NCBI GenBank assembly: GCA_017942105.1
Contig: JAGAVE010000019.1
Span: forward strand, 1-58,216
Source of the DNA: Clostridia bacterium
GTDB lineage: Bacteria; Bacillota; Clostridia; Oscillospirales; Acutalibacteraceae
Length of the DNA: 58,216 nucleotides
Direction: 5' to 3'
This document shows, one piece after another, positions 1 through 58,216 of this stretch. Both the position numbers and the translations under genes were made by a program. Below the pieces are notes generated by a model. The model searched no databases and was not told the DNA's origin. It saw only the letters and a list, made by a program, of their open reading frames with translations. The first letter of the stretch is position 1. The number at the start of each line of letters is the position of its first letter.

Positions 1-96
1 GACGGTGAAAACTACCTGCCTGAAAATAAAGTTCAGTGCACCGACAGTAAAGAAGAGGATGAACTGAACCGATGTTTTATTGTTTGTTTTTTTCAT
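1..96 (-). CDS. Partial small membrane protein (N-terminus only)
   Basis: An ATG on the minus strand opens a reading frame that runs off the left edge of the window; 32 codons are visible. The start is Lys/Asn/Thr-rich (MKKTNNKTS) and leads into a hydrophobic stretch with a VGALNF motif, as in the first membrane helix of a small integral membrane protein. It starts 4 nt after the stop of the preceding minus-strand gene, so the two are probably cotranscribed. A GtrA-like flippase fold is possible from the VG..NF pattern, but the fragment is too short to name. No clear SD is visible. Confidence 0.5.
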   Translation of the reverse strand, partial: MKKTNNKTSVQFILFFTVGALNFIFRQVVFTV

Positions 97-100
97 ATCG

Positions 101-601
101 TTAAGCAAAAAGGCCGAAAGAAATTCCGCCGACGATGAGACCTGCTATAAGAACACCCAAAGTGATGGCAGGGAGAGCGCGGCGCATACGCAAATCCATT
201 AAAGCAGCAACAAGAGCGCCTGTCCAGCCTCCTGTACCCGGAAGGGGAATGGCAACGATAACAAGAAGCCCCCAAAAACCGTATTTTTCGATTTTTCCGC
301 GATGCTTGTCTGCTTTAGCTTCCATTTTTGCAACTATTTTAGCAGTGTGCTTGTTCTTTCTTAATATGTCGAAAATCTTTCGTATAAAAAGAAGGATAAA
401 CGGAATGGGGAGCATATTACCTATAAAGCAGTAAAAGAAAGCACTCCATACATTCATTTCAAGCAAACGAGCCGCTATAAGACCGCCACGGAGTTCAAGA
501 ATCGGCATCAATGAAATCGTGAAAACCGTAAGCTCCGCAGGGATTGTGTTGCCAAATAAATTCAGAAAGAAATCGACCAGGCTTTCAGCCATTTTTTTCA
601 C
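101..601 (-). CDS. Small multi-drug export family membrane protein (COG2426)
   Basis: The 166-residue protein has a conserved LELRGGLIAA motif after the first helix (about residues 36-45), a basic cytoplasmic loop (about 78-103), a PLPGTGGWTGAL motif (about 118-129) and a C-terminal glycine-rich helix. These fit the Sm_multidrug_ex / COG2426 family of small integral membrane proteins, whose substrate is not settled despite the name. Four to five membrane segments are visible. The start codon overlaps the stop of the upstream pyrophosphatase-like/Nudix gene by 4 nt, so the two are translationally coupled. Family assignment is good; function is unknown. Confidence 0.75.
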   Translation of the reverse strand: MKKMAESLVDFFLNLFGNTIPAELTVFTISLMPILELRGGLIAARLLEMNVWSAFFYCFIGNMLPIPFILLFIRKIFDILRKNKHTAKIVAKMEAKADKHRGKIEKYGFWGLLVIVAIPLPGTGGWTGALVAALMDLRMRRALPAITLGVLIAGLIVGGISFGLFA

Positions 602-1338
602 TCCATAATAATTTTATTCTTTACGAGATAGTTGTAGGATTTTGTCAGAATAGTCTTATCATTGTCAAAACGAAGCTTTGCAAGAGCTTTTTCGTATCCC
701 AGCCAGATATAATCCTCAATTTCCTCTTTTTGAATTATTGTCTGCGTATCTTCAGTTGAGGCGAGGTAAATGGTAACATTCTTCTCGACCTTTCCCTGAA
801 TTGCATATTGACTCTTTGTAATAAAATCGGGGTGGATATTAATATGTATTCCCGTTTCTTCAAGGACTTCACGGTATGCCGTCTGGCTGTCTGTCTCGCC
901 AAGCTCAACATGACCCTTCGGGAATCCCCAATGAGCGCTGCGACGGTTTTTGATAAGAAGAAATCTTATCATTCCGCCGATGTTTCTGTAAACGACTGCG
1001 CCGCAAGAGCGTTCATAAAGGCAGTCGAGTGTGTGTTCACGGTTCCTTACCGCGAAATCGATAGCGTTAATAATATCGATATTGATAAATCTGGTACTCT
1101 TAGGTGCTACAATCCAATCAATTTCAGCTTGATTTTTGTAATGCACTATACCTATTACTCTGCCGTCGAAGCTTCTTACGGGATGATTAATACCCATAAT
1201 AAAAGCTCCCTTAACGGGGGCATTATATTGCTTTGCACCCTCAACTTCACCGTAGTTGAGCTCATAAGTAAAGCCTTGTTCATTGCTGTAAGAATGGATT
1301 GGATGAGTCACCTTGATACGAACATATTTTCCAAGCAT
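598..1338 (-). CDS. Inorganic-pyrophosphatase-like domain fused to Nudix hydrolase
   Basis: The start is placed at the ATG preceded by ggaggagttaggaac, giving 246 residues; an upstream in-frame extension of 49 residues has no SD and is hydrophobic junk. Residues 1-105 resemble the clostridial pyrophosphatase-like domain (GFTYELNYGEVEG, then a GRVIGIVHYKN strand). Residues 111-246 form a Nudix domain with a complete Nudix box at 142-164: G, five residues, E, seven residues, REVLEETGI. The Nudix half should hydrolyse a nucleoside-diphosphate derivative and the N-terminal half may hydrolyse or bind pyrophosphate; substrates cannot be told from sequence. It overlaps the downstream COG2426 membrane gene by 4 nt. 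Confidence 0.75.
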   Translation of the reverse strand: MLGKYVRIKVTHPIHSYSNEQGFTYELNYGEVEGAKQYNAPVKGAFIMGINHPVRSFDGRVIGIVHYKNQAEIDWIVAPKSTRFINIDIINAIDFAVRNREHTLDCLYERSCGAVVYRNIGGMIRFLLIKNRRSAHWGFPKGHVELGETDSQTAYREVLEETGIHINIHPDFITKSQYAIQGKVEKNVTIYLASTEDTQTIIQKEEIEDYIWLGYEKALAKLRFDNDKTILTKSYNYLVKNKIIME

Positions 1339-1495
1339 GTTCCTAACTCCTCCACCGCACCGATAGTGCGGATTTACAGCAGACATTATCAGCAAAATAC
1401 ATTGCATTATTGCCTGCATTCTTTTTACCATAGTATTATACATACTATTCAAAAAAAATACAATAGTAATTTTTGAATTTAACAACTAAATTCGT

Positions 1496-1503
1496 CATAT
1501 AAT
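1496..1503 (+). promoter_or_regulatory. Candidate promoter -10 for the NodB-like gene
   Basis: CATATAAT lies 5 nt before the SD. It reads either as a sigma-A TATAAT (1498-1503, with a poorly spaced TTGAAT at 1473) or as one mismatch from the sigma-E -10 consensus CATACAHT, with GAATTTA (1475-1481) at sigma-E spacing. Both readings are by eye; the very short leader is notable. Confidence 0.35.
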
Positions 1504-1520
1504 TTGCCGAGGTGAGGTTT

Positions 1521-2198
1521 TTGAGATGTATTATTCTAAGAAAAAGACGAATTGTTACGCTTTTCAACATCATAATAGCTGTGATTGTTGCCGTTTCGTT
1601 GGGAATTACGGTAATTGCCGTTGAAAGAAGTGACTCGCAAGGGTTCTCTCCGATAAGAAGGGTGGATAGCGAAAACGAAGTGGTTGCATTAACGGTGAAT
1701 GTTTATGAAAACGATGATATCGATGATTACATCCGTGTTTTTAAAAATGAGAAGGCTACCTTTTTTATCAGCGAATATTTTCAGGAGACTTATCCCGAAA
1801 AGGTGAAGGAGATTTCCGAGAACGGATATTCAATAGGAATTCTGCTTGACAGCAAAGAGAGCTGCTCTAAAAATGAGCTTTACGATATTTTGTCTGTGCG
1901 CATTGAAAGAATGGCAAGAATAATCGGCAGAAATGTTGATCTTGTCCGTTTTAATGCAGAAAACTGTGACAGCAGTATGATTAAAAACATCTATGCTCTT
2001 GGTCTTTTCCCGATTCAATGGAAGGATAGTGCCGATGATTTTTCGAACGGAGATATTCTGCTTATAACTGACTTGTCTTCTTCGGAAATGCTAATGAAAA
2101 AAACAGCCGCCGAAGGCTTAACAACGGCAACTGTTAATGAGATTATTATAAAAAGCGGATTTAAAGTGGACTGCAACGGTACGCAATCAATTGAGTGA
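1521..2198 (+). CDS. NodB/polysaccharide-deacetylase-like protein, catalytic motifs lost
   Basis: The likely start is TTG 1521, because GAGGTGA (1509-1515) sits 5 nt upstream; a GTG at 1512 would overlap that SD. The 225-residue protein has an N-terminal signal anchor (about residues 9-31) followed by a NodB-like region: VALTVNVYEND where deacetylases have alTFDDGP, KATFFISEYF, YPEKVKEISENGYSIGI, then a helix and a RFNAEN strand where the family has RPPYG. The overall order is that of PdaB/sporulation-type deacetylases, but the metal-binding Asp and the HSxxH motif are absent, so it is probably not an active deacetylase. It is convergent with the next gene; the stop codons abut. Confidence 0.65.
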   Translation: MRCIILRKRRIVTLFNIIIAVIVAVSLGITVIAVERSDSQGFSPIRRVDSENEVVALTVNVYENDDIDDYIRVFKNEKATFFISEYFQETYPEKVKEISENGYSIGILLDSKESCSKNELYDILSVRIERMARIIGRNVDLVRFNAENCDSSMIKNIYALGLFPIQWKDSADDFSNGDILLITDLSSSEMLMKKTAAEGLTTATVNEIIIKSGFKVDCNGTQSIE

Positions 2199-2810
2199 TT
2201 ATTTTATCTTTTCAAAATCTGAAGCTCCGTGTTTGCAGAGCGGGCAGATAAAATCATCGGGCAGTTCTCCCTCGTGAACATATCCGCAAATTTTGCATCT
2301 GTATGCGCTTTCAGCTTTTGTTTCAACTGCCTGAGGCTTTGGCTTGATGTTTTTGTGATAATAATTGTATGTTACCGGTTCATCGTCAGAAAGAATTTCG
2401 CCGTCAGTAACATTGGCGATAAACATCGTATGAGTTCCGAGGTCAACGCAGGAATAAACAGTTGCACTGAGGAAAGCGCAACTTCCTTTTGTGATGAAAG
2501 GTATGTTATTGTCTGCAGTTTCATATTCGCTGAAATCAGCAAATTTGTTGACGGTTTTACCGCTCTGAAAACCGAAGTGTTTAAACAAATCAAACGGTGC
2601 GTTCTCGCTGAGGACGGAAACATTGAATTTTCCTGAATCAACAATCATATCGTGCGTTTTGTTTTCTTTGTTGATTGTAACGCTGATTCTGTTTGGCGTT
2701 GTTGTAACCTGAATAACCGTGTTTACGATACAACCGTTTTTACTGCCGTTTACATTTGTGCTGATAACATAAAGTCCGTATCCGAGCTTGAACATTGCAT
2801 TATTATTCAT
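2199..2810 (-). CDS. Flavin reductase-rubredoxin fusion (high-molecular-weight rubredoxin type)
   Basis: The 203-residue protein starts at an ATG preceded by caggagag. Residues 1-150 are an FMN-binding flavin-reductase-like domain (LGYGLYVIST, NGCIVNTVIQ, NKENKTHD). Residues 167-200 are a rubredoxin with CKICGY and CPLC iron ligands and the usual PDDFICP segment. This architecture matches Hrb, which passes electrons from NAD(P)H to iron-containing oxygen- or NO-reducing flavodiiron proteins in strict anaerobes. It is a single gene between the convergent NodB-like gene and the divergent glycosidase. The assignment is firm for the domains; the electron partner is inferred. Confidence 0.85.
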   Translation of the reverse strand: MNNNAMFKLGYGLYVISTNVNGSKNGCIVNTVIQVTTTPNRISVTINKENKTHDMIVDSGKFNVSVLSENAPFDLFKHFGFQSGKTVNKFADFSEYETADNNIPFITKGSCAFLSATVYSCVDLGTHTMFIANVTDGEILSDDEPVTYNYYHKNIKPKPQAVETKAESAYRCKICGYVHEGELPDDFICPLCKHGASDFEKIK

Positions 2811-2928
2811 AAATAACTCTCCTGAAAGTTAGTTTTATAGTATTATACACCATTTCGATTAAGAAAAAAAGATTGAAATGAAGAAAAATATATATTATTA
2901 TAATATTATTAAAATCCGGGAGGTTATT

Positions 2929-4881
2929 ATGAAAGATTTCAGATTCAGGCAAGTTCATCTTGATTTCCATACATCACCCGCAATTCCGGGCGTTGGCGAA
3001 AAATTCGATAAGGACGAATGGCAGAGAATAATCAAGCTCGGCCATGTTGATTCAATAACTGTTTTTTCAAAGTGTCACCACGGTTATTCATTCCATCCAT
3101 CAAAGGTCAATGAAATGCATCCGACATTAAAGTTTGACCTGCTTCAGGCTCAGCTTGATGCTTGTGCGGAAATAGGGGTTAAAGCTCCTGTATATATATC
3201 TGCAGGCTATGACGAGAAGGATGCGATTGCTCACCCCGAGTGGCTGCACAGAAGAAAAAATGATATAAACGAAACCGGCGATTTTATGAGCGCAAGGTAT
3301 CATCTTATGTGTTTTAATACAGGGTATCTTGATAAACTTCTTGCTGAAATTGAAGAGGTTATGCAGGTATATAAGCCTTGTGAAATTTTCCTTGATATTG
3401 TCGGCGAAAGAATGTGCTATTGCTCTAAGTGCCGCGCGGATATGGCGAAAGAGGGGCTTAGTTATCTTGATGATGACGATGTCAGGAAGTTCGGCAGAAA
3501 GGTTTACAGAAATTATCTTGATGAAGTTCAGCGCGTTGTTAAAAAGTACAGTGATACAACTGTGATTTTCCAGAATTCAGGTCATCTTACGAAGGGAAGA
3601 CGGGACCTTGTTGATACAATGGAACACCTTGAGCTTGAAAGCCTTCCGACGGGTGGTTGGAGCTATGATCACTTTCCGATGTCTGCTTCATATGCCAGAA
3701 CCCTTCGTGATGACTACCTCGGAATGACGGGTAAATTCCATAAATCCTGGGGCGAGTTCGGCGGTTTTAAGCATCCGAATGCTCTTCGATACGAGGCGGC
3801 TCTTTCCCTCGCTGTCGGTGCAGGTTGCTCTATAGGCGATCAGATGCATCCTAACGGACAGCTTAATGCTTCGACCTTTGGCCTTATCGGAGCCGCATAT
3901 GCAGAGGTTGAGGAGAAAGAACCCTGGTGCAAGGGTGCAAAGGCTGTTGCTGATATTGCAGTGCTTTCAACTGAGGTTCAGGGTGGTAGCTGGTTCAGCG
4001 ACAGTGTAAAACCCGATGTCGGCGCAAACAGAATTTTGTTTGAAACACACCGTCTTTATAATTTTGTTGATCTTGAAGAGGACTTTAATAAATACAAATT
4101 GCTCATTCTTCCCGATTCGTGGAGGTTTGATGAGCATCTTAAAGGAAAGGTTGATTCCTTCCTTGCAAACGGCGGAAAGCTCTTGCTTTCCGGTGTTTCG
4201 GGTCTCGATGAAAATAATAATTTCTGTGTCGATACAGGCATTGAATATAAGGGCTTGAACGAGTTTAATCCGACATATTTTATTCCCGGTTTTGAAACCG
4301 TTAACGGAACAACGGAATATCTTATGCGCGCTGATTCTCATCGTTTTGAGAATATTGACGCTAAGGTCATCGCGTACGGTCAGGACCCATATTTTAACAG
4401 AACGCCGGAAAGATTCTGCTCTCATCAGCACGCGCCGAACAACACGGACTATACATACCCGACGGCTGTTATCAAGGGTAATATTGCTTATATCGGCTGG
4501 GATGTTTTCTCAGGCTACGGCAAATACGGTGACTTCCATCAAAAAGAAATGGTTGATTATATCATCAATCTTCTTGTTGGCGATGAGCTTACACTTGAAA
4601 CATCTATGCCCGACCGTGGTGTTGCAACTCTTATGCAACAAGATGGTAGAAAGATAGTTCATCTTCTTTTTGCTCATACAACTAACAGGGGAGAGAACAC
4701 AGAGGTTATAGAGGATATTGTACCGCTTTATAATATTGATGTTACAGTAAAATGTAAAAAGCCTTCAAAGGTTGTTCTTGTACCGCAGAATGAAGAAATT
4801 GACTTCAGCTTTGCGGATGGAAAAGTCAGCTTTACCGTACCGAAAGTAAATGTTCATCAGATGATAAGCGTAGAGGAGTAA
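2929..4881 (+). CDS. GHL6-type glycoside hydrolase with beta-galactosidase trimerisation domain
   Basis: The start is the ATG after cgggaggttatt, giving 650 residues; the frame is open upstream without an SD. The N-terminal (beta/alpha)8 barrel begins RQVHLDFHTSP and carries a CSKC motif after EIFLDIVGE (about residues 150-170). A central trimerisation-like domain follows (about 350-480: VADIAVLSTEV, FVDLEEDFNKYKLLILPDS), then a beta-sandwich C-terminus. This is the Hypothetical glycosyl hydrolase 6 plus Glyco_hydro_42M arrangement, found in GH151-like alpha-L-fucosidases and related uncharacterised enzymes. No signal peptide, so it acts on imported sugars. The fucosidase substrate is a guess. 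A DUF4345 gene follows 4 nt downstream. Confidence 0.7.
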   Translation: MKDFRFRQVHLDFHTSPAIPGVGEKFDKDEWQRIIKLGHVDSITVFSKCHHGYSFHPSKVNEMHPTLKFDLLQAQLDACAEIGVKAPVYISAGYDEKDAIAHPEWLHRRKNDINETGDFMSARYHLMCFNTGYLDKLLAEIEEVMQVYKPCEIFLDIVGERMCYCSKCRADMAKEGLSYLDDDDVRKFGRKVYRNYLDEVQRVVKKYSDTTVIFQNSGHLTKGRRDLVDTMEHLELESLPTGGWSYDHFPMSASYARTLRDDYLGMTGKFHKSWGEFGGFKHPNALRYEAALSLAVGAGCSIGDQMHPNGQLNASTFGLIGAAYAEVEEKEPWCKGAKAVADIAVLSTEVQGGSWFSDSVKPDVGANRILFETHRLYNFVDLEEDFNKYKLLILPDSWRFDEHLKGKVDSFLANGGKLLLSGVSGLDENNNFCVDTGIEYKGLNEFNPTYFIPGFETVNGTTEYLMRADSHRFENIDAKVIAYGQDPYFNRTPERFCSHQHAPNNTDYTYPTAVIKGNIAYIGWDVFSGYGKYGDFHQKEMVDYIINLLVGDELTLETSMPDRGVATLMQQDGRKIVHLLFAHTTNRGENTEVIEDIVPLYNIDVTVKCKKPSKVVLVPQNEEIDFSFADGKVSFTVPKVNVHQMISVEE

Positions 4882-4885
4882 TTGT

Positions 4886-5305
4886 ATGGAGTTTATAAAA
4901 GAAATACTTGTTTCAAACATCCCTGCAAGTGTTGCGGTTATCTGCCTTATAGGCTATTTTTGGGGAATGGCAATTGTTTTTATTTCAAAGCCTCTTAAAA
5001 ATGCAGAGTCTTTTTCAATCAAGCCTGTTGATAACGCAGGCAAGACGGAAATACGAGTATACTATGGCGGTATTTCATTTGCACTCGGTGCATTCCTTCT
5101 TTATCTGACACTTGCGCTGGAAACGCCTGTTTATTCACTGGTTGGCGGACTGTTTTTTGCAACAACGGTTTTTGTTACCCGTTCAATTTTCCTTTGCGTC
5201 GATAAAGGCTGGAAATGTCCTTATACGAAGCTTGCAATTCCTGCAGAAGGCTTCTTCGTAATAGCGCTCTGGACTTGTTTCATTCTTTCTAAAACATTAT
5301 ATTAA
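4886..5305 (+). CDS. DUF4345-like membrane protein
   Basis: The 139-residue protein has four hydrophobic segments and the RVYYGGISFALGAFLL signature (about residues 57-72) that marks DUF4345 proteins. The start ATG lies 4 nt after the glycosidase stop, with gtagaggag as SD at the end of that gene, so it is cotranscribed. No catalytic residues are apparent. The function of the family is unknown. A perfect 9-bp hairpin begins 8 nt after the stop. Confidence 0.65.
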   Translation: MEFIKEILVSNIPASVAVICLIGYFWGMAIVFISKPLKNAESFSIKPVDNAGKTEIRVYYGGISFALGAFLLYLTLALETPVYSLVGGLFFATTVFVTRSIFLCVDKGWKCPYTKLAIPAEGFFVIALWTCFILSKTLY

Positions 5306-5607
5306 AAGCAATACGGGAGCAGAAATGCTCCCGTCAGCTTGTCGAAAAAGTAATTTTTGACAAGCTGGGAGACTGCCGAGAAATTTGCAGAATGACATTT
5401 TTGAACCCCGAAGATGTACAAAGGTACTTCGAGAGGGTGAAAAAATGGCAAATATATGAAAAAGTGGGTGATATTCGATGTATCACCCACTTTTAATACG
5501 GTTTTTGTTTTTATGTTTTTATAACTTTTTTATATCGATAATATCCGCATATATGCTTATGCGGGTTTATCGACAGTCTGGCGGGAGCAGAAATGCTCCC
5601 GTAATTC
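5306..5607. repeat. Gene-free block of tandem hairpins bounded by two copies of a palindrome
   Basis: This 302-bp interval has no credible gene. It contains ACGGGAGCA-GAAA-TGCTCCCGT (5313-5334), repeated almost exactly at 5582-5601. Between them are CAGCTTGTC paired to GACAAGCTG (5335-5343 / 5359-5367), a CGAAG..GTAC / GTAC..TTCG hairpin near 5409-5428, a 14-bp stem AAAGTGGGTGATA / TATCACCCACTTT (5460-5494), and CCGCATA / TATGCGG (about 5545-5567) inside CGATAA / TTATCG. Several could terminate transcription, but the density and the repeated ends resemble a small mobile intergenic repeat or a structured RNA. Confidence 0.6.
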
Positions 5608-5793
5608 TTATTCTTCTTCAAATTTTGTGATAACAGGTTTTCCGTCTTTATCTAGCAGGGGAGCAAGACTTCCCGCATAACCTGCCTGAGCAAAGAGATA
5701 GTTAACACCTGTCTCGGTATCTACAATAATTTCAATGCCTGACATTTTACCGTTAGGATAAATTCGTTGGAATCTTTTATCTTTTTTCATCAT
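5608..5793 (-). CDS. DUF6440-like small protein
   Basis: The start is the first of two adjacent ATG codons, with gcgaagg as SD, giving 61 residues. The protein is a compact beta-rich domain with SGIEIIVDTETGVNYLF and a LLDKDGKPVI tail, matching the small DUF6440 family. It starts 4 nt after the stop of the tyrosine phosphatase gene and is the last gene of a minus-strand operon headed by uppP. No function is known for the family. A longer open frame upstream overlaps the phosphatase and is not supported. Confidence 0.6.
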   Translation of the reverse strand: MMKKDKRFQRIYPNGKMSGIEIIVDTETGVNYLFAQAGYAGSLAPLLDKDGKPVITKFEEE

Positions 5794-5797
5794 AATC

Positions 5798-6508
5798 TTA
5801 ACCTTCGCAAAGTCTTTTTTTGATTGTATTAATTGTTTCGTCACTAACTCCTGCAGAACGAATATAATTGATAACAGAGCCGTATTTCTTTTCGATTTTT
5901 TCAATTAAAGTTTCCATCGTTTCAGGAAGAGAATAATGCTTTTCACTGTTAACATCCCAAAGTAGGTTGCCGTGGCTCTGAATGTACGGCTTGACATAGG
6001 TATAGGTCTGCTGATAGTCAGCTATGATATCTTCTTTCGAAACGCCTGCAATACTCAGCAGAAGCATTGTGAGAATTCCGGTTCTGTCCTTGCCGAAAAA
6101 GCAGTTGTAAAGGATGACACCTTCTTTTGCCTCTGCAATAATATTGAGGATTTTTGCGATGTTTTCTTTGTAGTTGTCAATGATAATTGCATAGGTCTCT
6201 GCAAGTTCAAGATCTATTCCCTCGTTTGTTGCAACATTGAATTCAAAGAGCGGAAGATTATAAATATCAGCACCGTCAAGACGCTCAAGTCTTAGAGGCG
6301 TTTCTTCAACCTCGCAGGCGCCCCGCAGGTCAATAGCGGTCTTAACGCCGAGCATATTGAGCTTTTCGATTTCCCAATCATCGGGAGTGTTTACGATTCC
6401 GCAACGGAGAAATCTGCCGAATTGCGTTGAACCGTGTTGTGTCGGGTAACCGCCTATGTCGCGGCAGTTAAGGATGTTTTCAAAAGTGTGACGCCTTAAT
6501 ATGCTCAT
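5798..6508 (-). CDS. Tyrosine phosphatase family protein (Y_phosphatase3 type)
   Basis: The 236-residue protein begins with the NCRDIGGYPT motif (about residues 14-23) typical of this family, has an FLRCG(I) strand, a VKTAIDLRG segment (about 55-63), and the P-loop NCFFGKDRTGI (about 131-141), where Cys and Arg are the catalytic pair of the C-x5-R signature. It should dephosphorylate phosphotyrosine proteins, phosphoinositides or another small phospho-substrate. The usual His before the catalytic Cys is Asn here. It lies 6 nt after uppP and 4 nt before the DUF6440 gene, so it is cotranscribed with both. Confidence 0.8.
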   Translation of the reverse strand: MSILRRHTFENILNCRDIGGYPTQHGSTQFGRFLRCGIVNTPDDWEIEKLNMLGVKTAIDLRGACEVEETPLRLERLDGADIYNLPLFEFNVATNEGIDLELAETYAIIIDNYKENIAKILNIIAEAKEGVILYNCFFGKDRTGILTMLLLSIAGVSKEDIIADYQQTYTYVKPYIQSHGNLLWDVNSEKHYSLPETMETLIEKIEKKYGSVINYIRSAGVSDETINTIKKRLCEG

Positions 6509-6514
6509 AGGTTT

Positions 6515-7360
6515 TTACCTTCCAAGAAAATATGCGGCAAGAACGATTGCACCGAGAATGATTCTGTATATGCCGAAAATGTTGAAATTGTGCTTTTTAA
6601 TGAAATTCATAAGGAATCTAATGCAGAGAAGGGAAACGGCAAAAGCGACGATCATTCCGTTGATAAGAATAACAAATTCCATTACGGAGAAATGAAAACC
6701 GAATTTGAGCAGCTTGAGCGCTGAAGCGCCGAGCATCGCCGGAACGGCAAGGAAAAATGTAAATTCGGAAGCAACTGTTCTTGAAGTACCGATGGAGATA
6801 CCGCCGAGTATGGTTGAACCGGAGCGCGATGTGCCGGGGATGAGAGAAAGAGCCTGAAAAAGACCGATAAGAAAAGCGTCTTTATATGTCAGCTCGGAGA
6901 GCTTTCTTACACGAGGCTTTCTTTTTTTATTAACAAATTCAATAACAATGAAAAGAATACCGTAAACAACAAGGGTAATTGCAACCGTGATGTGGTTATA
7001 AAGGTATTTATCGAGTAAATCATCAAAGATAAGGCCGAGGACACCTGCGGGGATAGAACCGACAATTACCTTGAACCAGAGGTTAAGACTTGCCATTCGC
7101 ACCTTGACTGTTTTTTTGTTGTCTGAAACCGCCACTCTTTTGAAGGGCCAGAGCTTGTTCCAAAACATTACGATAACAGCCATAATCGCTCCAAGCTGAA
7201 TAACAACAAGGAACATTTCAAAAAACTCAGGGCTTACCTCTTTGAATTGGCAGATTTTTTCAAGCAGGATCATATGACCCGTACTGCTGATAGGTAACCA
7301 TTCCGTGATTCCTTCAACAATGCCGAAAAGGATTGATTTTAAAATGTTGATAATATACAT
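6515..7360 (-). CDS. uppP: Undecaprenyl-diphosphatase
   Basis: The 281-residue integral membrane protein has the two UppP/BacA signatures: GIVEGITEWLPISSTGHMIL (about residues 13-32, with the catalytic Glu pair and Ser/His) and GTSRSGSTI (about 176-184, catalytic Arg). It removes a phosphate from undecaprenyl diphosphate to recycle the lipid carrier for peptidoglycan and glycan synthesis, and raises bacitracin tolerance. The SD cggagga lies just upstream of the ATG. It heads a three-gene minus-strand operon with a sigma-A-like promoter. Confidence 0.93.
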   Translation of the reverse strand: MYIINILKSILFGIVEGITEWLPISSTGHMILLEKICQFKEVSPEFFEMFLVVIQLGAIMAVIVMFWNKLWPFKRVAVSDNKKTVKVRMASLNLWFKVIVGSIPAGVLGLIFDDLLDKYLYNHITVAITLVVYGILFIVIEFVNKKRKPRVRKLSELTYKDAFLIGLFQALSLIPGTSRSGSTILGGISIGTSRTVASEFTFFLAVPAMLGASALKLLKFGFHFSVMEFVILINGMIVAFAVSLLCIRFLMNFIKKHNFNIFGIYRIILGAIVLAAYFLGR

Positions 7361-7407
7361 AAACTGTCCTCCGAAAAAGCTAATTTAATATTATGCAAGC
7401 GAGTATG

Positions 7408-7436
7408 ATTATACAACAATAATATGAACTTTTCAA
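7408..7436 (-). promoter_or_regulatory. Promoter of the uppP operon
   Basis: On the minus strand TTGAAA (7431-7436) is followed after 17 nt by a perfect TATAAT (7408-7413), about 48 nt before the uppP start. Confidence 0.65.
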
Positions 7437-7443
7437 TCTTTTT

Positions 7444-7477
7444 GCAAAAGAAAAAGACCGACATAAGCCGGTCTTTT
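7444..7477 (-). terminator. Terminator of the lysine-rich membrane protein gene
   Basis: AAAAGACCG (7452-7460) pairs with CGGTCTTTT (7469-7477) around an 8-nt loop. Read on the minus strand it ends in a T-rich run. Confidence 0.75.
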
Positions 7478-7493
7478 ATATGTAGTTATTAAC

Positions 7494-8645
7494 TTACCAC
7501 TTGATCTCGTAGTTAGATCTTGTACCGAGAGGGATAGCAGCGTTCATCTTTGTGAAGCTGATTGTCCACTTAAGGTCGTAGTTAGCTGTAAGAACATTAC
7601 CTGTTGCAGCGTCAACTGTGATAGTAACTGTTGATGAGGGATAAGCCATTGCTGCTTCACCAACAAGGCTCTTAGCAACGCCGGGAATGTTATCGTTAAC
7701 TGTGCCGGGAAGGATTACATTGAATGCCTTCGGGTTGCGGCCTGTACCGTGCTTGTGAGCTGTTGACTTAGCATCGGGAAGAGTTGTGATTGTGATTGTG
7801 TAGATACCGTTAGCTTCTGTGCAAGTAGCAGCCTTAACATCTGCAGGCTGAAGCTGGCTTGCGTAGCTTTCACCCTCAACGGGGAACTTAGCCTTGATAT
7901 CAGCGCCCTTCAAAGTAGCGGCACCCTGAGAGTTGTCCTTAAGCATCTTGTCCAACCAGCTGTCGCCGCCGAGCATCTTGTAGATGCTGTTAAGAGCGCT
8001 GGGAATTGTCGGAGAAGAAGCAAGGTAGTTTTCAACCTTCTTCTGCTCAACTGATGAAGCGCCTGTCTTTACCTTGTTGATAGCAGAGTTGAAGTATTCG
8101 AGAGTCTGAATACCGTCAGCCGGCTTAACGGGAGCACCTGACTCGTCCTTCTCACCGGGTTCCGGAGCGGGTTCAGCAGGAGCTGGTGAAGCATCGCCGT
8201 TTGATGATGCGCCGCCATTTGATGAAGCACCGCCGTTTGATGATGCGCCACCGTTTGATGAATCACCGCCGTTGTTAGTGCTGCCTGCTGCCTGAGATGC
8301 TTTGAGCTGAGCAGCTTCTTTATAAGCCTGCTCGTCATTCATCTTGACGATGTCTGTGATTGAAGTAAACATACCTGAAATGGAGAAGTTGATAATAACT
8401 GCGCAAAGAATAGCTGCGATACACTTGATAGCAAGAATTTTCTTAGCTGCCTTGATTTCGGGATTCTTTCTGTCAGCTTTTCTCTGAGCTTTCTTAGCAG
8501 CTTTCTTTTCTGCCTTTTCAGCTTTCTTAGTAGCTTTATCTTTCTTTACTTTCTTATCTGCGTCAGCAGAAGCAACAGTATCCTTATCTTTTACTTCTTC
8601 TGCAGCAACATTGTCTTTTTTCTCGACTTTGTCTGTCTTCTTCAT
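7494..8645 (-). CDS. Membrane-anchored protein with Lys/Ala-rich N-terminus and SSNGGA repeats
   Basis: The start is taken at the ATG preceded by ggaaaggtag, giving 383 residues; longer starts lack an SD. Residues 1-75 are a highly charged Lys/Ala/Glu/Asp cytoplasmic segment, 80-102 a single membrane helix, and about 125-165 a low-complexity SSNGGASSNGG linker encoded by 15-nt tandem repeats (about 8192-8271), followed by a Pro/Ala/Glu stretch. The C-terminal 200 residues form an external alpha/beta domain (GAADIKA, TCTEANGIYTITITTLPD, a DAATGNVLTANYDLKW repeat strand). I do not recognise the family. The layout suggests a surface-exposed domain held off the membrane by a flexible linker. Confidence 0.6.
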   Translation of the reverse strand: MKKTDKVEKKDNVAAEEVKDKDTVASADADKKVKKDKATKKAEKAEKKAAKKAQRKADRKNPEIKAAKKILAIKCIAAILCAVIINFSISGMFTSITDIVKMNDEQAYKEAAQLKASQAAGSTNNGGDSSNGGASSNGGASSNGGASSNGDASPAPAEPAPEPGEKDESGAPVKPADGIQTLEYFNSAINKVKTGASSVEQKKVENYLASSPTIPSALNSIYKMLGGDSWLDKMLKDNSQGAATLKGADIKAKFPVEGESYASQLQPADVKAATCTEANGIYTITITTLPDAKSTAHKHGTGRNPKAFNVILPGTVNDNIPGVAKSLVGEAAMAYPSSTVTITVDAATGNVLTANYDLKWTISFTKMNAAIPLGTRSNYEIKW

Positions 8646-8819
8646 AAGTAGTTCTACCTTTCCATATTTTTTTGCCATTATACTACATAAAAAGATAATT
8701 TGCAAGAGATTGTTTACAATTTATTAAAATTTATTTGTTTTAACATACTTTATATTGTGATTAGCGTCTGTTTACATACAAAATTTACATATTGTTAAAA
8801 AAGAACTTGGTAAAAAATA

Positions 8820-8847
8820 TTGACAATCATAATTTAAATTATATAAT
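8820..8847 (+). promoter_or_regulatory. Promoter of the marR-ABC exporter operon
   Basis: A near-perfect sigma-A promoter: TTGACA (8820-8825), 16-nt spacer, TATAAT (8842-8847), 36 nt before the GTG start of the MarR gene. Confidence 0.85.
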
Positions 8848-8848
8848 A

Positions 8849-8868
8849 AATGTTGCATATCTAACATT
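8849..8868 (+). promoter_or_regulatory. Probable MarR autoregulatory operator
   Basis: AATGTT (8849-8854) and AACATT (8863-8868) form an inverted repeat with an 8-nt spacer, immediately after the -10 box and over the expected +1 site. TTGCATATCTAA inside it resembles MarR-family operator half sites. The position would block transcription of the regulator and the exporter. Confidence 0.6.
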
Positions 8869-8883
8869 TAAGGGGGCGTAGCG

Positions 8884-9342
8884 GTGAGCAGCACGAATGA
8901 ACAGTTTATAAGTACGCGGCTTCGCGGCTTGTCACACAGGATTCATCGTTTTTTTGAAAACAGTCCCAATAAAAAAGAATTTGATTCGATTACGGGGACT
9001 CACGGATGGATTATTGCATTCCTCTCCTGTAAAAAGGATGAGGATGTCTTTCAGAAGGATGTTGAAAAAGAATTTGATATAACTCGAGCAACGGCATCCA
9101 AGGTTATTGATTCAATGGAGCAGAAAGGTCTTGTAAGAAGAGAACGGGTTGCCCATGACGCAAGGCTCAGAAAACTTGTGCTGACCCCTGAAGCGGAGTC
9201 CGCATCTGAGCTTATTGAAAAAGATAAAATTATGCTTGAAGAGACTCTCGTAAGAGGATTCAGCGAGGAAGAAAAGAAACTGCTCGGTGAGTTCATTATG
9301 AGAATGAGAAGCAATCTTGAAAACAAAGATAAGGAGGAATGA
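8884..9342 (+). CDS. MarR-family transcriptional regulator
   Basis: The 152-residue protein starts at GTG with taaggggg as SD. A MarR winged helix is clear: an N-terminal dimerisation helix (RLRGLSHRIHRFFE), recognition-helix region FDITRATASKVIDSMEQKGLVRRE (here spanning about residues 61-84), wing DARLRKLVLT (about 89-98) and a C-terminal dimer helix. It very likely represses its own operon, which carries a two-gene ABC exporter, and releases it on binding an aromatic or hydrophobic ligand. Its stop overlaps the region of the exporter start. Confidence 0.88.
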   Translation: MSSTNEQFISTRLRGLSHRIHRFFENSPNKKEFDSITGTHGWIIAFLSCKKDEDVFQKDVEKEFDITRATASKVIDSMEQKGLVRRERVAHDARLRKLVLTPEAESASELIEKDKIMLEETLVRGFSEEEKKLLGEFIMRMRSNLENKDKEE

Positions 9343-9344
9343 CG

Positions 9345-11093
9345 GTGCACGCAATAAAAACACTTTCCAAAAGCATCAGAGAATATAAGCTTCAAACTAT
9401 ACTGAGTCCTTTGTTTATAGCTCTTGAGGTTCTTATCGAGGTTATGATTCCGTTTATAACGGCGAAGCTGATAGACAGCATTGAGGCAAAGTCTACAATT
9501 GCAGAAATCGGCAGATACGGTATGATACTGGCTCTTATGGCGGTGCTTTCCCTCATATGCGGCGCATTGTCCGGTCATTTCTGCGCTGTAGCATCAAGCG
9601 GATTTGCAAAGAATCTGCGCCACGATCTTTTTTATAAGGTTCAGACTTATTCTTTTTCAAATATAGATAAGTTCTCAACTTCCAGCCTTGTTACCCGTCT
9701 TACAACGGATGTAACAAATGTGCAGAACTCATTTATGATGATTATCAGAACGGCAATAAGAAGCCCGATGATGCTTGCGTTCTCAGTTATTATGACGATG
9801 AGAATAAGCAAGAAGCTGACTCTTATTTTCCTGACAACTATCCCGTTCCTGGTAGTCGGTGTAACATTTATGCTCAAAAAAGTTATGCCGTTTTTTAAAA
9901 GTATATTTAAAAAGTATGACGCTCTTAATAATTCAGTGCAGGAGAATATCAGCGGTATCAGAGCAGTAAAATCCTTCGTGCGTGAAGATTATGAAAAGCA
10001 GAAGTTTACCAAGGCATCCGATGATGTCTGCGATAATTTCACGCGCGCAGAAAAGCTTATGGCTCTTGCAAGTCCGCTGGTACAGATGGCGATTTATGTC
10101 GTTATGCTTCTTATCAGCTTCGTCGGCGCGAAGACTATTATCACCTCGGGGAATACGGAGCTTACAGTCGGCGGACTTTCATCTGTTATGACTTACGGTA
10201 TGCAGGTTCTTATGAGTCTTATGATGTTTACGATGATTTTTGTTATGATAACTATGTCTATGGCATCGGCTAACAGAATCGTCGAGGTTCTTGATGAGGA
10301 AAGCTCGATTCAGAATCCCGAAGCTCCCGTAATGCAGGTTAAGGACGGCAGTATCAGCTTTGAAAATGTCAGCTTCTCTTACTCTGAAACGGCTGAGAAA
10401 AAGACCCTTGAAAATATAAATCTTAATATAAGCTCAGGTGAAACAGTAGGAATAATCGGCGCAACGGGTAGCAGCAAAACCTCGCTCATTCAGCTCATTT
10501 CAAGGCTTTATGATGTCACTGAGGGTTCGGTTAAGGTAGGCGGAATTGATGTCAGAAATTACGATGTGAAAACTCTCAGAGATTCCGTGTCTGTAGTGCT
10601 TCAGAAAAATGTTCTTTTCTCAGGAACGGTCAGTGAAAATCTCAGGTGGGGCAATAAGGATGCAACGGACGAGGAGCTTCGCAGAGCTTGCGTTCTCGCT
10701 CAGGCAGATGAATTCGTTTCTGCTATGCCTGACGGTTATGATACGATGATTGAACGCGGCGGTACAAATGTATCAGGCGGTCAGAAGCAGCGTCTTTGTA
10801 TTGCAAGAGCATTGCTCAAAAAGCCGCAGATTCTCATTCTTGACGATTCAACGAGTGCTGTCGATACAAAGACGGACGCTCTTATCAGAAAAGCTTTCAG
10901 GGATGAAATTCCCGACACGACCAAAATCATCATTGCGCAGAGAATTTCTTCTGTTCAGGAAGCGGATAAAATTATTGTGCTTGATAACGGTACGATAAAC
11001 GGTATAGGTACTCACGAAGAACTCATTGAAACAAATGAAATATATCGCGAAGTGTTTGAAACTCAGACGAAGGCAGGTGATTTTGATGACTAA
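9345..11093 (+). CDS. Heterodimeric ABC exporter, degenerate-site subunit
   Basis: GTG 9345 is chosen because aaggagg (9331-9337) lies 7 nt upstream; an ATG at 9339 abuts the SD. The 582-residue protein has six membrane helices (about residues 15-305) and a C-terminal nucleotide-binding domain. The Walker A is GATGSSKTS, with Ser where Gly is usual; the signature is VSGGQKQR; Walker B is ILILDDSTS, with Asp in place of the catalytic Glu; and the switch is AQRIS, with Gln in place of His. These are the hallmarks of the degenerate site of TM287/288- or EfrCD-type exporters. It pairs with the next gene, which overlaps by 8 nt. The substrate is likely a drug or lipophilic compound. Confidence 0.88.
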   Translation: MHAIKTLSKSIREYKLQTILSPLFIALEVLIEVMIPFITAKLIDSIEAKSTIAEIGRYGMILALMAVLSLICGALSGHFCAVASSGFAKNLRHDLFYKVQTYSFSNIDKFSTSSLVTRLTTDVTNVQNSFMMIIRTAIRSPMMLAFSVIMTMRISKKLTLIFLTTIPFLVVGVTFMLKKVMPFFKSIFKKYDALNNSVQENISGIRAVKSFVREDYEKQKFTKASDDVCDNFTRAEKLMALASPLVQMAIYVVMLLISFVGAKTIITSGNTELTVGGLSSVMTYGMQVLMSLMMFTMIFVMITMSMASANRIVEVLDEESSIQNPEAPVMQVKDGSISFENVSFSYSETAEKKTLENINLNISSGETVGIIGATGSSKTSLIQLISRLYDVTEGSVKVGGIDVRNYDVKTLRDSVSVVLQKNVLFSGTVSENLRWGNKDATDEELRRACVLAQADEFVSAMPDGYDTMIERGGTNVSGGQKQRLCIARALLKKPQILILDDSTSAVDTKTDALIRKAFRDEIPDTTKIIIAQRISSVQEADKIIVLDNGTINGIGTHEELIETNEIYREVFETQTKAGDFDD

Positions 11094-13014
11094 GGGAAAT
11101 AAAAAACAGCCTCCTATGCCTCGCGGTAACAGACCGAAGCCGAAAAAGGGTACTTTCAAAAGAATAATGAAAATGCTCTTTGAAGAGTATAAGCTTCCGT
11201 TGATAGTTGCGATTGTATGTGTACTTTTTTCAACCCTTGCATCAACCTCGGCAAGCCTTTTTCTCAACCAGATAGTTGCGAGAATTGAAGCAGGTCTTCA
11301 AACGGGATGGAGCGAAGCCGCAAAGAGTATCGGTTCGCTTATCGCGCTTATGGGCGGTATTTATGTTTTAGGTATAATTGCAAGCTTTACGCAGGCAAGG
11401 ATAATGGCGGTAGTAACCCAGGGATTTCTTAACAGTACAAGAAAAAAGATGTTTTCGAGGATGCAGAATCTTCCGATAAAATATTTTGATACTCATCCTC
11501 ACGGCGATACAATGTCTTATTATACAAACGATATAGACACTCTTCGTCAGCTTGTTTCTCAGGCGATACCTTCTCTTATAATGTCTGCTCTGACGATAAT
11601 TGTCCTTGTTGCATATATGCTCTATCTCAGTATTTGGATGACTCTTGTTGTTTTCGGCGCAGTTATTGTTATGCTGATAGTTGTTAAGCATATAGGAGGA
11701 AATTCATCAAAATATTTCCTTCGCCAGCAGAAGGCTATTGGTGAAACGGAAGGCTTTATAGAGGAAATGATGAGCGGTCAGAAGGTCGTTAAGGTCTTTA
11801 ACCACGAGGAAGAATGCTGCAAGGATTTTGATGAGATCAACAACAGGCTTTTTGAAGAATCATCAAAGGCACACAGCTTTGCAAATATTCTTATGCCGAT
11901 TATGGGTAACATAGGAAACATTCTTTATGTCCTGATTGCATTTATCGGCGGCGTGCTGATTCTTTCACCCGGTGTTACTAATGTATCTCTTTCAGGTCAG
12001 GCTCTCGGCCTTGCTGTCGTTATCCCGTTTATCAATATGACAAGGCAGTTTACAAATAATATCACGCAGATTTCTCAGCATTTCAATCATATAATTATGG
12101 CTCTTGCAGGTGCAGAAAGAATTTTTGAGCTTATGGACGAAGAGCCGGAGGTTGATGAAGGCTATGTAACTCTTGTCAATGCAAAAGAAATCGACGGTGA
12201 AATAGTTGAGTGCGAGGAAAGAACAGGAATATGGGCATGGAAGCATCCGCACGAAAACGGAACTACGACATATACGAAGCTTATGGGCGATGTCCGTATG
12301 GAAAATATGGATTTCGGTTATACGCCCGAAAAGCTTGTTCTTCACGATGTGACTTTATATGCTGAGCCCGGTCAGAAGGTTGCTTTCGTAGGCGCTACGG
12401 GTGCAGGTAAAACGACCGTTACAAATCTTATCAACCGTTTCTACGATGTTGCAGACGGAAAAATCAGATATGACGGAATCAATATAAACAAAATCAAGAA
12501 GGATGACCTACGCCATTCTCTCGGCATAGTTTTGCAGGAAACAAACCTGTTCACCGGTACGGTTATGGAAAATATCCGTTACGGTAAGCTCGATGCGACT
12601 GATGAGGAATGTATCGCTGCCGCAAAGCTTGCCAATGCCCACGATTTCATAATGAGACTTCCGCACGGCTATGAAACTCAGCTTACATCAAACGGCTCAA
12701 ATCTTTCGCAGGGACAGCGTCAGCTTCTCTCAATTGCCCGTTGCGCAGTAGCAGATCCTCCCGTAATGATTCTGGACGAAGCAACATCTTCGATCGATAC
12801 GAGAACGGAAGCTATCGTTCAGCAGGGTATGGATGCTCTTATGAAGGGCAGAACGGTATTTGTTATTGCTCACAGACTTTCTACGATACAGAATTCCGAT
12901 GTTATTATGGTACTTGAAAAAGGCAGAATAATTGAACGCGGAAATCACGATAAGCTTATCGAAGAGCAGGGTAAATACTACCAGCTTTACACGGGAAATT
13001 TTGCAAATAATTAA
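11086..13014 (+). CDS. Heterodimeric ABC exporter, catalytic subunit
   Basis: The start is the ATG preceded by ggcaggtgattttg inside the end of the upstream gene, giving 642 residues. A basic Pro-rich N-terminus (about 1-25) precedes six membrane helices and an NBD. Walker A is GATGAGKTT, Walker B is MILDEATS with the catalytic Glu, and the switch is IAHRLST. The signature is LSQGQRQ, the variant found in the consensus-site partner of TM287/288-type exporters. A 40-residue insertion (CEERTGIWAWKHP region, about 395-420) lies between the membrane domain and the NBD. Together with the previous subunit it forms one exporter controlled by the MarR protein. Confidence 0.88.
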   Translation: MTKGNKKQPPMPRGNRPKPKKGTFKRIMKMLFEEYKLPLIVAIVCVLFSTLASTSASLFLNQIVARIEAGLQTGWSEAAKSIGSLIALMGGIYVLGIIASFTQARIMAVVTQGFLNSTRKKMFSRMQNLPIKYFDTHPHGDTMSYYTNDIDTLRQLVSQAIPSLIMSALTIIVLVAYMLYLSIWMTLVVFGAVIVMLIVVKHIGGNSSKYFLRQQKAIGETEGFIEEMMSGQKVVKVFNHEEECCKDFDEINNRLFEESSKAHSFANILMPIMGNIGNILYVLIAFIGGVLILSPGVTNVSLSGQALGLAVVIPFINMTRQFTNNITQISQHFNHIIMALAGAERIFELMDEEPEVDEGYVTLVNAKEIDGEIVECEERTGIWAWKHPHENGTTTYTKLMGDVRMENMDFGYTPEKLVLHDVTLYAEPGQKVAFVGATGAGKTTVTNLINRFYDVADGKIRYDGININKIKKDDLRHSLGIVLQETNLFTGTVMENIRYGKLDATDEECIAAAKLANAHDFIMRLPHGYETQLTSNGSNLSQGQRQLLSIARCAVADPPVMILDEATSSIDTRTEAIVQQGMDALMKGRTVFVIAHRLSTIQNSDVIMVLEKGRIIERGNHDKLIEEQGKYYQLYTGNFANN

Positions 13015-13017
13015 AGA

Positions 13018-13067
13018 ATCCGATGCGTTTGAGTTGAAAAATTCAAATGCATCGGATATAATACTTT
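13018..13067 (+). terminator. Putative terminator after the ABC exporter
   Basis: ATCCGATGC (13018-13026) pairs with GCATCGGAT (13049-13057), with an inner TTTGA / TCAAA stem. The following ATAATACTTTTAA is only moderately T-rich. Confidence 0.55.
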
Positions 13068-13097
13068 TAAAGTTAGTTACATTGACGGAGAAATACA

Positions 13098-13910
13098 ATG
13101 CTTGAGATTTATTGGTCAATCGCCGCGCTGATTGACTTTTTGCTTGTCTATAATTTTATGCCGTTGGATTCGGCGTGGACATGGGTTGCAATTATACCTA
13201 TTCATATTATTATCCTTGCTCTGCTTTGCGGATTGCATCTGCTTTTTCTTATTGTATATTCTTTTACGGCAGACAGGAAGGATGTTACAAATATTCATAA
13301 TTCGTACAGATTTCTGCTTCTTTACTCTCTCAGACTTTATTTTCAGGTTGCGGGAGTTGTCATAAAAGCAACGGGAGTCGAAAAAGTACCCGATGATGGC
13401 AAATTCCTCTTTGTCGGAAATCATATTTCAAGCTATGACCCTATGGTGGCGCTTTGGACTCTGAGAAAAAAGAATCTTGCTTTCGTTTCGAAAAAAGAGA
13501 ATCTTGATATTAAATTTGGAGGAAAATATATCCGCAAGTCAGGCTGTATAGGCCTTAACCGTGACAATAACAGGGAAGCGGCAAAAGCAATCAATGCCGC
13601 GGTGAAGAATATTACGGACGGCGTCTGTGCTATGGGTATTTATCCCGAAGGATGGGTAAACAAAACGGGTGAGGGCTTGTTGCCCTTTCGAAATGGCTCA
13701 TTCAAGGTCGCAAAGAAAGCGAAAGTGCCTATCGTCATCGGAGTAATCAATAATACCCGTTCAATCGATAAAAACCGTTTCCGCAGAAGGACAGAAATCA
13801 GGTTCAACATCATAGATGTTATCCCGTATGAAAAAATTGCTGACCTTAAAACAAGTGAAATCAGCGAAATGGTATATGAAAAGATTTATAACGCATTAGA
13901 AAAGAAATGA
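13098..13910 (+). CDS. plsC: 1-acyl-sn-glycerol-3-phosphate acyltransferase family protein
   Basis: The 270-residue protein has two N-terminal membrane segments (about residues 5-60) and a PlsC domain: acceptor motif NHISSYD (about 110-116, the HX4D catalytic pair), a FVSKKEN segment, GCIGLNRD (about 150-157) and YPEGWVN (about 181-187, replacing the usual EGTR). It should transfer an acyl chain to lysophosphatidic acid at the membrane in phospholipid synthesis. The SD is gacggag. It overlaps the PHP gene by 4 nt. The unusual N-terminal helices and the EGW variant leave room for another lyso-lipid acceptor. Confidence 0.8.
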   Translation: MLEIYWSIAALIDFLLVYNFMPLDSAWTWVAIIPIHIIILALLCGLHLLFLIVYSFTADRKDVTNIHNSYRFLLLYSLRLYFQVAGVVIKATGVEKVPDDGKFLFVGNHISSYDPMVALWTLRKKNLAFVSKKENLDIKFGGKYIRKSGCIGLNRDNNREAAKAINAAVKNITDGVCAMGIYPEGWVNKTGEGLLPFRNGSFKVAKKAKVPIVIGVINNTRSIDKNRFRRRTEIRFNIIDVIPYEKIADLKTSEISEMVYEKIYNALEKK

Positions 13911-14638
13911 GTGATATTATGTATAATCCAAAAACAGTTGCAGAAGAATTAAAAAAGCTTTATCCTTGCAGACTTGAGCTTCACGCTCATTCTTCACCGG
14001 CAAGCGGATGCTCCGAAGTGCCGGCGGACGAGCTTGTTCGCGTTTTTCACGAGGCGGGCTATGACGGAATAGCCATAACCAATCACCTCATTTCCGATGA
14101 AGAACATTCTGAGTCAAAGGAGCAGGCGATTGAAAAGTTCAAAAAAGACCTTTATCTTGCTTATGAAACGGGCGATAAGCTCGGCATAAAGGTTTATACG
14201 GGAGCTGAGCTCAGATTTTACAAGCACAGTGATAATGATTACCTTTTTTACGGTTTTTCATTTGATGAGCTTCCCGATATCTACGATTACCTGAACACTA
14301 ACCTTGAAACATTTGTAGCGGAATATAAGAAGGACACATCTCTTCTTATCCAGGCGCATCCGTTCAGAAACGGAATGGTAAGAATGGATCCGAATCTTCT
14401 TGATGCGATTGAAGCTTTCAATGTTCATCAGAATCATAACAGCAGGGTAGCCGTTACTGCAAAGTATGCAGCAGAGCACGGAAAGCTTATGACGATCGGT
14501 TCGGACTACCACCACCCGACCTTCGAAGGTATTTCAGCAACAAGGATGAAGGCTCTACCGAAGGACGAAGCAGAGCTTATTACAAATATCAAAAACGAAG
14601 ATTTCATAATGGAAATCGGCGGAAGAATAATTATTTAA
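13907..14638 (+). CDS. PHP-domain phosphoesterase
   Basis: The 243-residue protein begins with the PHP signature LELHAHSSPASGCSEV (about residues 24-39, metal-binding His-x-His) and continues with GYDGIAITNHL (about 51-61), YTGAELRF (about 100-107), QAHPFR (about 147-152) and a late IGSDYHHP (about 198-205). These are the metal ligands of the polymerase-and-histidinol-phosphatase fold, so it should be an active metal-dependent phosphoesterase of unknown substrate. Its ATG overlaps the plsC stop; a second ATG at 13919 with gagtga upstream is an equally good start. A strong terminator follows. Confidence 0.82.
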   Translation: MSDIMYNPKTVAEELKKLYPCRLELHAHSSPASGCSEVPADELVRVFHEAGYDGIAITNHLISDEEHSESKEQAIEKFKKDLYLAYETGDKLGIKVYTGAELRFYKHSDNDYLFYGFSFDELPDIYDYLNTNLETFVAEYKKDTSLLIQAHPFRNGMVRMDPNLLDAIEAFNVHQNHNSRVAVTAKYAAEHGKLMTIGSDYHHPTFEGISATRMKALPKDEAELITNIKNEDFIMEIGGRIII

Positions 14639-14644
14639 ACTTAA

Positions 14645-14679
14645 ACACGGACAGTTGCTTGCTGTCCGTGTATTTTTAT
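14645..14679 (+). terminator. Terminator of the plsC-PHP operon
   Basis: ACACGGACAG (14645-14654) pairs with CTGTCCGTGT (14662-14671) around a 7-nt loop and is followed by ATTTTTAT. The T run overlaps the stop codon of the convergent fliB-like gene. Confidence 0.85.
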
Positions 14680-15683
14680 ATAAGTTTAATTAGATTTTTG
14701 GTAGTAAAGGTGTTATACATCTCCGTGTCAAGCAAATCCATATTTACATCGGAATATTCGATTTCCTTCGAATAACCCTGCATAATTTTTGCTCTCAGCT
14801 CAAAATCAAGATTTTTGGTCTGAGCGTAAATTCTGCTTATAACAATGCAGGCGAAAACACCGTACTTAACAGGCGTTACGGCATCGTCACAGTAGCACCC
14901 CTGCAGGAAATATCTGAAAATATAATATTTCATCAGTTTTTCAAAATCGTTATGATATTCTCTGAAAATATCGGCGCAGTTGCAATCCTTCAGATTTATA
15001 AGTAAAGATTGTCTTTCTGCGTTGATGTATTCCATTTTTTCGAGAAGTGAAACGCAGTCGTTAAACTTCAGCTCGTTTTCCTCTGTCTCCTCATAAAAGC
15101 TATCGATTTCGTTCTGTAACTCAGATGCCGTTTCAAAAACTTTTAAAATCTTCTCTTTGAAATCAGATGAAGGAGCTTCAAGTATATCGAAAATTTTCTG
15201 TCTTGCATTTGTGCAGAGTGCGTAGAATTCGTCAACTTCCATGTTTTCGTCATTCTCGTTTAACGGGCACAGCCTGAACGGTTGATTATCCTCAAGCATA
15301 ATCCTTGCCGCCTCAGGACAGCCGAAGCCAAGCCCCATTTCACGGATGTCTGCAAAATCATCAAAGAAGCGGGGGAAAAGGGAACAGGTGACGCTGAGAA
15401 AATCCTCACCGAGTGCTGCCTGAATGTCGCAAAGATTTCTCTCGTTGAGAAAAGGACATCTGCCGTTTTCACAAAGTGAAAAAATCGCACAGCCTGTTTC
15501 GTCTTCTGAAAGATGTGTTTTGATTCTTTCGCCAAGCTCTCCGTTTATGCTTTTATATTTTTCGATTATTTCATCGTCAAGGTCTGCTTCCCAGCCTGCA
15601 CAGCAGGTATCCGGGCACTTGTCTGCAATACAACTGAAGGCTTTGAAATATGTAGGTACGAATGTTTTTATACTGATCACCAA
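14676..15683 (-). CDS. Flagellin lysine-N-methylase family protein (FliB-like)
   Basis: The 335-residue protein has the cysteine-rich N-terminus of FliB: FSCIADKCPDTCCAGW (about residues 16-31) then GCAIFSLCENGRCPFL and NLCDIQ (about 64-88) and VTCSLFPRFF (about 98-107), ligands for an iron-sulfur cluster. FliB methylates lysines of flagellin. No flagellar genes are in this window, so the target is uncertain. The start is TTG 15683 or GTG 15680. Neither has an SD, and the promoter predicts a leader of only about 12 nt, which is unusual. Confidence 0.78.
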   Translation of the reverse strand: MVISIKTFVPTYFKAFSCIADKCPDTCCAGWEADLDDEIIEKYKSINGELGERIKTHLSEDETGCAIFSLCENGRCPFLNERNLCDIQAALGEDFLSVTCSLFPRFFDDFADIREMGLGFGCPEAARIMLEDNQPFRLCPLNENDENMEVDEFYALCTNARQKIFDILEAPSSDFKEKILKVFETASELQNEIDSFYEETEENELKFNDCVSLLEKMEYINAERQSLLINLKDCNCADIFREYHNDFEKLMKYYIFRYFLQGCYCDDAVTPVKYGVFACIVISRIYAQTKNLDFELRAKIMQGYSKEIEYSDVNMDLLDTEMYNTFTTKNLIKLI

Positions 15684-15701
15684 CTTATTAATTCTGCAAT
15701 T

Positions 15702-15730
15702 ATTATATCATCAGAAGACCCGTATTGCAA
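15702..15730 (-). promoter_or_regulatory. Promoter of the fliB-like gene
   Basis: On the minus strand TTGCAA (15725-15730), 17-nt spacer, TATAAT (15702-15707). Transcription would begin near 15695, about 12 nt before the first possible start codon. Confidence 0.7.
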
Positions 15731-15851
15731 CATTTCTCACAGTCCCTAAAATCGTACTCTGACGAAAATCACCGTTGAACTGAGTTTTTCTTTGTGCTAT
15801 ATTCGTTTCAAGGGAAAGTAAATGATATATTATTTAAAGGAGGCACTGAGA

Positions 15852-16181
15852 ATGGAAGATATTTTTATCACGATAACGGGTCTTAACCATTATCTTGGTA
15901 TGAAGCCTTTTAAGGTCGGAAGGAAAGTCAGACTGGTAAAAGATAAAGAAAATGATTTTGATTCTGAAGCAATCAGAGTTGAACTTCCCTATATCGATAC
16001 AATCGGCTATGTTGCCAACAGTACACATACTGTTTATGACGGTACACTCAGCGCAGGCAGAGTGTATGAGAAAATAGCGGAAAAGGCTGTTGCTCAGGTA
16101 ATGTTTATAACTCATTCGGGTGTTATCGCAAAGGTACTTTCTGAAGATGCAGAAAAGACTTTTGGAAGCGAGACACTTTAA
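15852..16181 (+). CDS. HIRAN-domain small protein
   Basis: The start is the ATG after aaaggaggcactgaga, giving 109 residues; an upstream frame extension has no SD. Almost the whole protein is a HIRAN domain: ITITGLNHYLGMKPFKVG (about residues 5-22), VRLVKDKENDFDSEAI (about 25-40) and an IGYVANS strand (about 51-57). HIRAN domains bind single-stranded 3' DNA ends or are found in helicases; stand-alone copies in Firmicutes have no assigned role. It sits alone upstream of spoIIID, separated by 139 bp of stem-loops. Confidence 0.75.
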   Translation: MEDIFITITGLNHYLGMKPFKVGRKVRLVKDKENDFDSEAIRVELPYIDTIGYVANSTHTVYDGTLSAGRVYEKIAEKAVAQVMFITHSGVIAKVLSEDAEKTFGSETL

Positions 16182-16268
16182 TTTTAGCTTAAACCGTCGA
16201 TTGCACACCGACGGCGGCAGAGAAACTCTGCACTGCACAGCTTTGTTTACCTCTGCTAAGCATATTTG
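16182..16268 (+). other. HIRAN-spoIIID intergenic stem-loops
   Basis: Two small hairpins precede the spoIIID hairpin: CCGTCG (16194-16199) with CGACGG (16209-16214), and GCAGAG (16217-16222) with CTCTGC (16226-16231) around AAA. Neither is followed by a T run. Confidence 0.4.
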
Positions 16269-16288
16269 AACCCTTCCGGGCATATCAA
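16260..16288 (+). promoter_or_regulatory. Candidate sigma-E-type promoter of spoIIID
   Basis: GCATATT (16260-16266) fits the sigma-E -35 consensus GHATAKT exactly. After 14 nt, CATATCAA (16281-16288) partly fits the -10 CATACAHT. In Bacillus, spoIIID is transcribed by sigma-E. A start about 7 nt downstream would fall in the hairpin loop, after the 5' arm that can sequester the spoIIID SD. Confidence 0.4.
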
Positions 16289-16322
16289 TTTTGTGATATG
16301 TATTCCGGGAGGGTTGTTTTTT
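16269..16322 (+). terminator. Hairpin acting as terminator and containing the spoIIID SD
   Basis: AACCCTTCCGG (16269-16279) pairs with CCGGGAGGGTT (16305-16315) with one T-G wobble, and CATATCA (16281-16287) pairs with TGATATG (16294-16300) above it. G and six T residues follow, so this is a good intrinsic terminator for upstream transcripts. The 3' arm also contains the GGGAGGG (16307-16313) that serves as SD for spoIIID. Confidence 0.75.
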
Positions 16323-16572
16323 GGATGATTTGACTCAGTTGAGAGCTGTTGAAATAGGGGAGTATATTGTCGAAAATAAAACTACGGTAAGAGTTGCGGC
16401 TAAGGTGTTTGGTATATCTAAATCTACAGTACATATGGATGTTACGGATAAGCTTGAAAAAATCAACCCGTCACTTTTTAGGCAGGTAAGATGTGTTCTT
16501 GATGAAAACAAGGCGCAAAGGCACATCAGAGGTGGAATAGCCACAAGAGAAAAGTACAGAAAAAACAGATGA
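16321..16572 (+). CDS. spoIIID: Sporulation transcriptional regulator SpoIIID
   Basis: The 83-residue protein matches SpoIIID along its length: RAVEIGEYIVENKTTVRVAA (about residues 8-27), the helix-turn-helix VFGISKSTVHMDVTDKL (about 28-44), INPSL and the basic tail RHIRGGIATREKYR (about 67-80). It is a mother-cell DNA-binding protein that modulates sigma-E and sigma-K genes during endospore formation. The start is TTG 16321, with GGGAGGG 7 nt upstream; the SD is part of the hairpin described separately. Ten nt after its stop, asnB begins. Its presence is the best sign that the host forms spores. Confidence 0.93.
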   Translation: MDDLTQLRAVEIGEYIVENKTTVRVAAKVFGISKSTVHMDVTDKLEKINPSLFRQVRCVLDENKAQRHIRGGIATREKYRKNR

Positions 16573-16581
16573 GGTGATTAT

Positions 16582-18414
16582 ATGTGCGGAATTTGCGGTC
16601 AGATATCCTTTTGCAGAAACCTTGAAGAGTACAGGGAATATTTTTACAATATGCAGAATAAGCTCATCAACCGCGGACCCGACCAACACGGTGAGTATTT
16701 TTCGTGCGATGCCGTGCTTATGCATCGAAGGCTTGCGGTCATTGATATTGAAAAAGGAAAACAGCCGATGACCTATGCGGTCGGCAACAGAGTTTTTACA
16801 ATATGCTATAACGGCGAGCTTTACAATACTCTTGAAATCCGAAACAGACTTGAAAGCAGAGGATATAATTTTTTCAGCCATTCGGATACTGAGGTTGTAC
16901 TGAAGGCTTATTGTGAATACGGAGAAAAATGCGTTGATTATCTAAACGGAATTTTTGCGTTTGCCGTCTGGGAGCACGAAAGCAAAAGGCTCTTTCTTGC
17001 CCGAGACAGAATGGGCGTAAAGCCGTTGTTTTACTATGAGGTGAAGGGTGGAATTGTCTTTGCTTCTGAAATAAAGGCTTTACTTGAACACCCCGAAATT
17101 GATAGCGAGATAGATATAAACTCTCTTTCCGAAATAATGCTGTTAGGTCCCGGAAGGACGCCGGGGTGTGGTGTTTTCAAGGGCGTAAAAGAGCTTAGGG
17201 CGGGAGAGCGTGCGTTTTTTGACAGTGACGGAATGAGAATCAGCAGATATTGGCAGCTCAGAGCAAAGGAACATACCGATGACTTTGAAACAACGGTGGA
17301 AACTGTGCAGTTCCTTGTAACGGATTCGATAAAAAGACAGCTTGTTTCCGATGTTGAGCTTGGAACATTCCTTTCAGGCGGTCTTGATTCGAGTATAATT
17401 TCCTCCGTTACAAATGAAATGTTCAGGCGGAAAGGTAAGGTTTTGCACACCTTTTCAGTAGATTATGAGGATAACGATATCTTCTTTAAAACAAGTAAAT
17501 TTCAGCCGAATTCCGATACTGAGTTTGTAAGATTGATGTCAGATTATCTTGATTCAAAGCATCATAGGCTTGTTATCGGAACAAATGAGCTGAAGGATGC
17601 CCTGTTTTTGGCAGTTGATGCCCGTGATCTGCCCGGTATGGCAGATGTTGATGCCTCAATGCTTCTTCTTTGTAAGTCAATCAGGGAGCAGGTGACGGTT
17701 GCCCTCTCAGGCGAATGTGCCGATGAAATCTTCGGCGGATACCCATGGTTCCGTGATAAGCAGATACGCGATACGGACGGTTTCCCGTGGGCGCAGTCAA
17801 CACAATATAGATTTTCGTTCCTCAAAGATGAGTTTGCCTCGCATATAAATCCCGATGAGTTTGTTTATTCAAGGTATAAGAATACCGTTGCTTCGACCCC
17901 GAAAATTAACGATGCCGACGGTGAAGAGGCTAGAAAGGCAGAGATGATGAAGCTCAATATCGATTGGTTTATGCAGACTCTTCTTGACAGAAAGGACAGA
18001 ATGAGTATGTATTCCTCTCTAGAGGTCAGAGTTCCTTTTTGCGACCATAGAATAGTTGAGTATCTTTTCAATGTTCCGTGGCATATGAAAAATTATGACG
18101 GATATGAAAAAGGTCTTCTTCGCTATGCGATGAGAGATTATCTTCCCGATGAGGTTCTATGGCGAAAGAAAAGTCCTTATCCGAAGACGCATAATCCTGC
18201 ATACAGAAACGCTGTTTCTGCGCTCCTAGAAGAGATAATAGAAGATGAAGCGTCACCGATTCATACATTCATAAAAAAGGAAGAGCTCAAAAGACTCATT
18301 CAGTCAGATAAAAGTCAGCCGTGGTACGGTCAGCTTATGACGACACCGCAGACAATAGCATATTTCGTTCAGTTTGATTATTGGCTCAGAAAATTCAATG
18401 TGAAATTTGTATAG
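16582..18414 (+). CDS. asnB: Asparagine synthase (glutamine-hydrolysing)
   Basis: The 610-residue protein starts MCGICGQ, placing the nucleophile Cys at position 2 as required for the class II glutamine amidotransferase domain (about 1-200; NRGPDQHG, YNGELYN). The C-terminal synthetase domain has the pyrophosphate loop LSGGLDSS (about residues 266-273) and SGECADEIFGGYPW. It converts aspartate, glutamine and ATP to asparagine. The SD gaggtga lies 5 nt before the ATG. It follows spoIIID by 9 nt, so it may be read from sporulation promoters; asnB genes with sporulation expression are known in Bacillus (asnO). Confidence 0.93.
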   Translation: MCGICGQISFCRNLEEYREYFYNMQNKLINRGPDQHGEYFSCDAVLMHRRLAVIDIEKGKQPMTYAVGNRVFTICYNGELYNTLEIRNRLESRGYNFFSHSDTEVVLKAYCEYGEKCVDYLNGIFAFAVWEHESKRLFLARDRMGVKPLFYYEVKGGIVFASEIKALLEHPEIDSEIDINSLSEIMLLGPGRTPGCGVFKGVKELRAGERAFFDSDGMRISRYWQLRAKEHTDDFETTVETVQFLVTDSIKRQLVSDVELGTFLSGGLDSSIISSVTNEMFRRKGKVLHTFSVDYEDNDIFFKTSKFQPNSDTEFVRLMSDYLDSKHHRLVIGTNELKDALFLAVDARDLPGMADVDASMLLLCKSIREQVTVALSGECADEIFGGYPWFRDKQIRDTDGFPWAQSTQYRFSFLKDEFASHINPDEFVYSRYKNTVASTPKINDADGEEARKAEMMKLNIDWFMQTLLDRKDRMSMYSSLEVRVPFCDHRIVEYLFNVPWHMKNYDGYEKGLLRYAMRDYLPDEVLWRKKSPYPKTHNPAYRNAVSALLEEIIEDEASPIHTFIKKEELKRLIQSDKSQPWYGQLMTTPQTIAYFVQFDYWLRKFNVKFV

Positions 18415-18420
18415 ATAAGA

Positions 18421-18461
18421 TTACAGCGAAGAAAGCAGATCTCTTCGCTGTAATGTTTTTA
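18421..18461 (+). terminator. Terminator of spoIIID-asnB
   Basis: TTACAGCGAAGA (18421-18432) pairs with TCTTCGCTGTAA (18442-18453), followed by TGTTTTTA. Confidence 0.88.
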
Positions 18462-18671
18462 TAATTGTTGTATGATACGCCGTAAAACATCGCAGAATTA
18501 CGGTTCGTCGCAAGCGTCGTGCCCTACAAAAAAGATTCAGGCATATCCGTAAGGGAATATATTATGTTCCCGTCAAAATTTTATCAGAATTGACCGGCAG
18601 ATGATATCTCCCCCTACAATGTTGATTTAAAATCTGTTCGCAAAACCACAATTTGTAGAGGTGTTCGGATA
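18462..18671. other. Gene-free interval, possible decayed repeat
   Basis: No gene is visible. The segment contains GGGAA..TTCCC near 18552-18570 and phrases such as cgtcgcaagcgtcgtgccc and ccccctacaatg that look like remnants of an intergenic repeat rather than coding sequence. Nothing else was found. Confidence 0.35.
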
Positions 18672-18700
18672 TAAACAAAGGAGCTGTTTTTTACAGCCCC
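18672..18700 (-). terminator. Terminator of the yfcE-like gene
   Basis: On the minus strand GGGGCTGT (18700-18693) pairs with ACAGCTCC (18687-18680), followed by TTTGTTTAT. Confidence 0.75.
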
Positions 18701-18722
18701 TTTTCTTGTGTATCGGTATGTG

Positions 18723-19268
18723 TTACCATATCTTCTCCGTCTTCCAAACCTTGCCGTCAAGGTTCTTCCAGCTAAGCGTATTATCTTCCAGAATGATATA
18801 TCCGTGTTCGCTGTTTTCTTTAGGAATAGAAACCGAACCGGGATTTACATATGTGAATTTCTCCGTAACCTCAAAAGCCGGAATGTGAGTATGTCCGTTA
18901 AGAAGAATGTCACCCTTTTTGATTTTTGGAGGATTTGATGGATTGAAATTGTGACCGTGCGTTGCAAAAATCATCTTTTCACCGGTGTAAAGAATTGCAT
19001 ACTCTGCAAGCACGGGAAAATCAAGCACCATCTGGTCAACCTCTGTGTCGCAGTTTCCGCGGACGCAGAGAAGCTTATCTGCAAGGGGATTGAGCATTGA
19101 GATGACCTCCTTAGGCGCATATTCCTTCGGAAGGTCATTGCGAGGGCCGTGGTAGAGAATGTCTCCAAGCAAAAGAAGCTTTTCGGCTTTTTCTTTATCA
19201 AAAGCTTCAATCATTTTTCTGCAGTAATATGCAGAACCGTGTATATCTGATGCAATCATTATTTTCAT
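18723..19268 (-). CDS. YfcE-family metallophosphoesterase
   Basis: The start MKIMIASDIHG (ATG 19268) gives 181 residues; an 11-residue upstream extension lacks support. All calcineurin-like metal motifs are present: SDIHG (8-12), LLGDILYHG (about 39-47), RGNCD (about 76-80), THGH (about 110-113) and NGHTH (about 128-132). YfcE proteins are manganese-dependent phosphodiesterases acting on artificial diesters and possibly cyclic nucleotides; the physiological substrate is not known. The gene lies between two terminators and is probably monocistronic. Confidence 0.85.
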   Translation of the reverse strand: MKIMIASDIHGSAYYCRKMIEAFDKEKAEKLLLLGDILYHGPRNDLPKEYAPKEVISMLNPLADKLLCVRGNCDTEVDQMVLDFPVLAEYAILYTGEKMIFATHGHNFNPSNPPKIKKGDILLNGHTHIPAFEVTEKFTYVNPGSVSIPKENSEHGYIILEDNTLSWKNLDGKVWKTEKIW

Positions 19269-19290
19269 AGTAAAACCTGCTTTTCTCTTT

Positions 19291-19325
19291 AATAAAGACA
19301 AAGAGGCTGTCTGCTGACAGCCTCT
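19291..19325 (-). terminator. Terminator of rpmB
   Basis: AGAGGCTGTC (19302-19311) pairs with GACAGCCTCT (19316-19325) around a 4-nt loop; the minus strand continues TTGTCTTTATT. Confidence 0.85.
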
Positions 19326-19340
19326 GTATCATCATGTGCA

Positions 19341-19529
19341 TTAAACGGCACGTGTTACCTTACCTGAACGCAAGCAACGTGTGCAAGCATATACCTTGCG
19401 CGGAGAACCGTCAACAACTGCTTTAACACGCTTAATGTTCGGCTTCCATGTTCTGTTTGAACGTCTGTGTGAGTGAGAAACCTGAATACCGAAAGAAACA
19501 CCTTTGCCGCAGAATTCGCATTTTGCCAT
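19341..19529 (-). CDS. rpmB: 50S ribosomal protein L28
   Basis: The 62-residue protein starts MAKCEFCGKG after aaaggaggtgccgact. It has the L28 core VSHSHRRSNRTWKPNI (about residues 15-30) and two CXXC pairs (CEFC at 4-7, CTRC near 52-55), so it is the zinc-binding form. It is part of the large ribosomal subunit. It is single-gene, with its own promoter and terminator, and divergent from recA. Short starts three codons upstream lack the SD spacing. Confidence 0.95.
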   Translation of the reverse strand: MAKCEFCGKGVSFGIQVSHSHRRSNRTWKPNIKRVKAVVDGSPRKVYACTRCLRSGKVTRAV

Positions 19530-19574
19530 AGTCGGCACCTCCTTTGTAGTTACGAATACTAAACAACATTTCGT

Positions 19575-19603
19575 ATAATAACAGATATTTAAAAAAAAAT
19601 CAA
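19575..19603 (-). promoter_or_regulatory. Promoter of rpmB
   Basis: On the minus strand TTGATT (19598-19603), 17-nt spacer, TATTAT (19575-19580), about 45 nt before the start codon. Confidence 0.55.
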
Positions 19604-19656
19604 CCTTTTTTCATAACAATTTTTATTTTATTTTAAAAAATATTTATAAAATGGTA

Positions 19657-19685
19657 TTGCTTTTTTCTTTTCCTTAATGTATAAT
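19657..19685 (+). promoter_or_regulatory. Promoter of the recA operon
   Basis: TTGCTT (19657-19662), 17-nt spacer, perfect TATAAT (19680-19685), 39 nt before the recA start. Confidence 0.7.
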
Positions 19686-19693
19686 AACTTTAT

Positions 19694-19707
19694 CGAACAT
19701 TTGTACG
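19694..19707 (+). promoter_or_regulatory. LexA (SOS) box of recA
   Basis: CGAACATTTGTACG differs at one base from the Firmicutes LexA/DinR consensus CGAAC-N4-GTTCG. It lies from about +2 to +15 of the predicted transcript, a position where LexA would block recA expression until DNA damage. Confidence 0.75.
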
Positions 19708-19724
19708 GCTACGGAGGTAATACT

Positions 19725-20858
19725 ATGGCAGACAAACAAAAGGCATTGGAAACTGCGATTGCGCAGCTTGAAAAGCAGTACGGTAAAGGAACGGTTATGC
19801 GTCTTGGTCAGAATGCAGGGATGACGGTTGAAGCTATTTCAACGGGCTCTCTCTCTCTTGATGTTGCAACAGGCATCGGCGGACTCCCAAAGGGACGCAT
19901 TATTGAAATATACGGACCTGAATCTTCAGGTAAAACTACTCTTGCGCTTCACGCAGTTGCAGAGGCTCAGAAGGCAGGCGGCGAGGCTGCTTTCATCGAT
20001 GCTGAGCACGCTCTTGATCCTGTTTATGCGGCAAATCTCGGCGTTGATGTTGATTCTCTTCTTGTAGCTCAGCCCGATAATGGTGAGCAGGCTCTTGAAA
20101 TTGCAGAGGCTCTCGTTCGTTCAGGCGCAATTGATATCGTTGTTGTTGACTCTGTTGCGGCTCTTGTTCCGAGATCTGAAATTGAGGGTGAGATGGGTGA
20201 TTCTCATGTCGGTCAGCACGCAAGGCTTATGTCTCAGGCTCTCAGAAAGCTTGCAGGTGCAATAAATAAATCAAATACAATTATTATATTTATCAATCAG
20301 CTTCGCGAAAAGATCGGTGTTATGTATGGTAACCCCGAAACGACGACGGGCGGCCGTGCGCTTAAATTCTACGCCTCAATGCGTATGGATGTGCGTAAGA
20401 CCGAAGCTCTCAAGGCTCCCGGTAATGAATTCGTCGGCGCAAGAACGAGAGTTAAAATCGTTAAGAATAAGGTTGCTCCTCCGTTCAAAGAGGCTGAGTT
20501 TGACATTATGTTTGGTGAAGGTATCTCAAAGGTCGGCGAAATTCTTGATATTGCAGTTTCTCTTGAGATTATCAATAAGAGTGGTGCATGGTTCTCATAC
20601 GGTGAAACAAGGCTCGGCCAGGGCAGAGATAATGTTAAAGAGCTTATCAAAAATGATCCTGAGCTTATGGCAGAGCTTGAAAAGAAAATTAGGGATAATA
20701 TGGACAAGCTTGCTCAGATGGGTAAGGCTTCCGCAAAGAAGGGCGCTAAGCCTGCGGCACCTGTTGCTCCTGCGGCACCTTCAGCTCCCGCAGCGCCTTC
20801 GGCTCCCGTAACTAAAGCATCTGCAAAGGCTAAGCTTGATATCGCGGTTGATGATTGA
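19725..20858 (+). CDS. recA: Recombinase RecA
   Basis: The start MADKQKALE (ATG 19725) follows cggaggtaatact; 377 residues. Walker A GPESSGKT (about residues 66-73), [20 protein letters not shown] (about 144-163) and the [22 protein letters not shown] loop region (about 205-227) are typical of RecA. It forms the filament that promotes strand exchange and LexA self-cleavage. The C-terminal 30 residues are an unusual Ala/Pro/Ser-rich tail of repeated APxAP units in place of the normal acidic tail. recX overlaps the stop. Confidence 0.97.
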
Positions 20859-21490
20859 TGAAAATTACGGCAAAACAAGGAAAAGGTACTAAAATACATA
20901 TTCATATAGACGGTGAATATCTTCTTACGGTCGATGAGGATTTCTGGTTTTCATCAGGCTTTGTATCAGGGGATGAAATTGATGACGGGGACCTTGCTGC
21001 CTTCAAAGAGGCGGCAGGCTCCCGCCTTGCTTTTAACAGCGCGATGTTCAGCCTTGACCTCCGTGACCATTCTCAGAGAGAAATGCGAAAGAAGCTGTCA
21101 GCAAAGTTTGACGAAAATTCGGTAAATGAAGCTGTTGAAAAGCTTGTTGATTTGGGTTTTATCAATGACCGACGATATGCCGAAAATCTTACTCGTGAGC
21201 TTTTTGAACGCAAAAAATACGGTAAAAACCGCGTTAAAAATGAGCTTTTCAGGCGTGGAATTGATTCAGAGATAATAAATGATGTTATTGAAAACTACGA
21301 AAATGAAAATGATACCGATAATGTGAAAACAATAGTTGATATTATCAGAAAAAAATATTATAATAAACTGGTTGACGAAAAGTCTCGGCAAAGGGTTGTT
21401 GCAGCTCTTGTGCGCTTGGGATATTCTTTTTCGGATATCCGTCAGGCAATGAGCGAATTTTCGTCCGATGAATTTTTTGAAGAATACTAA
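20858..21490 (+). CDS. recX: Regulatory protein RecX
   Basis: ATG 20858 overlaps the recA stop by one base, giving 210 residues. An N-terminal beta-rich extension (about 1-55: KGTKIHIHIDGEYLL) precedes three-helix RecX repeats: LDLRDHSQREMRKKL (about 67-81), LVDLGFINDRRYAENL (about 97-112) and KNRVKNELFRRGI (about 123-135). RecX binds in the groove of the RecA filament and limits its growth. It is the usual partner directly downstream of recA. Confidence 0.9.
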   Translation: MKITAKQGKGTKIHIHIDGEYLLTVDEDFWFSSGFVSGDEIDDGDLAAFKEAAGSRLAFNSAMFSLDLRDHSQREMRKKLSAKFDENSVNEAVEKLVDLGFINDRRYAENLTRELFERKKYGKNRVKNELFRRGIDSEIINDVIENYENENDTDNVKTIVDIIRKKYYNKLVDEKSRQRVVAALVRLGYSFSDIRQAMSEFSSDEFFEEY

Positions 21491-21499
21491 GGTGATATT

Positions 21500-22828
21500 A
21501 TGGGTTATCAGATTGGTTTAATTTCTCTCGGCTGTCCTAAAAATCAGGTTGATGCTGAGCATATGCTTGCTCTTATGGATGAGGCAGGCCATACAATCGT
21601 CGATTATGTTGACGGTTGTGATATCGTTATCATTAACACCTGCGGTTTTATTGATGATGCAAAGAAAGAAGCTATTGAAAATATTCTTGATACAGTTGAG
21701 CTTAAAAAAGAAGGCATTGTAAAAAAGATTATCGTAACGGGTTGTCTTGCTCAGCGTCACAAGGAAGAAATCGCAAAAGAAATTCCTGAGGTTGATGCAG
21801 TTATAGGCATCGGTGCAAACGGCAATATTCTTGATGTTATTGAGGATGTTATGGTGGCTTCAGAGAAGATTGAGAGCTTTCCTCCTCAGTCTGAGCTTCC
21901 CCTTGACGGTCAGCGTATCTTGACTACTCCCGAGCATTGGGCATATCTTAAAATTTCTGACGGATGCTCAAACAGATGTACTTATTGTACGATTCCTTCT
22001 ATCAGGGGCGATATGCGCAGCCGCAAGATGGAGAATATCGTTGACGAAGCAAAGCAGCTTGCTGAGATAGGTATAAAGGAGCTTATTATCGTCGCTCAGG
22101 ATACAACAAGCTATGGACTTGATCTTTACGGCGAGCTTAAATTGCCGGCTCTTCTTGATGAACTTTGCGAAATAGACGGAATCGAATGGATCAGACTTCT
22201 TTATTGCTATCCGGACAGAATTACGGATGAGCTTATCGAAACGATGAAGAAGCAGGAGAAAATCGTTCATTATATTGATCTTCCTCTTCAGCACGCGAAC
22301 GACAAAATCTTGAAGGCAATGAACAGAAGGGGCACTTCTGACGAAATCAGAAATACAATCGAAAAGCTCAGAACGGAGATCCCGGATGTTGTTATCAGAA
22401 CAACATTTATCGTCGGTTTTCCCGGTGAGGACGACGAAGCGTTTGAAGACCTGGCGACTTTTGTTAACGAAATTGGGTTTGACCGTCTCGGATGTTTTTC
22501 GTTCTCAGCGCAGGAGGGTACTCCCGCGTATAATATGGAAGGACAGGTTGAGGACGATGTCAAGCTTAATCGCGGCGATATAATTATGCAGGATCAGCTT
22601 GCAATTATGGAAGAGAAGAATAACGAGAAAATCGGCAATACATATAAGACAATTGTTGAAGAGTATGATTCGTATACAGACAGCTATATCGGCAGAACAT
22701 ATATGGATGCTCCCGAGATAGACTCTGTTGTTAAGTTTACATCCGCAGAGGATTTGGAAATAGGCGATTTTGCTTATGTAACGATTTTCGATTTTGATGA
22801 ATATGATTTAATCGGCGAGGTCAGATAA
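21500..22828 (+). CDS. rimO: Ribosomal protein S12 methylthiotransferase RimO
   Basis: The 442-residue protein has the three domains of the MiaB/RimO group. The N-terminal domain holds three cluster cysteines (SLGCPKNQVD at about 8-17, NTCGF at about 46-50, TGCLAQRH at about 80-87). The radical-SAM CSNRCTYC motif (about 155-162) follows, and a C-terminal TRAM domain. LGCPKN and the SDGCSNRC context favour RimO over MiaB. It methylthiolates Asp of ribosomal protein S12. The SD aaggtgata lies before the ATG; pgsA overlaps the stop. Confidence 0.93.
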   Translation: MGYQIGLISLGCPKNQVDAEHMLALMDEAGHTIVDYVDGCDIVIINTCGFIDDAKKEAIENILDTVELKKEGIVKKIIVTGCLAQRHKEEIAKEIPEVDAVIGIGANGNILDVIEDVMVASEKIESFPPQSELPLDGQRILTTPEHWAYLKISDGCSNRCTYCTIPSIRGDMRSRKMENIVDEAKQLAEIGIKELIIVAQDTTSYGLDLYGELKLPALLDELCEIDGIEWIRLLYCYPDRITDELIETMKKQEKIVHYIDLPLQHANDKILKAMNRRGTSDEIRNTIEKLRTEIPDVVIRTTFIVGFPGEDDEAFEDLATFVNEIGFDRLGCFSFSAQEGTPAYNMEGQVEDDVKLNRGDIIMQDQLAIMEEKNNEKIGNTYKTIVEEYDSYTDSYIGRTYMDAPEIDSVVKFTSAEDLEIGDFAYVTIFDFDEYDLIGEVR

Positions 22829-23385
22829 TGAATACACCAAACAAAATAACAGTGTTCAGAATGTTTATCGCACCCTTATTTCTTGTGATTTATTTTCTGG
22901 ATATAAAGTATAAAATGTTGATTTCTGCTTTGATTTTTGCTGTCGGAGCAATTACGGATGCTATTGACGGCAAGCTTGCAAGAAAGAACAATATTGTAAC
23001 AAATTTCGGCAAGTTTCTTGACCCGATAGCGGATAAGATGCTTGTAACGGCAGGTTTTCTTGCTCTTATGCAGGATGGTCTTTGTAATATCTGGATAGTT
23101 ATGCTTATGCTGACCCGTGAATTTGCAGTAACCTCCGTCAGGCTTATTGCCGCGGCTCAGGGAGTTGTAATACCTGCGAATATCGGTGGTAAAATAAAAA
23201 CAGTGTTGCAAATGGTTTCGCTGATAGGAATTATGGTGATAGGCGAAGCGAACAGCATTTTCTCTCTCGGATGGAATATGCCTGTTATTTCCAATATTCT
23301 GCTTGGAATAACGGCTGTAGTTTCTGTAGTTTCCGGTCTTGTCTATATTATGGACAGCCGAAAGGTAATTGATTTTAAAAGTTAG
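22828..23385 (+). CDS. pgsA: CDP-diacylglycerol-glycerol-3-phosphate 3-phosphatidyltransferase
   Basis: The 185-residue membrane protein carries the CDP-alcohol phosphatidyltransferase motif as DAIDGKLAR, then eight residues, then GKFLDPIAD (about residues 43-71). Its start MNTPNKITVFRMFIAPLF is typical of PgsA. It makes phosphatidylglycerol phosphate, the first committed step to phosphatidylglycerol and cardiolipin. It overlaps the rimO stop codon and precedes the aldolase gene by 11 nt, so it belongs to the recA-recX-rimO-pgsA run often seen in clostridia. Confidence 0.93.
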   Translation: MNTPNKITVFRMFIAPLFLVIYFLDIKYKMLISALIFAVGAITDAIDGKLARKNNIVTNFGKFLDPIADKMLVTAGFLALMQDGLCNIWIVMLMLTREFAVTSVRLIAAAQGVVIPANIGGKIKTVLQMVSLIGIMVIGEANSIFSLGWNMPVISNILLGITAVVSVVSGLVYIMDSRKVIDFKS

Positions 23386-23396
23386 GTAGTGAAGAT

Positions 23397-24233
23397 ATGG
23401 TAATTTCATCAGCTAGGCTTATGAAGAGAGCTTCAAACGAAGGATATGCGATTCCTGCTTTCAATATTGATAACCTTGAATCAGCAATGGCTGTTTCTGA
23501 GGTTATGCACGAAATGCGAATTCCCGTTATCGTGCAGATGATTCCCCGTACACTTAATTACGGTGGTGTCGCAATGTATCCTGCTATGATGCGCGAGCTT
23601 ATGGCGGATTGTCCCGTTGATTATGCTCTTCATCTTGACCACGGAAGCAGTCTTGCGCTTGCGCAGAGGTGTATTGCGAGCGGCTTTTCTTCGGTTATGT
23701 TTGACGGAAGTGCAATGAGCTTTGAGGATAATGTGAAATATACAAAGGAAGTAACGGATTTTGCGCTTCCTATGGATGTTTCGGTTGAAGGCGAGCTCGG
23801 CACTATCGGAGGCAAGGAAGAAGGAGACTCAGATATGGAGGCTTCTTATACGGGTGTAAGTGAAGCTGAGGAATTCGTCCGCCGTACCAATGTCAGCACG
23901 CTTGCAATCGGCGTCGGCACTGCCCACGGTATCTATAAGGGTGAACCGAAAATCAATGTCCGAAGAATCAAGGAGATACACGAAGCTATCAGCACCCCGC
24001 TTGTTCTTCACGGCGCTTCAGGGCTTTCGGACGAAGTGCTTCGCGATTGTATAGCTGCAGGTATCAGTAAAATAAACTTTGCCACGGAGCTCCGCCAAGC
24101 TTATACAAACGGAATAAAGGCTGAGTTCGAAAAGGATCCGGAGGTCTTTGACCCGAAGATTTATATGCGCGGCGCTATCGATAATATCAAAGAAGTTTTG
24201 AAAGCAAAAATTAAAATTTGCTACGGCTTATAA
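23397..24233 (+). CDS. Class II ketose-bisphosphate aldolase
   Basis: The 278-residue protein has the zinc-dependent class II aldolase motifs: AIPAFNIDN (about residues 18-26), HLDHGSS (about 81-87, catalytic Asp and zinc His), EGELGTIGG (about 131-139), TAHGIYKGEP (about 176-185, zinc His) and LHGASGLSDE (about 207-216). It should cleave fructose-1,6-bisphosphate or tagatose-1,6-bisphosphate to triose phosphates. FbaA, GatY and KbaY cannot be separated by eye. It is the last gene of the recA operon before a bidirectional terminator. Confidence 0.85.
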   Translation: MVISSARLMKRASNEGYAIPAFNIDNLESAMAVSEVMHEMRIPVIVQMIPRTLNYGGVAMYPAMMRELMADCPVDYALHLDHGSSLALAQRCIASGFSSVMFDGSAMSFEDNVKYTKEVTDFALPMDVSVEGELGTIGGKEEGDSDMEASYTGVSEAEEFVRRTNVSTLAIGVGTAHGIYKGEPKINVRRIKEIHEAISTPLVLHGASGLSDEVLRDCIAAGISKINFATELRQAYTNGIKAEFEKDPEVFDPKIYMRGAIDNIKEVLKAKIKICYGL

Positions 24234-24240
24234 TTAAAAC

Positions 24241-24280
24241 AAAAAATTACGGTCTGCATCAAGCAAACCGTAATTTTTTT
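24241..24280 (+). terminator. Bidirectional terminator after the aldolase gene
   Basis: AAAAAATTACGGT (24241-24253) pairs with ACCGTAATTTTTT (24267-24279), with an inner TGC / GCA stem. A and T runs on both sides serve the two convergent genes. Confidence 0.85.
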
Positions 24281-24656
24281 ATTTTCTGTTTCCGTCTTTG
24301 TCAAAATTCTTTCGCAGGGCGGCTTCTGTCGGGAATATCAGTATAACGAGCAGAATTGTCTGGATAAGCGTTATCACAGTTGCGAAAGAATATACCGTAT
24401 TTTCACCCTTGCCGAGTGCAAGGAACATTGCTGCTATTGAAACAGGCAGCATTATAATTCCTGCTCTGAACCAGAGTTTACCCATATGCTTATGGGCGAA
24501 TTTCCAGGTTTCTTCGTTTTTCATTGATAATGCCGTGCGATAGCCGAAAAGATTGTTGATTTTTTTTGGTGCTTTTCTTGAAAAGCATCCACCAGATATG
24601 ATCATAATAAGAGGAATCAGAGAAGCTGTTGCACACATTAAGATCCATAATGTCAT
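24279..24656 (-). CDS. SdpI-family membrane protein
   Basis: The 125-residue protein has three hydrophobic segments and the FGYRTALSMKNEETWKFAH motif (about residues 37-55) that defines SdpI/YhfL-like proteins. In Bacillus SdpI gives immunity to the SdpC toxin and also signals; stand-alone relatives in clostridia are uncharacterised. The SD ggagatga precedes the ATG. It is 15 nt downstream of pncB on the same strand and probably cotranscribed. Confidence 0.72.
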   Translation of the reverse strand: MTLWILMCATASLIPLIMIISGGCFSRKAPKKINNLFGYRTALSMKNEETWKFAHKHMGKLWFRAGIIMLPVSIAAMFLALGKGENTVYSFATVITLIQTILLVILIFPTEAALRKNFDKDGNRK

Positions 24657-24671
24657 AAAATCATCTCCGAT

Positions 24672-26120
24672 TTATCTAGGCTTGTATTTCTGAATCATTT
24701 CATTCTTCATATCCCAGAGCGCCTGAGACATATCGACATAGTAGTTGTGCGGATTTTCAAATCGTTTAACCTCGTCCCAAAGGGTATCGACCTGCTCGGC
24801 GCAGTATTTTCTTATTTCCTCAAGCGCAGGGTAATTGTAGACGCATTTTCCTTTTATGAAAAGCGGCTGAAGAAGGGGACGGGCTGTGTAGTTTTCAACA
24901 ACCTTTCTCTTCCATGTAACATCGGGGTCAAAAAGCTCATATGGCTTAGAATCGTCGATAACCTCATCTGCGAGCGTTATAAGGTCTGCGATAGCCTTGC
25001 CTGTTTCATTGTCGTAAAGTCTCCAAAGGTTTTTAGCTCCCGGTGTTGTGACCTTGGCAACATTTTCGCTGAGCTTGATTTTAGGCTTCATAACGCCGTC
25101 ATTCTCGACGGCAACGAGCTTGTAAACACCGCCGAAAACGGGAGTTGAAGATGCGGTAATAAGCCTTTCGCCAACGCCGAAGGAATCAACCTTAGCTCCC
25201 TGACGCAACATATCTCTTATGATATATTCATCGAGTGAATTTGAAGCGACGATTTGAACATCTTCAAAGCCGGCATCGTCAAGCATTTTTCTTGCTTTAA
25301 CGGAAAGGTATGTGATGTCGCCGCTGTCAATTCGTATTCCTTTTGGTCTGAAGCCGCGCGGAAGAACCTCTCTTTTGAAAGCTTCTATTGCGTTCGGGAT
25401 GCCCGATTTGAGAACATCGTAAGTATCAACAAGCAGAGTGCAACTGTCAGGATAAGCTTTGGCATAAGCACAGAAGGCGTCAAGCTCAGTGTCAAAGAGC
25501 TGAACCCAACTATGTGCCATCGTTCCGAGAGCGGGGACTCCGAATTCGCGGTCTGAAATTGTGCAGGCGGTTCCCGAACATCCTCCGATATATGAAGCTC
25601 GTGCACCGTAAACAGCACCGTCAAAGCCCTGGGCGCGGCGTGAGCCGAATTCCATAATCGCTCTGCCTTGTGCGGCGCGGGAAATTCTGTTTGCTTTTGT
25701 CGCAATAAGACTTTGATGATTAATAGCGAGAAGAAGCATTGTTTCAATAAACTGCGCCTGAATAGCAGGTCCTCTTACCGTAACGATAGGTTCACGGGGG
25801 AAGATGGGCGTTCCTTCGGGTACGCAGTATATATCGCACTTGAATTCAAAATTTTTCAGATATTCAAGGAAGGCTTCGCCGAAGCCTCTCTTTCGGAGGT
25901 AGCATATATCTTCATCGGTGAATTTGAGGTTTTCAAGGTATTGCGAAAGCTGCTCTACGCCTGCCATAATTGCAAAACCGCCGTTATCGGGTACGGTTCT
26001 GAAAAACATATCAAATTGGGTTATATCTTCACCCTTACCGTTTAAAAAATAACCGTTTGCCATAGTCAGCTCGTAAAAATCCGTGAGCATAGTCAGGTTG
26101 CGTCTTTTTAAATCATTCAT
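24672..26120 (-). CDS. pncB: Nicotinate phosphoribosyltransferase
   Basis: The 482-residue protein begins RNLTMLTDFYELTMANGYF (about residues 6-24), as in PncB, with EFGSRRAQGFDGA (about 156-168), the phosphoribosyl-binding GIRIDSGDI (about 263-271) and ASNSLDEY (about 292-299) segments. It forms nicotinate mononucleotide from nicotinate and PRPP for NAD salvage. The length fits the bacterial long form. Only a weak SD (aaagcggtg) precedes the ATG, and the 264 bp upstream are AT-rich with no gene. Confidence 0.92.
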   Translation of the reverse strand: MNDLKRRNLTMLTDFYELTMANGYFLNGKGEDITQFDMFFRTVPDNGGFAIMAGVEQLSQYLENLKFTDEDICYLRKRGFGEAFLEYLKNFEFKCDIYCVPEGTPIFPREPIVTVRGPAIQAQFIETMLLLAINHQSLIATKANRISRAAQGRAIMEFGSRRAQGFDGAVYGARASYIGGCSGTACTISDREFGVPALGTMAHSWVQLFDTELDAFCAYAKAYPDSCTLLVDTYDVLKSGIPNAIEAFKREVLPRGFRPKGIRIDSGDITYLSVKARKMLDDAGFEDVQIVASNSLDEYIIRDMLRQGAKVDSFGVGERLITASSTPVFGGVYKLVAVENDGVMKPKIKLSENVAKVTTPGAKNLWRLYDNETGKAIADLITLADEVIDDSKPYELFDPDVTWKRKVVENYTARPLLQPLFIKGKCVYNYPALEEIRKYCAEQVDTLWDEVKRFENPHNYYVDMSQALWDMKNEMIQKYKPR

Positions 26121-26316
26121 TTAAAGCACCGCTTTCAACTTGAATTTTCACCATTATAACACGGTAATATTTAATTTACAATATATGACAAAACTTTAAA
26201 AATATATAAATTTGACCTTTTTATAATACAAAACCATAAAATTGTCTAAATTTGTTGTATTAAATTGGTACTATTATGGTCAAGTATATGAAAATTTGCA
26301 AAACGCAAAATAACGG

Positions 26317-26345
26317 TTGAGAACTGTAAATCTAAGTGATAAAAT
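26317..26345 (+). promoter_or_regulatory. Promoter of the XRE regulator gene
   Basis: TTGAGA (26317-26322), 17-nt spacer, TAAAAT (26340-26345), 39 nt before the start. The rest of 26121-26316 is AT-rich with no other signal I can support. Confidence 0.6.
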
Positions 26346-26384
26346 ATAACCGTAATCTAAGTTCGCAACGGAGGGTGAATTTTA

Positions 26385-26633
26385 ATGAGGACGAGAAAAC
26401 AGGAGCTTGGTGATATGAATATCATCGGTGCCAAGGTTGAAAAGCAGAGAAAGGCTATCGGTATGAAGCAGAAGGATCTTCTTGCTCAGCTTCAGGTAAG
26501 CGGAATTGACCTCAATGCATCGGGACTTTCAAAGCTTGAAGGTCAGCTCAGAGGCGTAACTGATTATGAGCTTAAAGCGATTGCGCTCGCTCTTGATGTC
26601 AGTGTGAACTGGTTGCTCGGGATTGATGAATAA
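26385..26633 (+). CDS. XRE-family helix-turn-helix protein
   Basis: The 82-residue protein starts at ATG after caacggagggtgaatttta. It is a single HTH_3 domain: VEKQRKAIGMKQKDLLAQLQ (here split over residues about 18-37), a second turn SKLEGQLRGVTDYELKAIA (about 50-68) and the closing VSVNWLLGIDE. It carries no ligand domain. Its target is unknown; it has its own promoter and terminator. Repressor or sensor-less regulator roles are both possible. Confidence 0.8.
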   Translation: MRTRKQELGDMNIIGAKVEKQRKAIGMKQKDLLAQLQVSGIDLNASGLSKLEGQLRGVTDYELKAIALALDVSVNWLLGIDE

Positions 26634-26644
26634 TTTAACACCTT

Positions 26645-26681
26645 AAGCTGCTTTTGGTTATGAAAGCAGCTTTTCTTTTTC
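26645..26681 (+). terminator. Terminator of the XRE gene
   Basis: AAGCTGCTTT (26645-26654) pairs with AAAGCAGCTT (26663-26672), followed by TTCTTTTTC. Confidence 0.85.
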
Positions 26682-26710
26682 TTGACAATGAAAATTGCAT
26701 ATAGTAAAAT
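26682..26710 (+). promoter_or_regulatory. Promoter of the DUF1015 gene
   Basis: TTGACA (26682-26687), 17-nt spacer, TAAAAT (26705-26710), 32 nt before the ATG and directly after the preceding terminator. Confidence 0.8.
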
Positions 26711-26741
26711 TGTTTCGTAACTAAAAAAAGGAGAGTTATTT

Positions 26742-27983
26742 ATGGCAGTTTTTAAACCTTTCAGAGCGATCAGACCCATACCTGAAAAAGCCGATGAAGT
26801 TGCGGCATTGCCTTACGATGTTATGAACAGCGATGAGGCGAGAGAAATGGTTAAGGGAAAGCCCTATTCATTCCTCCATGTTGATAAAGCTGAGGTTGAC
26901 CTTGATAAAGATATTGATATTTATGATAAATCAGTGTATTTAAAGGCGAGGGAAAACCTTGATAAGCTTGTTGCCGACGGCGTTTGCAAGGAAGATGAGT
27001 CTGCCTGCATATATATTTACCGTCAGATTATGAACGGCAGAAGCCAGACGGGTCTTGTGGGCTGTACTGCGATTGATGACTATATCAATAATGTTATCAA
27101 AAAGCATGAGCTGACAAGAGCCGACAAGGAAGCGGACAGAATTAACCATGTTGATTATTGCGATGCGAATACCGGCCCGATTTTCCTTACTTACCGTGAG
27201 GATGATTTTATAAACACACTTGTTGAAAAATGGAAATCTGAGCACGAGCCTGTATATGATTTTGTTTCCGAAGGTGTCTCTAACACCGTTTGGGTTATCG
27301 ATTGTCCTGAAACAATTGCTTCAATTACGGAAAGATTCGCCGCAATTGATTATCTCTACATCGCTGACGGTCATCACAGAGCGGCTTCTGCAGTTAAGGT
27401 AGGCAAAATGCGTCGCGAGCAGAATCCGGGATATACTGGTGAAGAAGAGTTCAATTTCTTCCTTGCTGTTCTTTTCCCGAGAAACGAGCTCGAAATTATG
27501 GATTATAACCGCGTTATGAAAGATCTTAACGGAAATACGAGCGAAGAATTTATGGCAAAAATCGCAGAGGTTTTTGATGTTGAAGATGTTGGAACACAGG
27601 CTTACAAGCCCGAAAAGAAGCACACATTCGGAATGCTCCTTGACGGAAAATGGTATAAGCTTACTGCAAAGGACAGCACATTTGACCCCAATGATCCCGT
27701 AGATCAGCTTGATGTTTCTATTCTTCAGAAAAATGTGATTGCTCCGATTTTCGGCATTGAAGACCCGAGAACGGACAAGCGTATCGATTTTATCGGTGGT
27801 ATCCGCGGTCTGGGCGAGCTTGAAAGAAGGGTGAATACGGATATGAAGATTGCTTTTTCGATGTATCCGACAACTCTTGATGATCTTATGGACATTGCAG
27901 ATGCAGGTCAGATTATGCCTCCGAAATCAACCTGGTTTGAGCCTAAGCTGATGAGTGGATTGTTTATCCATAAGCTTTCATAA
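26742..27983 (+). CDS. DUF1015 domain-containing protein
   Basis: The 413-residue protein starts AVFKPFRAIRPIPE and has the DUF1015 signatures PYDVMNSDEAREM (about residues 25-37), PYSFLHVDKAE (about 42-52) and YIADGHHRAASA (about 206-217). The DGHHR motif suggests a metal or phosphate site, but the biochemical role of the family is not established here. In many clostridia it lies near serine/glycine genes; here it is monocistronic with a strong promoter, so it may be highly expressed. The SD aaggagagtt precedes the ATG. Confidence 0.82.
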   Translation: MAVFKPFRAIRPIPEKADEVAALPYDVMNSDEAREMVKGKPYSFLHVDKAEVDLDKDIDIYDKSVYLKARENLDKLVADGVCKEDESACIYIYRQIMNGRSQTGLVGCTAIDDYINNVIKKHELTRADKEADRINHVDYCDANTGPIFLTYREDDFINTLVEKWKSEHEPVYDFVSEGVSNTVWVIDCPETIASITERFAAIDYLYIADGHHRAASAVKVGKMRREQNPGYTGEEEFNFFLAVLFPRNELEIMDYNRVMKDLNGNTSEEFMAKIAEVFDVEDVGTQAYKPEKKHTFGMLLDGKWYKLTAKDSTFDPNDPVDQLDVSILQKNVIAPIFGIEDPRTDKRIDFIGGIRGLGELERRVNTDMKIAFSMYPTTLDDLMDIADAGQIMPPKSTWFEPKLMSGLFIHKLS

Positions 27984-27988
27984 AAAGG

Positions 27989-28035
27989 AACAGCGTATCT
28001 ATGAATTGTTTTCACAGATACGCTGTTATTTATTT
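27989..28035 (+). terminator. Terminator of the DUF1015 gene
   Basis: AACAGCGTATCT (27989-28000) pairs with AGATACGCTGTT (28016-28027), followed by ATTTATTT. The stem probably also serves the convergent GDPD-like gene. Confidence 0.82.
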
Positions 28036-28899
28036 GTTATTTTTCAGGTCTGCAAGGGATTGCTCAACAGAGCTGTTGTGCCTTTCCTGCATAGCAACTG
28101 TCCAGTCCTTAAGAATGTCTGAATATTTTTCAATATCTTCAACATAAACGGTTGCGGCTCCGCTGAGAAGCGGCTCGCAAAAATTTTCAACACTATCAAC
28201 GCCCGAAACAATAAACGGAATTCCAAAATCGTTAAAGGTTTTGATAACCTCAGCCGTTGCATCTGCAGAATCGATTTCTATTCCGCTTGCCCCGTATTGG
28301 GAAATGAATGCAGGGACAGAAAATGAACCGTTTGCAATGGCGTCTTTGTCGGCGTCAGTCAGCTCGTATTTAAGGAGGAAAGGGACGATGGTGCTTTCAG
28401 CCGTTATCATTCCGTAATGTGCCTCATCGATGCCCGTAATGAAAGTGCGTCCGACCATATTGTGCTTTATGGTTATGCTGTTGAGCTTGTTCATTTCAGA
28501 AAGCTGAACGATGTTAAGATAAATAATAATATCCTTGTAATCGTCTGCGTTCATCGCAACATAGAGCTCTTCAAGCGTAGCGGCGGTTTCACTTTCTTCG
28601 TATTTGTCAGTAATAACGGGGGTCCCGTCTTTCCTGAAGCAAAGGTCAACCGAAACTGCGTCCGCGCCGAGGCGGACAGCTTCCTTGACCCCGGCAACTG
28701 AATTTGTTTTGCCGTCAACCTCAGAACAATGGGACAGCAGTATAACATTATCAACATTCGGCAGATCCTGCGCCGTGTATTTGCGGATAAGGCTTTTTTC
28801 CCTTGCGTTTATAATCAGGGGAACGGCGATGCCGACGGCAACTGCAATCGCTAATACGACACTGCATATGATAAGAACTCGGCGCTTCTTATTTTTCAA
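28030..28899 (-). CDS. Membrane-anchored GDPD-like protein with altered active site
   Basis: The start is TTG 28899, which has aggagg 7 nt upstream inside the end of the kinase gene; 289 residues. A basic N-terminus and one membrane helix (about residues 8-30) are followed by an external glycerophosphodiesterase-like barrel: ILLSHCSEVDGKTNSVAGVKEAV... then GADAVSVDLCFRKDGTPVI (about 78-96). In active GDPDs the first motif is HRG..ENT and the second is GADxIExDV. Here Arg-Gly is Cys-Ser, the Glu of ENT is missing and the Glu of ExD is Ser. It is probably a binding protein or an enzyme with changed chemistry. The gene overlaps the NahK-like gene by 11 nt. Confidence 0.65.
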   Translation of the reverse strand: MKNKKRRVLIICSVVLAIAVAVGIAVPLIINAREKSLIRKYTAQDLPNVDNVILLSHCSEVDGKTNSVAGVKEAVRLGADAVSVDLCFRKDGTPVITDKYEESETAATLEELYVAMNADDYKDIIIYLNIVQLSEMNKLNSITIKHNMVGRTFITGIDEAHYGMITAESTIVPFLLKYELTDADKDAIANGSFSVPAFISQYGASGIEIDSADATAEVIKTFNDFGIPFIVSGVDSVENFCEPLLSGAATVYVEDIEKYSDILKDWTVAMQERHNSSVEQSLADLKNNK

Positions 28900-30019
28900 G
28901 CAAAGCCCTCCTGTAAAGCTCGGCTGTTGTCTTGCACATTTCGTCAAAGTGCTCTTCGATTTCTCTTACGAGCTTGAACTGCGTGCGGCATCTTACGAGA
29001 TTATGCTCAGGATAATCTGTCTTGAAATAGACATCTCCGTTGAGGAAATCCGTGAGGAAGCGAACGCCACATTCAAGAGTCATAAGCTTTGCAGAGAAGA
29101 CAAGGTTGTCTACCTCGTTTTGTGTAAGCGATGCCGCGGCTTCTTCAAGGAAACCTTCCGCATAAGCGTTATAAAGATCAATATCAAGATTGAATTTATC
29201 AAGGTCTTTTTCGTCTTCGTCTGATGTTACGGCTCCGGAACGGATGCTGTCGCCAAAATCGTAGAGTGAAAGACCTGGCATAACGGTGTCGAGGTCAATA
29301 ACGCAGAAAGCCTCATTCGTTATAATATCGAAAAGAACATTGTTGATTTTAGTATCATTATGAGTAACACGGACGGGGAGTTCACCTGTTTTTATAAGGT
29401 CGGTAAGTTTTGACGCGTCAGCCTCTCTTGAAAGAGCGAATTCGATTTCTTCCTTAGCCTCGTCAAGTCTTCCCGAAAGGTTATTTTTAATGGCTTCTTT
29501 AAAAGCATCATAGCGGGCGGGAGTGTTATGAAAGTTGGGAATCGTATCAAAAAGGTTGTCGATAGGATAATCGGCAAGTCTCTTCTGGAAAACGCCGAAA
29601 GCTTTTGCTGAGCGATACATTTTCATCGGATCGTCAACCTTATCGTAGGTCGTGCAGCTACCGATGTAATTGTAAGCTCGCCAGCAAGCGTCGTTCTCAT
29701 CGCGGTAATAGGGAGAGTTGTCCTTTGTATAAAGGAAGGTCAATGTCTCTCTCTCAGGATTGCCGCCGTCAAGAATGATTTTGTTTCTCAGAAAGCTTGT
29801 AACATTCATAACATTGGACATAAGCTCGTCCGGCTTTTTGAAAACATTGGGATTGATAAGCTGAAGAATGTACTGATAATTTATATTTGAATCCGTAAAT
29901 GTAACGAGGAAAGTGCTGTTGATATGTCCTGAGCCGGTCGGCTTTATTTCAACAAGTTCACCTTCAAACGGGAAATTATCAATAATTTTTAAGAGCTTTT
30001 CGTCATTTTTGTAGTTCAT
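28889..30019 (-). CDS. APH-fold sugar kinase, N-acetylhexosamine 1-kinase-like
   Basis: The start MNYKNDEK (ATG 30019) follows cagaggtgactat; 376 residues. The aminoglycoside-phosphotransferase fold is clear: GSGHINSTFLV (about 30-40), catalytic loop VTHNDTKINNVLF (about 219-231) and metal-binding VIDLDTVMPG (about 240-249). These motifs and the length match NahK-type kinases that phosphorylate GlcNAc or GalNAc at C1 in host-glycan use. No lacto-N-biose phosphorylase is nearby, so the substrate is inferred. It shares an operon with the GDPD-like gene. Confidence 0.72.
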   Translation of the reverse strand: MNYKNDEKLLKIIDNFPFEGELVEIKPTGSGHINSTFLVTFTDSNINYQYILQLINPNVFKKPDELMSNVMNVTSFLRNKIILDGGNPERETLTFLYTKDNSPYYRDENDACWRAYNYIGSCTTYDKVDDPMKMYRSAKAFGVFQKRLADYPIDNLFDTIPNFHNTPARYDAFKEAIKNNLSGRLDEAKEEIEFALSREADASKLTDLIKTGELPVRVTHNDTKINNVLFDIITNEAFCVIDLDTVMPGLSLYDFGDSIRSGAVTSDEDEKDLDKFNLDIDLYNAYAEGFLEEAAASLTQNEVDNLVFSAKLMTLECGVRFLTDFLNGDVYFKTDYPEHNLVRCRTQFKLVREIEEHFDEMCKTTAELYRRALLEK

Positions 30020-30102
30020 ATAGTCACCTCTGATAAAATACATACAAAAATATTATATATTTGTTTCCAAATTTAGTCAATATATTTATTTGCCGGATTA
30101 TG

Positions 30103-30131
30103 TTGAAATTTTATTCCATATGTGATATAAT
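30103..30131 (+). promoter_or_regulatory. Promoter of the lipoprotein pair
   Basis: TTGAAA (30103-30108), 17-nt spacer, perfect TATAAT (30126-30131), 28 nt before the ATG. Confidence 0.8.
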
Positions 30132-30159
30132 CATTCCAAATGACTTGGAGGTAAAAAAG

Positions 30160-31446
30160 ATGTTTAATAAAAACAGCTTAATAAGAGCGGTCGCCGTAAT
30201 AGGTATCATTACTATGATGGCGCTCGTTGTTTTACCGGGATGCTCCTTCGTTGGTAAGGCAGAACTTCCCGACCAGACTACAACTCAGGATTTATTCGGT
30301 GGCGGTTCACTCGACGCAGGTGCAAATGTAGGCGATGTCGGCCTTGAAAAATGTTGCCCTATCTGTAAGTCAACAAGCTTTAAGGGCCCGGATGATAAGG
30401 GCTACTTTACTTGCAACGATTGCGGTGCAACATGGGCTGAGACTGAGCAGACAATCGATGTAACGAAGCCTGACGGCAGCCAGGTTCAGCTTTCTCCTCA
30501 GGAAGGCTTGAAGCCGAATACCGGAAATATGGGTAACAGCGGTAACTCAGGCAATTCAGGTAACTCGGGTAGCTCAGGCAATTCGGGTAATTCAGGCAAC
30601 TCAGGTAGCTCAGGCAATTCGGGTAACCAGGGCGGCAACAGTAGTACGCAGGAGCCGCAGAAGACTCCTCAGGAATATCTTGAAGAAGTTAAAGACCGCT
30701 GGGGAGATGTTATCAAGCCGACGATTGATGCTGACGGTAACATCACTGTTGAAAGCGTAAACGGAAAAGATACCGGTCTCTTCGGATTTAAGTATTCAAC
30801 AAAGGATAAGTGTTTCATCACTGCTGAGGAAGCATGGCAGAGAAACTTTGGTTACAACGAGACTTATGATGTTTCAGCACCTGTAATCGCTATTACATAC
30901 GATACAATCCGCGTATACTTTGAATATGACGGACTTGAGTGGATGATTCAGTATTGGAAGGGTCAGTACGGTATGGTATTGATCGGAGCTGAAATCGGTA
31001 TTTACAACCGTCCTGCAGGTTCAACTGCAAGCACACATTATGAGTGCGCTTCTGATGAAACTAAGCTTCTTCAGAGTATGGATGTTTACAGACGAAACAA
31101 CGAAACCCTCAAGTATAATAAGATTTTCTCAAGAAGCCCGTCTTATACCTGGTGGTGCACAGGCTTCATTCCGGGAACACTTGCAGCAGGTCAGTACAAT
31201 GTTGAAGCCAAAGCAACGAGAGAACTTAAGGTTGATTCGAAGATGACATTCCTGTCTCCTGAGATGGCTCAGGCGTTTATGGCAGGTCTCAGAGAGGTTG
31301 ACCATATTTACCATAATGCTCCGCAGGTCAGCCCTATATTCAAATTCAACGAGATGGCAAGCGTTGCAGAGTACGAAGCAAGCCCTTCAACAGCTAAGTT
31401 CTGCCTTGAAGAGGATGGCGTAACGGTAAGAGTTTGCTGGAATTAA
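30160..31446 (+). CDS. Lipoprotein with C4 zinc-ribbon and Asn-Ser-Gly repeats
   Basis: The start MFNKNSLIRA follows cttggaggtaaaaaag; 428 residues. A signal peptide ends in the lipobox LPGC (Cys at about 28). Residues about 64-90 form a C4 zinc-ribbon-like module (CCPICKS...FTCNDCGATW), odd for an extracytoplasmic protein. About 125-160 is a low-complexity NSG/SSG linker from degenerate 9-nt repeats (about 30526-30640). The remaining 260 residues form a domain rich in aromatic residues (YDGLEWMIQYWKGQYG, near 280) that I do not recognise. It may be a surface-attached binding protein. The next gene, another lipoprotein, starts 11 nt downstream. Confidence 0.7.
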   Translation: MFNKNSLIRAVAVIGIITMMALVVLPGCSFVGKAELPDQTTTQDLFGGGSLDAGANVGDVGLEKCCPICKSTSFKGPDDKGYFTCNDCGATWAETEQTIDVTKPDGSQVQLSPQEGLKPNTGNMGNSGNSGNSGNSGSSGNSGNSGNSGSSGNSGNQGGNSSTQEPQKTPQEYLEEVKDRWGDVIKPTIDADGNITVESVNGKDTGLFGFKYSTKDKCFITAEEAWQRNFGYNETYDVSAPVIAITYDTIRVYFEYDGLEWMIQYWKGQYGMVLIGAEIGIYNRPAGSTASTHYECASDETKLLQSMDVYRRNNETLKYNKIFSRSPSYTWWCTGFIPGTLAAGQYNVEAKATRELKVDSKMTFLSPEMAQAFMAGLREVDHIYHNAPQVSPIFKFNEMASVAEYEASPSTAKFCLEEDGVTVRVCWN

Positions 31447-31457
31447 GAGGTTTGATT

Positions 31458-31832
31458 ATGAAAAAGATTGCATCTTTTTTAATCGCGGCTATGATGCTTT
31501 TTGTTTGCGTTTCCTGCGAGAAGGAGCCGGAAGATCTGGAATCTCTCGATAAAATTCAGGTTACATACAGCATTAAGAACGGTACCTCAGGCGATTTTAT
31601 CGTTGAAATTCAGGAGATTCTTTCTCATGCTGAACCGTATAAAAGCTTATACAGTCCTGACGGGCTATATATAAAAATGAGCAACAAGGCAAAAATTTAC
31701 GATGAAAACGGAAATGAAATCAAGCAGAAAGACCTTGTGATAGGTGACACTCTTGAGATTTATTATGACGGAACGCTTGAAAGCAATAGTCCTAAAACGA
31801 TAAAAGCGTATAAAATTGTCAGAATTGCATAA
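31458..31832 (+). CDS. Small lipoprotein (DUF3221-like beta-barrel)
   Basis: The start MKKIASFLIA follows taagaggtttgatt; 124 residues. The signal peptide ends CVSC (Cys at about 20). The mature part is a small beta-rich domain with KIYDENGNEIKQKDLVIGDTLEIYYDG in its middle (split here over about residues 76-102), the turn-plus-strand pattern of DUF3221-like OB folds. No enzyme motif is visible. It is cotranscribed with the zinc-ribbon lipoprotein and ends before a strong hairpin. Confidence 0.65.
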   Translation: MKKIASFLIAAMMLFVCVSCEKEPEDLESLDKIQVTYSIKNGTSGDFIVEIQEILSHAEPYKSLYSPDGLYIKMSNKAKIYDENGNEIKQKDLVIGDTLEIYYDGTLESNSPKTIKAYKIVRIA

Positions 31833-31837
31833 TTTAA

Positions 31838-31870
31838 GCGGCTTGTGCATCAGCACAGGCCGCCTTTCGT
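31838..31870 (+). terminator. Terminator between the lipoproteins and cysK
   Basis: GCGGCTTGTGC (31838-31848) pairs with GCACAGGCCGC (31853-31863) with one wobble and a 4-nt loop; CTTTCG follows. Convergent genes on both sides. Confidence 0.7.
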
Positions 31871-31875
31871 ATGAG

Positions 31876-32802
31876 TTATATGAAATCGGGAGTTGAAAGA
31901 TATCTTCCGCCACCGTCAGGGAAAATAACAACTATTTTTTTGCCTTTCATCTCGGTTTGCTTGGCAAGCTTTGTTGCGGCGCAAAGGGCCGCTCCTGAGG
32001 ATATACCGACGAAAATTCCCTCGCATTTTGCAACCTTTCGGGCGTATTCGTAAGCGTCCTCGTCGCTGACTGTGATGATTTCGTCGATAAGCTGTGTTTT
32101 TAAAATCTCGGGAATAAAGTTTGCTCCTATTCCCTGGATTTTATGTGAGCCTGCATAGCCACGGGTTAAAAGAGGGGAGGAAGCGGGTTCGATTCCTACG
32201 ATTTTTATATCAGGCTTGTTTCTTTTGAAAAATTCTGCACTTCCGCTGATTGTGCCACCCGTTCCGATTGCGGAAACGAAAGCATCAATATTGCCGTCAA
32301 GGTCGTTCCATATTTCAGGCGCGGTAGTTTTTATATGGGCAAGCGGATTTGCAGGGTTTGAAAACTGGCCTGCAATTATGCTTCCGGGAATAGAGTTTTT
32401 TATTTCCTCCGCCTTTTCAATACATCCTGCCATACCTTTTTCTCCGGCAGTAAGGACGAGTTCAGCGCCGTATGCCGACATCATCTTTCTTCTTTCCTCA
32501 CTCATCGTTTCAGGCATAATAATAATTGTTCGGTAGCCTCTTGAAGCCGCAATTGCCGCAAGACCGATACCTGTATTTCCGCTTGTCGGTTCAATGATTA
32601 CGGAACCTTCCTTTAATGTGCCGTCAGCCTCTGCCGATTCAATCATCTGCAGAGCAACTCTGTCTTTAATACTTCCGGCAGGGTTAAAATATTCGAGTTT
32701 GGCGAAAATCTCAGCCTCAAGGAAGAGTTTGTTGCAGTAATTGTTGAGCTTCAGGAGCGGTGTATTTCCGATAAGCTCGGAAAAATTGTTATATATTTTC
32801 AT
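31876..32802 (-). CDS. cysK: Cysteine synthase (O-acetylserine sulfhydrylase)
   Basis: The 308-residue protein has IGNTPLLKL (about residues 11-19), the PLP lysine in NPAGSIKDR (about 40-48), the phosphate-binding PTSGNTGIGLA (about 71-81) and VSAIGTGGTISG (about 170-181), typical of CysK. It makes cysteine from O-acetylserine and sulfide. The SD aaggatt precedes the ATG. It is monocistronic with a good promoter overlapping that of the divergent gene. Confidence 0.93.
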   Translation of the reverse strand: MKIYNNFSELIGNTPLLKLNNYCNKLFLEAEIFAKLEYFNPAGSIKDRVALQMIESAEADGTLKEGSVIIEPTSGNTGIGLAAIAASRGYRTIIIMPETMSEERRKMMSAYGAELVLTAGEKGMAGCIEKAEEIKNSIPGSIIAGQFSNPANPLAHIKTTAPEIWNDLDGNIDAFVSAIGTGGTISGSAEFFKRNKPDIKIVGIEPASSPLLTRGYAGSHKIQGIGANFIPEILKTQLIDEIITVSDEDAYEYARKVAKCEGIFVGISSGAALCAATKLAKQTEMKGKKIVVIFPDGGGRYLSTPDFI

Positions 32803-32833
32803 AGTAATCCTTCTTTAAGCAAAATTTAATAAA

Positions 32834-32861
32834 ATTGTAACACCTTGACCTGATTTGTCAA
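32834..32861 (-). promoter_or_regulatory. Promoter of cysK
   Basis: On the minus strand TTGACA (32856-32861), 16-nt spacer, TACAAT (32834-32839). The -35 lies inside the inverted repeat CTTGAC (32844-32849) / GTCAAG (32857-32862), next to a plus-strand TATAAT (32863-32868), so one regulator could act on both divergent genes. Confidence 0.65.
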
Positions 32862-32902
32862 GTATAATGTGTATGTAATAAGTTAATTAAGGAAGTTATT
32901 TT

Positions 32903-33355
32903 ATGTATCGTTTTGTTCAGAAGCTTCAGGCTTTTATGCAGGGCAGAAACGGCATTGACAAGCTTGGTATATTTACTTTTTTTATGTACCTTCTTTTTAA
33001 CGGTGTCAGGGTTTGCTTCAGATTTTTCAGACCTGTATATTTCTCTCTTTGGGGAGTGGCTGTTATATTTCTTCTTGTAACGCTATTCCGTTTTCTTTCA
33101 AAAAATCTTGAAAGAAGAAGATATGAAGCGGCAGGCTTTGAGAGATTTTTAGTCAGGATAAATTTTGATGGCTTTGTTTTTGCGGTAAATAAGAAGCTCA
33201 AAAGGTTATCCGTCAGGCTTTCTCAGATAAGGACGCATCGTTTCCGTACTTGTCCGCAGTGTAAAAGACATCTTCGCTTGAGCAGAAAACGCGGCGTGCG
33301 TCATATAACCTGCCCCGAATGCGGCAGAAAATTTAAAGCATTCATTTTGTTTTAA
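32903..33355 (+). CDS. Membrane protein with C-terminal zinc ribbon
   Basis: The 150-residue protein has one or two membrane segments in the first half (about residues 20-70) and a basic C-terminal half ending in a C4 zinc-ribbon: CPQCKRHLRL (about 117-126) and CPECGRKF (about 135-142). The ribbon would lie in the cytoplasm, where it might bind RNA or protein. Family not recognised. SD taaggaag precedes the ATG. It heads an operon with DUF5685, J-like and membrane-protein genes. Confidence 0.65.
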   Translation: MYRFVQKLQAFMQGRNGIDKLGIFTFFMYLLFNGVRVCFRFFRPVYFSLWGVAVIFLLVTLFRFLSKNLERRRYEAAGFERFLVRINFDGFVFAVNKKLKRLSVRLSQIRTHRFRTCPQCKRHLRLSRKRGVRHITCPECGRKFKAFILF

Positions 33356-33376
33356 AAACAGAGGAGAGGTGAAACT

Positions 33377-34225
33377 GTGTTAGGCTATATTAGAGCATCA
33401 AAACCCGATATGACATTCAGAAATTATGAGCTGTATAAAGGCGTGTATTGCACCTTGTGCAAGTCTCTCGGGAAACGATACGGTTTCATCCCTCGATTTA
33501 TTCTTTCTTATGATTTTACATTTTTTGCAATGGTAAGAATGGCTTTGCGTAACCAATGTCCCGGTTTTAAAAAGTCCCGTTGCTCGTTCAATCCAGCAAA
33601 AAAATGTCTTGATTGCAACCGCGACAATGAAGATATTGCGTACACGGCTGATGTTACAATTCTTATGATGTACCATAAGCTCAGAGATAATATTCAGGAC
33701 AGTAAATTTTTTAAACGACTTTTTTACAGAATGATAATGCCTTATGCGAAGCATCTTTATAAAAAAGCCTGCAAAAGAACGGGTGAAGTATATAAAGTTC
33801 TTGAGAAGCAGATGGCGCGTCAGCAGGAAATCGAAAAAAGAAACGGCAATCTCGATGAATCCGCCGATCCGAGCGCGGTTATGCTCGCGGAGCTTTTGAT
33901 ATATAACCTTGAATGTGCGGATAAGGAGACTCTCAGAAAATTCGGTTATATGGTCGGAAGATGGGTTTATATAACAGATGCCGTCAATGATTGTGAGGAC
34001 GATATAAAGGATGGAAGCTTTAATCCTTTGAAATCTCGCTTCGATGATGAGAATTTTTTGCAGTATTGCGAAGAAATGATGAATTTGACGATAGGTGAGG
34101 CAATAAATTGCTATAAAAGATTGAAAATTTTCAGATTTGATGATATATTAACTAATATACTCTATGATGGGGTCTATGCAGTTGCGAAAAAAGTATTAAA
34201 AAAGGAGGTGGCAGAGAATGAGTAA
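33377..34225 (+). CDS. DUF5685 family protein
   Basis: GTG 33377 follows gaggagaggtgaaact; 282 residues. The N-terminus LGYIRASKPDMTFRNYELYKGVYCTLCKSLG contains the conserved CTLC (about residues 26-29); a second Cys cluster CSFNPAKKCLDC (about 68-79) and a late DAVNDCEDDIKDG (about 205-217) motif follow. The Cys pattern and DxxxDxxD motif suggest metal binding, and the helical layout resembles isoprenoid-synthase-like folds, but the family has no assigned role. It overlaps the J-like gene by 8 nt. Confidence 0.72.
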   Translation: MLGYIRASKPDMTFRNYELYKGVYCTLCKSLGKRYGFIPRFILSYDFTFFAMVRMALRNQCPGFKKSRCSFNPAKKCLDCNRDNEDIAYTADVTILMMYHKLRDNIQDSKFFKRLFYRMIMPYAKHLYKKACKRTGEVYKVLEKQMARQQEIEKRNGNLDESADPSAVMLAELLIYNLECADKETLRKFGYMVGRWVYITDAVNDCEDDIKDGSFNPLKSRFDDENFLQYCEEMMNLTIGEAINCYKRLKIFRFDDILTNILYDGVYAVAKKVLKKEVAENE

Positions 34226-34841
34226 TCCTTATGAAGTGCTCGGCGTTAATGAGGGTGCCGGCATCGACGAGGTAAAAAGGGCGTACAGAGACCTTGCCCG
34301 TCAGTATAATAATGACTATCAAAAAATGGATGAGATCAATGCCGCCTATGACACGATAGTGATGAATTTCGGGAATAAAAACCGAAAAAATTCATATTCA
34401 GGCTCTAATACTCATTATACCTACGATACAGCTGCTTCTTCGGGAAACTCAGAATTCGGCGATATAAGAGCGAAGCTTAACAGCGGCAGAATTGACGACG
34501 CCGAAATGCTTCTTGACGGAATTCCTCACCAGCGCAGAAATGCGGAATGGTTTTATCTCAAAGGAACTATTCAACACAGAAGAGGATGGCTTGAAAGCGC
34601 CGCAGAAAGCTTTGAGAGAGCTCATAATATGGAACCGCAGAATCCTGAGTATGCTGCCGCTTATAAGCAACTCAACAGAGAGAAAAAGGGTACTTTCCGT
34701 AAGGAGGCCGCCGCTGAGGCAGGGGAAACCTGTTGCTGTGATTCGTGCTGTACCTGCGACGGTTGCGATATCTGTACGGGACTCTGCTGTGCAGACTGCT
34801 GCTGTGAATGTATGGGTGGCGACCTGATTCGTTGCTGTTAA
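34218..34841 (+). CDS. J-domain-like protein without HPD, Cys-rich C-terminus
   Basis: The 207-residue protein starts with aaaggaggtggcagaga as SD inside the end of the DUF5685 gene. Residues 3-55 form a J-domain (YEVLGVNEGAGIDEVKRAYR, then DEINAAYDTI), but the HPD tripeptide needed to stimulate Hsp70 is NND (RQYNND). A TPR-like pair of helices follows (about 95-150). The last 40 residues contain about 16 cysteines in CC, CCC and CxxC arrangements. It is unlikely to act as a normal DnaK co-chaperone; metal binding or thiol chemistry by the tail is possible. Confidence 0.72.
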   Translation: MSNPYEVLGVNEGAGIDEVKRAYRDLARQYNNDYQKMDEINAAYDTIVMNFGNKNRKNSYSGSNTHYTYDTAASSGNSEFGDIRAKLNSGRIDDAEMLLDGIPHQRRNAEWFYLKGTIQHRRGWLESAAESFERAHNMEPQNPEYAAAYKQLNREKKGTFRKEAAAEAGETCCCDSCCTCDGCDICTGLCCADCCCECMGGDLIRCC

Positions 34842-34856
34842 AGGACAGTGGATATT

Positions 34857-35396
34857 ATGAATAATACCTTTAAAACAGCTCTTGGCGGTATGTGTATTGC
34901 AATCTCAACGGCGGTTATGCTCGCTTCGTCAATCCTCCCGTATTTCACATATGCTTTGCCTGCAATGGCGGCGCTTCTTGTGTTTTTTATGGCAGTCGAA
35001 TGCGGCAGAAAATGGGGCTTGGCTGTCTATGTCGGAACCTCAATAATCAGCGCTCTTATTGTACCCGGAAAAGAAGCGGTGGGAATGTATATAGCGCTTA
35101 TGGGTTATTATCCTTTGATAAAGCCGTTTTTCGATAAGCCTAAAAAAACAATAGTTTCCGCGATAATTAAAATAGTGTTTTTTACGGTTGATATCATAGC
35201 GGCTTACAGCGTTATGATTTTTGTTTTCGGAATTTCAACGGAAATGCTCGAGGAAAGCGAAAGATATCTTCTGCCGATTGTGCTGATTCTCGGAATCATC
35301 GCATTTATGCTTTACGACAGAGCGCTTATGCATTTTGAAATTGCATATTACAGGAAGTGGCAGAGAACTGTCAGAAAATTTTTTAGAAAAAGATAA
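34857..35396 (+). CDS. Integral membrane protein, five or six helices
   Basis: ATG 34857 is preferred over GTG 34848 because of the aaggaca spacing; 179 residues. Hydrophobic segments with small-residue patterns (TALGGMCIAISTAVMLASS, then YFTYALPAMAALLVFF) and a basic C-terminus (WQRTVRKFFRKR) suggest an ECF-S-like or related bundle, but no binding motif is clear. It ends the DUF5685 operon and is followed by a terminator. Function unknown. Confidence 0.6.
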   Translation: MNNTFKTALGGMCIAISTAVMLASSILPYFTYALPAMAALLVFFMAVECGRKWGLAVYVGTSIISALIVPGKEAVGMYIALMGYYPLIKPFFDKPKKTIVSAIIKIVFFTVDIIAAYSVMIFVFGISTEMLEESERYLLPIVLILGIIAFMLYDRALMHFEIAYYRKWQRTVRKFFRKR

Positions 35397-35424
35397 AACA
35401 GGCACTTACGGGTGTCTGTTTTGT
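35395..35424 (+). terminator. Terminator of the DUF5685 operon
   Basis: AAAACAG (35395-35401) with CTGTTTT (35416-35422), plus inner CAC (35403-35405) with GTG (35412-35414). Confidence 0.75.
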
Positions 35425-35438
35425 AATGAGGGGTAAAA

Positions 35439-36689
35439 ATGTCAGAAACAGTTAAAAATTATACTCGGACGAAGCGGGCTTGCTTTTATACATATCTCGC
35501 TATGTCCTCCGTGTTCAGCCTTCCGCCGATGCTTTTCGTAACTTTTCGTGAGACCTACGGAATTTCGTACACTCTGCTCGGGACACTCGTTTTAATAAAC
35601 TTCTGCACTCAGCTTATAATTGACCTTATATTTACATTCTTTTCAAAGTATTTTAACATCAAGCTGACGATAAGGCTTATGCCGTTGCTCACATCATTGG
35701 GATTGACTGTATATGCTCTCGTGCCGACATTTTTTCCGGATTTTGCATATGCAGGCTTTGTTCTGGGTACTGTTATATTTTCAGTTGCGGCAGGTCTTTG
35801 TGAGGTGCTCTTAAGTCCTCTCGTTGCCGCGCTTCCGTCAGAAAATCCTGAAAAGGATATGAGTATGCTTCATTCTCTGTATGCTTACGGTGTTGTAACG
35901 GTTGTACTTGTAAGCACGCTCTTTCTTAAGTTTTTCGGCACTCAGAACTGGATGTATCTTACTCTTTTCTGGGCGGCGCTTCCCGTTGCTTCATTTGTTC
36001 TTTTCAGCACTTCACCGATGCCTGATATGAACCTTTCCGAGAGTGAGTCATCAGGAAAGAAAAAGAAGCGTCTTGGTTCAATGTGGCTTTGCGTTCTTTG
36101 CATTTTCTTCGGAAGTGCTGCAGAAAATGCGATGACCAACTGGATATCGGGATATGTGGAAAACGCCCTCGGTATATCAAAAGTAACGGGCGATATACTT
36201 GGAATGGCACTCTTTGCAGTGTGCCTTGGAGTCGGAAGAACGGCTTACGCAAAGAAAGGTAAAGATATAACATCCGTTCTTATCGGAGGAATGGCAGGAG
36301 CGCTTTTATGCTACCTTATAGCAGGCTTATCTCCGCATCCTACTGCGGCGATGGTTGCGTGCGTTCTTACAGGCTTGTACACATCAATGCTCTGGCCTGG
36401 CACGCTCATCCTTATGGAAGAATATTTTCCGACCCCGGGTGTTGCTGCTTATGCGCTTATGGCGGCAGGCGGTGATTTCGGAGGTTCCATAGCTCCGCAG
36501 ATGCTTGGTGCAGTTGTGGATGCCGTTTCTCAAAGCAGTTGGGCAGCATCATTTGCGCCGACTGTTTCGGTAACAACGGAACAGCTCGGAATGAAAGTAG
36601 GTATGCTCACGGCATCAATTTTTCCGTTACTCGGACTTGTTGTATTAGCGGTTATTGTAAAAAAATTCAAAAAACCGAATAATATATAA
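35439..36689 (+). CDS. Major facilitator superfamily transporter
   Basis: The 416-residue protein has twelve predicted membrane segments with a charged central loop (SESESSGKKKKR, about residues 200-211). FVTFRETYGISYTLLGTLVL (about 28-47) is the usual first helix pair of MFS fucose/sugar-type carriers, and helix 11-12 is rich in glycine. The substrate cannot be told. The SD gaggggtaaa precedes ATG 35439. It is between two terminators and thus monocistronic. Confidence 0.82.
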   Translation: MSETVKNYTRTKRACFYTYLAMSSVFSLPPMLFVTFRETYGISYTLLGTLVLINFCTQLIIDLIFTFFSKYFNIKLTIRLMPLLTSLGLTVYALVPTFFPDFAYAGFVLGTVIFSVAAGLCEVLLSPLVAALPSENPEKDMSMLHSLYAYGVVTVVLVSTLFLKFFGTQNWMYLTLFWAALPVASFVLFSTSPMPDMNLSESESSGKKKKRLGSMWLCVLCIFFGSAAENAMTNWISGYVENALGISKVTGDILGMALFAVCLGVGRTAYAKKGKDITSVLIGGMAGALLCYLIAGLSPHPTAAMVACVLTGLYTSMLWPGTLILMEEYFPTPGVAAYALMAAGGDFGGSIAPQMLGAVVDAVSQSSWAASFAPTVSVTTEQLGMKVGMLTASIFPLLGLVVLAVIVKKFKKPNNI

Positions 36690-36696
36690 AAAGATT

Positions 36697-36730
36697 AAAG
36701 CGAGAGGTTCATTTTCCCTCTCGCTTTATT
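36697..36730 (+). terminator. Bidirectional terminator between MFS and pyruvyl-transferase genes
   Basis: AAAGCGAGAGG (36697-36707) pairs with CCTCTCGCTTT (36717-36727), followed by ATTAT; on the minus strand it is followed by AATCTTTTT. Confidence 0.82.
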
Positions 36731-37760
36731 ATATCGGAAAAGTTTTTGTAAAATGATAAAAATTCGGGGTTAACACAATGTTTGGTTTTATAGGCTTTGT
36801 CAACAAGGTCGGGAATCTCATCAAGTGTGTCTGCAAAATAATAACCATCTGTATTTTCAAAGATCTTGTAGAATTCTTTTAGCTTGTGGTTGAATGTGCT
36901 GAGCATAACACAAGGAGTTCCTGTAAGGATAGCGAAGATTGCACCGTGTAATTTATCTGTCAGAACGACATCGCTTCCGGCATAAAGCTCAACCTGACTT
37001 TTAACGAGTGAGTATCGGTTATCCTTGGTTACCTTTACCTTCGCTGTGTGGTTGTTGAATGTAAGTGTGTACTTTTCGCTAAGCTTTTGTATAACGGGTT
37101 TCTTCTCGTTGGGTTGATATTTTGCTTCTTTACCGGCGCGGAACAGGACCACAATGTCGGATTCGGGATTGTTCTTCTTTTCGAACCGTCCGGTCAGATA
37201 AAGCACCATATCGGGGCAGAAAACAACGGTGTTGTCGGTGTAGGCGTTTTTTGCAAGTGAATAACTCATTCTGTCGCGAAAAGCAAGGATGAGGTCAGGA
37301 TGAGAAGAATAAATGTTTCTGCTTATTTCTGCTTGCTTTTTGCCTTCGGGGTCATCACTGAAATAATATGTCTGAGGGAAAAGAACGATGCGGTTGTTTT
37401 TGAATGTTTGTATAATCTCGCGTCTATACATCTCATGGAAGGAATACATATTCCCGTGATTTCCTCCGCCTGCAGGAAAATTATATCGTCAGGACCGAGC
37501 ATAGCTTTTATTCGCTTGTATGTAAGAGGATTGCTTATTTCTTCCTCACTGATTTCTATAATGGGTGCATCAAAATTGTCTTTTAGGAAAATCTTTTGAG
37601 CTTCTGAAATTGCAAAGTCACCGTAATTCCCATGTTCAGCAACACCAACAACAAAAATCTTTTTCTGTTTTTTATTATAAAATAAATTCAGAAAGACTAT
37701 TTTTATCCTGAGAATCAGGTTTTTAAAACGATAACTTAAAAAGTTTTTTATTAAAGACAT
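36709..37760 (-). pseudogene. Polysaccharide pyruvyl transferase family gene, split by a one-base deletion
   Basis: Two minus-strand frames together make one protein of about 350 residues. The first (start ATG 37760, SD aaggtg) encodes a basic N-terminus, then IFVVGVAEHGNYGDFAISEA and a DDIIFLQ strand. The second continues GGNHGNMYSFHEMYRREII, NNRIVLFPQTYYFSDD, a DVVLTDKLHGAIFAILTGTPCVML core and the C-terminus. The frames join at 37468-37472, where CAGGCGGAGG would be in frame as CAGGGCGGAGG, restoring the family motif LQGGGNxG. The gene is otherwise well preserved, so the deletion is recent or is a sequencing error. An intact enzyme would add pyruvyl groups to cell-surface sugars. Confidence 0.8.
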
Positions 37761-37908
37761 ATTGCACCTTACATTCATAATGTTGAAAACCAAGTGAATA
37801 TTATCACAGATGGTGGGTTTTGTCAATTTTGCACTCTTGAAAACAGAAGCATTTTATGATATGTTAATCAAAATAGGAGTTCTGTTGTCAAAATAAGGAG
37901 GGTTTGTT

Positions 37909-39045
37909 GTGAGTATATTAAAGAATATCCCCGAATGTATTATTAAGTTCAATGATGCACCGGGAAATACTCATATTTCGCAGATTCTTGCAGGTTACAA
38001 GCTTCTTGAGAATAAGAATCTTTTGAAAATTAAAAATGTTATGCCGTACGCAGGTTTCAGAACAGACGGAAATTATGAGCACAACAGTATTGTTGAAGTT
38101 AAAATCTGCGATAAAAAGATAGCATATGATATGGCAGACGGTTACCAGAGTATTCATAGAAAAGAACGCTTTGATGCTCAACTTGAAAGCCTTGATTTCT
38201 ATTTTAAACGCAGTTATGACGAAGATTTTCATTTGCAGATGCAAAACCGAGATAAAGTAAATCCGTTGGGCCTTAATTATCTTTGCTCCTGTGAGGGAAA
38301 CCCGTATGACAGATTTTATTTTAAAGACCGTTCCTTGGGTGAATTGAAAAAGTTCCTGCTTCACACAAAAAACAAAAGTGCCAATAAATATGATTATCGT
38401 ATTTTTGAAAGTAACAGCATCAGGTATGATGAGTACAATCTATTGTTTTTGACGAGATTGTGGGATTCGTCGCAGATAAGTACCGAAAGTATATTGAAAA
38501 CTTATCCGTATTTTTCAGTGGAAGAGGCTAAGGAAGAGGCGGAAAAATGGAAAAGCAGCCTCGACAGCGCTACACAGAACAGAATTTTATATATCAGAGA
38601 GTTAAAAAATTATTTCGGAGATAAAATAATCGCAGGTGTCAGTGACGATAATCTATCTCGGAAACTATGTCCTGAGTTTATTGTTGATCCCGCAATCACT
38701 GATAGAAACAATTATCTTTCAATGATAAAGAAAAACTATATTTGTATAACGAGTGAGGGCCTTCACCACAGCATTGGCTGGAAATTTGCTGAGTATGTGG
38801 CGGCAGGTAAAGCGATCGTGACAGAACCGTTATTTTATGAAGTTCCGTATGGCTTTTGTGAAGATAAGAATTATCTTACATATACGGATATTCACTCCTG
38901 TATCAGCAATTGTGAAGGGCTGCTGGGGGATACCGATGCTGTTCACGCTATGGAATTCGAGAATAAAGCGTATTATGAAAGTCATGTCCGCCCCGATATG
39001 CTTGTTCTTGATTCATTGAAAATAGCACTTCCTGAGATTTTCTGA
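37909..39045 (+). CDS. Putative glycosyltransferase (GT-B-like)
   Basis: GTG 37909 follows ataaggagggtttgtt; 378 residues. No signal peptide. The C-terminal half looks like the donor-binding domain of a GT-B enzyme: YICITSEGLHHSIGWKFAEYVAAGKAIVTEP (here about residues 282-312), where the GWKFAEYVAAGKAIV segment matches the usual E-A-x-A-x-G-K-P-V pattern. The N-terminal half is not typical. It is divergent from the broken pyruvyl-transferase gene, so both may belong to a small surface-glycan locus. Donor and acceptor unknown. Confidence 0.6.
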   Translation: MSILKNIPECIIKFNDAPGNTHISQILAGYKLLENKNLLKIKNVMPYAGFRTDGNYEHNSIVEVKICDKKIAYDMADGYQSIHRKERFDAQLESLDFYFKRSYDEDFHLQMQNRDKVNPLGLNYLCSCEGNPYDRFYFKDRSLGELKKFLLHTKNKSANKYDYRIFESNSIRYDEYNLLFLTRLWDSSQISTESILKTYPYFSVEEAKEEAEKWKSSLDSATQNRILYIRELKNYFGDKIIAGVSDDNLSRKLCPEFIVDPAITDRNNYLSMIKKNYICITSEGLHHSIGWKFAEYVAAGKAIVTEPLFYEVPYGFCEDKNYLTYTDIHSCISNCEGLLGDTDAVHAMEFENKAYYESHVRPDMLVLDSLKIALPEIF

Positions 39046-39046
39046 T

Positions 39047-39087
39047 AAAAAACGCGACTGAATTTTGTGATTCAGTCGCGTTTTTTT
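39047..39087 (+). terminator. Bidirectional terminator after the glycosyltransferase gene
   Basis: AACGCGACTGAAT (39051-39063) pairs with ATTCAGTCGCGTT (39070-39082), with A and T runs on both sides. Confidence 0.9.
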
Positions 39088-39088
39088 A

Positions 39089-39376
39089 TCAGAATTCAAA
39101 ATCAACAACGCATCTGTCAGTTATAACAGAATGAACAAACTCCTTAACCTTGAGATGCTCAGGGTGTACCTGATAACCTTCAAGAGCTTGCTTGTCTTTG
39201 AAAATTGAATATAATGCAAGGTCGTAGCCGTTAGGATTATAGTTGAAACCGACCTCAGCGCTGATAAGACCGTCTATCTTTCCGACAAGGGAAGTAAGGC
39301 GCTTTTTCATTTCCTTCATGTTTTCTTCTTTCTTTTCATCATTTCTGACATTCCAGAATACAATATGCTTAACCAT
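39089..39376 (-). CDS. Dabb-family (stress-responsive alpha/beta barrel) protein
   Basis: The 95-residue protein starts MVKHIVFWNVRND, then a charged helix and LISAEVGFNYNPNGYDLALYSIFKDKQALEGYQVHPEHL (split here over about residues 38-76), the signature of Dabb domains with the conserved final YxxHPxH. These dimeric ferredoxin-like proteins bind or act on small hydrophobic molecules; their role in clostridia is unknown. The SD ttggaggtttcgt precedes the ATG. Monocistronic. Confidence 0.85.
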   Translation of the reverse strand: MVKHIVFWNVRNDEKKEENMKEMKKRLTSLVGKIDGLISAEVGFNYNPNGYDLALYSIFKDKQALEGYQVHPEHLKVKEFVHSVITDRCVVDFEF

Positions 39377-39407
39377 ACGAAACCTCCAATATGAATATTT
39401 TCTAATA

Positions 39408-39435
39408 ATTATAGCAAAATAAAAGCATATGTCAA
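39408..39435 (-). promoter_or_regulatory. Promoter of the Dabb gene
   Basis: On the minus strand TTGACA (39430-39435), 16-nt spacer, TATAAT (39408-39413). Confidence 0.8.
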
Positions 39436-39450
39436 TGGAGATGATTTATT

Positions 39451-40926
39451 TTGAGAGCGAGTGGTATTCTTATGCCGGTCAGCGCTTTGCCGTCGGATTT
39501 CGGCATAGGAACGTTTGGCGAAAAAGCATATGATTTTATAGATTTTCTCAGCGATTCTCGTCAGCATTACTGGCAGATTCTTCCTTTGGGACACACAGGT
39601 TACGGCAACAGTCCTTATCAATGCTTTTCAGCTTTTGCGGGCAACCCTTATTATATTGACCCGATGATTTTATATGAGTCAGGTTATATTGAAAAAAATG
39701 ACATACCTTTTATCATAAATGACGGAAGAGCTGATTATGCGGGGATTTACAAAGAAAGAATAAAGCTTCTGAAAAAAGCAGCGGACGCGGTTGATACCCT
39801 CTCTTCGGAATATCTTTCTTTTGAAAAAGATAATTCGTTTTGGCTTGCTGATTATGCACTTTTTATGGCTGTCAAAGAAGGTTGCGCAATGAAGCCCCTG
39901 AAGGATTGGAATACGGAAATCCGTATCCCGGGTAAAGAAATGTCGGAAATTCTCAGGATAAGATACGAGAGAAGCATCAGACAATGGAAGGCAATACAGT
40001 TCCTTTTTTTCAGCCAGTGGAAAAGTCTTAAAAGCTATGCGAATGTAAGAAATATTGAAATAATTGGTGATCTTCCGATTTATGTTTCAGCGGATTCGTG
40101 CGAGATGTGGCTTCATAACGAGCTTTTTGTAACCGATGAAGCCGGACACCCGGCTCTTTTTTCAGGTTGTCCTCCTGACGGATATTCTCCGCTCGGTCAA
40201 CTTTGGGGCAACCCTGTTTACGATTGGAATTATCACAGGAAAACTAACTATTTTTGGTGGATTATGAGAATGAAACACTCATCGACGCTTTACGATGTTG
40301 TTCGCATTGACCATTTCAGAGGATTTGAGGATTATTACGCAGTTGATGCCGATTCGCAGGATGCAGCTCACGGGAAATGGTATAAAGGTCCGTCGAGAGA
40401 TTTTATTGACGCCGTTAAAAGGAATGTGCCCGAAGTGCGCGTTATTGCTGAGGACCTTGGAAATATAACCGATAAGGTGCGCGACCTGCTTTGTTACAGC
40501 GACTTTCCCGGGATGAAAGTGCTTCAGTTTGGTCTTGAGGGAAACGATGAGTTCCTACCTCATTCTTACACACGGCACAGTGTAGCATATACGGGTACTC
40601 ACGATAACCCTACAATGAAGCAATGGTCGCTGATTTGTGAGGATGAGTCTTTGTCGTTTGCCAAAAAATATCTCAATGTGAATAATGCCGAAAGTTTAGT
40701 CAATGATTGTATTAGAGCGTTGTTTATGAGCGTCAGCGAGACGGTAATCATCCCTCTTCAGGACTGGTTGGAGCTTGGAAGTGAGGCGAGGATGAATGTT
40801 CCGTCAACTGCCTGCGGAAACTGGGACTGGAGACTTAGCGAGGATATGTTGACACAAGAGCTTTCGCAAAAAATCGCTGATACAACAAGGCTGTATTCAA
40901 GAGATTGTAAGGAGGACAATTTATGA
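39451..40926 (+). CDS. malQ: 4-alpha-glucanotransferase
   Basis: TTG 39451 follows caatggagatgatttatt; 491 residues. The protein starts RASGILMPVSALPSDFGIGTFG and has GYGNSPYQCFSAFAGNPYYI (about 51-70), CPPDGYSPLGQLWGNPVYDW (about 243-262), the nucleophile region VRIDHFRGFEDYY (about 286-298), the acid/base Glu in AEDLG (about 332-336) and THDNPT (about 379-384). It is a GH77 amylomaltase that reshuffles maltodextrins in the cytoplasm. It overlaps the binding-protein gene by 4 nt and heads a maltodextrin import operon. Confidence 0.95.
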   Translation: MRASGILMPVSALPSDFGIGTFGEKAYDFIDFLSDSRQHYWQILPLGHTGYGNSPYQCFSAFAGNPYYIDPMILYESGYIEKNDIPFIINDGRADYAGIYKERIKLLKKAADAVDTLSSEYLSFEKDNSFWLADYALFMAVKEGCAMKPLKDWNTEIRIPGKEMSEILRIRYERSIRQWKAIQFLFFSQWKSLKSYANVRNIEIIGDLPIYVSADSCEMWLHNELFVTDEAGHPALFSGCPPDGYSPLGQLWGNPVYDWNYHRKTNYFWWIMRMKHSSTLYDVVRIDHFRGFEDYYAVDADSQDAAHGKWYKGPSRDFIDAVKRNVPEVRVIAEDLGNITDKVRDLLCYSDFPGMKVLQFGLEGNDEFLPHSYTRHSVAYTGTHDNPTMKQWSLICEDESLSFAKKYLNVNNAESLVNDCIRALFMSVSETVIIPLQDWLELGSEARMNVPSTACGNWDWRLSEDMLTQELSQKIADTTRLYSRDCKEDNL

Positions 40927-42266
40927 AGAAGATTTTGTCATTTATGCTCGCGGCGGTAATGATATTTTCGTTGACGGCTTGCAGTATGAGCACAAACAAT
41001 TCACAAAACGCGAAAGCAGGAAGGGTCTATTTCCTTAATTTTAAGCCTGAAGTAGCGGATGTTTATAAAGAAATTGCAGAAAAATATAAGCAGGAAACCG
41101 GCGTTGAAGTGAAGGTCGTAACAGCCGCAAGCAACACCTATGAAACGACTCTTAAATCAGAAATTGCAAAGAAGGAAGCTCCGACGATTTTTCAGATAAA
41201 CGGCCCTGTCGGTTACCAATCCTGGGCAAGGTACTGCCTTGATCTGAGCGATACAAAGCTTTACAGTTACTTGACCGATAAAAATCTTGCAGTTAAAAAT
41301 TCTGACGGTGTTTTCGGTATTCCGTATGTTGTAGAGGGCTATGGAATTATCTATAACGATGCGATTATGAAAAAATACTTCGCACTTAAAGATAAGGCTG
41401 TCAGTATTTCGAAGGCAGAGGATATAAAGAGCTTTGATACCCTTAATGCAGTTGTGACCGATATGACCAAGCATAAAGCGGAGCTAGGAATTGACGGCGT
41501 TTTTGCATCAACTTCGATGAGCAACGGAGAACAGTGGCGCTGGACATCGCACCTTGCAAATGTTCCCGTATACTATGAGATGAAAGAGAAAAGCGATGCT
41601 TCGACGGTTCTGACAACTCTCAATGCAAAAGAGGTTGATTTCAGCTATTCGTCAAACTATAAAAAGGTTTTTGATATGTATCTTGATAATTCAGCAACGC
41701 AGAAGGGACTTCTTTCGGGAAAGACCGTCGAAAACGCAATGGCTGAGTTCGCACTGGGTAAGGCCGCAATGGTGCAGAACGGTAACTGGGCGTGGGAACA
41801 GATTTCGAATGTCAAGGGTAATGTCGTTAAGTCTGAGGATATTAAATTCCTGCCGATTTATATGGGTATTGACGGTGAAGAAGATCAGGGTATTTGCATA
41901 GGAACTGAAAATTACCTTGCAATAAATAAAACTGCAAGCGAGGCAGATCAGAAGGCATCAATTGCTTTTCTTGAATGGCTTTTTTCAAGTGAAACGGGTA
42001 AGGACTATGTTGCAAATAAGCTTAACTTTATTTCACCGTTCAACACCTTCAAGGACGATGAAAAACCCAAAGATCCTCTTGTAAGAGAGATTTTTAATTG
42101 GATGGAAAAAGATGTGAATAACCTTGAATGGACTTTTAACTCATTCCCGAGTCAGCAGTTTAAGGATGATTTCGGCAATGCTATTCTTGATTATATCCAG
42201 GGCAAAAATGATTGGAAACATGTTGAAACTACATTTAAAAACAGTTGGAAATCAGAAAGAAAGTAA
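40923..42266 (+). CDS. Maltodextrin-type ABC transporter substrate-binding lipoprotein
   Basis: ATG 40923 follows aaggaggacaattt; 447 residues. A signal peptide ends LTAC (Cys at about 20). The mature protein is a family 1 extracellular solute-binding protein: YKEIAEKYKQETGVEVKVVTA (here about residues 47-66), IFQINGPVGYQSWA (about 88-101), FGIPYVVEGYGIIYN (about 133-147) and KAAMVQNGNWAWEQI (about 279-293). It would catch maltodextrins or related glucans at the cell surface and hand them to the following permeases; malQ in the same operon supports this. Confidence 0.88.
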   Translation: MKKILSFMLAAVMIFSLTACSMSTNNSQNAKAGRVYFLNFKPEVADVYKEIAEKYKQETGVEVKVVTAASNTYETTLKSEIAKKEAPTIFQINGPVGYQSWARYCLDLSDTKLYSYLTDKNLAVKNSDGVFGIPYVVEGYGIIYNDAIMKKYFALKDKAVSISKAEDIKSFDTLNAVVTDMTKHKAELGIDGVFASTSMSNGEQWRWTSHLANVPVYYEMKEKSDASTVLTTLNAKEVDFSYSSNYKKVFDMYLDNSATQKGLLSGKTVENAMAEFALGKAAMVQNGNWAWEQISNVKGNVVKSEDIKFLPIYMGIDGEEDQGICIGTENYLAINKTASEADQKASIAFLEWLFSSETGKDYVANKLNFISPFNTFKDDEKPKDPLVREIFNWMEKDVNNLEWTFNSFPSQQFKDDFGNAILDYIQGKNDWKHVETTFKNSWKSERK

Positions 42267-42283
42267 TCTGAGGAGGGGATAGT

Positions 42284-43120
42284 ATGGCACTGAAAAAGTA
42301 TTTTCCGGTTTTTGTTCTGCCAACATTGGTCGCGTTTATAATTGCCTTTGCAGTGCCGTTTGTCCTCGGTATTTATCTATCGTTTACGGAATTCATAACC
42401 GTAGCAGATGCCCAATGGGTCGGAATTGAAAACTATATAAAAGCTTTTTCTAACGACGATTTCATCAATGCTCTGTGGTTTACAGTAAGATTTACGGTTG
42501 TTTCCGTGATAACCGTAAATCTCATCGCGTTCATTCTTGCGTCAATATTGACAAAAGGTCTGAAAGGTACAAATATTTTCAGAACGGTATTCTTTATGCC
42601 GAACCTTATTGGCGGTATAGTTCTCGGCTATATCTGGCAACTCATAATCAACGGCGTGCTTCAGACTATGGGTGTCACGATAACCTATGACCCGAAATAC
42701 GGCTTCTGGGGATTGGTGATTCTTATGAACTGGCAGCTTATCGGCTATATGATGGTAATTTACATCGCAGGTATTCAGAATATCCCGTCAGATCTTATTG
42801 ATGCTTCGAAGGTTGACGGTGCAAACCGTTGGCAGACTCTTCGCAATGTTACGGTTCCTCTTATTATGCCGTCAATTACAATCTGTCTTTTCCTAACGCT
42901 TACAAATTCCTTCAAGCTGTTTGACCAGAATCTTGCTCTGACGGCAGGCGCTCCGTCAAAGCAGACGGCGATGCTTGCTCTTGATATTTACAATACCTTC
43001 TACAGCAGGATAGGCTGGGAGGGCGTTGGTCAGGCAAAGGCTGTAATCTTCTTTGTGATAGTTGCTGTGATATCCTTCGTTCAGCTTGCATTGACTCGTA
43101 AGAGGGAGGTGGAGCAATGA
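42284..43120 (+). CDS. CUT1 sugar ABC transporter permease (MalF-like)
   Basis: The 278-residue protein has six membrane segments and the EAA loop as DASKVDGANRWQTLRNVTVP (about residues 174-193), which docks on the ATPase. It is the shorter form of MalF found in Gram-positive CUT1 importers. SD gaggagggga precedes the ATG. It overlaps the second permease gene by 4 nt. Confidence 0.9.
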   Translation: MALKKYFPVFVLPTLVAFIIAFAVPFVLGIYLSFTEFITVADAQWVGIENYIKAFSNDDFINALWFTVRFTVVSVITVNLIAFILASILTKGLKGTNIFRTVFFMPNLIGGIVLGYIWQLIINGVLQTMGVTITYDPKYGFWGLVILMNWQLIGYMMVIYIAGIQNIPSDLIDASKVDGANRWQTLRNVTVPLIMPSITICLFLTLTNSFKLFDQNLALTAGAPSKQTAMLALDIYNTFYSRIGWEGVGQAKAVIFFVIVAVISFVQLALTRKREVEQ

Positions 43121-43956
43121 ATTCTTCGTCAAAAGCATTTTCAAAAGCTGTTCTTTACGCTGTTCTTGCGGTTGCATCCGCAGTTTTCCTTGCTCCCATT
43201 CTTATTGTTGTTATCAATTCATTCAAAGGCAAACTCTATATCAGCGACGAACCGTTTTCTCTGCCGGATGGCGAAACCTTCGCAGGCCTTGAAAACTACA
43301 CAAGCGGTATAGAGAAAACTGAATTTATCTCGGCCTTCGGTTGGTCGCTTTTTATAACTGTTTTTTCTGTGCTTGCAATCGTGATTTTTACATCGATGAC
43401 AGCGTGGTACATTGTCAGAGTCAAAAATTTCTTTACAAAAGCTCTTTATTTCATTTTTATCTTTTCGATGATCGTACCCTTTCAGATGGTAATGTTTACG
43501 ATGACCAAAACTGCGGCGGAGCTTTCTCTGGACACTCCGTGGGGAATAATTCTCATCTATCTCGGGTTCGGAGCAGGGCTTGCGGTGTTTATGTTCTGCG
43601 GATTTTTGAAATCGGTTCCTCTTGAAATTGAGGAGGCGGCGATGATTGATGGATGCAACCCTCTGCAGACCTTCTTTATGGTCGTTTTTCCCATACTCAG
43701 ACCGACGGCGATAACTGTTGCAATTCTCAATGCTATGTGGATATGGAACGATTATCTTTTGCCGTATCTTCTCATCGGCAGTGAATATAAAACTATACCG
43801 ATTGCGGTTCAATACCTGAGGGGCGGCTACGGGTCGGTTGATATGGGCGCGTTGATGGCGATGCTTGTGCTGTCAATCGTTCCGATTATAATATTCTATC
43901 TTTTCTGTCAGAAATATATTATCAAGGGCATTGTTGCAGGCGCCGTGAAAGGATAA
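43117..43956 (+). CDS. CUT1 sugar ABC transporter permease (MalG-like)
   Basis: The 279-residue protein has six membrane segments, with FQMVMFTMTKTAAELSLDTPWG in its centre (about residues 124-144 in part) and the EAA loop EEAAMIDGCNPLQTFFMVVFP (about 171-190 in part). This is the second permease half of the importer. The SD aagagggaggtggagca lies at the end of the first permease gene. Three nt separate its stop from the ATPase start. Confidence 0.9.
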   Translation: MNSSSKAFSKAVLYAVLAVASAVFLAPILIVVINSFKGKLYISDEPFSLPDGETFAGLENYTSGIEKTEFISAFGWSLFITVFSVLAIVIFTSMTAWYIVRVKNFFTKALYFIFIFSMIVPFQMVMFTMTKTAAELSLDTPWGIILIYLGFGAGLAVFMFCGFLKSVPLEIEEAAMIDGCNPLQTFFMVVFPILRPTAITVAILNAMWIWNDYLLPYLLIGSEYKTIPIAVQYLRGGYGSVDMGALMAMLVLSIVPIIIFYLFCQKYIIKGIVAGAVKG

Positions 43957-43959
43957 ACT

Positions 43960-45066
43960 ATGGCAAGTATCAGTCTAAAAAATATTTTTAAAATCTTTGA
44001 GGACGGCACAACGGCTGTCAATGATTTTTCTCTTGAAATTGAAGATAAGGAATTTATAATTCTTGTCGGCCCGTCAGGCTGTGGCAAGTCCACAACGCTT
44101 CGTATGATAGCAGGTCTGGAGTCTATATCAAAAGGTGAGCTGATGATAGGGGACAGAGTAGTCAATAATGTTGCCCCCAAGGACAGAGATATCGCAATGG
44201 TTTTTCAGAGCTATGCGCTTTATCCTCATATGAGTGTTTACAAAAATATGGCTTTCGGTCTTGAACTGCGTAAGCTTCCTAAGGCGGAAATTGACGCCCG
44301 TGTCCGTGAAGCTGCAAGGATTCTTGATATCGAGCATCTTCTTAAAAGAAAACCCCGTGCCCTTTCGGGAGGTCAGCGTCAGAGAGTAGCTCTCGGCAGG
44401 GCGATGGTACGCTCTCCTGCGGTTTTTCTCCTTGATGAGCCTCTTTCAAACCTTGATGCAAAGCTTCGCACAACGATGCGTACGGAAATAAAAAAGCTTC
44501 ATAAAAGGCTCGGCACGACATTTATCTATGTCACTCACGATCAGACCGAGGCTATGACGATGGCGGACAGAATCGTTGTTATGAAAGATGGTGTTATCCA
44601 GCAGGTGGATACTCCGCAAAGGCTTTACGATAAGCCGTTCAATATGTTCGTTGCGGGATTTATAGGTTCGCCGCAGATGAATTTTCTTGACGCGCTCGTC
44701 AGCGTCAGAAATTCGCAGATTTATCTCGTTCTTTCTCAGAATGAAATAAATGTTACGGGAGTTTTCGGTCTTGATGAAAGGCTGTTAAGTTATGCAGATA
44801 AATATGTCAAGGTCGGCATTCGCCCTGAGGATATAACGAATGATGAAGATTTTGTGAAAAAGAACGCCGATAAACTTATAACGGCAAAGGTCGAGGTTAA
44901 TGAAATGATGGGTAGTGAAACCTATCTTTATCTTGATTATGCAGGTGAAAAGATAACCGCAAGAGTGCAGAATGCTCGGGCTGAAACTGATTTATCCGTT
45001 CTTGCAGTTAAAACGGATAAAATTCATCTGTTTGACCCGAATACGACGATCAATATATTTATATGA
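43960..45066 (+). CDS. Sugar ABC transporter ATP-binding protein (MsmK/UgpC type)
   Basis: The 368-residue protein has Walker [10 protein letters not shown] (about residues 37-45), signature [14 protein letters not shown] (about 135-148), Walker [17 protein letters not shown] (about 155-170), His switch THDQTEAM (about 190-197) and a C-terminal TOBE/regulatory domain (about 240-368). It is the ATPase of the preceding CUT1 importer. Having malQ, binding protein, both permeases and ATPase in one operon is unusual, since many clostridia use one shared MsmK encoded elsewhere. Confidence 0.92.
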
Positions 45067-45074
45067 AGATTAAT

Positions 45075-45105
45075 CACGGCGGATTTTTATTCTGCCGTGT
45101 TTTCT
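45075..45105 (+). terminator. Terminator of the maltodextrin operon
   Basis: CACGGC (45075-45080) pairs with GCCGTG (45094-45099), followed by TTTTCT. Confidence 0.7.
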
Positions 45106-45152
45106 CTGCTCCCGGGTATTAAAATTAAAACCCCGATTTCATATTCTTAATA

Positions 45153-45181
45153 TTGACATTATTTCCTCATAGTGTTAAAAT
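45153..45181 (+). promoter_or_regulatory. Promoter of rhaD
   Basis: TTGACA (45153-45158), 17-nt spacer, TAAAAT (45176-45181), 38 nt before the ATG. Confidence 0.82.
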
Positions 45182-45219
45182 CTATGCGGTTAAAAAAGAA
45201 AAACAAGGAGATATTTAAA

Positions 45220-46041
45220 ATGAGTATTTTGGATCTTGATGTAATCAAAAGCTTTGTAAGAGTATGTGATGACGGTTATTCAGAGGGTTGGCACGAAAGA
45301 AACGGCGGTAATCTCTCATACCGTATGACAAACGAAGAGGTTGAGGCTTGCAAGCCGTATTTTACATATGACAGACCCTGGGTCAATATGGGTGTTCAGG
45401 CAGACAACCTCAAGAATGAGTATTTTATGGTAACAGGTACGGGTAAATTCTTCCGTAATACAATTCTCGACCCTGCCGCAAACATCTGCATCGTTGAAAT
45501 CAACGACGCAGGCGACAGCTACAGAATCGTGTGGGGTCTTGTTAACGGCGGCGGCCCGACAAGCGAATTCCCGACTCACTTTATGAATCACAGTGTACGC
45601 GTTGCCGCAACAGACGGCAAGTGCCGCGTTATTTATCACGCTCATCCGGTTAATATCATTGCTTTGACATTCGTTCTTCCGCTTACTTCAGAGGCTTTCT
45701 CAAAGGTTCTCTGGCAGAGTATGACAGAATGCCCGATCATCTTCCCGAACGGTGTAGGTGTTGTTGAATGGATGATTCCCGGCGGCGCTGAAATCGCTCA
45801 CAGAACCTGTGAGCTTCTTAAGACATACGATGCTGTTGTATGGGCTCATCACGGTCTCTTCGTATCAGGCGATACATTTGATAACGCATACGGTCTTATG
45901 CACACAATCGAGAAGTCAGCAGAAATCTACTGCAGAATTCTCTCTCTTGGTCAGCCTATCCGTCAGACTATCAGCGACGAGGGTCTTGTTGATGTTGCTG
46001 CTGCTTACGGTCAGACTCTCAATAAGGATCTCCTTAAATAA
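45220..46041 (+). CDS. rhaD: Rhamnulose-1-phosphate aldolase
   Basis: The start MSILDLDVIKSF follows caaggagatatttaaa; 273 residues. The class II aldolase core is intact: HERNGGNLSYR (about residues 26-36), VTGTGKFFRN (about 71-80), GGGPTSEFPTH (about 111-121, catalytic Glu), YHAHPVN (about 144-150, zinc His) and WAHHGLF (about 207-213, zinc His). RhaD cleaves L-rhamnulose-1-phosphate to dihydroxyacetone phosphate and lactaldehyde. rhaA and rhaB are not in this window. Confidence 0.92.
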   Translation: MSILDLDVIKSFVRVCDDGYSEGWHERNGGNLSYRMTNEEVEACKPYFTYDRPWVNMGVQADNLKNEYFMVTGTGKFFRNTILDPAANICIVEINDAGDSYRIVWGLVNGGGPTSEFPTHFMNHSVRVAATDGKCRVIYHAHPVNIIALTFVLPLTSEAFSKVLWQSMTECPIIFPNGVGVVEWMIPGGAEIAHRTCELLKTYDAVVWAHHGLFVSGDTFDNAYGLMHTIEKSAEIYCRILSLGQPIRQTISDEGLVDVAAAYGQTLNKDLLK

Positions 46042-46045
46042 CATC

Positions 46046-46072
46046 TAGACAAAATAACATTTTTGTCTATTT
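46046..46072 (+). terminator. Weak terminator of rhaD
   Basis: TAGACAAAA (46046-46054) pairs with TTTTGTCTA (46061-46069), followed by TTT. It abuts the -35 of the T-box promoter. Confidence 0.6.
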
Positions 46073-46098
46073 ACAAACAAGGGTTATCGATGTATAAT
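46070..46098 (+). promoter_or_regulatory. Promoter of the Leu T-box operon
   Basis: TTTACA (46070-46075), 17-nt spacer, TATAAT (46093-46098). Confidence 0.8.
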
Positions 46099-46116
46099 AT
46101 TTTCAATATTTTTAAA

Positions 46117-46380
46117 AAGCGTTGAAGATATTAAGTCTTTTCAGGATTTTTTCAGAGAGCTGACGGTTGGTGGAAGTCAGTATTTGAGAGATAAGGCTGT
46201 CTCGTATCTGAGCTTGGTTCCCTAACCGTTACGACTGCATAAGGAACCACGGCAAGCACCGTTATCATGGCTTAGGATTTGGATGAATCCGAAGAGTGGC
46301 TGTTTTCAGCAATTTGGGTGGTACCACGGTAATTTGTTTATCGTCCCTGAAGCACAGATGTGTTTCAGGGATTTTTTTAT
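46117..46380 (+). promoter_or_regulatory. T-box leader, specifier read as CUC (Leu)
   Basis: Stem I closes with AAGC (46117-46120) / GCTT (46212-46215) and, past a kink-turn-like bulge, AGATA (46126-46130) / TATCT (46205-46209). The 5' side has the conserved AGAGAG and the distal GGTTGGTG hairpin (CTGAC / GTCAG). The specifier trinucleotide, one purine before the TATCT helix, is CTC (46201-46203). Stem III is GCTTG / CAAGC. The T-box sequence AATTTGGGTGGTACCACGG is at 46311-46329. The terminator is TCCCTGAAGCACA (46344-46356) / TGTGTTTCAGGGA (46359-46371) plus seven T. Uncharged tRNA-Leu should favour read-through into the LeuA-like and ligase genes. Confidence 0.9.
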
Positions 46381-46406
46381 GACGCGGCATATGGAGGATT
46401 ATTATT

Positions 46407-47822
46407 ATGAGAAAGATTCATGTATCAGACATTACTTTGAGAGAATGCGCAGGTTCTGCAGAGCATTCGCTCAGCTTTAAAGAAAAAATCGAAATGGCTA
46501 AGCTTATGGATAAGCTTCATTTTAACAGCATCGAAATGCCTGAAATCAGAAATGTTTCAACAGATGTTCTTCTGATTAAAACAATCGCTTCTCTTATGAA
46601 GCATTCTGAGGTATGCGTTCCTGTAGGAACAGACGCACAAAGCGTTGAAACTGCCTGGAACAGCGTCAAAGCGGCTAAAAAGGCTTCGCTTAAGGTCAGT
46701 GTTCCCGTTTCTGCAGTGCAGATGGAGTATAAATGCTCAAAGAAGCCTCCTGTTGTCAAGGAAATGGCGGCATCTCTTATTGCTGAATGTAAGAAATACG
46801 CAGAAAATGTTGAGTTTTCGGCAGAGGATGCAATAAGAGCTGAAAAGGCGTTTCTTTATGATATAATTCGCACAGCAATTGAGGCGGGTGCAAACCGCAT
46901 TAATATATGCGATTCCGAAGGAACAATTATGCCCTCAGAAATGTATGATTTTGTAAAGGCTCTTTTTGAAGAGGTTCCTGAGATTAAGAAAGTAACCCTT
47001 TCAGTCGAGCTCAGTAATCAGCTCAATATGGCTGTTGCGTGCGCATTTTCAGCAATTTCTGCAGGCGCAGGGGAGATTAAAACAACGGTCGAAGGCTTCA
47101 GCTATCCCTCAATCGAGGATGTTATGAATGTTTTCAAGCTCCGCGGCGATTCAAATGGCATTTCAAGCAAAATTCGTACAACGGAGCTTTCAAGAGTTGT
47201 CAGCCAGATGAAGAGAATGGTTAACACAACAAAGAGCGAAAACTCACCGTTTGAAAATGGTGTTAACGATAATGCCGAGCCTCTCACTCTTGATAAGAAT
47301 GATGATATTTCAACAGTTATCAAGGCTGTTAAGAAGATTGGTTATGACCTTTCTGAAGAGGATAATTCAAAGGTTTATGAGGCGTTCAGACGAGTTGCGG
47401 CAAAGAAGGAATTCGTTGGCACGAAGGAGCTTGAGGCAATCATTGCTTCAACGGCACTTCAGGTACCTGCAACGTATACAATCGAAAGCTATGTTATCAA
47501 CAGTGGTAATGTTATCACAGCCACAGCTAACATCAGACTTAACAAAGACGGCGAGGCTGTAAGCGGTGTAAGTGTTGGTGATGGTCCGATTGACGCAGCT
47601 TTCCTTGCTATCGAACAGATCGTAGGCCATCATTATGAGCTTGACGATTTCCAGATCAAGTCAGTAACAGAGGGTCGCGAAGCAATGGGCTCAGCTCTTG
47701 TCAAGCTTCGTTCTTCAAGCGGTAAGCTCTATTCGGGCACAGGTATTTCAACAGATGTTATCGGCGCAAGCATCAGAGCTTATGTAAGCGCACTCAATAA
47801 AATCGCCTACGAGGAGGAATAA
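46407..47822 (+). CDS. LeuA-like protein (HMGL barrel plus LeuA dimer domain), metal motif lost
   Basis: ATG 46407 follows catatggaggattattatt; 471 residues. Residues 1-260 form an HMGL-type barrel like 2-isopropylmalate synthase (SDITLRECAG, LMDKLHFNSIEMPEI, INICDSEGTI), and about 350-471 an intact LeuA dimer/allosteric domain (GDGPIDAAFLAIEQI, STDVIGASIRAYVSALN). In active LeuA the first motif is TLRDGEQ and the metal ligands come from HCHND. Here they are TLRECAG and VELSNQ, so both metal His residues are missing. It may bind acetyl-CoA, an oxoacid or leucine without normal catalysis. It is under a Leu T-box and precedes the ligase fusion by 2 nt. Confidence 0.75.
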   Translation: MRKIHVSDITLRECAGSAEHSLSFKEKIEMAKLMDKLHFNSIEMPEIRNVSTDVLLIKTIASLMKHSEVCVPVGTDAQSVETAWNSVKAAKKASLKVSVPVSAVQMEYKCSKKPPVVKEMAASLIAECKKYAENVEFSAEDAIRAEKAFLYDIIRTAIEAGANRINICDSEGTIMPSEMYDFVKALFEEVPEIKKVTLSVELSNQLNMAVACAFSAISAGAGEIKTTVEGFSYPSIEDVMNVFKLRGDSNGISSKIRTTELSRVVSQMKRMVNTTKSENSPFENGVNDNAEPLTLDKNDDISTVIKAVKKIGYDLSEEDNSKVYEAFRRVAAKKEFVGTKELEAIIASTALQVPATYTIESYVINSGNVITATANIRLNKDGEAVSGVSVGDGPIDAAFLAIEQIVGHHYELDDFQIKSVTEGREAMGSALVKLRSSSGKLYSGTGISTDVIGASIRAYVSALNKIAYEEE

Positions 47823-47824
47823 AA

Positions 47825-50332
47825 GTGAATTTAGCTTTTTCAACAAAATTCCATAAAGCAGCGGGACTTGGCGATTTCCTTAAAATTGCCGAAGAGCTTC
47901 GCTATGACGGAATTGAAATTCACGATATAAAAGCAGATGCTTTTTCAGGTAAGGCTTCACCGTTCAGCCCTGATATGGCATCTGTTACAAAGCGTACTCT
48001 CATCAACGCAAAAAAGGCGATTGCCTGCATCGATGCAGACTGTAATATTGCAGATAAAGATAACGCCGAAGAGATAATGAAAAAATTTGAAACGGCAGTT
48101 TCGGTTGCAAGAAATATCAATGTTTCATATGTAAAGGTCTATGCACAGAGCGATGATGAAAACGCAGTTGATTATGTTAAGGGATTTATGTCTGATGTAA
48201 TCAGCCTTTGTGAGAAAAACAATGTTATAGTGCTTGTTGAAACAGCAGGAATTTATGCAGATACAGATAAGCTCTGCGATCTTCTTAATTTCTTTGCAAA
48301 CGACTATATCGGTGCAGATTGGAATATGTATGAGACCTTCTTCAAGGCGAAAGAGGATGCTGAGAAGACAATCAAAAACCTCGGTGCATATGTCAAGCTT
48401 GTTCATATGACGGATGCTGAGGAATACGGCAAGCACACTCTCATCGGTGAGGGTAAGCTTCCTGTTGAAGAAATGACGAATGCTCTTCGCTCAATCAATT
48501 ATGCAGGCTTTGTCTGTATTGAATGGAATCCCGAATGGATGAGTGAGATCGATGACCTTGAAATCATACTTACTCATTATGAGAGCTTTATGGAAGCTAT
48601 GGGCAGCACAAAGAGCAATAAAAAGTATTTTTATAACAAAACAAGAACAGGCAAGTTTGTATGGGAAAAGGAAGAGCTTATTGAAAAGACTTTTTCTCAG
48701 GTGCTTGACACAATGGTTGAAGAGTTTCCGGATCAGCTTGCTTTCAAATACACTACACTTGACTATACAAGAACATATTCAGAGTTCCGCGATGATGTTG
48801 ATAACTTTGCACGCGCACTTATTGCTATGGGCGTAAAAGCAGGTACTCATGTTTCGGTATGGGCAACAAATGTACCCCAGTGGTACATCGCTTTCTGGGC
48901 AGCAACGAAAATAGGTGCTGTTCTCGTAACGGTAAATACGGCCTATAAAATCCATGAGGCAGAGTATCTTTTAAGGCAGTCTGATACACATACGCTCATT
49001 ATGGTCAAGGGTTATAGAGACTCCCATTATGATGAGATTATAGCTGAGCTTTGCCCCGAGCTTGAAAATATGAAGTCGGGTGAGCAGCTTCACGCTAAGA
49101 GACTTCCTTTCCTTCGCAATGTTATCACTGTCGGCTATGAGCAGAAGGGTTGTATGACCTGGAATGAAGCTCTCGATAAGGCTTCTCAGGTGCCTGTAGA
49201 GGAAGTTTACCGTATGGCATCTCTTGTCAAAAAAGACGATGTATGCAATATGCAGTATACTTCGGGTACAACAGGATTCCCGAAAGGAGTTATGCTTACT
49301 CACTATAATGTTGTTAATAACGGTAAGTGTATCGGCGACAGAATGGATCTCTCAACGGCAGACAGAATGATGATTCAGGTTCCTATGTTCCATTGCTTCG
49401 GAATGGTTCTTGCTATGACTGCAACAATGACTCACGGTGGTACGGTTCTTCCTTTGCCGTATTTCTCACCGAAGTCATCGCTTGCTTGTGTAAATAACGA
49501 GAGGATAACCGCTTTCCACGGTGTTCCGACTATGTTTATTGCGATGCTTCAGCATCCTGACTTTGAGAAGACAGACTTCTCATATGTCAGAACGGGTATT
49601 ATGGCAGGTTCACCTTGCCCGATTGCAAAGATGCGCGAAGTTGTTGATAAGATGAATATGAAAGAGATAACTATCGTTTACGGTCAGACAGAAGCTTCTC
49701 CGGGATGCACGATGTCCAGTACGGATGATCCTCTTGAGGTTCGTGTTGCAACAGTAGGCAGAGCATTGCCTAAGATTGAATGTAAGGTTATCGACCCCGA
49801 GACTGGCCTTGAATGTCCCGATGATGTCAACGGTGAATTCGTTGCCAGGGGATATAACATTATGAAGGGTTATTACAAGATGCCTAAGGCTACTGCTGAG
49901 GCTATCGATAAGGATGGTTGGCTTCATACGGGTGACCTTGCTTGCAGAACTCCCGAGGGATATTTCAAAATTACGGGCAGACTTAAGGATATGATCATCC
50001 GCGGCGGTGAAAATATCTATCCTAAGGAAATTGAAGAGTTTATCTATACCCACGATAAGGTCAAGGATGTTCAGGTTATCGGTGTTCCTGATGAAGGACT
50101 GGGTGAGGAGATTATGGCTTGCATCATCCTTCACGAGGGCGAAACAATGACTGAGGCAGAGATGAAGGAATATGTTCTTTCTCATATGGCTAAGCATAAG
50201 GTGCCGAAGTACATTGACTTTGTCAAGGAATTCCCGATGAATGCTGCGGGAAAGATTCTTAAGTATAAGATGCGCGAAATGGCGATTGAAAAGTATGGTC
50301 TGCAGAAGGCAAACTCAGTTGTTACTGCGTGA
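47825..50332 (+). CDS. TIM-barrel isomerase-like domain fused to AMP-forming acyl-CoA synthetase
   Basis: GTG 47825 follows gaggaggaataaaa; 835 residues. Residues 1-255 are a xylose-isomerase-like TIM barrel with a plausible metal tetrad in VLVETAG (Glu near 138), GADWNMYE (Asp near 163), KLVHMTD (His near 193) and CIEWNPEW (Glu near 232). Residues 275-835 are a complete acyl-CoA synthetase: YTSGTTGFPKG (near 478), YGQTEASPG (near 618), WLHTGDLA (near 698), GRLKDMIIRGGENIYP (near 715) and the catalytic lysine in AAGKILKYK (near 808). It should activate a short or branched acid to its CoA thioester. I know of no family with this N-terminal fusion. It is the second gene of the Leu T-box operon. 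Confidence 0.8.
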   Translation: MNLAFSTKFHKAAGLGDFLKIAEELRYDGIEIHDIKADAFSGKASPFSPDMASVTKRTLINAKKAIACIDADCNIADKDNAEEIMKKFETAVSVARNINVSYVKVYAQSDDENAVDYVKGFMSDVISLCEKNNVIVLVETAGIYADTDKLCDLLNFFANDYIGADWNMYETFFKAKEDAEKTIKNLGAYVKLVHMTDAEEYGKHTLIGEGKLPVEEMTNALRSINYAGFVCIEWNPEWMSEIDDLEIILTHYESFMEAMGSTKSNKKYFYNKTRTGKFVWEKEELIEKTFSQVLDTMVEEFPDQLAFKYTTLDYTRTYSEFRDDVDNFARALIAMGVKAGTHVSVWATNVPQWYIAFWAATKIGAVLVTVNTAYKIHEAEYLLRQSDTHTLIMVKGYRDSHYDEIIAELCPELENMKSGEQLHAKRLPFLRNVITVGYEQKGCMTWNEALDKASQVPVEEVYRMASLVKKDDVCNMQYTSGTTGFPKGVMLTHYNVVNNGKCIGDRMDLSTADRMMIQVPMFHCFGMVLAMTATMTHGGTVLPLPYFSPKSSLACVNNERITAFHGVPTMFIAMLQHPDFEKTDFSYVRTGIMAGSPCPIAKMREVVDKMNMKEITIVYGQTEASPGCTMSSTDDPLEVRVATVGRALPKIECKVIDPETGLECPDDVNGEFVARGYNIMKGYYKMPKATAEAIDKDGWLHTGDLACRTPEGYFKITGRLKDMIIRGGENIYPKEIEEFIYTHDKVKDVQVIGVPDEGLGEEIMACIILHEGETMTEAEMKEYVLSHMAKHKVPKYIDFVKEFPMNAAGKILKYKMREMAIEKYGLQKANSVVTA

Positions 50333-50343
50333 TAATTACAACG

Positions 50344-50361
50344 TGTAATGGATACATTACA
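50344..50361 (+). promoter_or_regulatory. Perfect palindrome upstream of the second T-box promoter
   Basis: TGTAATG (50344-50350) and CATTACA (50355-50361) flank GATA, 10 nt upstream of the -35. No T run follows, so it is more likely an operator than a terminator. Confidence 0.5.
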
Positions 50362-50370
50362 AACAGTATC

Positions 50371-50399
50371 TTGCATATCAAAAACGATGCGATTATAAT
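50371..50399 (+). promoter_or_regulatory. Promoter of the Ile T-box operon
   Basis: TTGCAT (50371-50376), 17-nt spacer, perfect TATAAT (50394-50399). Confidence 0.8.
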
Positions 50400-50425
50400 A
50401 TATGCATTAAGAAATTTATATTAAA

Positions 50426-50690
50426 GGCTGTGACGAAGACGGTTGCGTTGCGTAGCTTTAAGAGAGTCGGCGGTTGGTGTGAGCCGATAGCTTACGGGCG
50501 AAGAAAACCTATCACTTCTGAGCCGAAGAGATGAAAGCTTTATGCAAATAGTTTCTTCCGTATAACTACGTCAGTGTTAAGGGATTGTCAGATCCTTAGA
50601 GTGGCACGGAGCAATAGCCGAGTGCAATTTGAGTGGTACCGCGGTTTTATCCGTCTCAAAGTTTTCAAGCTTTGGGACGGTTTTATTTTT
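50426..50690 (+). promoter_or_regulatory. T-box leader, specifier read as AUC (Ile)
   Basis: Stem I closes with GGCT (50426-50429) / AGCC (50521-50524) and, past a kink-turn-like GTGA/TGA bulge, GAAG (50435-50438) / CTTC (50515-50518). The AGAGAG motif and the GGTTGGTG distal hairpin (TCGGC / GCCGA) are present. The specifier before A50514 and the CTTC helix is ATC (50511-50513). The T-box sequence AATTTGAGTGGTACCGCGG is at 50626-50644. The terminator is CCGTCTCAAAG (50651-50661) / CTTTGGGACGG (50670-50680) followed by TTTTATTTTT. It should turn on the ligase and oxidoreductase genes when tRNA-Ile is uncharged. Confidence 0.9.
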
Positions 50691-50721
50691 ATCAGAATTT
50701 ACCGTTGAAGGAGGTAATTTT

Positions 50722-52989
50722 ATGGAAAACAATACGACCAATAAACTCTTCGAGGTGGCTCAGCGAATTAAGGAAATGCGTGATATTTGCGGCTTTACCG
50801 TTGAAGATATGGCTGAAAAGACCGAAGTTTCGGTTGAACAATATAATATTTACGAGGCAGGAAAAATAGACCTTCCTTTCTCATTTGTTCATAAATGTGC
50901 GCTTGCTTTTGATATCGGACTTACGGATCTTCTTGAAGGTCACAGTGCCGTACTTACCTCATATACGGTAACAAGAAAAGGCAAGGGTCAGACAACGGCG
51001 AGCGAAAACGGCATTGAAATCAAAAACCTCGCTCCGAAATTCAGAAAAAGGCTTTCAGATCCGTATATGGTTCGTTATGAGTATTCTGCCGAGCTTGAAA
51101 ATAAACCGATTCATACAACAACTCACGCAGGTCAGGAGTTTGACCTCGTTATCAGCGGTAAGCTTAAGGTCAGAATCGGCAACCATGAGGAGGTTCTCGA
51201 AGAGGGCGACAGCATCTATTATAACAGCTCAACTCCTCACGGTATGATTGCTGTTGACGGCAGAGATTGCGTTTTCCTTGCAATGATTATGGCAACAGAT
51301 GAACCTGTTGAAAAGATCGTTCACGACAGAGCGGTTAAGGGAACAAAGACTTCAGGCAGCCTCGTTTGCGAGAAATTTATTGATGCAACTGAGGACGAAA
51401 ACGGTAACCTCGTTGCAATCGATTTCAATAATGAGGATACTTTCAATTTTGCATTTGATATCGTTGATAATATCGGCAGAAAATCGCCCGATAAGCGTGC
51501 AATGATTCATCTTGATAAGGATAAGAACGAAAGAATCTTTACTTATAAGGATATCAAGGAGCATTCAAGCCAGGCGGCAAACTATTTCAAATCGCTCGGT
51601 ATCAAGAAAGGCGATACGGTAATGCTTGTTATGAAGCGTCACTATCAGTTCTGGTTTGCAATCCTCGGTCTTCACAAGATAGGCGCGGTTGTTATTCCGG
51701 CAACAAATCTCCTCGTTCAGCACGACTTTGAATACAGATTTAAGGCTGCGAATGTTTCTGCAATTATCTGCACTGCTGACGGAGACACTGCAAGGCAGGC
51801 AGAGCTTGCTGATGAAGTTACAGGCACTCTTAAAAACAAGATTATCGTCAACGGAACAAGAGAAGGTTGGCACAGCTTCGATGAAGAATACGGTCTTTTC
51901 AGCCGCCGTTACAGACGCGATGAAAATTCACCGTGTGGCGATGACCCGATGCTTATGTTCTTCACATCAGGAACAACGGGCTATCCGAAAATCGCAACAC
52001 ACAGCTATAAATATCCTCTCGGTCACTATATTACCGCTAAATATTGGCATTGCGTAAGCAAGGACGGCCTCCACCTTACAATTTCTGAAACAGGTTGGGG
52101 TAAGGCTCTTTGGGGTAAGCTCTACGGTCAGTGGCTCTGCGAAGGTTCAATCTTTGTTTATGACTTTGACCGCTTTGATGCGGCGGATATCCTTCCGCTG
52201 TTTGCAAAATATCAGATTACAACCTTCTGCGCACCTCCGACGATGTACAGAATGCTTATTAAGCAGGATATCAGCAAATACGATTTAAGCTCAATCAAGC
52301 ACGCAACAGTCGCAGGTGAGGCTCTTAACCCGGAGGTATTCAAACAGTTCTATAATGCAACGGGTCTTACACTTATGGAAGGTTTCGGTCAGACTGAGAC
52401 AACTCTTTCAATTGCAAACCTTACGGGTATGAATCCGAAACCGGGTTCAATGGGTAAACCCGTTCCGCTTTACGATATTCAGATTCTTCGTCCGGACGGA
52501 ACGCAAGCAGACCTTGGTGAAACAGGTGAAATCTGTATCAAGACAAGTGATAAGGTTCCCTGCGGTATCTTCCTCGGTTATTATCTGAATGAGGAGAAAA
52601 CCAAGGATGTATGGTATGACGGTTATTATCATACAGGTGATACTGCTTGGGCAGACGAGGATGGCTATTTCTGGTATGTCGGCAGAATCGATGATGTTAT
52701 CAAGTCATCGGGCTACCGTATCGGACCTTTCGAAATCGAAAATGTTATTATGGAGCTTCCGTATGTTCTTGAATGCGGTGTTTCAGCTGCACCTGATGAA
52801 ATCAGAGGTCAGGTAGTTAAGGCAAGCATCGTTCTGACAAAGGGAACAGAGCCTTCAGACGAGCTCAAAAAGGAAATCCAGAAATATGTTAAGGAGCATA
52901 CTGCACCTTACAAGTATCCGAGAATAGTCGAGTTTAGAACAGAGCTTCCCAAGACTATCAGCGGAAAAATCATAAGAAATCAGCTTTAA
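50722..52989 (+). CDS. HTH-cupin regulator domain fused to medium-chain-type acyl-CoA synthetase
   Basis: ATG 50722 follows gaaggaggtaatttt; 755 residues. Residues 10-70 are an XRE HTH (VAQRIKEMRDICGFTVEDMA, VSVEQYNIYEAGK). Residues 110-185 are a cupin (HAGQEFDLVISGKLKVRIG, EEGDSIYYNSSTPHG). Residues 225-755 are an AMP-forming synthetase of the ACSM/MACS group: FFTSGTTGYPKIATHS (near 415), EGFGQTETT (near 555), YHTGDTAWADEDGYFWYVGR (near 637) and the catalytic lysine in TISGKIIRNQL at the C-terminus. MACS enzymes act on short and branched acids. The Ile T-box and the downstream oxidoreductase suggest 2-methylbutyrate as substrate. Regulator-ligase fusion is unusual. Confidence 0.82.
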   Translation: MENNTTNKLFEVAQRIKEMRDICGFTVEDMAEKTEVSVEQYNIYEAGKIDLPFSFVHKCALAFDIGLTDLLEGHSAVLTSYTVTRKGKGQTTASENGIEIKNLAPKFRKRLSDPYMVRYEYSAELENKPIHTTTHAGQEFDLVISGKLKVRIGNHEEVLEEGDSIYYNSSTPHGMIAVDGRDCVFLAMIMATDEPVEKIVHDRAVKGTKTSGSLVCEKFIDATEDENGNLVAIDFNNEDTFNFAFDIVDNIGRKSPDKRAMIHLDKDKNERIFTYKDIKEHSSQAANYFKSLGIKKGDTVMLVMKRHYQFWFAILGLHKIGAVVIPATNLLVQHDFEYRFKAANVSAIICTADGDTARQAELADEVTGTLKNKIIVNGTREGWHSFDEEYGLFSRRYRRDENSPCGDDPMLMFFTSGTTGYPKIATHSYKYPLGHYITAKYWHCVSKDGLHLTISETGWGKALWGKLYGQWLCEGSIFVYDFDRFDAADILPLFAKYQITTFCAPPTMYRMLIKQDISKYDLSSIKHATVAGEALNPEVFKQFYNATGLTLMEGFGQTETTLSIANLTGMNPKPGSMGKPVPLYDIQILRPDGTQADLGETGEICIKTSDKVPCGIFLGYYLNEEKTKDVWYDGYYHTGDTAWADEDGYFWYVGRIDDVIKSSGYRIGPFEIENVIMELPYVLECGVSAAPDEIRGQVVKASIVLTKGTEPSDELKKEIQKYVKEHTAPYKYPRIVEFRTELPKTISGKIIRNQL

Positions 52990-53002
52990 AAGAGGTGATA
53001 CA

Positions 53003-53665
53003 ATGGAATCAAAGCGTATAACACTTTTTGCAGGCCATTACGGAAGCGGAAAGACGAATATTGCCGTCAACTATGCCTTAAGGTTAAAAAAAGACGGAAA
53101 ACCCGTCGTGATTGCAGACCTTGATATAGTCAATCCTTATTTCAGAACAAAGGACAGCGAGAAAGAGCTCAGCGAAGCAGGAATCAGACTTATTTCTTCC
53201 GAGTATGCAAGTTCAAATGTTGACCTTCCCGCATTGCCGCAGGATGTTTATTCCATTGTTGATAATAATACGGAATATGCAGTTATGGACATCGGTGGTG
53301 ACGACAGAGGTGCATATGCCCTCGGTCGTTACGCTGACAGCATCAAAAAAGAAAATAATTACGAGATGTTTATGGTAATCAATATGTACAGACCTCTTAC
53401 GAGGGATGTGGAAAGCACCCTTGAGGTTATGGCCGAGATTGAAGCTGCCTGTTCGATGAAATTTACTGCAATAGTTAATAATTCAAATATAGGCGAGGAG
53501 ACGACGGAACAGGATGTTCTTGATTCTCTCAGCTATGCCCAAAAAGTTTCTGAGGCAACAGGTCTTCCGATAAGGTTGACAACTGTGGATGAAAAATTGT
53601 ATAATATTCTGTACGGCGTAGTGGATAATCTTATGCCACTCAAATTACAGGAAAAGATAAACTAA
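53003..53665 (+). CDS. P-loop ATPase (MinD/CobQ-like) in the oxidoreductase operon
   Basis: The 220-residue protein has Walker A GHYGSGKTN (about residues 10-18), IADLDIVNPYFRTKD (about 37-51, a switch-I-like segment) and YAVMDIGGDDRGA (about 92-104, Walker B). It resembles the SIMIBI class of MinD/ParA/CobQ-type ATPases but lacks the deviant Walker lysine of MinD. Its place between the ligase and the ferredoxin suggests a role in assembly or regulation of the iron-sulfur oxidoreductase. No direct evidence for this. The SD aagaggtgata precedes the ATG. Confidence 0.65.
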   Translation: MESKRITLFAGHYGSGKTNIAVNYALRLKKDGKPVVIADLDIVNPYFRTKDSEKELSEAGIRLISSEYASSNVDLPALPQDVYSIVDNNTEYAVMDIGGDDRGAYALGRYADSIKKENNYEMFMVINMYRPLTRDVESTLEVMAEIEAACSMKFTAIVNNSNIGEETTEQDVLDSLSYAQKVSEATGLPIRLTTVDEKLYNILYGVVDNLMPLKLQEKIN

Positions 53666-53679
53666 GTGAGGTAAAAGCT

Positions 53680-53886
53680 ATGGCAAAAGTAACATTTAAA
53701 ACAGACCTTTGCAAGGGCTGCAGTCTTTGCGTAGGTGCTTGTCCGAAAGGTATCGTTAAACTGTCAGAAACAAAGCTTAACGCAAAGGGTCATCATCCTG
53801 CAGAGGTGACGGAGCCCGAAAAGTGCATCGGTTGCGCATTCTGTGCAACAATGTGCCCTGATTGTGTAATTACGGTAGAGAGGTGA
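53680..53886 (+). CDS. 2x[4Fe-4S] ferredoxin subunit of 2-oxoacid:ferredoxin oxidoreductase
   Basis: The 68-residue protein has two cluster motifs, CKGCSLCVGACPKG (about residues 12-25) and CIGCAFCATMCPDC (about 47-60). It matches the delta subunit (VorD/KorD) of archaeal and clostridial oxoacid oxidoreductases and is placed right before the alpha subunit gene, as in many vor/kor operons. It carries electrons between the TPP/Fe-S core and external ferredoxin. SD gtgaggtaaaagct. Confidence 0.88.
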   Translation: MAKVTFKTDLCKGCSLCVGACPKGIVKLSETKLNAKGHHPAEVTEPEKCIGCAFCATMCPDCVITVER

Positions 53887-53891
53887 AAATA

Positions 53892-54959
53892 ATGTCAGAA
53901 AAGGTACTTATGAAAGGCAACGAGGCTATTGCCGAAGCGGCAATTCAGGCAGGTTGTCATCATTATTTCGGCTATCCCATAACTCCGCAGACTGAAGTTG
54001 CGGCTTATATGGCAAAGCGTATGCCGAAAATCGGCGGAACATTCCTTCAGGCTGAAAGTGAAGTTTCTGCTATCAATATGGTAATTGGTGTTGCATCAAC
54101 AGGTAAAAGAGTTATGACATCATCTTCAAGCCCGGGAGTTTCTCTTAAGGCAGAGGGTATCTCATACCTTGCAGGCTGTGATCTTCCTGCTGTTGTTGTC
54201 AATGTTCAGAGAGGCGGCCCGGGTCTCGGCGGTATCCAGCCTTCTCAGTCAGACTATTTCCAGTCAACAAAGGGTGGCGGACACGGTGACTACAGAAACA
54301 TCGTTCTTGCTCCTGCTTCAGTTCAGGAAATGGCAAGCCTTACGGTCAAGGCTTTTGACCTTGCTGATAAGTACAGTATGGTTTCAATGATTCTTGCTGA
54401 CGGTACAATGGGTCAGATGATGGAACCCGTTTCTCTTGATATCGGCGAGGTTAAAACATATGATAAACCGTGGGCTCTTACGGGAACGAAGTGCGAAAGA
54501 GAGCATAATATTGTAAATTCACTCTATCTTAAGCCCGAAGAGCTTGAAGTTAAGAACTTCGAAAGATACGAGAAATATAAGGCAATCGAAGAAAACGAAG
54601 TTATGTACGAGGAGTATCTTATGGACGATGCAGAGGTCTGCGTTGTTGCATTTGGTATTACATCACGAGTTGCAAAGAACGCAATCAATGAAGCTCGTGC
54701 AAACGGCGTTAAGGTTGGTATGATCAGACCTATCACACTCTGGCCCTTCCCGAAGAAGGTTCTTGCTGATGCGGCTGATAAGTGCAAGGCATTTATCTGC
54801 GTTGAGATGAATATGGGTCAGATGATCGAGGATGTTGAGCTTGCAATCCGTTGCAAGAAACCCGTTTACCTCTGCAACCGTGTCGGTGGTATGATCCCGT
54901 CACCTGAAGAGGTACTTGCAAAAATCAATGAAGTTAATGAGAACGGAGGTGCGTTCTGA
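53892..54959 (+). CDS. 2-oxoacid:ferredoxin oxidoreductase, alpha subunit (VOR/KOR type)
   Basis: The start MSEKVLMKGNEAI follows gagaggtgaaaata; 355 residues. It has the conserved N-terminal GCHHYFGYPITPQTEVAAYM (about residues 21-40), ESEVSAINMVIGVASTGKRV (about 56-75), SSSSPGVSLKAEGISYLAG (about 78-96) and RGGPGLGGIQPSQSDY (about 106-121), typical of KorA/VorB. The enzyme interconverts a branched or 2-oxo acid with an acyl-CoA and CO2 using ferredoxin. The ATG lies 3 nt after the ferredoxin stop. Valine-type or 2-oxoglutarate-type specificity cannot be decided from sequence alone. Confidence 0.9.
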   Translation: MSEKVLMKGNEAIAEAAIQAGCHHYFGYPITPQTEVAAYMAKRMPKIGGTFLQAESEVSAINMVIGVASTGKRVMTSSSSPGVSLKAEGISYLAGCDLPAVVVNVQRGGPGLGGIQPSQSDYFQSTKGGGHGDYRNIVLAPASVQEMASLTVKAFDLADKYSMVSMILADGTMGQMMEPVSLDIGEVKTYDKPWALTGTKCEREHNIVNSLYLKPEELEVKNFERYEKYKAIEENEVMYEEYLMDDAEVCVVAFGITSRVAKNAINEARANGVKVGMIRPITLWPFPKKVLADAADKCKAFICVEMNMGQMIEDVELAIRCKKPVYLCNRVGGMIPSPEEVLAKINEVNENGGAF

Positions 54960-55714
54960 TGTCAGTAGTATTTGAAAAGCCGAAGTCACTCACAGATGCA
55001 GTGCTTCACTATTGTCCGGGTTGTACACACGGTATTATCCATCGCCTTGTAGCTGAGGTTATCGATGAGCTCGGCATTGAGGGCGATACAATCGGTGTTG
55101 CTCCCGTTGGTTGTGCTGTTATGGCATATAACTATTTTACTTGCGACTTTGTTCAGGCGGCGCACGGCCGTGCACCTGCTGTTGCAACAGGCGTTAAGAG
55201 AAGCGACCCGTCAAAGATTGTTTTTACATATCAGGGAGACGGTGACCTTGCAGCTATCGGTACTGCAGAAACAGTACACTCAGCAGCAAGAAGAGAAAAT
55301 ATCACTGTTATCTTCGTAAATAATGCAATTTACGGTATGACAGGCGGTCAGATGGCTCCGACAACTCTTCCCGGTCAGGTTACTCAGACCTCACCTTACG
55401 GCAGAGATGTTAATACAGTAGGCTATCCCGTAAAGGTTTGTGAGCTTCTTTCAAATGTTGACGGTGCCGCTTATATTGAGCGTGTAGCAGTAAACAATGT
55501 CAAGAACATCAAAAACGCAAAGAAGGCTATCAAGAAGGCTTTCCAGAATCAGATGGAAGGCAAGGGTTTCTCACTCATCGAGGTTGTTTCAACTTGCCCG
55601 ACTAACTGGGGTATGACTCCCGAGAAGGCTCTCGAGTGGGTAGATGAGAAGATGATTCCGTATTATCCTCTCGGCGTTTATAAAGATATCTATGCAGAGG
55701 AGGAAGCAAAATGA
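54959..55714 (+). CDS. 2-oxoacid:ferredoxin oxidoreductase, beta subunit (TPP-binding)
   Basis: The 251-residue protein has [12 protein letters not shown] (about residues 19-30), [14 protein letters not shown] (about 68-81) and the TPP motif [19 protein letters not shown]-type segment starting GDGDLAA (about 95) and ending [18 protein letters not shown] (about 121-138). This is the catalytic thiamine-diphosphate subunit that carries out decarboxylation or carboxylation of the 2-oxo acid. Its start overlaps the alpha-subunit stop by one base. Confidence 0.92.
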
Positions 55715-56253
55715 GTAAGACATGCAAATTGCTTTTTGCAGGTTTCGGCGGACAGGGTATCCTCTTCGCAGGAAAATTCCTTGCATACAAAGGCCTTATC
55801 GAAGATAAGCAGGTAAGCTGGCTTCCGTCATACGGTCCCGAGATGCGTGGCGGTACAGCTAACTGTTCAGTTATCATCAGCGACGAGCCGATCGGTTCTC
55901 CGATTGTTGACGCTCCTGATGTTCTTATCGCAATGAACCTTCCTTCACTTGAAAAGTATGAGAATGCAGTTGTAAGCGGCGGTAAGATTTTTGTTGACTC
56001 AACTCTTATTGATAAGAAGGTTGAGAGAGACGATGTTGATGTTTATTATATCCCTGCAACTCAGATGGCATATGATAACAATATCAAGACTCTTGCAAAT
56101 ATGATTATCACGGGTAAGGTTCTCAAGGAAGTTGAAGGCTTCTCTCTTGATAATGTTGATGCAGCTCTCAAAAAGGTTGTTTCTGCCCGTAAGATTGAGC
56201 TTCTCGGCGTTAACGAAACAGCTCTTAAATCAGGCTACGATTACGCTGAATAA
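55711..56253 (+). CDS. 2-oxoacid:ferredoxin oxidoreductase, gamma subunit
   Basis: The 180-residue protein begins [21 protein letters not shown] (about residues 5-24) and has [21 protein letters not shown] (about 42-61), the gamma-domain signature that binds the CoA end of the substrate. It completes the four-subunit enzyme. It overlaps the beta-subunit gene by 4 nt and ends 2 nt before the nitrilase gene. Confidence 0.92.
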
Positions 56254-56255
56254 TT

Positions 56256-57044
56256 ATGAGAGTCAGTTGTATTCAGCTTGATATGGATTTCTGCGATGTT
56301 GAAAAAAACTATCTCAGAGCAGAGGAACTGATATACAATACTGTGAAAAATGAAAAAACGGATGTAGTCCTGCTCCCGGAAACCTGGAGCACGGGCTACT
56401 ATCCGAAAAATGATTTAATGTCTTTTTGTGAACCCGCCGGCGGAAGAATCAAAAAGACTTTTTCACTTATTGCGAAAGATCTGGGTGTGAACATCGTCGC
56501 AGGCAGCATAGCCAACAACAAAAACGGCATGGCTTATAATACTTCCTATGTTTTTGACAGGGTAGGGGATGTCGTTGCCGAATATGATAAAATTCATCTT
56601 TTTACTCCTATGAATGAAGATAATTTCTTCGGACACGGTGAAAAAACGGCTGTTTTCGAACTTGACGGGCATAAATGCGCAGTTATTATCTGCTACGACA
56701 TCCGTTTTCCTGAGCTTGCAAGAAAGCTTGCTCTTGAGGGCGCAGAAATGCTTTTTGTTGTTTCTCAATGGCCGTCTCAGCGCATTGAGCATCTTAAAAT
56801 TCTGTCATCTGCAAGAGCGATAGAAAATCAGATGTTTGTTGCCGTGTGCAATTCATGCGGAAAAGCAGGCGAAACAACCTTCGGAGGAAATTCAAGGATA
56901 GTTGACCCGTGGGGGAATGTCCTTGCCTTCGCAGGTGAAAAAGAAGAAATAATTACGGCAGACTGCGATTTCAGCACCATAAATCAAATCAGAAGCTCTA
57001 TCAATATCTTTAACGACAGAAAACCTGAACTATATAGCACTTAA
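56256..57044 (+). CDS. Nitrilase-superfamily amidase (omega-amidase-like)
   Basis: The 262-residue protein has the Glu-Lys-Cys triad of carbon-nitrogen hydrolases: LLPETWSTGYY (Glu near 43), YDKIHLF (Lys near 112) and IICYDIRFPELAR (Cys near 147). The pattern PETWSTGYYP and the DIRFPELAR loop match omega-amidase/YafV proteins, which hydrolyse 2-oxo acid amides formed by glutamine transaminases. Such an amidase would fit next to oxoacid synthesis that uses glutamine as amino donor. It starts 2 nt after the gamma subunit and is probably the last gene of the operon. Confidence 0.82.
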   Translation: MRVSCIQLDMDFCDVEKNYLRAEELIYNTVKNEKTDVVLLPETWSTGYYPKNDLMSFCEPAGGRIKKTFSLIAKDLGVNIVAGSIANNKNGMAYNTSYVFDRVGDVVAEYDKIHLFTPMNEDNFFGHGEKTAVFELDGHKCAVIICYDIRFPELARKLALEGAEMLFVVSQWPSQRIEHLKILSSARAIENQMFVAVCNSCGKAGETTFGGNSRIVDPWGNVLAFAGEKEEIITADCDFSTINQIRSSINIFNDRKPELYST

Positions 57045-57073
57045 CACTGTATGCTTCGGCATACGGTGTTTTT
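57044..57073 (+). terminator. Terminator of the Ile T-box operon
   Basis: ACACTGTATGC (57044-57054) pairs with GCATACGGTGT (57059-57069) around TTCG with one wobble, followed by TTTT. Confidence 0.88.
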
Positions 57074-57129
57074 GCATCTTTTTCGCAATTCTGAATATTA
57101 ATTAACTAATAATGCGAAAGGGGTATTCT

Positions 57130-58047
57130 ATGGCGTTTCAGAAATTCGGAGTTGATTTGTCAAGGTTTCAGCAGGGGATAAGCTTTGATGAGCTTGTCAG
57201 AGAAGGCGTTGAATTTGTAATTCTTCGGGGTGCATATCACCTTACGAAGGATGTTGAGTTTGAAAACTTTTACTCTCAGGCAAAGGCAAGGAATCTGCCC
57301 GTTGGCGTCTATCTTTATACGGTTGCAACAACTCCTCAGGGTGCAAGGGAGGAGGCGGAGTTCCTTATGAACAATGTGCTCAGAGGAAAACAGTTTGAAC
57401 TGCCGATATATATTGACATCGAGGACCAACGCTATTATTCACGGCCGAAGGCAGATAACAGTGCGGTCGTAAAGGCTTTTTGCGACACGCTGGAGGCAAA
57501 AGACTATTTTGCAGGTGTATACGCTTCAACATATTTCTTCGCGACTTATCTTGATGACTCTTTGTTGAAAGCCTATACTCATTGGGTGGCGCAATGGTCA
57601 ACACAGCTTACTTATCCTGATAAGAGCGTTGTGGGTATGTGGCAATTCGGCGGAAGCACAAACCGTCTCAGAAGTCCGATACTTGCAGGTGTAAATGTTG
57701 ACCAGGACTATATGTTCAAGGATTTTCCGTCAATTATAAAATCATACGGACTTAATGGTTTTAAAAGGGGAGATACGCCTGTTATCAAGCCCGTGGCACC
57801 TCCTTCAGATGTCGGTTTGCTCAGAAAAGATGACGCAAACGCAGGCGTGTACCTTCTTAAGCAGAATATTATGATTCTGCAGAAATCAGGCGTAATTACG
57901 CAGATTGTTGATGATACAAACATTTACGATGCAAAAACAGAAACGGCTGTCAGGCAGATTCAGCAGGCGGCAAAAATTACTGTGGACGGCATTGTAGGCG
58001 CTGTAACCATAAGGGCAATACGCACCCTTGTTGAAAAGCTCATATAA
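57130..58047 (+). CDS. GH25 lysozyme with peptidoglycan-binding domain
   Basis: The start MAFQKFGVDLS follows cgaaaggggtattct; 305 residues. The GH25 barrel (about residues 5-205) has GVDLSRFQ (catalytic Asp near 9), VGVYLYT (about 58-64), YIDIEDQRY (catalytic pair near 95-99) and a late DQDYMF (about 193-198). A Pro-rich linker leads to a PG_binding_1 domain (about 235-305; DAKTETAVRQIQQAAKITVDG). No signal peptide is visible, as in prophage or non-classically released lysozymes. It cleaves MurNAc-GlcNAc bonds in peptidoglycan. Sporulation or cell separation roles are possible. Confidence 0.88.
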   Translation: MAFQKFGVDLSRFQQGISFDELVREGVEFVILRGAYHLTKDVEFENFYSQAKARNLPVGVYLYTVATTPQGAREEAEFLMNNVLRGKQFELPIYIDIEDQRYYSRPKADNSAVVKAFCDTLEAKDYFAGVYASTYFFATYLDDSLLKAYTHWVAQWSTQLTYPDKSVVGMWQFGGSTNRLRSPILAGVNVDQDYMFKDFPSIIKSYGLNGFKRGDTPVIKPVAPPSDVGLLRKDDANAGVYLLKQNIMILQKSGVITQIVDDTNIYDAKTETAVRQIQQAAKITVDGIVGAVTIRAIRTLVEKLI

Positions 58048-58052
58048 AAACG

Positions 58053-58082
58053 AAAACGGAGCCGCTACAGCTCCGTTTTTTT
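58053..58082 (+). terminator. Terminator of the lysozyme gene
   Basis: AAAACGGAGC (58053-58062) pairs with GCTCCGTTTT (58070-58079) around a 7-nt loop, followed by TTT. It appears to be the target of the adjoining intron. Confidence 0.9.
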
Positions 58083-58083
58083 G

Positions 58084-58216
58084 GTATGACGGGCATATCA
58101 ATGCTCTGTGGTGAAAGTCCACCGAGGCGTAGTTGCCGACGAACTCAAAAGCGACTCCCAAGGTTTGTATCGTGAGGTACAGGCGAGAAGAAGGGATAGC
58201 GAAATCGTAGCCCTAC
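58084..58216 (+). mobile_element. 5' end of a probable group II intron (IIC-like), truncated by window edge
   Basis: From GTATGACGGGCAT onward the sequence has the start of group II intron domain I: GGTGAAAGTCCACC, a GAGGCGTAGTTGCCGACGAACTC element, AAAAGCGACTCCCAAGG, and GGGATAGCGAAATCGTAGCCC. It begins about 5 nt after the terminator stem of the lysozyme gene, the insertion site preferred by group IIC introns. The reverse-transcriptase ORF and domains V-VI would lie outside the window. Recognition is by pattern, not by alignment. Confidence 0.75.

Follow-up and report, generated by a model that had tools for sequence, protein, structure and literature searches.

T-boxes induce the genes they control upon starvation for the cognate amino acid. 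Such control of branched-chain amino acid biosynthesis has been reported in Clostridia and Bacillales (PMC2494555), and a leucine T-box over leuA in Geobacter (PMC2700814). Rumen anaerobes, as cited in PMC7356843 and PMC2812497, make isoleucine from 2-methylbutyrate (Robinson and Allison 1969) and valine from isobutyrate (a 1971 paper), which is the same overall conversion as proposed here, although these two sources treat rumen physiology or a methanogen's genome. The physiology is old, having been known for decades. In agreement with the first-pass annotation, which recognised no described isoleucine T-box over genes of this kind, our literature searches turned up no description of a T-box unit for the acid-to-amino-acid route, and the terms "acyl-CoA", "ferredoxin oxidoreductase" and "ketoisovalerate" are absent from the main text of both PMC2494555 and PMC3766115. 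In the window, by which we mean the whole stretch of 58,216 nucleotides that was analysed, a leader shares RNA family (RF00230) and logic with the Firmicutes T-boxes over branched-chain amino acid genes, yet here the T-boxes stand over acid-activating ligases and a 2-oxoacid:ferredoxin oxidoreductase.

The leader occupies positions 50421–50661 of the forward strand and aligns over the full model (1–219) in a covariance model search, with 100.9 bits against a gathering threshold of 93 (E 3.9e-21). Its specifier, AUC for isoleucine at 50511–50513 and followed by an A, is given by the Rfam alignment column as well as by stem-I pairing, and a non-isoleucine specifier for this leader was set aside on these two readings. 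The T-box sequence GUGGUACCGCG is present in the alignment, and an intrinsic terminator (50651–50680, forward strand; a 13-pair stem followed by a T run) overlaps the T-box antiterminator. This terminator folds with −18.3 kcal/mol (z −7.7), and none of 200 shuffles does as well; the antiterminator piece folded alone is no better than shuffles (z −0.75), as expected if the tRNA stabilises it. The complete leader with an AUC specifier that had been annotated is therefore borne out, except that its start had been placed 5 bases late, at 50426. A probable −10 element, TATAAT (50394–50399, forward strand), is read directly from the sequence 21 bases 5' of the leader, and a weak −35, TTGCAT, lies a 17-base spacer away; as the latter has only 3 of 6 matches to the consensus, the pair is absent from the list of a consensus promoter scan. 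Applied to further T-boxes of the same genome, the same reading rule returned the expected amino acid over pheS, valS, tyrS, thrS, ileS and cysE-cysS (genes named by eye). An eleventh T-box of this genome (L011, 52.6 bits) lies over an Asp-tRNA synthetase gene.

The operon, all on the forward strand, opens with an HTH-cupin-acyl-CoA ligase of the isoleucine type, with Gly460 (50722–52989; Pfam HTH_19, Cupin_2, AMP-binding). The listed open reading frame begins at a TTG within the leader; we took the ATG at 50722 instead. A CbiA/ParA-like P-loop ATPase (53003–53665; PF01656) comes next, and then the oxidoreductase subunits: VorD, the two-cluster ferredoxin subunit (53680–53886; Fer4_7, open reading frame), the alpha subunit VorB (53892–54959), the TPP-binding beta subunit VorA (54959–55714; TPP_enzyme_C) and the gamma subunit VorC (55711–56253; POR domain). 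Pfam and NCBIfam searches thus recover ligase, ATPase and four subunits in the order first described. The last gene (56256–57044; PF00795), annotated as omega-amidase-like, does have the CN_hydrolase fold, but reaches no NCBIfam amidase cut-off: its best curated amidase model gives 128.4 bits against 500, and none named omega-amidase is listed, so that its identity is a call at the level of the fold. The operon contains neither an aminotransferase nor a second ligase.

The same genome carries a valine T-box over a ligase paralog that is 64% identical to the window ligase. A family search gave matches in 91 of 150 genomes. The family set was drawn from 49 of the listed places, spread over 40 genomes other than our own, and takes in ligases at ≥59% identity that are close to full length or truncated at the edge of a contig; it leaves aside matches lacking the HTH-cupin part, matches of lower identity or with stops, and fragments, including a long one at 59% in G064. 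A T-box lies upstream of 62/62 fetched ligase open reading frames (≥600 residues), 40 of them reading isoleucine and 22 valine. On a tree of these and our own two (64 rows), the isoleucine/valine label changes once, against 19.0 times in shuffles. The named set, the best 80 of 578 confirmed candidates, overlaps with the first (G098 cluster and SVOB01000001.1) and holds, among the matches listed, at least 133 ligases in 80 loci (74 isoleucine, 36 valine, 23 without a T-box call). With our own two added (112 labelled rows among the matches listed), a single branch with SH-aLRT 100 parts all isoleucine from all valine ligases; when "no call" is treated as a separate label, the tree of the matches listed has 7 changes for isoleucine and 8 for valine. 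Both trees are quick ones, built without bootstrap. The first specifier callers favoured branched-chain codons, and a codon-blind caller was run as a check: among the matches listed it returned 62 AUC and 27 GUA with 0 discordant, leaving 22/111 undecided. Neither the family-set nor the codon-blind calls gave a leucine codon on an HTH-cupin ligase leader. One ligase leader (L059) and one leucine leader (L063) of the family set were called by eye, and L142 and L162 of the named set, each with a split leader hit, were labelled by hand. The 23 ligases without a call, among the matches listed, fall 17 on the valine and 6 on the isoleucine side; many of the 17 stand second in a tandem, and no T-box hit occurs in about 0.9 kb or more upstream of the isoleucine-side L125, L151, L165 and L171.

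The operon has counterparts in a conserved cluster that is carried by gut bacteria of ruminants and horses and is apparently induced by shortage of isoleucine, valine or leucine. In relatives, many of them from the ruminant gut, the usual order is isoleucine T-box, ligase 1, valine T-box, ligase 2, ATPase, VorDBAC and aminotransferase, often near a leucine T-box module. Scoring gene presence by phmmer against one reference per gene, we found among the matches listed, in the 50 named loci that offer 6.5 kb or more of downstream sequence, a VorB homolog in 48, the P-loop ATPase in 47, all of ATPase-VorDBAC in 45 and an IlvE homolog in 37; the two IlvE tested both pass their model. A CN_hydrolase homolog occurs in 9/80 named loci among the matches listed. 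In the family set, the fetched stretch holds no Vor genes for a good number of ligases, including the whole most divergent isoleucine group. The leader with its codon, the genes, the two clades and the cluster are read from the sequences themselves, and on that basis the unit is part of a system that covers at least isoleucine and valine. The first-pass annotation's idea of an isoleucine-controlled unit for an acid-to-amino-acid route is thus supported, but as part of something wider. Comparative support for the route comes from the aminotransferase in relatives' clusters, the paralog under a valine T-box, the co-segregation of specifier and clade, and the commoner absence of ilvC described below.

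It is highly probable, in our view, that the operon serves to turn short branched-chain fatty acids into isoleucine and that it has enzymes in common with valine and probably leucine synthesis; substrates, carboxylating direction and tRNA control in vivo are what we infer. Under isoleucine shortage, uncharged tRNA-Ile would base-pair with both the antiterminator and the AUC specifier, allowing transcription to continue into the operon. The HTH-cupin-ligase would use ATP to convert 2-methylbutyrate to 2-methylbutyryl-CoA, which VorDBAC would carboxylate with reduced ferredoxin to 3-methyl-2-oxopentanoate, and a branched-chain aminotransferase, encoded outside the window operon but within the cluster of many relatives, would yield isoleucine. 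The paralogous ligase under the valine T-box would do the same for isobutyrate, leading to valine. Such an assignment would place the route at a defined genetic locus with its own regulatory logic and provide a signature for prediction: the specifier would predict the substrate of each ligase, and T-box codons could point to gut bacteria that may rely on these acids and to the amino acid concerned.

Enzymes of the VOR type work in both directions and are known from peptide fermenters, and VorDBAC might instead oxidise branched 2-oxo acids to acyl-CoA, gaining reduced ferredoxin in the manner of amino acid fermentation. The presence of ilvC and ilvD in the window's genome, on two contigs, is in line with such a catabolic role. 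In the same genome ilvB adjoins one pair (tested beside that pair only), two leuB exceed their cut-off, and there is a further full-length match of LeuA type. This organism can probably make isoleucine by the usual route too, judging by gene content; the two ilv loci could be paralogs or stem from mixed strains. We therefore rejected the notion that the acid route is essential here, and regard it as supplementary, not as the sole route. Against catabolism, however, T-boxes induce on starvation, so that an operon for degradation would defeat its own purpose; the ligases are members of an AMP-forming, acid-activating family; and ilvC is more often missing where these ligases occur. It exceeds the cut-off in 14/41 genomes with full-length ligases versus 72/109 others, hence is missing from 27/41 versus 37/109 (Fisher p 0.0007, ignoring kinship; genome sets tallied by hand). 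One such genome, G098 (3 contigs, 99% complete), has the cluster (L047) and no ilvC, ilvD or leuB over cut-off. We thus give catabolism only a slim chance.

About as improbable is a purely lipid role, in which the branched acyl-CoA from ligase and Vor would go into branched fatty acids or plasmalogens, as with Staphylococcus aureus MbcS, the T-box reporting precursor shortage. The ligase's best NCBIfam match is indeed MbcS (NF047394), which activates 2-methylbutyrate and isobutyrate, isovalerate very poorly, and whose demonstrated role is branched-chain fatty acid synthesis (PMC10026030). The ligase's 438.7 bits are about half the equivalog cut-off of 850, however, and we do not file it as MbcS. 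Furthermore, many relatives have IlvE and Vor within the same unit, the division of isoleucine and valine specifiers between two ligase clades is more easily reconciled with amino acids as products, and none of the window operon's genes is a fatty acid synthesis gene by Pfam and NCBIfam.

The ligase's relatives and pocket speak for the amino acid route. The MbcS match itself counts in its favour, given the substrates of that enzyme and the lack of leucine codons among the family-set and codon-blind calls. Searched with the ligase part alone, without its HTH-cupin N-terminus, the nearest PDB structure is 3ETC (613 bits; the next, 368), an archaeal enzyme from Methanosarcina acetivorans for which 2-methylbutyrate is the preferred substrate (PMC10455477). 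The alternate pocket Trp259 of 3ETC, its role and that of the Acs Trp414 position being taken from the same source, maps to W442, which together with G556 at the Acs Trp414 position is found in 135/135 ligases; this mapping is by alignment and assumes that chain index and published numbering differ by one residue. The residue after GW is Gly in 3ETC, as in the isoleucine-type ligases: among the matches listed in the named set plus our own, 75/75 isoleucine ligases have Gly and 37/37 valine ligases Ala, and in the family set without our own, 39/40 and 22/22. By alignment, this Gly/Ala difference sits at a pocket-side position, and we infer a branched short-chain acid as substrate.

Slimmer still is the chance that the oxidoreductase is of a 2-oxoglutarate, pyruvate or aryl-pyruvate type, placed under an isoleucine T-box by accident of neighbourhood: the highest scores of beta and delta come from 2-oxoglutarate models and that of gamma from a general 2-oxoacid model, none of them reaching its cut-off, but alpha passes VorB (NF005507, 547.4 bits, cut-off 399) and fails the NCBIfam 2-oxoglutarate and indolepyruvate models, and VorB homologs are kept with the ligases in 48/50 of the named loci with room downstream among the matches listed. 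Against the pyruvate/ketoisovalerate models, beta, gamma and delta reach 118.1 of 261.9 (TIGR02177), 69.5 of 81.1 (TIGR02175) and 32.9 of 60.05 bits (TIGR02179), and VorA, VorC and VorD attain none of the listed NCBIfam cut-offs, so that the enzyme is VOR-like by its alpha subunit only. An aromatic or 2-oxoglutarate enzyme set, which the first-pass annotation had named as a reading that would count against it, was accordingly set aside, as were the catabolic and the purely lipid role.

Upstream of the operon, also on the forward strand, a leucine T-box leader (46113–46351; RF00230 109.7 bits) with specifier CUC at 46201–46203, supported by stem-I pairing, would control a third, different ligase module. 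This comprises a LeuA-like protein (46407–47822; HMGL-like and LeuA_dimer) and a fusion of a TIM barrel with an AMP-forming acyl-CoA ligase (47825–50332; AP_endonuc_2, AMP-binding, AMP-binding_C). A wider model, to which we would give an even chance, is a system of three branches in which each T-box would select its own ligase (isoleucine, 2-methylbutyrate; valine, isobutyrate; leucine, probably isovalerate), all three supplying one common oxidoreductase and aminotransferase. Many genomes would have the T-boxes one after another, the pocket would be tuned for C5 versus C4 by one Gly/Ala exchange, a dead isopropylmalate synthase would be kept as a leucine-sensing subunit for feedback control of the leucine-branch ligase, and classical pathways would be replaced altogether in some gut bacteria. 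The LeuA-like protein resembles 2-isopropylmalate synthase in its HMGL fold and LeuA_dimer domain; in alignment to 3RMJ/3EEG, however, REC and ELS replace the RDG aspartate and the HxH metal ligands, which we take to be the catalytic and metal-binding residues of that enzyme. These residues are likewise missing from nearly all of 44 aligned members (open reading frames >430 residues and >200 bits), where the catalytic Asp occurs in 1/44, the first His in 1/44 and the second in 0/44. The LeuA allosteric domain (PF08502) is present in the window protein and in 8/8 relatives scanned.

Both T-boxes in the window score above the Rfam gathering threshold. The one leading the operon (50421-50661) carries the specifier AUC, followed by A, and ends in an intrinsic terminator of 13 pairs and a T run. 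The position of the codon is fixed by the stem pairing GAAG/CUUC, and the model alignment agrees, which bears out the Ile T-box of the first-pass annotation. The gene set proposed there stands as well: the leader is followed on the forward strand, up to 57044, by the HTH-cupin-acyl-CoA ligase (50722-52989), a P-loop ATPase (53003-53665), the four Vor subunits, of which VorD lies at 53680-53886, and the CN_hydrolase amidase. The ATPase, placed between ligase and VorD, may perhaps serve oxidoreductase activation or cluster assembly. The other T-box (46113-46351) has a CUC (Leu) specifier.

The genome to which the window belongs as contig C120 (2.30 Mb, 126 contigs, completeness 79.7%) yields 11 T-box hits with E <= 0.001, of which six exceed the gathering score. 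Elsewhere in it, Phe, Val, Tyr, Thr, Ile and Cys specifiers precede pheS, valS, tyrS, thrS, ileS and cysE-cysS, and a Met specifier precedes an enzyme of Cys/Met metabolism (downstream genes named by eye); the eleventh T-box, upstream of an Asp-tRNA synthetase, was left out of this tally. Since specifiers match downstream genes, the reading rule works in this genome. On contig C59, a GUA (Val) T-box that scores 84.2 bits, short of the gathering score, precedes an HTH-cupin ligase paralogous to that of the window, and no gene of the cluster follows.

Ligase matches occur in 91 of 150 genomes of the same family. The stretches retrieved, 49 from 40 genomes, were those where the HTH-cupin-ligase is close to full length. 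They contain 62 ligase ORFs of 600 residues or more, each preceded by a T-box, with an Ile codon in 40 and a Val codon in 22; in the tree that includes the window ligase and its C59 paralog (41 Ile, 23 Val), the label changes once, against a mean of 19.0 after shuffling. The same division appears in 80 loci from named records (80 of 578 confirmed candidates), whose genomes are partly common to the family set and whose titles mention samples from cattle, buffalo, goat, sheep, deer, yak, horse and rabbit. Among the matches listed, these hold 133 ligases, 74 called as Ile and 36 as Val, the other 23 uncalled, and, with the same two ligases added, a branch with SH-aLRT 100 splits all 75 Ile from all 37 Val; the uncalled ligases fall 6 on the Ile and 17 on the Val side. 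A codon-blind caller agreed in 89/89 decided cases, 22 of 111 being undecided. Four Ile-side ligases (L125, L151, L165 and L171) count against the pattern, as their upstream sequence is present and has no T-box match.

The common order in relatives is Ile T-box, ligase 1, Val T-box, ligase 2, ATPase, VorD, VorB, VorA, VorC, IlvE. Among the matches listed, tandem ligases are found in 53 of the 80 named loci (Val T-box called in 36 of the 53), and the 50 loci with room downstream show an ATPase homolog in 47 and an IlvE homolog in 37. IlvE of L052 exceeds the cut-off of the branched-chain aminotransferase model (490.5 vs 307), and that of L061 likewise passes. In tandem loci such as L052 and L047, the Ile and the Val T-box lie one after the other on the same strand, before shared Vor and IlvE genes, for which they could form a combined gate. 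The window carries the Leu part next to the Ile part, the Val part lies elsewhere in the genome and the operon is without IlvE; several family-set ligases are without Vor genes within the fetched stretch.

We propose that the ligase would activate 2-methylbutyrate, that Vor would carboxylate the activated acid and that transamination would then yield the amino acid, the operon being controlled by tRNA through the T-box. A catabolic role is opposed by the T-box itself, which induces on starvation. The closest solved structure to the ligase part is, by a wide margin, 3ETC from Methanosarcina acetivorans (613 bits, next 368). This enzyme prefers 2-methylbutyrate, and its Trp259 stands in the pocket where acetyl-CoA synthetase has its own Trp, according to excerpts of PMC10455477. 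This Trp is shared, as W442, by 135/135 ligases. The best NCBIfam match is S. aureus MbcS, for which the relevant part of PMC10026030 gives Km values of <10 µM for 2-methylbutyrate and isobutyrate and >500 µM for isovalerate; these preferences fit a ligase family in which Ile and Val codons alone were called.

Within the ligase part, just one column tells the clades apart at a threshold of 85% for each; it is the position following GW, where Ile-type ligases have Gly and Val-type ligases Ala. The family set has Gly in 39/40 Ile-type and Ala in 22/22 Val-type ligases. The sole exception, an Ile T-box ligase with Ala (L062), may serve both acids, because it is the only such ligase matched in its 1.1-Mb genome (G022). 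At this position 3ETC has Gly, a 4-hydroxybutyrate-CoA ligase Ala and an acetyl-CoA synthetase from the PDB Val, which presumably lines the acetate pocket; a bulkier side chain, Ala, for the smaller acid would match the prediction. The other 10 of the 11 columns parting the two types at this threshold fall in residues 9-115, on the HTH-cupin side, as if the fused regulator domains differed in DNA or ligand recognition.

The Leu T-box precedes a protein (46407-47822) that aligns with isopropylmalate synthases. It lacks their catalytic aspartate and both metal-ligand histidines, yet the allosteric, leucine-binding domain is intact, as in 8/8 relatives scanned; among 44 aligned members, Asp occurs in one, the first His in one and the second in none. 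We hypothesize that this LeuA-like protein, possibly a pseudoenzyme, acts as a leucine sensor for its partner, a fusion of a xylose-isomerase-like TIM barrel and an AMP-forming acyl-CoA ligase (47825-50332) that, at a guess, activates isovalerate. Among the matches listed, the LeuA-like gene is present in 38 of the 80 named loci, with a T-box directly upstream in 30; these leaders read CUG in 13, CUC in 11 and other or none in 6, with a caller biased to branched-chain codons.

The route itself, from branched short-chain acids to amino acids, is old knowledge in the literature as excerpted. Among the open PMC papers searched, none was found to describe this gene set under T-boxes: ligase and oxidoreductase are absent, by term search, from the main texts of the T-box surveys PMC3766115 and PMC2494555, and the sole paper found with both T-box and isobutyrate (PMC2700814) has, in the part concerned, a Leu T-box above an ordinary leuA in Geobacter.

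With kinship ignored, ilvC exceeds the cut-off in 14/41 genomes with these ligases vs 72/109 others (Fisher p 0.0007) and in 8/28 Vor-linked genomes vs 78/122 others (p 0.0012). In G098 (3 contigs, 99% complete), none of ilvC, ilvD and leuB passes the cut-off, and leuA is matched by the LeuA-like gene and by one further hit of 24 bits. No LeuA exceeds the bacterial model cut-off in the 24 genomes searched, a cut-off also missed by 5/14 control genomes. Six of the 24 have a full-length LeuA-type match, all of them ilvC-positive (G000, the window's own genome, G003, G040, G108, G133 and G148), and the ilvC-negative G027, G066, G073, G075 and G094 have an additional partial match (99-123 bits). 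The window's genome keeps ilvC and ilvD on two contigs (C74 and C10), ilvB adjoining one, together with two leuB and, on C124, another full-length LeuA-type match, so that in this organism the operon is probably a supplementary, facultative route. The ilvC/ilvD loci on C74 (L091) and C10 (L092) are diverged copies, either paralogs or from mixed strains.
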